Below, one piece after another: positions 1 through 33,709 of a DNA stretch of 33,709 nucleotides (its first letter is position 1; every line of letters begins with the position of its first letter). The stretch is taken from positions 1-33,709 of the forward strand of contig JAJPIL010000019.1 of assembly GCA_021324755.1 (NCBI GenBank), read 5' to 3'. This stretch comes from Pseudomonadota bacterium. Lineage in GTDB: Bacteria; Desulfobacterota; Binatia; Binatales; Binataceae. The notes under the pieces are model-generated. The model saw only the letters and a list, made by a program, of their open reading frames with translations. It had not been told where the DNA came from and ran no database searches. Position numbers and translations under genes: made by a program.

Positions 1-1122
1 CACCCAGGCGACGACCTTGCCGTCCTTGTATTCAGCCACTGCGACGGGCGGCTCCATAGAAGCGTGGGCTAGATGGGGTGTGTAATACTCGGCTTCGACG
101 ATTTTGCCGCCCTTCGCGAACACGGCATCGACGTCGCCTTCGTTGCGAACCACCTTGCACGACCTGCGCACGGTCTCTTGAAGTTTTTTCTTGTATTCCG
201 AGGAAGTATACGAAGAATTGGGACCGTTGTCCCATTCAACTTTGAGCTTGTTCCTGCCCTGGAAGGCGGCCCAGGTATTGTCCGCGATGACCGCTATGCC
301 GCCCAGCGCTTGAAAGGCGTGCGGCGGTTTGAAAGGCTCGATTTGGACCGTCCGGCGAACGCCCCGGACCTGCAAGGTTTCGCTGTCATCGTAAGATTTC
401 ACTTTGCCGCCTAATACGGGTGGATGAGCGATCGCGGCGTACACCATCCCGTCCACCTTAACATCCATCCCAAATAGCGGCTTTCCGGTGCATAAGCCGA
501 GCAAATCGTAGCTTTGCGCGCCTTTGCCGATATAGCGCCACTTCGCGCTCGGCTTAAACTGCAGCTCCTCCTTCTTGGGAACTGGCAATTTAGCGGCAGC
601 CGAAGCGAGCTCGCCGTAACCCAGTTTGCGCCCACTAGCTGGATGGACGACTGCGTGCAGCGTGGTCTCGCACTGCTCGGCAGGCACCTGCCATCGTTCG
701 GCGGCGGCGCGGATCAACATCAGGCGGGCCGCTGCTCCCATTTCGCGCATCACCTCGAAAAATTCGCGCACCGAATGGGAGCCATCCGTGTTCTGCGAGC
801 CGTAGCGTGGGTCGCCGATCGCCTGCTGAAGTTTTACGCGCGACCAATCGGCGTCAAGCTCGTCAGCTACCACCCGCGGCAACGAAGTGCGAATACAAGT
901 GCCCATCTCCGAACGATGAGCAGCGATTATCACCGTGCCGTCGGGCTCGATTCCCACAAATAGGTTCGGATGAAAGACCGCGTCGTTAACGTCCGCGCCG
1001 GCAAGCGGCAGTTGAGCCGCCATCAGCTTATGCGGAAAGAAACGAGCACCCAGCACCAGGGCGCCGGCAGAAAACATCCCCTTGAGAAACGCACGCCGAC
1101 TGAGATTTTCTATCCTGTTCAT
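1..1122 (-). CDS. Molybdopterin-binding large subunit of a xanthine dehydrogenase-family hydroxylase (IorB-like), 3' part outside window
   Basis: Large subunit of a molybdenum hydroxylase, which would insert water-derived oxygen into an (often N-heterocyclic or aldehyde) substrate. The frame is open from an ATG at 1122 to the left edge, 374 codons, so only the N-terminal part is present. Residues 8-14 read SRRAFLKG-like, a twin-arginine signal, followed by a hydrophobic stretch, so export to the periplasm by Tat is predicted. Further on the protein has [20 protein letters not shown] and [17 protein letters not shown], typical of the isoquinoline 1-oxidoreductase beta-subunit family, and [10 protein letters not shown] near the edge. 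Its ATG overlaps the stop of the iron-sulfur subunit gene by 4 bases (ATGA), implying translational coupling. The substrate cannot be told from sequence; the active-site Glu lies beyond the window. Confidence 0.9.
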
Positions 1123-1574
1123 ACGCTGCCTCCCGCGGCCTTCTTAATAGCCGCACGAATGCGTTGGTAGGTTCCGCACCGACAAATGTTGCCCGCCATC
1201 GCGCGCTCGATCTCTTCGTCCGTCGGATGGGGATTCTCCCTCAGCAACGCCACAGCCTGCATAATCTGGCCCGGCTGGCAATAACCGCATTGTGGCACGT
1301 TGACCTCCATCCATGCCTTCTGCACCGGATGGAGCCCGTTTTTGCTGAGACCCTCGATTGTGACGATCTCCGCGCCGTCTACGTCAGCCATCGGCGTCGA
1401 GCACGAGCGGATAGCCTTGCCGTTGCGATGCACTGTGCAGGCTCCGCACAATGCCATACCGCAGCCGTACTTCGCGCCGGTCAACCCCAGTTCGTCCCGC
1501 AGATACCACAGAAGTGGCATCTGCGGATCGCCGTCGAACGTCCGTTCAACATCGTTAACCTTAAGCCGAATCAT
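1119..1574 (-). CDS. (2Fe-2S) small subunit of molybdenum hydroxylase (IorA-like)
   Basis: Electron-transfer subunit of about 151 residues that carries electrons from the molybdenum site of the next gene's product to an external acceptor. An N-terminal plant-ferredoxin-type fold has Cys38, Cys43, Cys46 and Cys58 ([11 protein letters not shown] motif). A C-terminal helical [2Fe-2S] domain has Cys96, Cys99, Cys131 and Cys133 (QCGYCQPGQ and NICRCGTY). This is the full set for the CoxS/IorA family, at normal length. I chose the ATG at 1574 because GGCGAGG lies just upstream; an in-frame TTG two codons earlier is possible. No FAD subunit gene is seen, as expected for the two-subunit IorAB type. 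No Tat signal is present here, so it probably hitch-hikes with the large subunit. Confidence 0.92.
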
Positions 1575-2034
1575 AACCAACCTCGCCCCGTTTGCTCTAA
1601 AACCTTCACTCGCTACTCCCCCTCGATTGAAAACAGAGAAACGCTCTCACGGCCCGCGCCCCATCGGCAAAAATCGTCTACTCGACCGCCCCTTGCGCAA
1701 CCTCATACCACCCGAGCGCCTCAAAAATAGCGTTTCTACGCTCTCCCCATGAGCGTCGGCCTCAAGCATCACTGCTCGCGCGCCAAACGCAATTCCGCAG
1801 GCTTAAGCGCGCTCAGAAACAATCACGCAAGTACACGCATCCAGGTAGGAAAGTTTCGTCCGCCCCGAACCCCAAAGACACTTTCTCTGTACACCGGCAA
1901 CAAACTTGGGGCAAGCGCCTACCTAGCGCCAGAGCAGATTTAAGGGGGGTCTAACTGCAAGATCTGGCCGGTAAGCTCTTATGCTGGCGAAGTGCCATTA
2001 TGCTTGACGAAGGGCCGGGGCCGTAAGCCGCGAG
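1575..2034. other. Gene-free stretch upstream of the hydroxylase genes
   Basis: About 460 bases between the hydroxylase small-subunit start and the stop of the VWA-FHA gene, both on the minus strand. The short open frames on both strands here have no recognisable domain, no good ribosome-binding site and no coding character. It must hold the hydroxylase promoter, but I could not pick out a convincing -35/-10 pair, and I see no hairpin-plus-T-run terminator after the VWA-FHA gene. Confidence 0.5.
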
Positions 2035-3678
2035 TCAGGCGCGCAGAACGAAGGCCACCTCGCCAAAGCGAACCTGGGAGCCGTCTACGAGCACAGCAGT
2101 GCCTGTTACGCGCCGATCGTCAACGTAGGTACCATTGGTGGAATTCAGGTCGGTCACCTCGTAGACTCCATCGCGGCGACGGATCAACGCGTGCGAGCGA
2201 GAGACGCTGGGATGGGGGATGATAAAGTCGTTGCTGTCACCGCGCCCCACGCTGATCTCAGGCTTATCGATGATGTACTCGCTAGCCACCGAGTCAGGAG
2301 CGTTGAGCGCGACCAAGCGAGCGCGCCCAGGCGCCGCTGAAGGTGTCGCTGGGGCAGCTGCCCGGCGTGGCTCGGAGGTGGAGCGAGCCGTTTGAGCAAA
2401 CAACTGCCGAATAGGCGCGCTCAGGCTCCCTTCTTGAGCCGGTGACAAAGCGGCCTGAAGCTCAGCCTCTGGCACGCCAAAGCGTGCACGAGACAGAACG
2501 AAGAGTCCCAGCAAAGCGAGCATCGGCACGGCAAGGTTCCACCACGCAAAAAACAGCTGAGGCGAACTTACGCTCGCGGTATTAGACGCTCCCAATTCAG
2601 GGACGTTGATCCTTGCCCCACCGACGCCGCGAACGTGATAAGAGGTCGTAGCCGTAACGCTTTGACCCCCGTAATCGACTTCAATCGTTACCTCTCGCGT
2701 CGTACCGTCCTCAATCGGTCGCGGGGTGATATACGTGAGCGAGTACTGGGTAGCTATCGTGTGACCAATTTCACGAACCAGCTCGGGAAAGCGGTTTTCT
2801 TCGGTTACGATGTTGTATTCGCGGCCATGCGTTTCGCGCACTAAAAGCGCGTAGTCCGGTGCGATAAATGGTGGCGGCACCACCGCGTAAAGCGTCAGTC
2901 CCTGCCGTTTGAGAATCTCAGCAACTTTGTCGGCCGTAAGGTCGGTGACGTCGGTGCCTGGCTTATGATGTGCCCAATAGGCAGCGTCGTGCTGCGTGTA
3001 GGCCGAGCCGTCGCCCGCGTGGTGGTCTGGAGCGTCGGTAATAAGTATGAGAATACCCTGCGCTGCGGGTCGAAACGGAAGCGTCGCGGCGTAGGCAAGG
3101 GCGTCGAGCTGGTCCTCGGGGATATCCCCTCCACCCCCGGCATGAAGCGTGCCGACCCATTTGATAAATTCCTGAACGTCAGAAGTCATCTGATTACGAT
3201 AGGGACATCCGCAATCCTCATACGCCGACACTACATAGTCTTCGAACGTGACCAATCCAAGGCGGTAGTCGCGATGGTTCGCCGCGAGCTCGTGCGCGAA
3301 AGCAATCATGTTTTCCTTGACGGCGTCGATATAGGGTTGCATCGACTCGGTGATGTCGACCACAAAGACGATGTCTACCGGCCGTCCTTGACCTAGGCCA
3401 CGAAACTTGACGATTCGGGCTTGGACACCATCCTCGAAAACCTTTACATCGCCCTCTTTGAGGCTGGCGACCGGAGCACCGTTCTGGTCGGTAAGGCCAA
3501 AGTCAAGGTCGACCCCACCATCGGAGTCGAAATGCTGAAGCCCAGGGATGCCGACCGACAGTTGAAGAGCCGCTTGTACTGGTCGTACGATTGCGCCTAA
3601 AAGAAGAATCAACCATGCGGAGAAGAGGGTGATGAAAAGCGTGAATTTATTTGCTCTAGCCAAATTACGCGTCCTCAC
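2035..3678 (-). CDS. Membrane protein with extracytoplasmic VWA domain and cytoplasmic FHA domain
   Basis: Predicted inner-membrane protein. Residue numbers here count from the upstream GTG at 3762. A hydrophobic segment at about 40-58 is a signal or anchor. A von Willebrand A domain at about 128-335 has a MIDAS-type DITES motif (Asp136, Thr138, Ser140), GGGGDIPED near 209-217 and TDAPDH with Asp243. A second membrane helix at about 402-424 is followed by a Pro/Ala-rich linker. An FHA domain at about 495-575 has Gly506-Arg507, SRSH at 521-524 and Asn543-Gly544, the phosphothreonine-binding set. Topology suggests VWA outside and FHA inside. I prefer the GTG at 3678 because it puts the hydrophobic segment at the very N-terminus and leaves room for divergent promoters. 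Neither start has a clear Shine-Dalgarno sequence. The ligand and partner kinase are unknown. Confidence 0.85.
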   Translation of the reverse strand: MRTRNLARANKFTLFITLFSAWLILLLGAIVRPVQAALQLSVGIPGLQHFDSDGGVDLDFGLTDQNGAPVASLKEGDVKVFEDGVQARIVKFRGLGQGRPVDIVFVVDITESMQPYIDAVKENMIAFAHELAANHRDYRLGLVTFEDYVVSAYEDCGCPYRNQMTSDVQEFIKWVGTLHAGGGGDIPEDQLDALAYAATLPFRPAAQGILILITDAPDHHAGDGSAYTQHDAAYWAHHKPGTDVTDLTADKVAEILKRQGLTLYAVVPPPFIAPDYALLVRETHGREYNIVTEENRFPELVREIGHTIATQYSLTYITPRPIEDGTTREVTIEVDYGGQSVTATTSYHVRGVGGARINVPELGASNTASVSSPQLFFAWWNLAVPMLALLGLFVLSRARFGVPEAELQAALSPAQEGSLSAPIRQLFAQTARSTSEPRRAAAPATPSAAPGRARLVALNAPDSVASEYIIDKPEISVGRGDSNDFIIPHPSVSRSHALIRRRDGVYEVTDLNSTNGTYVDDRRVTGTAVLVDGSQVRFGEVAFVLRA

Positions 3679-3829
3679 AAAGCTACCATCGAGGTCAGTT
3701 TTGCGCCTCGGTTGCGTCCATGGGTCAGACCGATGATCGCTAGTAGTTAGCTCCTGTTGCACGATCGAAAATTTACGTTAGATTCATCTGGCATCACCGT
3801 AGAGTAAATTTTAACCCATCGGAAGTCTC

Positions 3830-5797
3830 TTGAAACACTCTCTGTTCGGTCGAATCTTACTGCTGGCACTGGTGCCGTTTACGCTGGCCCTAGCTTTACT
3901 GGGGCTGTTTTGGGCGGGTTTTAGGGGCGCTACGGCACTCAGAGATGCCACGGCAGCGCCACCGACCGGAATGTTGCAAGTAGGCTTTATCGACAGCCCG
4001 TCGTTGGGGTTCCAGCGGATTGCGCTCAGCATCCAGCAGGTGCGCGTCAATCCAAGCACCAATCCCAACGTGAGCGAAACCGACAACAACTGGTTTTCGA
4101 TCTATCTTCCACCTGAAGTTAGCGGCGTAGGCGCGGCATATCAGGTTAACTTTCTCAATCTCCGACGCCAAGTCCAACTTTTCTCGACCGTGTCTTTGCC
4201 CGCCCAGGTTTACAACCAGATCGAGGTACAATTTCTTTCCGACCCAGGCGTGATCGTTCCTAGCTGTACGGGCATACCATTTCTCGAGGGATGTATCGCC
4301 TATGGGATCAGCCTAACCACCGGCACGTCCCTGCGCACGAGCGCGCCCGTTCCGGTCATCGCCAACACTCTGACGCAGCTAGTTTTGGAGCTCGATCCAG
4401 GCACTCCCGTACCGCCGAGCGCACCGGGAGGCACCTACCAGTTGACGCCTACGCTGAGCGTGGTGTCCACAAGCCAAACTCTGGCTCAGGTGAGCGGGAC
4501 GGTCAGCGCGCCTAGCATCGGAAGCGGCTTTTCGGTTACCGCAGTGCAAGGCAGCACCATAATTTCGCAGGTTCCGGTCAGTAGTTCCGGAACCTTCCTT
4601 TTCGGGTTGCCAGCGCCGGTGGACGGCAGCGCGACCTACGACCTTTACGCCTCCGGGCCAGGCGTGGGCTACGGGGCGTTCAAAGGCTTGCAGGTAAGCC
4701 TTGGGAGCCCCACTTCGCCGGTCACACTAAGCGTCAGTCCAGCCGCTAGCTTCGGCACTATTACTGGCAGCGTCACCGACGCGGCCGGTAATCCATTGGG
4801 TGGAGCACTTGTCGAGCTTTTGTTTCCTGCCTCCAACACGTCCACGACGAGCTGCGTAAGTCAACCTTCCGGATGCGTCACTGTCGCGTCGCAGAGCGCG
4901 TCGAGCGGTGCGGCCCAGTACACTTTTCCCAACGTCCCGTTCGTTTCGGGGGCGCCGGCTTACGCCCTTCGCGTATCCTACAGCGGCCACGACACGGTAC
5001 TGAGCGAAGTTATCCCACCTAGCACCACCGGCGGGACGGCCACATGCTCTCCCACAACCAACGCAAGCAACTGCAGCTTTGCGCTAAGTAGCGCGACCAT
5101 CACCGGCACCGCCAGCGTTGACGTTCCGCCCCCGCCCGGTAGCGAGGTCGAATTCGTGGTAATCGCTGAGGAAACGGGTACGCAGAATATCGTATCCGCC
5201 ACACCCTTTCCGGTGGTTATCCCCGCCGGCCGGACCTCCGCTTCTTTTTCGCTGGAGGTTCCGACGCAACCGGGAGTCTACGATCTCGTCGCCACCACGC
5301 TTGATTTCTTTCAGAATCAAGTTCCTAGCACTTACACCGGCCATGATTTTCTCGTGCTGAGCGCAGTGCCAGCGGGCGCCAGCAATGTCGACCTCGGAAC
5401 TTTTACGTGCGTGGGGCATGGAAGCGTCGCAGGAATCGCCGCCAGCCCCTCAAGTTCAACCAGTGTGCAGCTTTTCAAGTGCGCGCCGCAAGCGTCGAAC
5501 AGCGGATGTTCAGCTAGCTGCGCACTGCCCAACGGCGCGGGAACCGGTTGTTTGGTGAGCGTGCTTCAATCGTCGGTAACTCCGGCGTCCGGGCACTTCT
5601 CGTTCTGCGCCCCACCCGACACGTACACCGTAACACGCTCTGACAACGGAGCTACCAACGCATCGACAACAGTGGTTGTCCCTACACCGGCTCCGATCTC
5701 GAGTCCCTGCCCGAGCACATGTCAAGGAGCTGAACCGGGTTGCCCCGGAGTTTGCGTACCCACAAGCGTCGGCACCCTTGCGGCGCCAAGCCCATAA
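3830..5797 (+). CDS. Large exported Cys-rich protein, DUF4382-like N-terminus plus Ig/carboxypeptidase-regulatory-like repeats
   Basis: 655-residue exported protein of unknown function. A hydrophobic segment at about 7-30 is a signal peptide or anchor. Residues about 46-215 have the pattern I associate with DUF4382: an initial beta strand ending in DSPS, a strand ALSIQQVRVN, then LPAQVYNQIEVQF. At about 308-392 comes a carboxypeptidase-regulatory-like fold beginning GTITGSVTDAAGNPLGGALV. Similar GTxSV/GSVAG repeats recur near 425 and 531. There are sixteen cysteines, an even number, ten of them in the last 130 residues, so disulfide bonding outside the cytoplasm is likely. The start is a TTG preceded by GGAAG at a short spacing. 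It is transcribed away from the VWA-FHA gene, and the lipoprotein gene follows 16 bases after its stop. Cell-surface or periplasmic location is inferred; no catalytic motif is visible. Confidence 0.82.
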   Translation: MKHSLFGRILLLALVPFTLALALLGLFWAGFRGATALRDATAAPPTGMLQVGFIDSPSLGFQRIALSIQQVRVNPSTNPNVSETDNNWFSIYLPPEVSGVGAAYQVNFLNLRRQVQLFSTVSLPAQVYNQIEVQFLSDPGVIVPSCTGIPFLEGCIAYGISLTTGTSLRTSAPVPVIANTLTQLVLELDPGTPVPPSAPGGTYQLTPTLSVVSTSQTLAQVSGTVSAPSIGSGFSVTAVQGSTIISQVPVSSSGTFLFGLPAPVDGSATYDLYASGPGVGYGAFKGLQVSLGSPTSPVTLSVSPAASFGTITGSVTDAAGNPLGGALVELLFPASNTSTTSCVSQPSGCVTVASQSASSGAAQYTFPNVPFVSGAPAYALRVSYSGHDTVLSEVIPPSTTGGTATCSPTTNASNCSFALSSATITGTASVDVPPPPGSEVEFVVIAEETGTQNIVSATPFPVVIPAGRTSASFSLEVPTQPGVYDLVATTLDFFQNQVPSTYTGHDFLVLSAVPAGASNVDLGTFTCVGHGSVAGIAASPSSSTSVQLFKCAPQASNSGCSASCALPNGAGTGCLVSVLQSSVTPASGHFSFCAPPDTYTVTRSDNGATNASTTVVVPTPAPISSPCPSTCQGAEPGCPGVCVPTSVGTLAAPSP

Positions 5798-5813
5798 ATC
5801 GGGGTGGAGTCTT

Positions 5814-6461
5814 ATGAGTAGGTGCGTTTTCGCAAAATTGCCAATCGCCCTTTTTAGCTGTGCCTTGCTTGCAGCTGGATGCAATTACTTTCAAGAAAAG
5901 TTTGGACCGCCAGCCCCGCAGGAGCAGGGCTTTCAATTGCTTGGCCCACAAGGCACGCCCTTTAGCGCCATCATCTCGGACCTGACGGCCTCATGGCAGG
6001 TCCAAGGCGCGGTTCCGCTCGAGATAGTCGTACTAAACGGTACACCGCAGGTAAGGATGGTTGTAACGAAGCTGCGCAACGATTCCTCGATAATTAGCGT
6101 CGATGCTCTAAGCGCAGGGAGCATCGTATACAGCAATTCGGAGTCTCTGCCGTTCTCCACAACTCAGCTGCAACTCACCAGTATTGTCCCGACTTTGGCC
6201 CCACCCGCGAACCCGGACATCCGCTATCTTGTGCTGGCACCTTATGGGATGAATATCACGGGCACGATTGAGGACCAGAACTTGGAATTTCAAATCGCCG
6301 CGATCGTCCCTGTGTTGTTTATCTTCGAGAATCCTGTCGGCGCCACAACAGGCCAGTTCACCGAAAGCGCTATAGGCTACGGCCCGATGACCGTACAGCT
6401 GTTTCAAAACGGCAAGCTAACTAAAACGGTCGTCAACGGACCAAATGTGCGCATACCATGA
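5814..6461 (+). CDS. Putative outer-membrane lipoprotein of unknown function
   Basis: 215-residue predicted lipoprotein. The N-terminus has a short hydrophobic signal ending in a lipobox LAAGC, with Cys23 as the lipidated residue. Asn rather than Asp follows the cysteine, so sorting to the outer membrane is expected by the +2 rule. The mature part is rich in beta-prone hydrophobic and polar residues and shows no domain I recognise. The ATG at 5814 is chosen over in-frame upstream starts because a GGAG lies 4 bases before it and because only this start places the signal peptide at the N-terminus. It lies 16 bases after the DUF4382-like gene, so the two are almost certainly co-transcribed and may act together at the cell surface. 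Confidence 0.82.
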   Translation: MSRCVFAKLPIALFSCALLAAGCNYFQEKFGPPAPQEQGFQLLGPQGTPFSAIISDLTASWQVQGAVPLEIVVLNGTPQVRMVVTKLRNDSSIISVDALSAGSIVYSNSESLPFSTTQLQLTSIVPTLAPPANPDIRYLVLAPYGMNITGTIEDQNLEFQIAAIVPVLFIFENPVGATTGQFTESAIGYGPMTVQLFQNGKLTKTVVNGPNVRIP

Positions 6462-6552
6462 CGAGCTAGACGTGCCTGCGATTTAAAAGAAGCTTACAAA
6501 CTTTCGCTCCAGAACCATTGCCGAGGCGCGACCGACCGAATGAAAGCCCGCG

Positions 6553-6567
6553 GCTAAAGCGCATTTT
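6553..6567 (+). repeat. Copy 1 of a 15-base intergenic repeat
   Basis: The sequence GCTAAAGCGCATTTT occurs here and, identically, at 8599-8613, both times in a gene-free stretch and in the same orientation. A looser match ending in CATTTTGC is present near 17786. The function is unknown. It could be the end of a small dispersed repeat or a chance match. Confidence 0.4.
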
Positions 6568-6634
6568 GCAAGCAATCGTGTGCCCGCCCAATGTTCGAGC
6601 AGTGAGACTGGCTATTTGAACAAAAGCGACCTAA

Positions 6635-6677
6635 ACTAGTGTTGAACCCGGTAAGGTTGGCTCAAAGCTCCACTAGT
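6635..6677. promoter_or_regulatory. Inverted repeat ACTAGTG...CACTAGT
   Basis: Perfect 7-base arms ACTAGTG (6635-6641) and CACTAGT (6671-6677), 29 bases apart, about 90 bases upstream of the EmrA-like start. Each arm contains the self-palindrome ACTAGT, so this could be two copies of a small operator rather than a hairpin. Confidence 0.35.
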
Positions 6678-6699
6678 AAATACGAGTTGTCGACTTTCT

Positions 6700-6721
6700 C
6701 GGGAACGCTATTCGGTTCCCG
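6700..6721 (+). promoter_or_regulatory. Hairpin in the leader of the EmrA-like gene
   Basis: Perfect 7-base stem CGGGAAC/GTTCCCG with an 8-base loop, 45 bases before the ATG of the EmrA-like gene. No T-run follows, so it is not a classical terminator. An operator or an mRNA leader structure is possible. Confidence 0.4.
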
Positions 6722-6766
6722 GGTGCCGCGCCGGAGTTGTGTGGCCGGCGCGTGTTGGCGGAGCAC

Positions 6767-7861
6767 ATGAAGCTCTTTGCACATCGGAGGCTGATCGCGG
6801 GCCTGGTGCTAATCGCGGTTTTAGCTTCTTCGGTGCCCGGATACAGATATGTACGCTACCTTCTGGACCACGTTTATACCGACGACGCGTACGTAGACGC
6901 TTCGGTGGTGATGGTTGCGCCGCGCGTCCCCGGCACCGTGTACCGCGTATATGTCGACGACAACTATGTTGTAAAACAAGGCGACCTCTTGCTCGAACTT
7001 GACCCGCGCGATTACGCAGCGGCGGTAGCACAGGCTCAGGCGGCACTGGACAACGCCCGACAAACGGTCGACGAACAGTTCGCCGCAGTTGCCGCGGCTG
7101 AGGCAGCTTTACGCCTTTTCGAATCACAGCTTCGTCAAGCAAAACTCGATTACGAGCGCGCCAAGAAACTAAGGCAGGCGGAAGTAGTTTCACAGGACTA
7201 CTACGATCACGCTTTAACCGCTCTCAAAGTGGCCCAAGCAAACGCAGCTTTGGGTAAACGCGAACTGGAGCGAGCCCGCGCCGCCTTGGGTTTGAGCTTG
7301 AGCGACCACGAGCGGTACGCGCGGCCAATCGTCAAGCAAGCCGAAGCTGCTCTGACCGCAGCCCGTCTTAACCTCAGCTATACCAAGATTTACGCTCCGC
7401 TTGACGGTGTGGTCACTCATAAAACAGTCCAGGTGGGAGATCGTCTGGAGGCCGGCGAGCCCGTAATGACTCTAGTGCCGTTCAAAAACCTGTACGTAAC
7501 CGCCAACTTCAAGGAAACCCAGCTTACCGATGTACGGGTGGGACAAAAAGCCGAGATTACCGCGGACGTTTACCCGAACTACGTGTACCACGGGCACGTG
7601 GATTCGATCGCTCAGGGCACGGGTCAAGCTTTCGCTTTGTTGCCCCCCGAAAATGCAACTGGGAACTGGGTAAAGGTAGTTCAGCGCGTGCCGGTAAAAA
7701 TACTTATCGACGACCCCGTACCACCCGACAAGCAACTGCGCGTTGGATTATCGGTCGAAGTCTCGATTGACATCACCGACAAACGCGGGCCGCTTCTAAC
7801 TTCAACTCTCCAACAGCGCCATCACATTCCGCCACCGGGTGCGGTAATCATCGACAAGTAA
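6767..7861 (+). CDS. HlyD/EmrA-type membrane fusion protein (efflux adaptor)
   Basis: Periplasmic adaptor of a drug or metabolite efflux pump, about 364 residues, normal for the EmrA/VceA group. One membrane helix at about 7-25 is followed by the hallmark TDDAYVDA, a lipoyl-like half (VPGTVYRVYVDDNYVVKQGD), a long Ala/Gln/Arg-rich coiled coil, the second lipoyl half (YTKIYAPLDGVV) and the beta-barrel domain with ANFKETQLTDVRVGQ. Further on, LLPPENATGNWVKVVQRVPV is very typical of EmrA. The ATG at 6767 has GGCGGAG immediately upstream, though at short spacing; an upstream in-frame GTG or TTG is possible. The usual partner, a 14-helix EmrB-type transporter, is absent on both sides, as is a TolC-type gene, so it must work with a pump encoded elsewhere. 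Confidence 0.9.
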   Translation: MKLFAHRRLIAGLVLIAVLASSVPGYRYVRYLLDHVYTDDAYVDASVVMVAPRVPGTVYRVYVDDNYVVKQGDLLLELDPRDYAAAVAQAQAALDNARQTVDEQFAAVAAAEAALRLFESQLRQAKLDYERAKKLRQAEVVSQDYYDHALTALKVAQANAALGKRELERARAALGLSLSDHERYARPIVKQAEAALTAARLNLSYTKIYAPLDGVVTHKTVQVGDRLEAGEPVMTLVPFKNLYVTANFKETQLTDVRVGQKAEITADVYPNYVYHGHVDSIAQGTGQAFALLPPENATGNWVKVVQRVPVKILIDDPVPPDKQLRVGLSVEVSIDITDKRGPLLTSTLQQRHHIPPPGAVIIDK

Positions 7862-8061
7862 AAACCGTCAGCGCGCCTCTTGCCGGTCATCCAAACTTGC
7901 TACCGAAAGGACCCTAGGACATCAGCCTGGCATAACTAATACGGCCCACTGCACGGAGTTGCGGCTGGGCGAAGAAACCGTGTGAGCGCACGCCACCCGA
8001 CTTTCGGGATCAAAACACTCGCTCGGCTTTAGCAGCAGCGTTCCGACCAGACTATCGCTTG

Positions 8062-8424
8062 TTAGCTCCCGAAGGCACCGCTGCGCGGCCCTCGTCCTCT
8101 AGGCCCAACTCGGGGCCTCGCACGCCAACCGAAATCCGCACGACGCAAGTAGAGAAGAGCCCCGACCGCGAGGATCACGACCAGAAAGCCGAGCCCCGTT
8201 CCCATCGCGGCAGCGACCTGACCCGTAGCTGCCAGGCGATTGGTGGCGATATGAACGGCAAGAGCCAAAACCGTAATTGCAACCAACCCGGCGACAGCCA
8301 ATCCCAAGGGACGGGAACGCTTTTCTCTCTGGTTGGCGTGCGGCGGCGGTGCGATTCGCGCACGGCGCCGACGACCTCTATCGATCGGAACAACGATAGC
8401 CTTCTTTGACGCTTGTCTTTCCAC
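8062..8424 (-). CDS. Small hypothetical protein with two membrane helices
   Basis: 120 residues, starting at a GTG. An Arg-rich N-terminus (GRRRRARIAPPP) is followed by a hydrophobic helix at about 41-61, a short polar turn, a second helix at about 71-92 and a basic Gly/Pro/Arg-rich tail. By the positive-inside rule both ends should lie in the cytoplasm. I recognise no family. The overlapping plus-strand frame lacks any such organisation, which is why I prefer this one. It converges with the EmrA-like gene, ending 200 bases from its stop. Moderate confidence that it is a real gene. Confidence 0.5.
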   Translation of the reverse strand: MERQASKKAIVVPIDRGRRRRARIAPPPHANQREKRSRPLGLAVAGLVAITVLALAVHIATNRLAATGQVAAAMGTGLGFLVVILAVGALLYLRRADFGWRARPRVGPRGRGPRSGAFGS

Positions 8425-8598
8425 TGCCCGTTACGCCCGCATTCGCACTTTCTGCTCTCGCCCGCCACAGCGGTCGCTTTTTAGATCCCAAACTAATAAG
8501 GAGTCTGGCTGCAAGACACTACCTAGTCGACCATAATTTCGTGGCGGCACGACTAAAGCATACGCCAAGTGCCGGTCCGTGGCCAAGCAGGAACTATC

Positions 8599-8613
8599 GC
8601 TAAAGCGCATTTT
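8599..8613 (+). repeat. Copy 2 of a 15-base intergenic repeat
   Basis: Identical GCTAAAGCGCATTTT to that at 6553-6567. The flanks are not alike, so the shared part is short. Confidence 0.4.
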
Positions 8614-8777
8614 TCTGCGTTGTTCTCGAATCATTCGATGAGCGACCTGCCGCCCCAAGCGCATAACTTATTCCGCAGGCCCCCTCTTGCTCAACGACAA
8701 CGGCACGGCGTTACGTCTAGTATGCGCGACCTTCCTAAGCGCCCTAACTAGACCGTTTGCACAATCATGAGCGGGAG

Positions 8778-8806
8778 ATGACAATGACGCCAGTGTCAGT
8801 TATAAA
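8778..8806 (+). promoter_or_regulatory. Sigma70-type promoter of the APH-fold kinase gene with inverted repeat in the spacer
   Basis: The -35 ATGACA (8778-8783) and -10 TATAAA (8801-8806) each match the consensus at 5 of 6 positions, with the ideal 17-base spacer. Transcription would start near 8813, giving a leader of about 73 bases before the ATG at 8886. The inverted repeat TGACA (8779-8783) with TGTCA (8794-8798) overlaps the -35 and spacer and could be a repressor site. Confidence 0.55.
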
Positions 8807-8885
8807 ATGGTGCTCATGCATCCCGTTTATCGAGAGTCGGTCTAGGAAATAGCTTAAAGCTGAAAGGTCAGCATCGGGGGATTAG

Positions 8886-9965
8886 ATGGCTGAGGCAACA
8901 GAGATAGCGACGCGGATGACGCGTTATCTTGGGGTCCCCGTTGAGCGATGCGCTGTGCTGGCCAACGGATGGGAGACGACGGTTTTTGAGATTGTCCTTG
9001 GTCGCGAAGTGACCAGGTTTGATATTCCAAAGGGTGTCAACCTTGCGCTGCGTTTTTACCAAGCCAAAGACGGGCAGAACAAGGGGGCACGGGAGTTCGA
9101 GATATTGCGCGCGCTGGTCGGGACCCGGTGCGCGGTTCCTAGGCCATATTGTTTCGAACCCGACCCCGAACCGCTTGGCGCGCCTTTTCTCCTCATGAAA
9201 CGGGTGCCTGGGGGACCGTTGCTACACACGCGTAGTTTTCCCAAGGCCTTCGTCACTTTTTCTTTGGCTTTTTTTGCGTTCGTGCGAGGCCATGTAGAAC
9301 TTCACCGGGTCGACATCAAAGGCTGCGGACTTGACCGTCTCGCTCCAGCGTTCGCGCCGCCTGGGGACAGTTGGGACGCTCCGTTGTTGCTTCGGATGCT
9401 GCGCACCGTAAAGATGCGCGTAGAGTCGGGCCCCCTGCCCCACCTGGTAAGCGCCCTTAACTGGGCGCTCGAGCGGGCGCCACGCTTTGTCAGCTCGAGA
9501 CGAAGCCTTTTGCACCTGGATTACCATCCGCTCAACACAATCGTGAGCGGAACTCGGCTTACCGGGATTATCGACTGGGTATTTGCCGATATCGGCGACC
9601 CCCATCTCGACGCGGCTATGACTGCTATGATTATGGCCTCGTACGCTTTCGAGCGTCCGCGGTGGCTAGCAGCAAACATCTGCGGCAATACGCTGCGCCG
9701 CTTCTTCAGCACGCTCTACATCGCTCTTTACCATTCGATGGCGCGACTCGACTTCGAGCGTTTTCGCTACTGTCAAGCCGTAGCCGCGCTTCATCGTCTC
9801 TCGATGTTCGCCATTATGCGCCGGCGCGGTGCCGAACAAGAGGGTTTTCGTCCCGAGGCTGCGGCTGACGTGACGCCGTCAGCGATGCGTCTTTTGTCGC
9901 GCTACGCGTCGCGCAAGACAGGCGTGGCGATCCCACTAGACAGTCCGACCTTTTCGCCGGCCTAA
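8886..9965 (+). CDS. Phosphotransferase with aminoglycoside phosphotransferase/choline kinase fold
   Basis: 359-residue kinase-like protein of the APH superfamily, which transfers phosphate from a nucleoside triphosphate to a small-molecule hydroxyl. The N-lobe spans about 20-110 (LALRFYQ strand, GAREFEILRAL helix, PFLLMKRVPGG hinge). The C-lobe has the catalytic loop HLDYHPLN (His210, Asp212, Asn217) and the metal-binding Asp230 in GIIDWVFADIGD. All essential residues are present, so it should be active. The ATG is preceded by GGGG at good spacing. It stands alone, with its own promoter at 8778-8806, so context gives no substrate. An antibiotic-resistance role should not be assumed, since this superfamily also covers homoserine, choline, methylthioribose and acyl-CoA-linked kinases. 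Confidence 0.85.
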   Translation: MAEATEIATRMTRYLGVPVERCAVLANGWETTVFEIVLGREVTRFDIPKGVNLALRFYQAKDGQNKGAREFEILRALVGTRCAVPRPYCFEPDPEPLGAPFLLMKRVPGGPLLHTRSFPKAFVTFSLAFFAFVRGHVELHRVDIKGCGLDRLAPAFAPPGDSWDAPLLLRMLRTVKMRVESGPLPHLVSALNWALERAPRFVSSRRSLLHLDYHPLNTIVSGTRLTGIIDWVFADIGDPHLDAAMTAMIMASYAFERPRWLAANICGNTLRRFFSTLYIALYHSMARLDFERFRYCQAVAALHRLSMFAIMRRRGAEQEGFRPEAAADVTPSAMRLLSRYASRKTGVAIPLDSPTFSPA

Positions 9966-10148
9966 CGGTGGGACCCGTCACGTCGTGGGGCGTCCGAGAA
10001 AAGAATTTTGAGCCCTTGTCCTAGTGGGCCGCGTCAAAACTTATCACTCTTTGGGGATAAAGCGTTCTTTTTCGACTCCCGCGACTCGGGTTGTGACCCC
10101 CGCACATCGGCTTGGCATGTGTGGCAGGCGCCAACTTAGCCAGGCTTC

Positions 10149-12899
10149 TTAAGAACCCTCTGCGAGCAATCGACGCAGCACGTACGGCAAGAGGCCGCCA
10201 TGAAGCATGTATTCCTCCTCTTCGGGCGTATCGACGCGCAACTTCACCGTGAACTCCCGCTCGCGACCATCTTCCTGTACGCGAACTTTGAGATGTTGTC
10301 CTCTGCGGATTCCGGAGGACAGCCCCTCGATCGAATAAAGTTCGTTACCCTTAAGCCCCAAGGTCTCGCGGTTTTCCCCCGGCATAAATTGAAGCGGCAA
10401 CACGCCCATCCCAACCAGGTTACTGCGATGAATTCGCTCGTAGCTCTCGGCGATAACGGCCTTAATTCCCAAAAGCTGGGTGCCTTTTGCCGCCCAGTCG
10501 CGCGACGAGCCCGAGCCGTACTCTTTGCCGGCGATTACCAGCAGCGGAACGCGCTCCGCACGATAACGCTCGGCGGCCTCGAAAATCGTGGTCTTCTCCC
10601 CATCGGGGAAATGGAGGGTAAAGCCGCCTTCCACGCCCGGAACCAATAGGTTGCGCAGGCGCACGTTCGCGAACGTGCCTCTAAGCATTACTTCGTGATT
10701 ACCTCGGCGAGCCCCGTACGAATTAAAATCTTTGGGGCTCACGCCCCGCTCGATCAAATATCGGCCTGCAGGGCTATCCGGTGGTATTGAGCCGGCCGGC
10801 GAGATGTGGTCGGTGGTGACGCTATCGCCGAGCATCACCAGCACTCGGGCGTTGCGAATGTCCGCCGGAGGGTTTGGCTTAAGCGGCACATCGTCGAGAA
10901 ACGGTGGCCGGCGCACGTAAGTCGACTCTTCCTGCCAGGGAAACAACTCGCTAGGGCTGACGGTAAGCGCTTGCCATCGCTCGTCACCCTCGAACACTTT
11001 ACTGTATTCTTCGCGGAACATCTGTTCGTCCACCGTAGTGGCAAGTGCTTCTCTGAGCTGTTCGGGGCTGGGCCAGATGTCCTTGAGCCACACAGGTCTT
11101 CCGTCAGCTCCGATCCCCAGGGGTTCCCGCATCAGGTCGACATCCATCGATCCTGCCAGGGCGTAGGCCACAACCAGCGGCGGCGAGGCAAGGTAAGCAA
11201 AGCGCGTGTCCGGGTTGATTCGGCCCTCGAAGTTGCGATTTCCGCTAAGGACGGCGCACGCGACGAGGTTACCCTGCCGGATAACCTTAATTAGCGCTTC
11301 GTTTAGCGGCCCGCTGTTTCCGATGCAGGTCGTACAGCCGTATCCCACCAGATGGAAGCGCAATTTCTCGAGATATGGGAGCAAGCCAGCGCGCTCGAAA
11401 TAACGCGTCACCACTTTTGACCCGGGCGCAAGACTTGTCTTGACCCAAGGCTTTGTGGAGAGCCCTCGTTCCACGGCGTTTTTAGCCAACAATCCCGCGG
11501 CCAGCATCGCCGCCGGATTCGACGTATTCGTGCAGCTAGTGATAGCAGCGATCACCACCGACCCATGGGTGATTTCGACCGAGCTGCCGTTCAAATTAGC
11601 TGTAAGGCGACGCCCCAGCTCTCCAGGAGCAGCTACGTTGCCGTCAACGTCGGCCGCATCGATCCACTTTGTCGCCTGCTGGTTGTCAAGGCTGACGCCC
11701 CTGGCCTGCATCTCTTTTACCAGCTCGCGACGAAACTCGCGCTTAGCTTTCTTAAGCGTAACGCGGTCTTGTGGACGGCGCGGCCCGGCAAGGCTCGGCT
11801 CGACCGTGGCTAGGTCGAGCTCCAACACCTCGGAGAACTGCGGCTCGACGCTATCGGGGGTGCGAAACAGTCCTTGCTCCTTGGCGTAAGCCTCCACCAG
11901 TGCGATCTGTTCTGCGGGACGACCGGTTTGACGCAGGTAGTCGAGCGTCAATCTGTCGATCGGGAAAAAGCCTATAGTGGCTCCGTACTCGGGCGCCATA
12001 TTGCCCAAGGTGGCCCGGTCAGCCACGCTCAAGCTGTCAAGCCCGGGACCGAAAAACTCCACAAACTTGCCAACCACGCCCTTGGCCCGCAACATCTGCG
12101 TGATCGTGAGCACCAGGTCCGTGGCGAGCGTTCCTGGAGGCAGCTCTCCATGCAGTCGCACGCCGACTACTTCGGGCACCAACATCGGAAGCGAACATCC
12201 AAGCATCGCCGCCTCGGCCTCGATCCCTCCTACTCCCCAGCCAACGACTCCCAAGCCGTTGACCATCGTCGTGTGTGAATCGGTGCCCAAAACCGTGTCG
12301 GGGTATGCTTCGTTTTTCGGAGACACGAACACCACGGAAGCGAGATATTCGAGGTTCACCTGATGCACGATTCCCGTTCCGGGCGGAACGACGCGGAAAT
12401 TGTCGAACGCCTGTTGGCCCCAACGTAAAAACAGATAGCGCTCGCGATTGCGGTCGAATTCCAGCTCGACGTTGCGCTGCAACGCTAAAGGCGTGCCGAA
12501 CACGTCCACTTGCACCGAATGGTCGATTACCAAATCCACGGGCTTGAGCGGGTTGACGCGTGACGGATCGCCGCCGAAACGCTTGACGGCGTCGCGCAAA
12601 GCGGCGAGGTCGGCGACCACAGGCACGCCGGTAAAGTCCTGTAAAATAACCCGCGCGGGCATAAAAGAGAACTCGGCCTGCCCAGCCCCGTGCGGCCATC
12701 GCGCCAACGTTTCGACCATTTCTGCTGTCACCACTTTGCCGTCCTCGCGCCGAAGCGCATTCTCGAGCAACACCTTGATCGAGTACGGCATCCGTTGAAG
12801 CGAAAAACCCCGCCTCTCCAGAGCTTCAAGCCTCCAGACGATATAGTTCAAATACCCAACCTTGAGCGTGGTTTTGCTGCCAAAGCTATCGTTGCTCAT
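10149..12899 (-). CDS. acnA: Aconitate hydratase AcnA
   Basis: TCA-cycle enzyme that interconverts citrate and isocitrate through cis-aconitate in the cytoplasm. At 916 residues it matches the AcnA/IRP1 type in length and opening (YLNYIVWRLEALERRG, then YSIKVLLENALR). The [4Fe-4S] ligands are Cys456 (AAITSCTNTSNP), Cys522 and Cys525 (YGCTTCIGNSG). Substrate-site motifs include VLGTDSHTTMVNGLGV, LGDSVTTDHISPAG near the C-terminal swivel domain, and GKEYGSGSSRDWAAKG. The ATG at 12899 has AGAGGA just upstream. It stands between a convergent kinase gene and the lhr gene upstream on the same strand, 176 bases away, so it probably has its own promoter. Nothing unusual in the active site. Confidence 0.97.
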   Translation of the reverse strand: MSNDSFGSKTTLKVGYLNYIVWRLEALERRGFSLQRMPYSIKVLLENALRREDGKVVTAEMVETLARWPHGAGQAEFSFMPARVILQDFTGVPVVADLAALRDAVKRFGGDPSRVNPLKPVDLVIDHSVQVDVFGTPLALQRNVELEFDRNRERYLFLRWGQQAFDNFRVVPPGTGIVHQVNLEYLASVVFVSPKNEAYPDTVLGTDSHTTMVNGLGVVGWGVGGIEAEAAMLGCSLPMLVPEVVGVRLHGELPPGTLATDLVLTITQMLRAKGVVGKFVEFFGPGLDSLSVADRATLGNMAPEYGATIGFFPIDRLTLDYLRQTGRPAEQIALVEAYAKEQGLFRTPDSVEPQFSEVLELDLATVEPSLAGPRRPQDRVTLKKAKREFRRELVKEMQARGVSLDNQQATKWIDAADVDGNVAAPGELGRRLTANLNGSSVEITHGSVVIAAITSCTNTSNPAAMLAAGLLAKNAVERGLSTKPWVKTSLAPGSKVVTRYFERAGLLPYLEKLRFHLVGYGCTTCIGNSGPLNEALIKVIRQGNLVACAVLSGNRNFEGRINPDTRFAYLASPPLVVAYALAGSMDVDLMREPLGIGADGRPVWLKDIWPSPEQLREALATTVDEQMFREEYSKVFEGDERWQALTVSPSELFPWQEESTYVRRPPFLDDVPLKPNPPADIRNARVLVMLGDSVTTDHISPAGSIPPDSPAGRYLIERGVSPKDFNSYGARRGNHEVMLRGTFANVRLRNLLVPGVEGGFTLHFPDGEKTTIFEAAERYRAERVPLLVIAGKEYGSGSSRDWAAKGTQLLGIKAVIAESYERIHRSNLVGMGVLPLQFMPGENRETLGLKGNELYSIEGLSSGIRRGQHLKVRVQEDGREREFTVKLRVDTPEEEEYMLHGGLLPYVLRRLLAEGS

Positions 12900-13075
12900 C
12901 GCTTATCCTCTTGATTGTCCTTGCCGGAAGACGACTCTTTTCGTTGCTTTGCTAACCGATACTACCTGCGAACTTGTCCAATTTAAGCGTTCCGTGTGCT
13001 GACGACATGTTGCCCCACGGAAGCCACCACCACGTTGCCTTAACTAGGTATGCATCGCACGTTCCTGCCGCCGGT

Positions 13076-16000
13076 TTAAATCGGCCGACCAAAGGCGATA
13101 CCTCGAGGCGGCGGTCCCGGAAGTCCATTGTACACCAACGCCGTGCCGTCTGAGTAAAAGCTCATCGCGGCAAGTGTCGCAAGGCGCGAGGAACTGAGCG
13201 CTGGCTCACCGTCGATCGTTACAATTCTGACCTTGCGCCGCAACGCTACGATCGCCGTTACGGCCTGCTCAAAAAGGCCCTCATCGGTGGGCGAAAGCGT
13301 CTTGAGCGCCGAGCCGGCTAAAGCAAGCACGGGTCTTCCACCAGCGAAGGCGACAATATTTGCGGGCTCGCGCGCCACACCCAGGCTCGGAAGACTTATT
13401 CCGTACGGGTTAGCCGGATCCGCAGCGCTCAGCGCCAGAACCTTGGCCGATTGGGAACCGCGATGGCGACATGCCCGCAAAACCTCTAACGCTTCGGGCA
13501 GCGCGTACTGCTCACCTGAAAGCCCCTGGACAAAATATCCGGCGCGGATCACGCCCGCAAATTCGAGTCGGCGCAATTCGGCGCCGAGCTCGGCCCATTT
13601 TATATCTATGTTTTCGAGGGCGAGCATCTCGCGCGCCAAGATCCCGTGGCGAAAAAGTAGCGAGAGAGCTAGTTCACGGCCATCTCGCGCAAGCGTATTC
13701 TGAGTTGTGTTCGCCCGAGCAAGCGCGCTCCATCTCCCGGTCATGCACAAGCGCAAACGAGCCTGGAGCGCGGCAAGTTTCTTTCGCATTCCCCGTCGAT
13801 TTTTGCGCCCACCACCGGCCTTAATTACAACGGCCGGCATCCTGAGAGGCGCGAAACTATCATTTGCGACCAGGCCAGCGGCCGCCAGGCGCAAAAGCGA
13901 GGCGATTACTTCCTGCTCGCTCCATCCAACGCGCGCGCATAATTGGTCGAGAAACTGTGCACCGCCTTCGATCAATGCCCGGTACACGGGGAGATCGCTC
14001 TCCGCTGGCTCGCGAGCGACAAACCTTGCAACCCACGGCGACGTCGGCGTACGCGGCAGAATCGCAACCTTGGTCGGCTTGTCGGCAGCCGCCGAGCCGT
14101 CAGCAACGCCAAACCATCCAAACCGCCCACCGGCGCAAAGCAAATCCAGGTACTCGCTGCGGTAATCTACAATACGAGCGCGAAGGATCGCCTCCTCCCA
14201 GAATTCGGGCACGAAGGCCAAGCCGGCCAGCTGCTCCAGAACCGTGGCTACACCTTCAATTCCCGGCTCCAGTCCCTGCCCGCCCACGTGATGCCATCGA
14301 AGAAGGAAGTCAACGAAATCAGCTTCCCCGCAAGGCTCGAACGTTTTGCGCAAGCGCTCGAGGCTCAAACGATGAATTCGCTCGAGGTTCGTTCGCTCGC
14401 ACCATTGCTCAGCGCTCGCAGACGTGTATCGCCCGCGAAAAACGTGGCCTGCAGCCTCAAGGGCGAGCAAGGCGTTGCGCGCTTCGGACAATTCTATGCC
14501 TAAACGGTCGGCGACCTCTCGCTCTTCGAGCGGCCGTGAGGTTCGAAGAACCCTACGAACCAGCTCTGCGACCGCGTCATCCCGCCCAACCGACCGGGCG
14601 GTCGCCTGCTCGGCAGACGGTTCGGGCGCTTGGCGCATCTCCACATCGTCGGAGGGCGAACCTTCCGCCGGGCCGTTTCCGCCCTCGAGCCTCGCATTTG
14701 GATAAACAACCCGGATCAAGGGCAAATCCTCGACTGCCACGATCTTTTCGCCTAATCCGCCGCCGAGGTCGATCGCTGTAATTCGCCGCTCCCGTTCCAA
14801 GGCTTCGATATGAACTTGGGCCAGCTCGCCTGCCCGCTCGGCAAGAGCTTCGCGCGAGAGCATCCCGTGGCGCCTCAAAAGCTCGTAAAGTTCATCGGCG
14901 TCGCGGGCTTTATATCGCTTGTCACGTCCGCTGGCTTCGAGCTCGACACGCTCTACAACTTCGCGGTCCAAAAGCCCGGCCAGGTTTCCGCGCTGAAGCG
15001 TCTGCTCGATCAGCGCGCGATTGGTCGCAACTGTCCGCGAGCGGCGGTTGGCGCGCTCGCCGTCATCCAAGAAAGCGTAATCCCACGCGAGCAACAGGCG
15101 ATGGGCTATCAATGAGGGCGTAAGCGTATCGACGAACTTAACTTTGACTTCTCCGGCCTCAAGTGCTTTTAAGAAAGCCTCGAGCTTTGGGATATCGGCC
15201 GCCTCCTCCATGCACTCGCGAAGCGTTTCGGTAACTAGAAAGTGATCCGGCAACGGTACGTTCAGGGGGCGGTTTTCGAAACACGCCTGTTGCTGGGGGA
15301 AGAGCGCGACCAACAGATCCTGGGCGCGAAGCCGCTGAACCCACACTGGGACGGGCTTTCCGCCGCTGTTGCGTCTTAAGCTCAAGGCGCGGGCAGCCAC
15401 GTGCCTGAAGCGTGTCTCGAACATTGGAGCATCGAGAACCGCCTGACAGAACGTGTCGCGAACGCTATCCGCGGGCAGCATCGCTATAAGCTCGTCCGGC
15501 GGAAAACTGTGACGCTGGTTGAGCGAAAGCAACACCCCATCGTCCGTGGCCGAAGCCTGAATTTCAAAGTTGAAGCTACGGCAAAGTCGCTTGCGAAGCG
15601 CAAGCCCCAGGCCGCGATTAAAACGCATGCCGAAAGGCGAATGGATTACGAGCTGGGTTGAGCCGAGACCATCGAAGAAGCGCTCGATAACGAGCGTGCG
15701 AAAGTCCGGGAGTTCCCCCAAGACAGCCCGGTTTGCGCGCACGTAGTTGAGTGCCTGGCGAGCCGCGCTTTCCTCCATCGCGCATTCCTGGCACAACCAT
15801 CGAATCGCGCCGGACTCGTCGCTTGACCGGGCAAGTATCTCTTTGCGCAGCTCACACAGCTCGGCGGACAGCGCAAGGCTTCGACCCAGGGCCTCGCTAT
15901 GCCAGAACGGCAACGTCGGCGCCATTCCTGGAGCCGCTTCGACCAGCAACCGACCGCGCGAAAGCCTCTGAATCTGCCACGCCATCGAGCCCAGCGCAAA

Positions 16001-17626
16001 CACATCTCCACGAGACGATTCCTGGGCGAAATCCTCCTCGACCTCACCGATCTTTCGTCCCTCGGATTCGATCACGACGTCGTAATTACCGGGGTCAGGA
16101 ATCGTGCCAGCACAGGTGATCGCGACCATGCGCGCACTTCTTCGTGACCGGACCCGGCCGTTGACGGCGTCGTAGAAGATAAGTGGCTGGCTTCCGCGAA
16201 CGGCATTTGGCGTCTCCTGCGCCATGGCGAACAATAGCCGCCTCAAGCCTGCAAGGTCGAGCTCCCTGAAGTTGTAGGCTCCGCCCAAAATTTTCAAAAT
16301 CTCGCCTTCGCTCACTTCGCCCCGCTCCGCGGCGATCGCCACTATCTGCTGTGCGGCAACGTCAAGACATCCGCGCGGTATCTCGACTTCGTCGAGCCGC
16401 CCATGCTTGATCGCTCTGACGACCGCCGCGCATTCGAGCAAGTCCTCCGCCGTAAGCGCAAAGAAACGCCCTTTGGGTACGCCCCCGAGCACGTGGCCCG
16501 AACGCCCGATGCGTTGGATGGCCGCGGAGATAGATTTCGGAGAGTCGATCTGGCAGACCAGCTCCACCGAGCCAACGTCGATGCCGAGCTCGAGCGACGA
16601 AGTCGCGACAATTACTTTTAGCTCGCCGCGCTTTAGCTTCTGCTCGGCTTTGAGGCGCTCTTGGCGCGCAAGGCTCCCATGATGGGCCATCACTGCGTCG
16701 GGGCCTAAACGCTTCTGCAGATTAAGGGCAATTCGCTCCGCCGACCTTCGACTTAAAGTAAAAACTAAGGTTGTACGGTGCTCTTTTATGAGTTTGGCAA
16801 GCTCGTCGTAAGTTGCCTCCCAATGTTTATGGGTTGCGAGCGGACCAACTTCAGGCCCTGGTGCAACCACCTGGAGATCTAGCGCCCGAGCACCGGATTG
16901 CGCCTGAACGCATCTAAACGGACGCACTATCCGAGCGCCGCCAGGCCCCATTTCGGCGCCGCACAGAAATTCACCGAGCACTTCGATGGGGTTGAGAGTC
17001 GCGGAAAGGCCGATTCTTGTCGGACGCACGCCGACGGTTTCTCTAACCAGCGCCTCCAAACGCTCCAGGGTTACCGCTAGATGAGCGCCGCGCTTGTTTC
17101 CCGCTAGCGCGTGCAGCTCGTCGACAATCACGAACTGAACCTGGGCAAGCTTTTGGCGAAAGCGCTTCGAGGTAAGCAGAATAAACAGGGATTCTGGGGT
17201 GGTAACAAGAATATGCGGGGGCCGTTTGACCATCGCCTGGCGCTCGCAAGCCAGCGTATCCCCGGTCCGGACCATTGCGCGAATTTCCGGCAGACTTCGC
17301 CCTTCGGCTCTGGCGATCTCGCATATGCCCCTGAGCGGCTCGTCGAGATTAATTCGGACGTCGTTCGCCAGCGCCTTGAGCGGCGACACGTAGAGCACCG
17401 AAACCGCGTCCTTAAGCGCTCCGCTTTCCGCTTCCCGAACCAACCGATCGATCGCCCAAAGAAACGCTGCGAGCGTCTTTCCGGTGCCGGTTGCGGCACA
17501 CAGAAGGGTGTCATGACCGGCTCCGATCGCCGGCCAGCCAAGCCGCTGGATCGGCGACGGTGCCTGGAAACGCGCGGCGAACCAACGGCGCACTAACGAA
17601 TGAAATCCAGCGAGCGCATCGTCCAT
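13076..17626 (-). CDS. lhr: Lhr-type superfamily 2 DNA helicase, long bacterial form
   Basis: ATP-dependent 3'-5' helicase of the Lhr family, linked in other bacteria to DNA repair. About 1516 residues, close to the long enterobacterial and mycobacterial forms. From the ATG, motif I is AATGTGKT (about 44-51) and motif II DELH (about 169-172). Motif III is SATL. After these come HHGSLARQERLKAE, VATSSLELGIDVG and QRIGRSGH (motifs IV to VI). Next comes the Lhr-core winged-helix and beta-barrel part, followed by a long C-terminal region of repeated winged-helix character. The latter is related in known Lhr proteins to the AlkZ/YcaQ glycosylase fold and carries uracil-glycosylase activity. I take the ATG at 17626; a TTG six codons upstream is also open. 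No metallophosphoesterase or ligase gene, common Lhr neighbours, is nearby. Confidence 0.93.
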   Translation of the reverse strand: MDDALAGFHSLVRRWFAARFQAPSPIQRLGWPAIGAGHDTLLCAATGTGKTLAAFLWAIDRLVREAESGALKDAVSVLYVSPLKALANDVRINLDEPLRGICEIARAEGRSLPEIRAMVRTGDTLACERQAMVKRPPHILVTTPESLFILLTSKRFRQKLAQVQFVIVDELHALAGNKRGAHLAVTLERLEALVRETVGVRPTRIGLSATLNPIEVLGEFLCGAEMGPGGARIVRPFRCVQAQSGARALDLQVVAPGPEVGPLATHKHWEATYDELAKLIKEHRTTLVFTLSRRSAERIALNLQKRLGPDAVMAHHGSLARQERLKAEQKLKRGELKVIVATSSLELGIDVGSVELVCQIDSPKSISAAIQRIGRSGHVLGGVPKGRFFALTAEDLLECAAVVRAIKHGRLDEVEIPRGCLDVAAQQIVAIAAERGEVSEGEILKILGGAYNFRELDLAGLRRLLFAMAQETPNAVRGSQPLIFYDAVNGRVRSRRSARMVAITCAGTIPDPGNYDVVIESEGRKIGEVEEDFAQESSRGDVFALGSMAWQIQRLSRGRLLVEAAPGMAPTLPFWHSEALGRSLALSAELCELRKEILARSSDESGAIRWLCQECAMEESAARQALNYVRANRAVLGELPDFRTLVIERFFDGLGSTQLVIHSPFGMRFNRGLGLALRKRLCRSFNFEIQASATDDGVLLSLNQRHSFPPDELIAMLPADSVRDTFCQAVLDAPMFETRFRHVAARALSLRRNSGGKPVPVWVQRLRAQDLLVALFPQQQACFENRPLNVPLPDHFLVTETLRECMEEAADIPKLEAFLKALEAGEVKVKFVDTLTPSLIAHRLLLAWDYAFLDDGERANRRSRTVATNRALIEQTLQRGNLAGLLDREVVERVELEASGRDKRYKARDADELYELLRRHGMLSREALAERAGELAQVHIEALERERRITAIDLGGGLGEKIVAVEDLPLIRVVYPNARLEGGNGPAEGSPSDDVEMRQAPEPSAEQATARSVGRDDAVAELVRRVLRTSRPLEEREVADRLGIELSEARNALLALEAAGHVFRGRYTSASAEQWCERTNLERIHRLSLERLRKTFEPCGEADFVDFLLRWHHVGGQGLEPGIEGVATVLEQLAGLAFVPEFWEEAILRARIVDYRSEYLDLLCAGGRFGWFGVADGSAAADKPTKVAILPRTPTSPWVARFVAREPAESDLPVYRALIEGGAQFLDQLCARVGWSEQEVIASLLRLAAAGLVANDSFAPLRMPAVVIKAGGGRKNRRGMRKKLAALQARLRLCMTGRWSALARANTTQNTLARDGRELALSLLFRHGILAREMLALENIDIKWAELGAELRRLEFAGVIRAGYFVQGLSGEQYALPEALEVLRACRHRGSQSAKVLALSAADPANPYGISLPSLGVAREPANIVAFAGGRPVLALAGSALKTLSPTDEGLFEQAVTAIVALRRKVRIVTIDGEPALSSSRLATLAAMSFYSDGTALVYNGLPGPPPRGIAFGRPI

Positions 17627-17940
17627 CGCTTTCGATTTATACAACTCAGTAGCGCAACCCGGGCGTCTTGAAAGTTAAAAAATGGTATCTTAGAAGCTTT
17701 GGTCTTCGCCAAAAAGGATATTGTGCGTCGTCGCAAACCTCCAAGCGTTCGATTCGACCTTGGTTAGCCAAGCGGCACCGACTTAGAGCATTTTGCCGCA
17801 GTTTTCGCATTAAAAACCAATTCAGACCAAGACACCACAACAGGTCAAAATGGCGCTCGGCACGGTTCAGATGGCAGGCAGCCAAAAGATCAGGCTTAAA
17901 GCTCAAGCGTTTAGTCGCAAATAAACTACGGGAGGGTTAG
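17627..17940. other. Gene-free stretch between the barrel gene and lhr
   Basis: 314 bases, visibly more A/T-rich than the flanking genes. Two overlapping frames on opposite strands, both very basic and without domains, are judged spurious. The stretch should contain the lhr promoter, but no strong -35/-10 pair was found. It contains CATTTTGC near 17786, resembling the 15-base repeat seen elsewhere. Confidence 0.45.
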
Positions 17941-19230
17941 CTAAAAGTTGACCATCATGCCGATTTCGGGACCGTAGGCTATCCATCTAAGATAATTGCC
18001 GTCTTGGGGTGAATCTTCGAGCTGGGAGTAGCGATAAACGAAGAAGCCGGCCATCGGCTTAAACGGCCCCAGCCAGTCGTAATTAACATAGTAAAGTCGA
18101 AGGTGCGCTTCGATTCCATTCTGTGACGCCCATATCGTGCCGCCCTCGTTGCGCAAAGAGTTCCAGCGATTAATCCAGTTTCCTTCCACCGAGCTCCAAA
18201 CGATAAAATGCTTACCTATCCAGCGTATAGCCTCCATCCCGATCGTCGGCAGCGGCATCGACTGATGATAAAAATCCTCAGCTGTTTCCGCCCCACCCGG
18301 AAAGTTTGGCACCACTGGGGCATGTCCGTGGTCAAAGGTAAAGTATATGTAGTTGTACTCGAGACCCAGGCGCCCGCGTATGTCCCATCCTCGCAAAAAC
18401 GACGGCAGAATATCTTCGTATTTCTGGAAAAGGTACCCAATCAGCGGATTTAGGCGCCGTTCGTAGTAAAGGCCGAAAAAGTACCATTCCGAGGGGTCGG
18501 TATGAATCGGCCCCGGAGCCATAAGCGCGCCGTTATAAAATGCTGGCCTGACCAGCACCGAAGTTCCGCCGATATCGGTATAGCGGAAACGGAAATGGAT
18601 TGCGTTGACACTGTCGAACCAATAACGAACGTCCACTGTGGGCATCAGCGCAGTGTCAATGCCCAAATAAGAGAAGTGAAGGCCCGATCCGTTAACGGCA
18701 AATTCTCTAACTCGAACCAAACTTTCGCCACCGGGACCCACAAAACCGAACATGTTCTCCAGTTGGATATCGAACTGGCCGGCGACCGGGCGAACCAGAT
18801 CGTAGTTGCTCCATGACGGATTCAGCAAACTTGGGCGCGAAGCGTTCTGAGCACTCGGCTGCGTCGTCCATAGACCGGGCCATCGCTCGGCTATCAGATA
18901 AAAAGTGCCTGCTCCCACGAGCCCGCCCAAAATGGGACCCGCTGCCATCCAGGGCAATGCGCTCGAGCGGCCACCGCCCGCCCCTTGCGCGAAAACCGCC
19001 CAGGCCGCGGTGTAGGTGCCCACGACAGCGCCAGTAATCGCACCGTCCAAGGCTGCCTGCTCCTGCGGGTCCATCGAGTTCTGAGCCAACGCCTGCGGGG
19101 GTCGACACAAACAAAGAACAAAGGCGACAAACAGCGCTCCGAATGAGCTTGTTAAAAGTCGTCCTGGGATCGGTGAGCTGAGGTCATCCAGCTTTGAGCA
19201 CGTTCTTTCAGCTCGTGCTTTGCGTACCAC
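17941..19230 (-). CDS. Predicted outer-membrane beta-barrel protein, unknown function
   Basis: 429 residues. An N-terminal signal peptide with a basic start and hydrophobic core ends near ALAQ (about residue 50). Residues about 60-115 form two Gly/Ala-rich hydrophobic stretches (GAITGAVVGTYTAAWAVF; AAGPILGGLVGAGTFYLIAE) that look like glycine-zipper helices. From about 138 on, alternating short strands rich in Tyr, Trp, Phe and Arg (VRYWFDSV, FHFRFRYTDIGG-like patterns, LRLYYVNYDW) and a C-terminal Phe are typical of an outer-membrane barrel. The GTG start at 19230 is supported by GGGGGAG seven bases upstream. No family is recognised. A mixed helix-plus-barrel layout is unusual. It lies alone, with gene-free DNA on both sides. 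Confidence 0.72.
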   Translation of the reverse strand: MVRKARAERTCSKLDDLSSPIPGRLLTSSFGALFVAFVLCLCRPPQALAQNSMDPQEQAALDGAITGAVVGTYTAAWAVFAQGAGGGRSSALPWMAAGPILGGLVGAGTFYLIAERWPGLWTTQPSAQNASRPSLLNPSWSNYDLVRPVAGQFDIQLENMFGFVGPGGESLVRVREFAVNGSGLHFSYLGIDTALMPTVDVRYWFDSVNAIHFRFRYTDIGGTSVLVRPAFYNGALMAPGPIHTDPSEWYFFGLYYERRLNPLIGYLFQKYEDILPSFLRGWDIRGRLGLEYNYIYFTFDHGHAPVVPNFPGGAETAEDFYHQSMPLPTIGMEAIRWIGKHFIVWSSVEGNWINRWNSLRNEGGTIWASQNGIEAHLRLYYVNYDWLGPFKPMAGFFVYRYSQLEDSPQDGNYLRWIAYGPEIGMMVNF

Positions 19231-19856
19231 GGGAATGCTCCCCCAAAGCCACGCGCTGTTCGGCCGCGTTTTCGCTGCGTCCGTTCACGCAAGCCCCTAA
19301 TGACGCATCGCTTCTCACTCTGCGCTGTCGATAACGCGTTACGCTCCTAGCAACAAGCCAGAGCCAACGGATGACCCAACCAGCGCAGCAGCTGAACCTC
19401 GACTTAGGAAGCTTCCATACCGGCACGGATAACGCAAGAGGCTACTCCAGCAAAACAAGCACCACCCAGACATCATGCGCCGACTCTTAGTTGCATTCGA
19501 AAAGTTAGCGCATGTCGCCTCGTTTCGAACAAGGTAATTTTTCCCCAGATTCACTGTGGAGCGCCAGAAAACGTCGCTGCAAAATATAAAAGCGACATTC
19601 AAAACGTTATGCCATCCAGACCCGCGCGTGGATGGAATAACGCACGTTCTTGTCGGCGAAATCATGTGAAACCGCTATGGGACGGCCATGATTCGAACTT
19701 AGCACCCCGCACAAAGACGCTAACACGGTGCGACCAAACGAATCAGGAACTTACGTCGGAGAAGCCGTGCCGCGAGGTCAGGGAAGCCTAGACGGCGAAC
19801 TGCGGGCTAGAAAATGTCACGCAAATGTCGTTGGGCACTTGAAATTCGGCGATAGT
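19231..19856. other. Gene-free stretch of 626 bases
   Basis: The longest gene-free stretch in the window. Frames on both strands are short, lack ribosome-binding sites and look non-coding. A perfect 10-base palindrome TAACGCGTTA sits at 19332-19341, about 100 bases upstream of the barrel gene's GTG, and might be an operator. A GATTCGAAC string near 19691 recalls a tRNA T-arm, but no acceptor or anticodon arms could be built. I cannot assign any RNA gene. Confidence 0.45.
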
Positions 19857-20225
19857 TCAGACGGCACTGTTCGGGTCGGCAAGCAGGTTTGGAAGTTTCA
19901 TCGAGAATTCGTTGCGCGAGAAAACTTTTCGGAAGCCGACGCGGCGGGCCAAGTCCAACGCCTTGAGTTCGACATGCGAAGCGAATCCTACAAGTATCGC
20001 CTCGGGAGCCTTTTCCCGAATCAGACTGGCAATTTCGGACGGCGGGAAATTTGGGTCGGACAAGTCGGTCAGGACAAGATGCGGTCTTACTTGATCGAGC
20101 AACGAGCGCGCGCTGGCCAGGTCGGCGCCGTAATACACCTGCGTACCGAGAGCCTCAGCTATGGCGTCGATTTTTGACCTAAACATCAGGTCTCGGATCA
20201 ACACCAGCGTGCAAAATCGTTCCAT
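19857..20225 (-). CDS. Stand-alone, divergent receiver-domain protein
   Basis: 122 residues with the alternating alpha/beta pattern of a CheY-like receiver and no output domain. The likely phospho-acceptor is Asp54 at the end of strand 3 (HLVLTD). Ser83 in GFASH would be the conserved Thr/Ser. The acidic pocket appears reduced, with only Asp12 after strand 1 (LIRDL) where two acidic residues are usual. The conserved Lys seems replaced or shifted (FRKVFSR: Lys100 or Arg104). It may therefore be a weakly phosphorylated or pseudo-receiver. The ATG at 20225 has GGAG eight to nine bases upstream. No histidine kinase is nearby; thiO lies 117 bases upstream on the same strand. Confidence 0.75.
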   Translation of the reverse strand: MERFCTLVLIRDLMFRSKIDAIAEALGTQVYYGADLASARSLLDQVRPHLVLTDLSDPNFPPSEIASLIREKAPEAILVGFASHVELKALDLARRVGFRKVFSRNEFSMKLPNLLADPNSAV

Positions 20226-20342
20226 CGCTCATGCTCCAAAGGCAAGCGCCTTACAGATGCGACCACATTCTCAAGGTCACTAAAGCTCCTCGCGCAAGCA
20301 AAGGCAACGGTTGTTTTGCAACCAGAGTAAAAGCTGCCGTCT

Positions 20343-21461
20343 TTAACCGCTCGCGGACGCAAAGCGCGCCGGCAAATAAGGCGTAAGGTCAATTGCTGGC
20401 GGTTTGCCAGCGACGAGCTGGCTTATGATTTCCGCCGTGAGCGCTGCGAGTAGGATACCGTTGCGGTAATGCCCAGTGGCGTAGTAGAGCCCTTCGAGCG
20501 TGGGCGATGGGCCTATGACCGGCAACAAGTCGGGAGCCGCAGGCCGCAGGCCAGCCCAAAGTTCTCGCAAAGGAATCGAACCCAAGGAAGGCAACAAGGC
20601 TCGCGCCGTGTTGGCGATGCTCGCTATTCCCTCCAGCGTGACGCTCTTGTCATAACCAGATTCTTCGCGCGTAGTTCCCGCAAGGATACGCCCATTGGCG
20701 CGAGGCACAACGTAGCCACGCGGGGCGATCACAGCGTGGCGAAGCTTCCCAGGAGGAGCTTCAAAACACAAAATTTGACCCCGCACCGGGCGAGTCGAGA
20801 CCCGATCGGCCTCACATCCCTTGAGCGCACCGGCCCAGGCACCAGCAGCGTTTACAACTAAATCCGCCTCCCTGATCATGCCATCGCCGAGCCTCACACC
20901 AGCTACTCGCCCGCCGCGAATCACAATCTCTTCCACTGCCGAACAGGCATGAAAGACCGCGCCCGCCTTGAGCGCGGCGCGAATGAAAGCCTCAGTCAGT
21001 TTGCGATTATCTATGACCTTTTCATCTCGAAAATATAGAGCACAAACAACTTGCGGGGAGAGCGCTGGTTCGAACTCCCGCACCCGGCTGTTGTCTAGAA
21101 CCTCGGCTTGCTTGAGGCCGACGTTTTTTTGCCATTCGAGGCGTCCTTCAAGCTCTCTCTTTTCCTCCTCATTAAGCGCCACGTAGAGCACGCCGCCCCC
21201 GTTGTATTCGGCCTCGACTCCACTTTCGGCTACCAGGCGCGGATATACCGAATCGAAGTATTTAAGACCCTCCACACAGAAATTCACCAATGGCCCGGGG
21301 CCATCAGCCTCAGCTTGGGGCGCCATGAAGCCGGCTGCGGCCCAAGAGGCCTCTTTGCCCAAGGCTCCGCGGTCATGGACTTCGACTTTGATTCCGTCCC
21401 AGGCAAGCCGCCATGCGATAGCACTGCCGACCACCCCGGCGCCGATTACGATAGCGCGCAT
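20343..21461 (-). CDS. thiO: Glycine oxidase ThiO (FAD-dependent)
   Basis: FAD-dependent amine oxidase that converts glycine to iminoacetate for the thiazole half of thiamine in aerobic bacteria. 372 residues, the usual length. The N-terminus has the dinucleotide-binding motif VIGAGVVGSAIAWRLA (about 5-20) and the acidic end of strand 2 (EVHDR), then SWAAAGFMAPQAE, characteristic of ThiO. NAAGAWAG lies mid-protein, and the C-terminus has LWAGLRPAAPDLLPVIGP and YYATGHYRNGILLA. The ATG at 21461 has AGGAGG seven bases upstream. No other thi gene (thiS, thiG, thiE) is present, and no TPP riboswitch is seen in its leader. A related D-amino-acid or sarcosine oxidase activity cannot be excluded. Confidence 0.88.
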   Translation of the reverse strand: MRAIVIGAGVVGSAIAWRLAWDGIKVEVHDRGALGKEASWAAAGFMAPQAEADGPGPLVNFCVEGLKYFDSVYPRLVAESGVEAEYNGGGVLYVALNEEEKRELEGRLEWQKNVGLKQAEVLDNSRVREFEPALSPQVVCALYFRDEKVIDNRKLTEAFIRAALKAGAVFHACSAVEEIVIRGGRVAGVRLGDGMIREADLVVNAAGAWAGALKGCEADRVSTRPVRGQILCFEAPPGKLRHAVIAPRGYVVPRANGRILAGTTREESGYDKSVTLEGIASIANTARALLPSLGSIPLRELWAGLRPAAPDLLPVIGPSPTLEGLYYATGHYRNGILLAALTAEIISQLVAGKPPAIDLTPYLPARFASASG

Positions 21462-21464
21462 CCT

Positions 21465-21486
21465 TTTTCCTCCTAATTTTCCTCCT
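21465..21486 (-). promoter_or_regulatory. Duplicated Shine-Dalgarno sequence before thiO
   Basis: On the minus strand AGGAGGAAAA occurs twice, 12 bases apart (complement of 21477-21486 and 21465-21474). The nearer copy is 7 bases from the ATG and is the functional one. The second is a perfect consensus site with no start codon at the right distance. Confidence 0.6.
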
Positions 21487-21503
21487 GGTGGAATCGGAAG
21501 CGA

Positions 21504-21536
21504 AAGTCTTGTTGTAAACGCATCCTCGCAAGACTT
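21504..21536 (-). promoter_or_regulatory. Inverted repeat in the thiO leader
   Basis: Perfect 8-base arms AAGTCTTG (21504-21511) and CAAGACTT (21529-21536) around a 17-base loop, 43 bases before thiO. A second small inverted repeat GTTCA...TGAAC follows at 21542-21555. No T-run is present. It could be an operator or a leader hairpin. Confidence 0.45.
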
Positions 21537-21720
21537 CGCGAGTTCATGCTTGAACGGACCAAGCGAACTTGTTTCGACTTAAGCAGGCCGTCTATAAGAT
21601 CGCTCGCCCACAAGTTCGGCCTTCGCTTGGCCAGTCTCCTGCTTCCTTAGCCAACCCGAAAAGTAGCCGACAAGAGCACGAAACTTCATCCTTGGTAGCA
21701 CTTGAGCTCAGTCGTCGACC

Positions 21721-23325
21721 TCAAGGCCCCGAGCCGTTACGCGACATGGCGATTCGAGCTCCATGCGCACCCAAGCCCTCCAGGGTCAATCCCTCAAATG
21801 CGGGCTCGGCCTGCGCCAGCTCGGCAAACACCGAAGCAGCTGAGTAATTCCACTCGACCTTAAGTAGCTCCCGTTCCAACGCGCCGATCACCTCGAGCGC
21901 CGGGCGCGCCTCGCCAGGAGGATCAAAAGCCGGCCTTAATCGCTGAACCCAGCCTTCGAAATTGGTAAAGCTCCCATCGAGCTCAGGGTACGCCGCGATC
22001 GGCATCACTTGATTTGCGAAAGCCATGGTCTGAGTCGCAATACAGTCGAGCACGATTAGATGATCAAGCGCGCCAAACCAAGCCATAAACTCCGACTCAC
22101 CCAAAATCCTCACTGGATCGCATCGCAAAAGTATTAGGACCTTAATTTGACCGCGCCTGACCAGCCCGGCGACCCACCCCAAACCGTTTTCCAGCAATCC
22201 CATCGCCTTAAGACCGGCGGTGTTGGGGTTTTTGTCGCCGCGAATCAGGAAGTTATCGTCCGGGCTTGCACCGACGGGCGTCCAGCTTACACCTCCGACC
22301 ACGGTCGAACCGACCGCCCGGGCCATGAAACGCTTGAGCGCGAAGATCTCCTCGTTAGTCGCCTGCGCACTTACCAAGGCGCCGATCGCGTTAGGTCCAT
22401 ACTGACTGGCACAGCCGCGAATTCGCTCCGCGGCGCGGGCGATAGCCGTATCCCAGCCCTCCGTAGCTAAGCGTCCGTCGGCCTGATAGCGCGGCTTAAG
22501 CAGCCGATTTTCTCCTTGGAGCAGCTTGAAAGAGTGCCGACCCTCGTCGCACATCCACCACTGGTTGACGTTCGGGTTGTAGCGTGGCTTGTAGCGGTAG
22601 ATACGCCCTCGGTGATGGTCGATGTCGATCGAGCAGCCTCGCGCGCAGGCGCCACAAACCGACGGCGTGCGGTGGAGATACCAGACGCGCATCTTGAAGC
22701 GAAACTCTTTCTCGGTGAGCGCGCCAACCGGGCAGATATCGACAACGTTAAGCGCATACGGATTGTTTACTTTGCGCCCCGGATATGTATCCACCACACA
22801 GTGATCTCCGCGCTCGAAGATCGCAAGTTCGCTGGTACGGGTAACTTCGTCAAAAAAGCGGGTGCACCGAGCGCACAGGATGCAGCGCTCTTGATCGAGC
22901 ATCAGCCCGGACCCGATATCCAACGCCTTGCCTTTCTTGTTTTTCTTACCGAGCGGAAAGCGCGAGGGCTGGCGGTCATAATCCATGTAGTAATCCTGGA
23001 GCTTGCATTCGCCCGCCTGATCGCACACGGGGCAATCGATCGGATGATTCAGAAGCAAAAACTCAAGAACCGCCGCCTGCGCCTTTTTCACCCTTGGGCT
23101 TTCGGTGTGAACGACCATTCCTTCCGCTACCCTGGTGTTGCAGGCGATCTGGAGCTTCGGCACTCCTTGAAGCTCTACCAGGCACATGCGGCAGTTACCC
23201 GCTATGGAAAGGCCCGGATGGTAGCAGTAATGGGGAATTTCGATCCCGAGCATTTCCGCCGCTTGGATGAGATTAATCCCTTGCGGCGCGTCCAGTTGCT
23301 GGCCATTTATTGTGACTTTAGGCAT
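21721..23325 (-). CDS. nuoG: NADH-quinone oxidoreductase subunit G (NuoG), short form
   Basis: Iron-sulfur subunit of the NADH-oxidising arm of complex I. 534 residues. The [2Fe-2S] cluster N1b has Cys34, Cys45, Cys48 and Cys62. The His-ligated cluster has His94, Cys98, Cys101 and Cys107. The next [4Fe-4S] cluster has Cys148, Cys151, Cys154 and Cys198. An N7-type site has Cys224, Cys227, Cys231 and Cys259. The molybdopterin-oxidoreductase-like domain then begins (WDTAIARAAERI) but is cut short compared with the 700-900 residues common in the family. The protein ends at a proper stop, so I read this as a compact form, not a frameshift. It starts 48 bases after nuoF. Alternative: diaphorase-arm subunit of a soluble NAD-linked hydrogenase or formate dehydrogenase, made less likely by the adjacent nuoB. 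Confidence 0.9.
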   Translation of the reverse strand: MPKVTINGQQLDAPQGINLIQAAEMLGIEIPHYCYHPGLSIAGNCRMCLVELQGVPKLQIACNTRVAEGMVVHTESPRVKKAQAAVLEFLLLNHPIDCPVCDQAGECKLQDYYMDYDRQPSRFPLGKKNKKGKALDIGSGLMLDQERCILCARCTRFFDEVTRTSELAIFERGDHCVVDTYPGRKVNNPYALNVVDICPVGALTEKEFRFKMRVWYLHRTPSVCGACARGCSIDIDHHRGRIYRYKPRYNPNVNQWWMCDEGRHSFKLLQGENRLLKPRYQADGRLATEGWDTAIARAAERIRGCASQYGPNAIGALVSAQATNEEIFALKRFMARAVGSTVVGGVSWTPVGASPDDNFLIRGDKNPNTAGLKAMGLLENGLGWVAGLVRRGQIKVLILLRCDPVRILGESEFMAWFGALDHLIVLDCIATQTMAFANQVMPIAAYPELDGSFTNFEGWVQRLRPAFDPPGEARPALEVIGALERELLKVEWNYSAASVFAELAQAEPAFEGLTLEGLGAHGARIAMSRNGSGP

Positions 23326-23373
23326 CGACGTTAGCCCGTAGCTAAAAGCAACTTTCCTGAGCGAACCAAAGGC

Positions 23374-24720
23374 TTAGCTAGACGACAGACCGTCGACAGC
23401 ATGTGAGGAGGGTCGCTCCGACGAGGTAAAAGAGACGAACTTCGCCGAAAACTTAAAAGGGCAACGTTTAAGTCGCACGTGCTCCTCGAATTCGTCCCTG
23501 AACTTGGGCACAAAGCTTTTAACCGGCATCGCCAGACTGTCGGCGAGCACGCATATGGTGTTGCCCTCCATGTTGCTCGCTATGTCGATCAGCCGGTCGA
23601 GGTCTTCCATCGTGCCTCGTCCTTCTTCGAGGTCGATCATCAGTTTTTCGATCCACGAACAGCCTTCGCGACACGGCGTGCACTGGCCGCAGGACTCGTG
23701 ATGGTAGAAGCGGGCGATGGTTCTGAGCGCGTCGACCATGCACGTGTCTTCGTGCATGACGATCACGCCGCCCGTGCCCATCAGCGAACCTGCAGCCCGC
23801 ACCGACTCGAAATCCATGTTGACCTTAAGCGCCTCTTCGGCGGTAAATACCGGAAAAGAGCTGCCGCCCGGGATGACCGCCTTAAGTTTCTTGCCGCCCA
23901 GGATGCCGCCGCCGAGATCTTCGCGGTAAATCATGTCCTTGAGCGGAAAACCCATCGGCAGCTCATAAAGCCCTGGGCGATTTACATGGCCGGAGAGGCA
24001 AAAAAGCTTCGGTCCGGGGCTCTTTTCGGGTCCGATCGAGCGGTACCATTGAGCTCCGCGCGCGATGATATGGGGGACGTTGGACAACGTCTCGACGTTG
24101 TTGACTACTGTGGGACATCCGAATGCCCCGTAAGTGGCGGGAAAGGGTGGACGGTTGCGGGGGTAACCGCGTTTTCCTTCGAGCGATTCAAGCAGTGCTG
24201 TTTCCTCGCCGCAGATGTACGCGCCGGCACCGCGATGGGTGTAAACCTCGACGTCGAAATTGGAGCCCATTATGTTGCGGCCGATATAACCGCGGGCACG
24301 CGCCTGGGCCAGGGCCTCATCGAGACGCCGCTTCTGTAACGCAAATTCGCCGCGCAGATAGATATAAGCGGTATGGGCGTTCACCGCGCGACAGCAAATC
24401 AACACGCCCTCGATTACGCCGTGCGGGTCGTTTTCGAGTTGATAGCGGTTGGCGAACGTGCCAGGTTCGCTTTCGTCCGCGTTGCACACTACGTAGACCG
24501 GCTTTTCCGAATTTCTGGGAATAAAGCTCCATTTTACGCCGGTGGGAAAGGCCGCGCCCCCACGTCCGCGCAAATTAGAGGCTTTTATCTCCTCGATTAT
24601 TTCTTCGGGCGTCATCTCGAACAGCGCTTTGCGAAGCGCTCGATATCCGCCATGCGCCTCGTACACTTCGATATCGCGCAAATTCGGGATATCGACCCAA
24701 CGCGAAAGAATTCGCTCCAT
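23374..24720 (-). CDS. nuoF: NADH-quinone oxidoreductase subunit F (NuoF)
   Basis: NADH-binding flavoprotein of complex I, which passes electrons from NADH through FMN to the iron-sulfur chain in NuoG. 448 residues. The FMN/NADH site starts GRGGAAFPTGVKW (about 52-64). The NADH loop region has CNADESEPGTF (about 79-89), and GAGAYICGEETALLESLEG (about 164-182) follows. Cluster N3 ligands are Cys344, Cys347 and Cys350 in SCGQCTPCREG, with Cys390. The full family length is present, and the last 20 residues are a Ser-rich tail. AGGAGAG precedes the ATG. It lies between nuoB (52 bases upstream) and nuoG (48 bases downstream), so these form one operon. No nuoE, its usual partner, is here, and no NuoE-like domain is fused. 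Confidence 0.95.
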   Translation of the reverse strand: MERILSRWVDIPNLRDIEVYEAHGGYRALRKALFEMTPEEIIEEIKASNLRGRGGAAFPTGVKWSFIPRNSEKPVYVVCNADESEPGTFANRYQLENDPHGVIEGVLICCRAVNAHTAYIYLRGEFALQKRRLDEALAQARARGYIGRNIMGSNFDVEVYTHRGAGAYICGEETALLESLEGKRGYPRNRPPFPATYGAFGCPTVVNNVETLSNVPHIIARGAQWYRSIGPEKSPGPKLFCLSGHVNRPGLYELPMGFPLKDMIYREDLGGGILGGKKLKAVIPGGSSFPVFTAEEALKVNMDFESVRAAGSLMGTGGVIVMHEDTCMVDALRTIARFYHHESCGQCTPCREGCSWIEKLMIDLEEGRGTMEDLDRLIDIASNMEGNTICVLADSLAMPVKSFVPKFRDEFEEHVRLKRCPFKFSAKFVSFTSSERPSSHAVDGLSSS

Positions 24721-24772
24721 CTAACTCTCCTCGAGCCGAGGTTGTGGGCAAGTGGTTGGCTTAGGCCTTCAT

Positions 24773-25285
24773 TCAGCGGGAGAAAAGTTTTTGCTTTTCG
24801 CCTTGGATTTTACGCTGCAAAGCCATCAAGGCGTCCAACACAGCTTCAGGCCGTGGCGGGCAGCCTGGGACATACACGTCCACGGGGATGATCCGGTCGA
24901 TTCCCGGCAGCGTCGAGTAGTTATCGTAAAAGCCACCTGTCGAGGCGCATGCCCCGAAGGCCATAACCCATTTCGGCTCCGCCATCTGGTCGTACACGCG
25001 TCGCAGGATCGGCGCCTGCCGAACCGTAACCGTGCCGATCACCATCAAAAGGTCAGCCTGACGCGGCGTGAACCTAGGCAGCAAGGCGCCGAAGCGGTCG
25101 ATGTCGTATGGGGTCATCGACAACGACATGTATTCCATGGCGCAGCAAGCGGTAGCAAAAGGGTACGGAAAAATGGAGAACTTGCGGGCCCAAGCGATCG
25201 CCTTGTCAAGCCTTGTAAGAATGGCGCTATCGCCCAACAAGGCCTCTTCCCCTTTTCCGTTTACGCTTACGCTTCCGTTTCTCAT
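24773..25285 (-). CDS. nuoB: NADH-quinone oxidoreductase subunit B (NuoB)
   Basis: Subunit carrying cluster N2, the last iron-sulfur centre before quinone in complex I. 170 residues. Ligands are the tandem Cys47-Cys48 (FATACCAMEY), Cys113 (GACASTGG) and Cys142 (PGCPPRPEAV). The internal stretch RQADLLMVIGTVTVRQAPILRRVYDQM is characteristic of NuoB rather than of the related hydrogenase small subunits. The tandem cysteines at N2 also support complex I. GAGGAA is upstream of the ATG. It heads the nuoB-nuoF-nuoG group. In most genomes nuoB is flanked by nuoA and nuoC, neither of which is here. Confidence 0.94.
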   Translation of the reverse strand: MRNGSVSVNGKGEEALLGDSAILTRLDKAIAWARKFSIFPYPFATACCAMEYMSLSMTPYDIDRFGALLPRFTPRQADLLMVIGTVTVRQAPILRRVYDQMAEPKWVMAFGACASTGGFYDNYSTLPGIDRIIPVDVYVPGCPPRPEAVLDALMALQRKIQGEKQKLFSR

Positions 25286-25538
25286 CGCCAGTTCCTCGGT
25301 ATGCTCAGCCTGAAATTAAAGCTTCTGCGAGCCATGCTTTGCCGTCGCACTCGAAATTCCGGCCAATCAAGGCTCACCATTTCTAATAGTACACCTCATC
25401 ACACAGAAGCAAAACTTGCGAATCTCGGCGCTCACTTCAAGGCGCACCACAAACCCTCGTCGAATCTACACGGTGCCGGTTTTCACGGGCGGCGCGTCAA
25501 TTGCACGTCGAGAGCCTATCGGTGGCCGAGAACTACCT

Positions 25539-26543
25539 TTAGCAGGCCACGTCCAGGACTGCGGCGCCCTTAATTTGATCGGTTTTGAGCATCCGCAACG
25601 CCTGATTCGCCTGCTCGAGCGGAAAGGCCATCGTTTGCGTGCGGATCGGAATTTTTGCGGCCAGCGCCAGAAACTCTTCGGCATCGGCGCGCGTGTTCGC
25701 GGTTACGCTGCGCAGCTCTTTCTCGAAGAACAGATGGCGCGTGTAGTTGAGCGGGGGCACGTCGGTAAGATGGATGCCTGCGATGGCTAGTATGCCGGCG
25801 GGCGCCAGAGCTTCGAGCGCTGGTGGCACGAGCTCGCCTACTGGCGCAAACAGGATCGCCGCGTCAAGCGAGCTTGGCGGTTTGTCGGCGGCCGTGCCGA
25901 TCCAATCGGCACCCATCGCGCGAGCAAGTTCGCGATGGCGTTCGCCACGGCTCATCACGAAAACCCGACATCCCCAATACTTCGCGACTTGTATCGCGAT
26001 ATGAGCCGAGCCGCCGAATCCATAAAGCCCAAGCGTACAGCCAGGTCTCACCTGCGCCCGTTTGAGAGCCCGAAAGCCGATAATCCCCGCGCACAAAAGG
26101 GGCGCCGCCTCACGGTCGTCGAGGGCGTCGGGCAACCGATAGGCGAAATCCTGCCGCACCACGGCGTACTCGCCGTATCCGCCATCTTCGTCGTAACCTG
26201 TAAACTTGGCCTCAGGACAAAGATTCTCTCGCCCCTGTGTGCACCATCTGCATGTACCACAGGTCGATCTCAGCCAAGCGATCCCAACTCGCATCCCCGG
26301 CAAATACCGATCAGCCCCAGGACCCAATCGTTCCACTACGCCGACAATCTCATGGCCGGGAATAACACGAGGCTTGTGAACGGGCAGGTCCCCTTCAGCC
26401 ACGTGAAGGTCTGTCCGACAAACGCCGCAAACTTTGACGCGCACCAAAATTTCGCCCGGCCCGGGCTCTGGCGGTTCCACATCGACTTTTCGAAGCGGCT
26501 CCTGTTCTATCGGGCCAGGATTAAAGACGGCCATCGCTTTCAT
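25539..26543 (-). CDS. Zinc-dependent alcohol dehydrogenase, medium-chain family
   Basis: NAD(P)-dependent, zinc-containing alcohol/aldehyde oxidoreductase of 334 residues. The catalytic zinc ligands are Cys42 (CGVCRTDLH), His64 (IPGHEIVG) and Cys151. The structural zinc lobe has Cys95, Cys98, Cys101 and Cys109 (CGTCRWCTQGRENLC). The coenzyme fold starts at about 172 with GLYGFGGSAHIAIQVA, a GxGxxA-type motif rather than GxGxxG. It resembles the AdhA/zinc-binding alcohol dehydrogenase group by the STCGTCRWC and DGGYGEYAVV stretches. An AAGGAG lies 11 bases before the ATG. It is followed on the same strand after 253 bases by nuoB, so it is probably a separate unit. Substrate not predictable. 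Confidence 0.92.
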   Translation of the reverse strand: MKAMAVFNPGPIEQEPLRKVDVEPPEPGPGEILVRVKVCGVCRTDLHVAEGDLPVHKPRVIPGHEIVGVVERLGPGADRYLPGMRVGIAWLRSTCGTCRWCTQGRENLCPEAKFTGYDEDGGYGEYAVVRQDFAYRLPDALDDREAAPLLCAGIIGFRALKRAQVRPGCTLGLYGFGGSAHIAIQVAKYWGCRVFVMSRGERHRELARAMGADWIGTAADKPPSSLDAAILFAPVGELVPPALEALAPAGILAIAGIHLTDVPPLNYTRHLFFEKELRSVTANTRADAEEFLALAAKIPIRTQTMAFPLEQANQALRMLKTDQIKGAAVLDVAC

Positions 26544-26753
26544 GGCAACTCACACTCCTTGCGCGCCACAACTTTGCTTTGACTATCGCTAAGTCGAAAC
26601 AGCTTCTGAGCTCCACAGGGGCAGCGAATTACGGTTCGCGCGAAAGCCGATACACGACTACCATCGACGCTACAAGCATCCTTGCGGCGGTCATGGGAGA
26701 CCTGCGCAAGTCAATGCTGTGCGCTCATCGTCTGGCTAAACCGCAAGTCTCCA

Positions 26754-27149
26754 CTAATCCGCACCTGACTTTTCACTCCAGTATACTAGGCGCAACCCTT
26801 CCTTGTCGCGAAAATTACCCATCGACAACGAAACGATATCCGCTATGTAACCCACTCCAAATAACCCGCCCGTGACAAGCCATAAGAGACCTGTCCAATT
26901 TTTGCCCACGTAAAAGCGGTGAGCGCCGAGATAGCCCAGAAAGACGCACAGGAGCAAAGCTAAAAGACGCGAGCGGTCAGATACCTCTTCGTACTGCCAC
27001 GACTCGGGCTTTAACTCGAACTCCTTGACCGGTGAGCCGCACCTGCGACAATAGTGAGCTCCTTCGAGCACGTCAGACCCGCAGCGGCCGCAGACTCTAG
27101 CTCTCACCAGATTCTGAACGCCTTCAGCAACATGCAACGTTTCCGACAA
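26754..27149 (-). CDS. Zinc-ribbon and TM2-domain membrane protein
   Basis: 131 residues. A short N-terminal zinc ribbon has Cys20, Cys23, Cys34 and Cys37 (CGRCG and CRRCG). It is followed by a TM2 domain at about 62-105: two hydrophobic helices with the family's FLGYLGAHRFYVGK turn and a GGLFGVGYIADIV second helix. The role of such proteins is not established; they are small inner-membrane proteins with a cytoplasmic ribbon. The start is uncertain: a TTG at 27149 opens the frame, and a GTG at residue 15 would still include the ribbon. No strong ribosome-binding site is seen for either. It lies 191 bases after the E2 gene on the same strand. Confidence 0.8.
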   Translation of the reverse strand: MSETLHVAEGVQNLVRARVCGRCGSDVLEGAHYCRRCGSPVKEFELKPESWQYEEVSDRSRLLALLLCVFLGYLGAHRFYVGKNWTGLLWLVTGGLFGVGYIADIVSLSMGNFRDKEGLRLVYWSEKSGAD

Positions 27150-27340
27150 TTGTCAAAGCAGCCTGTCCGCCGAGCCCAGACGATCGCGTTCAATACCATG
27201 CGAGTGCCGACTTGTTCACGGGGCATTTGTCGGCGTAAGCTCTCCCAGCGTACGGTTTTCGGCGAGGACCTAACTTGTCGGGTCGTGCAATTACGCCCAA
27301 AAGCTCCGTTGGGTCGCGAGCTAGGGATGCTTCTCTTTTA

Positions 27341-28804
27341 TTAAAGTTCGAACTCCGCCGTCTCGAGAATACGCGCCACGCGATAAAGAAATCGGTTGCC
27401 GAGCACCCCGTCGATTACGCGATGGTCGTACGAGCAGGTCAGGTACATCACGGAGCGTATAGCGATCGTGTCCTCGCCATCTACCTCGACAACCACCGGC
27501 TCTTTACGAATCTCCCCCATGCGTAGGATCGCGACTTGGGGCTGATTAATAATCGCAAAACCGAAAAGGTTACCTTCGCGGCCCGGATTAGACACGGTGA
27601 AGCTTCCTCCCGCGAGGTCGTCGGGCGTAAGCCGGCCTTCGAGCGTCTTGCGGCGCATCTCTTCGATCTCGCGCGCCAGCCCCAAAAGCGACTTCTGGTC
27701 CGCCGACTTGATTACCGGGACGACCAAGCCCTCATCGCTGTCGACCGCGATACCTAGATTTATCTGTTTGCGAATTACGAGCGAGTCGCCCACCACAGAA
27801 GCGTTCATGCGCGGGAATTCCTTAAGCGCACGGACCGCGGCCATCGCAACCATCGGCAAAAAGGTAAGCTGGAAGCCCTCGCGCGCGCGAAAAGCTTCTT
27901 TGTGGGCCTCACGAAAGCGCACAAGTTTAGTCATGTCCACCCGCGCGACGATTCCCACGTGTGGAGCGTGGGTTTTCGAGTAGACCATGTGTTCGGCGAT
28001 AATTTTGCGCCGTCGCGAAAACGGTTCAACGATGTCGCCCTCTTGGGGTTGGTACGTGGGCGGACGAAAAACGGTGTAAATAGGCTGACGTGCCGGTGCG
28101 GGCTCGACTGATGACGTCTGGGGCGCCTCGATTCCTTTGGCTGCCTCGTCCGTCTCAGGATGCGGCGTCTTTGGCGAGGTTGCTGGCTGACTCTGCTCGC
28201 GCTGCAACGATTCCAGGTAATTCAACACGTCGCGCTTGGTTACGCGGCCACCGATCCCGGAACCGGGAATCTTGCTGAGGTCAAGGCCGTACTCGGCAGC
28301 CATTCTCATCACCACCGGCGACCATCGCCGCGGCTGCTCCTGGTGTTCCACGGCGCTCTGCTCCGGTTGTGGCTGTTCGTGAAACGGCACTCTGCGAGCC
28401 TCGCCTTCGGTCGTTGGCTTGCTAGAGGGCTGAACCGGCTCTGTCGGACCGGCGGTCGGTCCGCTCACTCCTACGTTTAAATTGGCCGGTGGTTCAGACC
28501 CGGTGACTACGCTTTCGAACGTATCTTTAGTCTTAGGTTGTGGCGGTGTGGGCTGCGGGGCAGAACTTTTCGGCTCCAAAATGGCGAGCCGAGCGCCTAC
28601 CGGCAAGGTCTCGCCTTCGCGCACCAGAATTTTTGCCACTACGCCGTCGGTCGGCGCCGGGATCTCGGTGTCGACCTTGTCGGTCGAGAACTCCAGAAGC
28701 GGCTGACCCTCGCGCACGACGTCGCCTTCTTTGACGAGCCATTTGGCTACCGTTCCTTCGATTACGCTCTCCCCCATCTGGGGCATGACAATCTCGATCG
28801 CCAT
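27341..28804 (-). CDS. Dihydrolipoamide acyltransferase (E2) of a 2-oxoacid dehydrogenase complex
   Basis: Core acyltransferase that moves the acyl group from lipoamide to CoA. 487 residues. An N-terminal lipoyl domain (about 2-77) has the lipoylated Lys43 in FSTDKVDTEI. A long Pro/Gln/Glu-rich flexible linker follows, then a peripheral-subunit-binding domain (about 161-197, ending GRVTKRDVLNYLE). A second linker leads to the catalytic domain with the active-site motif YDHRVIDG (His461, Asp465). Only one lipoyl domain is present. It starts 14 bases after the E1beta stop and completes a three-gene operon; no E3 (dihydrolipoamide dehydrogenase) gene is in the window. The lipoyl region looks to me more like the branched-chain or 2-oxoglutarate type than classical pyruvate E2, but the substrate is unresolved. 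Confidence 0.94.
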   Translation of the reverse strand: MAIEIVMPQMGESVIEGTVAKWLVKEGDVVREGQPLLEFSTDKVDTEIPAPTDGVVAKILVREGETLPVGARLAILEPKSSAPQPTPPQPKTKDTFESVVTGSEPPANLNVGVSGPTAGPTEPVQPSSKPTTEGEARRVPFHEQPQPEQSAVEHQEQPRRWSPVVMRMAAEYGLDLSKIPGSGIGGRVTKRDVLNYLESLQREQSQPATSPKTPHPETDEAAKGIEAPQTSSVEPAPARQPIYTVFRPPTYQPQEGDIVEPFSRRRKIIAEHMVYSKTHAPHVGIVARVDMTKLVRFREAHKEAFRAREGFQLTFLPMVAMAAVRALKEFPRMNASVVGDSLVIRKQINLGIAVDSDEGLVVPVIKSADQKSLLGLAREIEEMRRKTLEGRLTPDDLAGGSFTVSNPGREGNLFGFAIINQPQVAILRMGEIRKEPVVVEVDGEDTIAIRSVMYLTCSYDHRVIDGVLGNRFLYRVARILETAEFEL

Positions 28805-28818
28805 AATTACGCCTATTT

Positions 28819-29799
28819 TCAGTAGGCAGCGAGCCGACGAATCGCCGCCACAATTTTGTCGGTGTTCGGCAGCACGAATTCCTCGAGCGGCGGGCTGAAC
28901 GGGTTATGCGTATCGGCCATCCCGACTCGTACGATAGGCCCGTCGAGATAGTCAAAAGCATGCTCCGCGATGATCGCCGCGACCTCGCCGCCGATGCCGC
29001 CCGTGAGGCGATCCTCGTGCGCTATCACTACCTTGCCAGTCTTCTTGGCGGTGGCCAGAATCGCCTCGCGGTCGAGCGGCAACAGCGTCCTTAGATCGAG
29101 CACTTCGACCGAAAGCCCATCTTCTTTCTCCACGATCCGGGCCGCATCTAAAGCGTAATGCAGGCATCCGCCGTAAGTTATAACCGAGAGATCGCGCCCC
29201 TCTCGTTTTGTCTCGGCAATGCCGATCGGCACCAAAAAATCGCCTTCTGGGATATCCTCCTTGATACTGCGATACAAACGTTTGTGCTCGAAATAGATGA
29301 CCGGGTCATCGTCACGAATCGCGCTTTTGAGCAGCCCTTTGGCGTCATAAGCCGTGGCCGGAGCCACCACCTTGAGACCCGGAACGCGCGTAAACCACGC
29401 CTCAGGGTTCTGTGAATGGAACAACGCGCCGTGAACGCCCGCGCCCGCGGGTGCTCGGATCACAAGTGGACAAGAGACTTGTCCGCCGTGGCGATACCGG
29501 AAAGTCGCGGCCATATTGACGATCTGGTCAAAGGCGCACGATATGAAGTCGGCAAACTGCATCTCGACCACCGGCCGAAGCCCCATCACTGCTGCCCCGA
29601 CTCCAGCGCCCACGATTAGAGATTCCGCGATAGGTGTGTCGATAACGCGGTCGGGCCCGAACTCTTCGAGCAAGCCTTCGGTGACCTTGAACGCGCCGCC
29701 TAACTCAGCCACGTCCTCACCCATGACGAAGACGTTCTCGTCGCGGCGCATCTCCTCGAACAGAGCCATATTGATTGCTTTAACGTAGGTCACTTCCAC
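28819..29799 (-). CDS. 2-oxoacid dehydrogenase E1 component, beta subunit
   Basis: Beta subunit of the thiamine-diphosphate-dependent E1, which decarboxylates a 2-oxoacid. 326 residues, normal for the heterotetrameric type. It has the diagnostic MGEDVAELGGAFKVTEGL near the N-terminus, then DTPIAESLIVGAGVGAAVMG, QMATFRYRHGG-like segment with the Gln/Phe cofactor contacts, and GGIGGEVAAIIAE before the C-terminal LGMADTHNPFS-like stretch. The start is a GTG with a GAG-containing leader. It begins 19 bases after the E1alpha stop and ends 14 bases before E2, so all three are translated from one message. Confidence 0.94.
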   Translation of the reverse strand: MEVTYVKAINMALFEEMRRDENVFVMGEDVAELGGAFKVTEGLLEEFGPDRVIDTPIAESLIVGAGVGAAVMGLRPVVEMQFADFISCAFDQIVNMAATFRYRHGGQVSCPLVIRAPAGAGVHGALFHSQNPEAWFTRVPGLKVVAPATAYDAKGLLKSAIRDDDPVIYFEHKRLYRSIKEDIPEGDFLVPIGIAETKREGRDLSVITYGGCLHYALDAARIVEKEDGLSVEVLDLRTLLPLDREAILATAKKTGKVVIAHEDRLTGGIGGEVAAIIAEHAFDYLDGPIVRVGMADTHNPFSPPLEEFVLPNTDKIVAAIRRLAAY

Positions 29800-29818
29800 G
29801 GCTAACTCTGCCTTTCAG

Positions 29819-30865
29819 CTAGGAAGATTTTTTAGCAGCCGCCTCCACGCCGCGCCCTACCGGGGTGGCGTAAAGGTCTTCCAACGCCTCCTCGGGACGC
29901 GGATAGGGGCTCTGCTCGGCGAACTCGACAGCACGCTGGATGATGGCCTGGACCTTCTGGTCGATTTGTTCACGCACGGCCGCGAGATCATGTCCCTTTC
30001 TCTGCAGGTAAAGCTCGTAAGTCTGTATCGGGTCGCGGCTTTCCCAGGCCACAAGCTCTTCCTTGCTGCGATAAAGTGCAGGGTCATGTTCGCTATGTCC
30101 GTGATAGCGGTAGGTTTTAAATTCGATAAGTTCCGGACCATTCCCCTCGCGAATTCTTTTAACCACTTTTTCTGTTAGTTGGAGCACCGCCAAAAGGTCG
30201 TTACCGGGGCAGACGTGTCCTTTGAAGCCATAGGCGGCAGCGCGGTCGGCCACGTTCTCGATCGCCATCTGCTTTTCGATCGGAGTCGAGTAGGCATAGC
30301 GGTTGTTTTCGCACACAAAAAGCACCGGCAACTTGCGCACGCCGGCAAAATTCATGGCCTCGTGAACGTCACCTCGCGAGGACGTGCCTTCGCCGAAAAA
30401 TGCCACAGCAATACGCTTTTCACGCCGCAGCTGAAATTTAAGCGCCACACCCACGGCTACCGGCAACGACGAGCCCAGCATCGAAGTCGAACCGATGATC
30501 CCGTGCTCGAGGTCTCCCGCATGAAGGAACGAATCCTTGCCGCGCGAAAACCCCGTCTCCTTTCCCATCAATTGCGCCATCAAGCGCCCGGGGTCACAGC
30601 CGCGCAAAAGGAAGACGCCCAGGTCGCGATGGAGCGGCAGCACGACGTCGTCCGGTTGGAGCGGCGTACATACGCCGGTCACGATCGCCTCTTGGCCGGC
30701 GCCGGAGTATACTCCGCCCAGTATTTTGTTTTGCCGATGAAGGCGCGAGACCCGCTCCTCGAAGGCGCGAATTAGCTTCATCGAGAAGTAAAGCTGCAAC
30801 TCGAACTCGACCTGAGCCCCAACCTCCGGGCCAGCCGCCGCTTGAGAGCCACCGACTATATCCAT
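29819..30865 (-). CDS. 2-oxoacid dehydrogenase E1 component, alpha subunit
   Basis: Alpha subunit of E1, carrying the thiamine-diphosphate pyrophosphate and magnesium site. 348 residues. The TPP motif runs from GEG (158-160) to Asn187-Asn188, a variant of the usual GDG...NN. SGAGQEAIVTG near 54-64 and YRYHGHSEHDPALYRS after 250 are typical of the family, the latter corresponding to the loop that interacts with E2 and lipoyl domains. The ATG at 30865 has GGAG eight bases upstream. It is the first gene of the E1alpha-E1beta-E2 operon and is divergent from the MaoC/acyl-CoA dehydrogenase operon. Pyruvate, acetoin or branched-chain 2-oxoacids are all possible substrates. Confidence 0.94.
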   Translation of the reverse strand: MDIVGGSQAAAGPEVGAQVEFELQLYFSMKLIRAFEERVSRLHRQNKILGGVYSGAGQEAIVTGVCTPLQPDDVVLPLHRDLGVFLLRGCDPGRLMAQLMGKETGFSRGKDSFLHAGDLEHGIIGSTSMLGSSLPVAVGVALKFQLRREKRIAVAFFGEGTSSRGDVHEAMNFAGVRKLPVLFVCENNRYAYSTPIEKQMAIENVADRAAAYGFKGHVCPGNDLLAVLQLTEKVVKRIREGNGPELIEFKTYRYHGHSEHDPALYRSKEELVAWESRDPIQTYELYLQRKGHDLAAVREQIDQKVQAIIQRAVEFAEQSPYPRPEEALEDLYATPVGRGVEAAAKKSS

Positions 30866-30989
30866 TTCCTTTGCTCCGCTAACGAGAAAATTGTATCCGC
30901 TGGGACCGACGCCCGCTATACTCTTGAGTTTTTTGCCGAATTCAAAAACCCTTGTTTTGAGTTACAAGTCGATGCGGCTTGCTGTTGCT

Positions 30990-31024
30990 CGTTTGCCTGT
31001 TTCGTTCACGTTTGCCAGTTTCGT
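30990..31024. promoter_or_regulatory. Two 16-base direct repeats in the divergent gap
   Basis: CGTTTGCCTGTTTCGT (30990-31005) and CGTTTGCCAGTTTCGT (31009-31024) differ at one base and repeat with a 19-base period. The half GTTTCGT also occurs inverted as ACGAAAC at 31051-31057. They lie between the E1alpha start and the MaoC start, so they are probably binding sites for a regulator of one or both operons. Confidence 0.55.
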
Positions 31025-31104
31025 ACGACAGAATCGCTAAGTGAAAAGAGACGAAACCGAGAAAGTAAACGCTCGAGCAAGCTGCGAGGCAAGCGCCCTC
31101 GCGC

Positions 31105-31117
31105 TATACTGACGTCA
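31105..31117 (+). promoter_or_regulatory. Possible -10 box with adjacent TGACGTCA palindrome
   Basis: TATACT (31105-31110) is a good -10 box pointing toward the MaoC gene, but no good -35 lies at the right distance, so an activator might be needed. The perfect 8-base palindrome TGACGTCA (31110-31117) overlaps its last base. The start codon follows about 30 bases later. Confidence 0.35.
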
Positions 31118-31148
31118 CAGCGCATATTGATATTTGCGTAGGTTTTGC

Positions 31149-31652
31149 GTGCAGTCGAATCCAATGATTCATGAATTTCAAAAGAAGGCCAAAAAGCTCC
31201 CCAAAGGCCACTATTACGAGGATTTCACCGTTGGTTACGTCTTCCAACACCATTGGGGCAGAACGATCAACGAAGGCGACAACAGTCTTTTCAGCACCGC
31301 CACACTAAGCTTCAACCCGTTGTATTTCAATGCCGAGTACGCCCGTGCCCACGGCCATCCGCAAGTAGTCGTCAATCCGATGTTAGTCTTTCTCGTAGTG
31401 TTCGGTCTTACGGTGGAAGACCTGAGCGAGGCTGGGGGACTGTTTCTCGGGGTGGACAAGCTTACCTTCCATCGGCCCGTCTATCCCTGTGACACGCTTT
31501 ACGCGCGCAGCACGGTTATCGACAAACGGGAGTCATCCAAATATCCGACCAGCGGGATCGTAACTTGGCATACTGAGGGCTTCAACCAGCGCGACGAGCT
31601 GGTAATCGATTTTCGGCGGACAAATCTCATTCCAAAGCGAAAAAAGCCCTAG
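31149..31652 (+). CDS. MaoC-family hotdog protein, like the N-terminal half of mesaconyl-CoA hydratase
   Basis: Single-hotdog protein of the MaoC/R-hydratase superfamily, about 167 residues. It opens GHYYEDFTVGYVFQHHWGRT and continues NEGDNSLFSTATLSFNPLYFN, the place where active hydratases have Asp and His. Here the His position appears to be Tyr (NPLYFN rather than NPxHxD). From memory, it matches the N-terminal domain of the double-hotdog mesaconyl-CoA hydratase, including LVFLVVFGLTVED and RPVYPCDTLYARSTV. I infer it is the non-catalytic partner of the hotdog protein at 32824-33306. The start is uncertain: GTG 31149 has AGG upstream; TTG 31134 and ATG 31164 are alternatives. The acyl-CoA dehydrogenase starts 14 bases after its stop. 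Confidence 0.85.
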   Translation: MQSNPMIHEFQKKAKKLPKGHYYEDFTVGYVFQHHWGRTINEGDNSLFSTATLSFNPLYFNAEYARAHGHPQVVVNPMLVFLVVFGLTVEDLSEAGGLFLGVDKLTFHRPVYPCDTLYARSTVIDKRESSKYPTSGIVTWHTEGFNQRDELVIDFRRTNLIPKRKKP

Positions 31653-31666
31653 GAGAGCGTCTTGTC

Positions 31667-32821
31667 ATGAGCTACATGACCGAGGAGCGAAAGTTAATTC
31701 AGCAGACGGCGCGCGAATTTGCGATGAAAGAAGTGCTGCCGCTGGCCAATCGGCTCGACCCAGAACAGGGCGATATCCCGATGGAGCTGCGGGAGAAAAT
31801 GGCGCGCATGGGCTACTTCGGCATATTGATCCCGCAAGAGTACGGCGGGCTTGGCCTCGGGGCCTTCGAATATGTGCTGGTGACCGAAGAGCTTGCACGC
31901 GCCTGGATGAGCGTGGCCAGCATAATCGCCCGAGGCAACGGGATCTGGGGCGACCTCAGCGAGGAACAAAAGCGCAAGTATTATCCGCCGATGGCGCGCG
32001 GCGAATTATTGGGGGCTTTCTCGCTATCGGAACCCGAAGCGGGTTCTGACTTAGCGTCGATCTCATGCCGGGCGGTACGCGACGGCGACGAATGGGTGAT
32101 CAACGGAAGCAAAACTTGGGTCACTTTCGCCGACGGCGCCGATTTTATCCAGCTTTTTGCACGCACCCAGCCCGCGCCTGACGAGCGGCGGCGCTACCTC
32201 GGCATTAGCCAATTCCTCATCTTCAAACCCAGGGGTTCACTTCCGCCAGGCGTAAAGGGCTCGCCGATCCGCAAAATCGGCTACTTCGGATGGAAAACCT
32301 GGGAGCTTCATTTCGAAAACTGCCGTGTTCCGGCCTCCGCTCTGGTCGGCGAAGAGGGTCGCGGCTTTTACGCGATGATGAGCGGACTTGAGCTTGCGCG
32401 GGTCCATACCGCAGCCCGCGCGATAGGCCTTGCCCGCGGCGCGTTGGAAGATGCGATCGAGTACGCCAAGCAGCGCGTTCAGTTCAAGCGCCCGATCGCC
32501 GAGTTTCAGTGGATTCGATTCAAACTGGCGGAGATGGCAACCGAAATCGAGGCCGCGCGCCAATTGACCTACTTCGTTGCCAACGAAATGGACAGTAAGC
32601 GCCGGTGCGACAAGGAGGCTTCGATGGCCAAGTGGTTTGCCTCGGAGATGGCCGAGCGCGTAACCAGCGCCGCGCTGCAAATTCACGGCGGCTATGGCTA
32701 TACGAAAGAATTTGCGGTAGAGCGGTATTGGCGTGACGCACGTCTGACCAGAATTTTCGAAGGCACCTCTGAAATTCAGTTGCGCATAATCTCGAACAGG
32801 CTTCTGGGGAGCATCGAGTAG
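31667..32821 (+). CDS. Acyl-CoA dehydrogenase, resembling methylsuccinyl-CoA dehydrogenase
   Basis: FAD-dependent enzyme that puts a 2,3-double bond into an acyl-CoA and passes electrons to ETF. 384 residues, the classical length, with IPQEYGGLGLG, FSLSEPEAGSDLAS (FAD/substrate contacts), VNGSKTWVTFA-like middle, and ALQIHGGYGYTKEF. The predicted catalytic base is Glu365 in IFEGTSEIQ. The stretches LREKMARMGYFGILIPQEYG, VHTAARAIGLA, ARQLTYFVANEMDSKRRCD recall methylsuccinyl-CoA dehydrogenase, but the long N-terminal extension of that enzyme is missing. AGGAG overlaps the stop of the preceding MaoC gene. It sits between two MaoC genes, which argues that its enoyl-CoA product is hydrated by their products. 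Other short or branched acyl-CoA substrates remain possible. Confidence 0.92.
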   Translation: MSYMTEERKLIQQTAREFAMKEVLPLANRLDPEQGDIPMELREKMARMGYFGILIPQEYGGLGLGAFEYVLVTEELARAWMSVASIIARGNGIWGDLSEEQKRKYYPPMARGELLGAFSLSEPEAGSDLASISCRAVRDGDEWVINGSKTWVTFADGADFIQLFARTQPAPDERRRYLGISQFLIFKPRGSLPPGVKGSPIRKIGYFGWKTWELHFENCRVPASALVGEEGRGFYAMMSGLELARVHTAARAIGLARGALEDAIEYAKQRVQFKRPIAEFQWIRFKLAEMATEIEAARQLTYFVANEMDSKRRCDKEASMAKWFASEMAERVTSAALQIHGGYGYTKEFAVERYWRDARLTRIFEGTSEIQLRIISNRLLGSIE

Positions 32822-32823
32822 CC

Positions 32824-33306
32824 GTGGACGTCAAAACGCTAACTGGTACGCACAACTATTTCGAAGACTTCAACGTCGGGGACGTCTTTGAGCACGCGCG
32901 TGGCAAGACCGTCACGGAGTTTGACAACGTCATCCTTACGAATCTCGTGCTGAACACGGCGCAAATTCATTTTAACGAACATTTAACGGCTACGCTGCCG
33001 TACAAGAGCCGTCTCGTTTTCGGCGGAGTTACTGCCGCCCTCGTGATCGGACTTGCGATGCAAGATACGGGCGAAAATGCACTAGCAGAACTAGGCCTCG
33101 ACGAGGTGCGCTTCAGAGCGCCGGTTTTCCACGGTGACACGCTGTACGCTTTCAGCGAAGTGCTAGACAAAAACGAAGCGCCAGCGAACGTGCCCTCGAA
33201 CTTCGAGGCCGGCGAGGTTCGCTTCCGCCACTGGGGCATCAATCAAAACAACGAGATCGTCTTCGAGGCAGTTCGCCGCGTACTGATCAAGAAGCGACCT
33301 CGGTAA
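32824..33306 (+). CDS. MaoC-family hotdog hydratase, like the C-terminal (catalytic) half of mesaconyl-CoA hydratase
   Basis: Single-hotdog protein of 160 residues. It opens NYFEDFNVGDVFEHARGKT and continues TEFDNVILTNLVLNTAQIHFNEHL, where Asp and His (TAQIHFNEH) are in the positions expected for the hydratase catalytic pair. LVFGGVTAALVIGLAM and FRAPVFHGDTLYAFSEVLDK complete the fold. From memory, it matches the C-terminal domain of mesaconyl-CoA hydratase. It lies 2 bases after the acyl-CoA dehydrogenase stop and uses a GTG start, so it is translationally coupled. I infer it forms a heterodimer with the MaoC protein at 31149-31652. The substrate could instead be another branched enoyl-CoA. 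Confidence 0.88.
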   Translation: MDVKTLTGTHNYFEDFNVGDVFEHARGKTVTEFDNVILTNLVLNTAQIHFNEHLTATLPYKSRLVFGGVTAALVIGLAMQDTGENALAELGLDEVRFRAPVFHGDTLYAFSEVLDKNEAPANVPSNFEAGEVRFRHWGINQNNEIVFEAVRRVLIKKRPR

Positions 33307-33474
33307 GCCCGCAGCCACATCAGCCGTGCCACTCCTGCCAGTGTCTACGATCTCGCGCTGGCCCTGGGTTCCCGGCACGCCAAGGTTCGTGATTTAATAC
33401 CGCTTAGGCAGTTTTCGGCCGCAACCCTACTCAACCTTGACTGCCTCGTATCACTGTCGGCATTGTCGGGCGGC

Positions 33475-33515
33475 GCAAACGAACGTTTGCAGGCTCGGTC
33501 AAGTTAGCCTATAAA
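33475..33515 (+). promoter_or_regulatory. Putative promoter with 16-base palindromic operator
   Basis: GCAAACGAACGTTTGC (33475-33490) is a palindrome with 7-base arms around AA. Its right arm overlaps a possible -35 TTTGCA (33486-33491), followed after 18 bases by the -10 TATAAA (33510-33515). The arms resemble LacI/PurR-family operators (GCAAACG...CGTTTGC), though two extra central bases are present. It would drive the gene starting at 33576. Confidence 0.45.
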
Positions 33516-33575
33516 CGTAACCAATGGAAGCGTCGGTTTGCAGAAATCTAACGCAACAAGAATTCGCCGAAAAAT

Positions 33576-33709
33576 ATGGCCTTGGCTGAAATCATAAAAG
33601 GGGCTCTGGACGGCAAGCGGCTTGAGGAGCGCGAGGTAGTAGCGCTTTTGGAGTGTCCGCAGGGCGAGCTCGAGGGGCTGTTGTGTGCGGCGGGGGAGCT
33701 TCGGGACCG
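33576..33709 (+). CDS. Start of an unidentified gene, cut by the right edge
   Basis: An open frame from an ATG at 33576 runs 44 codons to the window edge. It begins MALAEIIKGALDGKRLEERE and continues ALLECPQGELEGLLCAAGEL. A helix-rich start with this 'Glu-x-LL...L..AA..LR' pattern is common ahead of the radical-SAM domain in biotin synthase- and HydE-like proteins, but the diagnostic CxxxCxxC would lie outside the window. Codon use (GAG, CTC, GCG) fits a real gene. A possible promoter lies just upstream. Identity is a guess only. Confidence 0.55.
   Translation, partial: MALAEIIKGALDGKRLEEREVVALLECPQGELEGLLCAAGELRD

Follow-up and report, generated by a model that had tools for sequence, protein, structure and literature searches.

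Gene layout of the locus

The window, a complete contig of 33,709 bp, contains an operon of MaoC-1, an acyl-CoA dehydrogenase and MaoC-2, all located on one strand and all confirmed as open reading frames (Table 1). The genes are separated by 14 and 2 bases, in agreement with the tight packing described in the first-pass annotation. The start of the first gene had previously been set at 31149, but the ATG listed in Table 1 is the better choice because several relatives align from that methionine. As the window is the whole contig, the view beyond MaoC-2 is restricted to 403 bp. The open frame in this remainder, inspected by eye, bears no resemblance to the CoA-transferase or lyase found after MaoC-2 in many relatives. 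The trio itself recurs together in many genomes, and the three-gene arrangement is therefore not due to chance.

Table 1. Features of the operon and its immediate surroundings in the window.
Feature	Coordinates	Strand	Remark
Intergenic region between the operon and a divergent pyruvate-dehydrogenase-type E1 alpha gene	30866..31163	.	Putative promoter place
MaoC-1, N-terminal half of mesaconyl-CoA hydratase	31164..31652	+	Single-hotdog
FAD acyl-CoA dehydrogenase, MCD clade, without N-terminal extension	31667..32821	+	384 aa
MaoC-2, C-terminal half of mesaconyl-CoA hydratase	32824..33306	+	Single-hotdog
ATG-started open frame ending at the contig edge	33576..33709	+	Read by eye

Clade and active site of the dehydrogenase

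The dehydrogenase shares a clade of 21 rows (support 100/98) with the two solved methylsuccinyl-CoA dehydrogenases (MCDs; PDB 6ES9 and 8CIW). Within this clade, the MCDs are sister (99/95) not to the window type but to the enzyme of a second operon of the same design, which adjoins ccr in relatives. The enzyme had been described before as MCD-like and devoid of the usual N-terminal extension, and both points are borne out by the clade and by its length, the extension of approximately 170 residues being absent. Eight active-site residues, S85/R89/W151/T153/T248/R251/F364/E365, agree with those of PdMCD (Ser248/Arg252/Trp318/Thr320/Thr418/Arg421/Phe534/Glu535); Arg89 is encoded at 31931-31933, Arg251 at 32417-32419 and the catalytic Glu365 at 32759-32761. 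The set is also present in the second solved MCD and in none of the 14 other dehydrogenases of the same genome or four other solved dehydrogenases.

The agreement does not extend to every substrate-binding residue. MCD binds the carboxylate through arginines 252, 376 and 421, two of which are matched by Arg89 and Arg251, while Arg376 is replaced by Phe207. The methyl pocket formed by Ala285 and Phe287 is likewise absent, the corresponding residues being Phe118 and Leu120; in PdMCD, the position of Phe118 is taken by the alanine that accommodates the C2 methyl group. This Ala/Phe pair is found in all seven ccr-side sister enzymes, whereas 17 of 52 window-type enzymes have alanine at position 118, never combined with phenylalanine at 120. 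The solved MCD 8CIW itself carries Ile/Ile at these positions. Together, Phe118 and Phe207 speak for the C4 ester, or else for a different substrate.

Glutaryl-CoA dehydrogenase and MCAD were rejected as identities of the operon enzyme: the genome encodes its own glutaryl-CoA dehydrogenase (494 bits to 2eba), which lies outside the MCD clade, and its own MCAD (452 bits to 1ukw). An isovaleryl type was likewise rejected. The glutamate of the operon enzyme occupies the canonical place, as in MCD.

The two MaoC proteins

The mesaconyl-CoA hydratase model PF19315, which spans 353 positions, matches MaoC-1 over positions 14-168 (125.7 bits) and MaoC-2 over positions 217-353 (75.5 bits). A tree of hotdog domains joins MaoC-1 to the N halves of two-domain mesaconyl-CoA hydratases (Mch; SH-aLRT 97) and MaoC-2 to their C halves (SH-aLRT 99). 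The best match of MaoC-1 is the N half in all ten two-domain proteins, and that of MaoC-2 is the C half in eight of the ten; of eight regions drawn on for two-domain proteins, one yielded none. The earlier proposal that the pair represents the separate halves of the double-hotdog enzyme is thereby upheld. Mch from Chloroflexus (4E3E), Methylorubrum (8HGN) and haloarchaea carries the catalytic Asn/His and the substrate-binding Ser/Arg in the corresponding halves of a single fused polypeptide, whereas in the window they are divided between two genes flanking the dehydrogenase.

MaoC-1 has Tyr54 (31323-31325) in place of the catalytic histidine, and retains the substrate residues Ser88 (31425-31427) and Arg152 (31617-31619), both present in 60 of 60 homologues. 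MaoC-2 contains the catalytic pair Asn44 (32953-32955) and His49 (32968-32970), found in 59 of 59 homologues. These four are the counterparts of the malate-binding and catalytic residues of 8HGN, namely Ser79 and Arg142 of the N half and Asn226 and His231 of the C half. MaoC-1 is thus predicted from its residues to be a non-catalytic, substrate-binding subunit and MaoC-2 the catalytic one. Other positions weigh against the function proposed below: the counterpart of Asn85 in MaoC-1 is Phe or His, Phe71 is conserved in only 35 of 60 MaoC-1 homologues, and Tyr248 is replaced by Phe in 42 of 59 homologues of MaoC-2. A similar division of labour is described for ChsH1-ChsH2 in PMC11321319, with one catalytic MaoC subunit and one in which the catalytic His is replaced by Tyr; the likeness is to this description, and the substrate given there is a steroid. 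A CitE/MaoC pair elsewhere in the genome (C29) contains a MaoC protein of a different, single-domain type.

Proposed function, rival readings and origin

The operon is proposed to carry a C5 dicarboxylyl-CoA through two successive steps, a reading that is fairly probable. The FAD dehydrogenase would oxidise methylsuccinyl-CoA to mesaconyl-CoA, and MaoC-1 and MaoC-2 would form a single heterodimeric (R)-enoyl-CoA hydratase. In this complex, MaoC-2 would supply the water-activating Asn/His and MaoC-1 the Ser/Arg gripping the free carboxylate. The product, methylmalyl-CoA or citramalyl-CoA, would be cleaved by a CitE-type lyase. The homology of the halves, the residues, the clades, the conserved operon and the unlinked lyase orthologue are observations, whereas the heterodimer, the substrates and products, the direction of the reactions and the source of methylsuccinyl-CoA are what we infer.

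The first-pass annotation had tied the cassette to the ethylmalonyl-CoA pathway. Its biochemical idea is supported, the dehydrogenase clustering with MCD and the MaoC proteins with the hydratase halves, but the pathway itself finds no support in this genome. A search of the assembly, which is 95.5% complete, gave no ccr (best match 62.9 bits, cut-off 378.55), and its only two mutases are both distinct from the third, ccr-linked class (putative Ecm) of relatives. The second mutase, located between two dehydrogenases, was not counted as an ethylmalonyl-CoA mutase: it has Gln at one position where methylmalonyl-CoA mutase presumably has Arg. No CoA-transferase or lyase is linked to the operon. 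As a candidate lyase, the genome offers a CitE-type gene elsewhere, at C14:98910-99944; it is an orthologue (70-74%) of the lyase of the sister operon, and every named lyase model scores it below cut-off.

In relatives, the window-type operon is neighboured by a CoA-transferase, a CitE-type lyase and often MmgE/PrpD. In Pseudomonas and Cupriavidus necator, the cluster that degrades itaconate and methylsuccinate comprises ich, mcd, mmgE, ict and ccl (PMC12290011). Its kinds of genes (CoA-transferase, dehydrogenase, hydratase, lyase and MmgE/PrpD) are grouped in the relatives, and those beyond the operon flank window-type genes in Tistrella, Variovorax and Paracoccus plasmids; the window holds only the dehydrogenase and a split, Mch-type hydratase, not all five. 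No such cassette is present in the roughly 15 kb inspected at the MmgE matches of C. necator N-1, C. campinensis and Paraburkholderia. In the tree, a Shinella cluster represented the dehydrogenases characterised in C. necator and P. aeruginosa; we take it to be P. aeruginosa-like from its gene order and from what is known of Ich. Its dehydrogenase is 34% identical to that of the window and belongs to a different clade; the 270-aa protein of the cluster is left without a family name by NCBIfam, and its lyase and transferase score below cut-offs.

The strongest rival, plausible enough though improbable on balance, is a Pseudomonas/Cupriavidus-like C4 route, from methylsuccinyl-C4-CoA via mesaconyl-C4-CoA and (S)-citramalyl-CoA to acetyl-CoA and pyruvate. 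The gene content shared by many relatives and the closure of the C2-methyl pocket by Phe118 fit this route, as do the relatives' lyases: although no model reaches its cut-off, citE and RipC/Ccl outscore malyl-CoA lyase. Against it stand the Mch type of the hydratase and the preference of the two-domain Mch of Haloarcula for mesaconyl-C1-CoA (Vmax 20.7 versus 1.12 U/mg). The relatives' CoA-transferases are nearest to the model of succinyl-CoA:mesaconate CoA-transferase (471 and 488 bits, short of the cut-off of 700), and the Haloarcula enzyme of this name forms the C1 ester. The canonical glutamate also differs from that of the presumed P. aeruginosa-like Shinella enzyme, which has the isovaleryl-type place. 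A C1 ester, handled in the manner of the ethylmalonyl-CoA pathway to yield propionyl-CoA and glyoxylate, is slightly favoured over the C4 ester.

With two carboxylate-binding arginines retained and no methyl pocket, the same architecture might instead act on another acyl group, such as succinyl-CoA via fumaryl-CoA to malyl-CoA, or a longer alkylsuccinyl-CoA; Haloarcula Mch also works on (S)-malyl-CoA/fumaryl-CoA. This is unlikely, as oxidising succinyl-CoA would drain the citric acid cycle, against which MCD appears to be built, and MmgE/PrpD beside the operon in relatives suits methylsuccinate. Least probable of all is a plain operon for degrading branched-chain acyl-CoAs (isobutyryl, 2-methylbutyryl) with two unrelated MaoC proteins. 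The dehydrogenase does match only general Pfam/NCBIfam families or models below cut-off, but the MCD clade, the arginine pair, the trees of the N and C halves and the conserved CoA-transferase and lyase neighbours all oppose this reading, and an isobutyryl-CoA dehydrogenase from the PDB, left out of the tree, scores far lower (204 versus 301.8 bits).

Returning to the proposed methylsuccinyl-CoA module, its split form had been suggested to be possibly ancestral. An extension-free ancestor is favoured for the dehydrogenase: the AU test speaks against an alternative in which the extension-free members all make up a clade that excludes MCD (p = 0.026), a grouping defined after inspection of a first tree. 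On this point the two hydratase halves disagree, and the odds are lowered because the N-half tree does not nest the fused proteins among the split ones. It is only a tentative and rather doubtful scenario that the extension-free dehydrogenase and heterodimeric hydratase came first, that the MCD extension (a partial duplication) and the Mch fusion arose later, that the sister operon still operates the pathway in its unfused state, and that the window lineage lost ccr and kept a paralogous cassette for methylsuccinyl-CoA from another source.

The ccr-adjacent sister operon suggests an unfused form of the middle steps of the ethylmalonyl-CoA pathway. If correct, two hallmark enzymes of acetate assimilation, which have also been borrowed by synthetic CO2-fixation cycles, occur as simpler, unfused versions in Chloroflexota, Proteobacteria and a haloarchaeon. 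A methylsuccinate-using cluster made of enzymes other than the characterised set is also predicted, which would probably look incomplete to searches using the known hydratase gene. The operon type would yield natural extension-free relatives of MCD and hydratases divided into binding and catalytic subunits.

Layout of the operon and its two MaoC proteins

The window is an entire contig of a Binataceae draft genome (3.07 Mb, 29 contigs, 95.5% complete). At its right end lie three co-directional genes, separated by gaps of 14 and 2 bases, which encode an acyl-CoA dehydrogenase flanked by two single-hotdog proteins, MaoC-1 and MaoC-2. As read from its sequence, this operon encodes known enzymes in split, extension-free form. 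The 403 bases from MaoC-2 to the contig end contain the beginning of a further frame; judged by eye, it encodes neither a CoA-transferase nor a lyase. Divergent 2-oxoacid dehydrogenase genes (E1 alpha, E1 beta, E2; 27341-30865) adjoin the operon. They are also found directly beside it in one relative (locus L095) and about 7.7 kb off in another (L094).

Genes of the window operon
Feature	Coordinates	Strand	Remarks
MaoC-1	31164-31652	+	162 aa counted from ATG 31164
acyl-CoA dehydrogenase	31667-32821	+	384 aa
MaoC-2	32824-33306	+	160 aa, GTG start

The first-pass annotation had read the hotdog pair as the separate N- and C-terminal halves of mesaconyl-CoA hydratase (Mch), and this reading is supported. 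The first half of the two-domain family PF19315 matches MaoC-1 and the second half MaoC-2; related PDB structures come from Chloroflexus (4E3E) and Methylorubrum (8HGN). In a comparison with ten two-domain proteins encoded in other genomes or on plasmids, the N half is the best match of MaoC-1 in all ten and the C half that of MaoC-2 in eight, the two remaining Cupriavidus proteins scoring slightly higher on the N half. A quick tree of 71 rows comprised 19 of 61 MaoC-1 proteins, 19 of 60 MaoC-2 proteins, 12 N halves, 12 C halves and nine single MaoC proteins; two PDB C halves are partial, and both Natrarchaeobaculum halves are long-branched. In this tree, MaoC-1 forms one group with the 12 N halves (97% SH-aLRT) and MaoC-2 with the 12 C halves (99%); both remaining MaoC proteins of the window's genome fall outside these groups. 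In a sister operon found in relatives (type II, the window's being type I), MaoC-2 joins the C halves (85, quick tree) and MaoC-1 joins other MaoC-1 proteins (88) rather than the N halves. Because these two signals differ, the hydratase halves leave the order of fusion and splitting undecided.

The 8HGN paper names Asn226 and His231, both in the C half, as catalytic, with further malate contacts by Phe71, Ser79, Asn85, Arg142, Tyr248 and Gly249. Residue counts among the homologues include near-identical rows and are not independent. With this proviso, Asn44, His49 and Gly67 of MaoC-2 are present in 59/59 homologues (excluding L104, where a wrong gene was picked), and the Tyr248 position is Phe in 42 and Tyr in 17. 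Ser88 and Arg152 of MaoC-1 occur in 60/60 (excluding the wrong pick at L014) and Phe80 in 35/60; the place of Asn85, a backbone contact in 8HGN, holds Phe or His in these 60. With L014 re-read, 60 of 61 MaoC-1 proteins have Tyr at the catalytic-His position, the exception being L017 with His. ChsH2, the non-catalytic partner in a steroid hydratase, carries the identical His-to-Tyr change. The substrate and the assembly of MaoC-1 with MaoC-2 are predictions. Among the titles and abstract openings listed by keyword searches of open-licence PMC papers, none on a split mesaconyl-CoA hydratase was found. PMC5592240 describes most bacterial homologues of Haloarcula Mch as single-domain and aligns them with the N-terminal domain.

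The dehydrogenase and its clade

The resemblance of the dehydrogenase to (2S)-methylsuccinyl-CoA dehydrogenase (MCD), noted at first from several shared sequence stretches, is supported by phylogeny. Operon enzymes and MCDs form a single clade in a quick tree (50 rows, 24 of 60 operon enzymes; support 99) and in a careful tree (36 rows, 17 of 60; 100/98), from which six long-branch dehydrogenases of the window's genome and one Cupriavidus copy had been removed. A glutaryl-CoA or medium-chain identity was rejected, as the genome's own dehydrogenases of these kinds, identified separately, fall outside the clade. Against the PDB, PdMCD (6ES9) ranks fourth with 301.8 bits, behind FadE3 and two entries titled merely acyl-CoA dehydrogenase (303-313 bits); glutaryl-CoA dehydrogenase 3mpi (230.6 bits) and 1rx0 (ACAD8, 204 bits) score lower.

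The active site was mapped using residues named in the PdMCD paper. PdMCD Ser248, Arg252, Trp318, Thr320, Thr418, Arg421, Phe534 and the catalytic Glu535 correspond to S85, R89, W151, T153, T248, R251, F364 and E365 of the window enzyme, and four residues are replaced, namely Arg376 by Phe207, Glu380 by Thr211, Ala285 by Phe118 and Phe287 by Leu120. Of 60 locus dehydrogenases, 59 keep Arg89 and Arg251, and the one that does not, L141, is an unrelated enzyme (27% identity). The other panel members with the full set are 8CIW, the second MCD of solved structure, two Cupriavidus enzymes and one Natrarchaeobaculum enzyme, which is encoded beside a two-domain mch and the gene for a methylmalyl-CoA lyase. 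The set was found in none of the other 14 dehydrogenases that the genome encodes, nor in 5lnx, 5ol2, 4iv6 or 3pfd. A Natrarchaeobaculum plasmid (L181:3126-8450) carries a fused haloarchaeal counterpart of the window operon, made up of ETF beta and alpha, a two-domain mch, a gene for methylmalyl-CoA lyase and one for a dehydrogenase of the MCD clade.

Type II enzymes are sisters of the MCDs (99/95, careful tree). The AU test rejects a grouping of all extension-free members without MCD (p = 0.0256), the group having been named after inspection of a first tree. The 2017 PdMCD paper argues that the N-terminal extension came from partial duplication.

Operon types in relatives and the ethylmalonyl-CoA pathway

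MaoC-1 matches yielded 40 regions from 38 relatives, 34 in the window's family and six in other families of the class. Type I occurs in 33 regions (L094-L126) and type II, with the order MaoC-1, dehydrogenase, MaoC-2, CitE, in seven (L127-L133). Downstream of type I, a related CoA-transferase (49-69% identity) occurs in 16/33 and a related lyase in 17/33. In nine (L094, L100-L103, L106, L123-L125), neither of the related kind was found over at least 2 kb past MaoC-2, some holding only distant CoA-transferases (28-32%). The downstream view is under 2 kb in L095 and the window and meets a contig edge in L097, L116 and L126; in L104, MaoC-2 lies elsewhere.

In a separate homologue set, 13 of 32 loci are close to the window operon (59-73% identity), all in genomes assembled from metagenomes, among them Chloroflexota and Alphaproteobacteria. 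Both MaoC genes are present in 13/13 (one MaoC-1 with an in-frame stop), and dehydrogenase, CoA-transferase and lyase in 12 each, in varying order. Plasmids of Tistrella, Variovorax, Pseudosulfitobacter and Paracoccus carry a cassette of MmgE/PrpD, MaoC-1, dehydrogenase, MaoC-2, CoA-transferase and lyase, preceded by a TRAP transporter in 3/4; it also occurs in the archaeon Halomarina. The dehydrogenase is located apart in Sphingomonas panacis. In Rhodococcus opacus both MaoC genes and a lyase are present, and no MCD-clade dehydrogenase was found in the stretch read. Cupriavidus oxalaticus combines a 66%-identical dehydrogenase, MmgE/PrpD, CoA-transferase and lyase with a fused two-domain MaoC; this exchange supports the same job for split pair and fused protein.

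The complete cassette is the main cargo of the 17.8-kb plasmid p9 of Paracoccus sp. SCSIO 75233 (L142), with genes for a LysR regulator, TRAP transporter, MmgE/PrpD, both MaoC proteins, dehydrogenase, CoA-transferase and lyase. On the Pseudosulfitobacter plasmid, IS genes come after the cassette. In the fused-hydratase cluster of Cupriavidus metallidurans CH34 (L134, about 9183-14066), MmgE/PrpD is split, with about 3.4 kb between its two pieces, as though an insert had broken the gene.

A relation of the split enzymes to the ethylmalonyl-CoA pathway in relatives is well supported. Of 41 family genomes, 13 have the key gene ccr (TIGR01751) above the cut-off. By coordinates it shares a contig with type II MaoC-1 in 12 of these, at no more than 1.1 kb in 11 of them and at 2.1 kb in the other, G040; in G034 a contig ends before linkage can be read. 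Among the 41 genomes, no passing ccr was found where type II is absent (table 13/0/4/24, Fisher p 1.4e-7, sets typed by reading and relatedness not corrected). In the other four genomes with type II, ccr is in two pieces (G024) or, in three of genus g4, replaced by a ccr-like gene (35-37% identity in the two compared). The Ala/Phe pair of PdMCD is present in 7/7 type II dehydrogenases; type I has Ala in 17/52 and Phe at the second place in 0/52. A third mutase class, possibly ethylmalonyl-CoA mutase, occurs in 29/31 genomes with a ccr or ccr-like gene versus 3/10 without (p 1.6e-4; by reading of matches, partial copies included). The one example scanned passes the NCBIfam cut-off only for the general mutase domain model. 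Outside the ccr-bearing relatives, a methylsuccinate role of the operon is probable.

In one relative (G008, L200:1728-4771), a 643-aa mutase-like protein directly adjoins a ccr-like reductase that scores 298.7 bits against a cut-off of 378.55; the two are possibly a divergent Ccr/Ecm pair. At L191-L196 and L201 (genera g5, g7, g8, g14), a type II lyase lies beside a ccr-like gene (33-35% identity to ccr), and the type II trio was not found next to it.

Ester form and the genome of the window

The operon may act on either of two CoA esters of mesaconate/methylsuccinate, C1 or C4. The C1 ester is favoured by the place of the dehydrogenase in the MCD clade and by the Mch-type hydratase, Haloarcula Mch preferring this ester. 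The CoA-transferase is also nearest to a C1-forming mesaconate enzyme, yet below that model's cut-off. Phe118 points to the C4 ester, as do lyases closer to citE/RipC than to malyl-CoA lyase models and a gene content resembling the characterised C4 cluster of PMC12290011 and PMC9875883.

The suggested pathway context was not supported for the window's own genome, where a profile search found no ccr (95.5% completeness). A third-class mutase was not found there either, and none of 18 CoA-transferase matches exceeds 43% identity to the operon type. An isocitrate lyase candidate (213 bits) is present, and inspection by eye shows a propionyl-CoA-carboxylase-like cluster adjoining methylmalonyl-CoA mutase. 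Contig C14 carries, in this order, a putative argC, CitE and a YdiJ/GlcD-like FAD oxidase; this locus is syntenic with that of type II, minus ccr and trio. Its CitE shares 70-74% identity with those type II lyases that were compared, so the lyase is present but unlinked; this type occurs at 70% identity or more in 35/41 family genomes.

Elsewhere in the genome (C19:186081-190563, L162), a mutase and a separate B12-binding subunit lie between two acyl-CoA dehydrogenases; Gln at the substrate position, where methylmalonyl-CoA mutase has Arg, suggests an isobutyryl-CoA-mutase-like enzyme. At C29:300075-301731 (L059), a CitE-type lyase is convergent with a single-domain MaoC in which the catalytic His is retained. 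The model closest to this MaoC is RipB/Ich, below cut-off, and the two genes may form another dicarboxylyl-CoA module.
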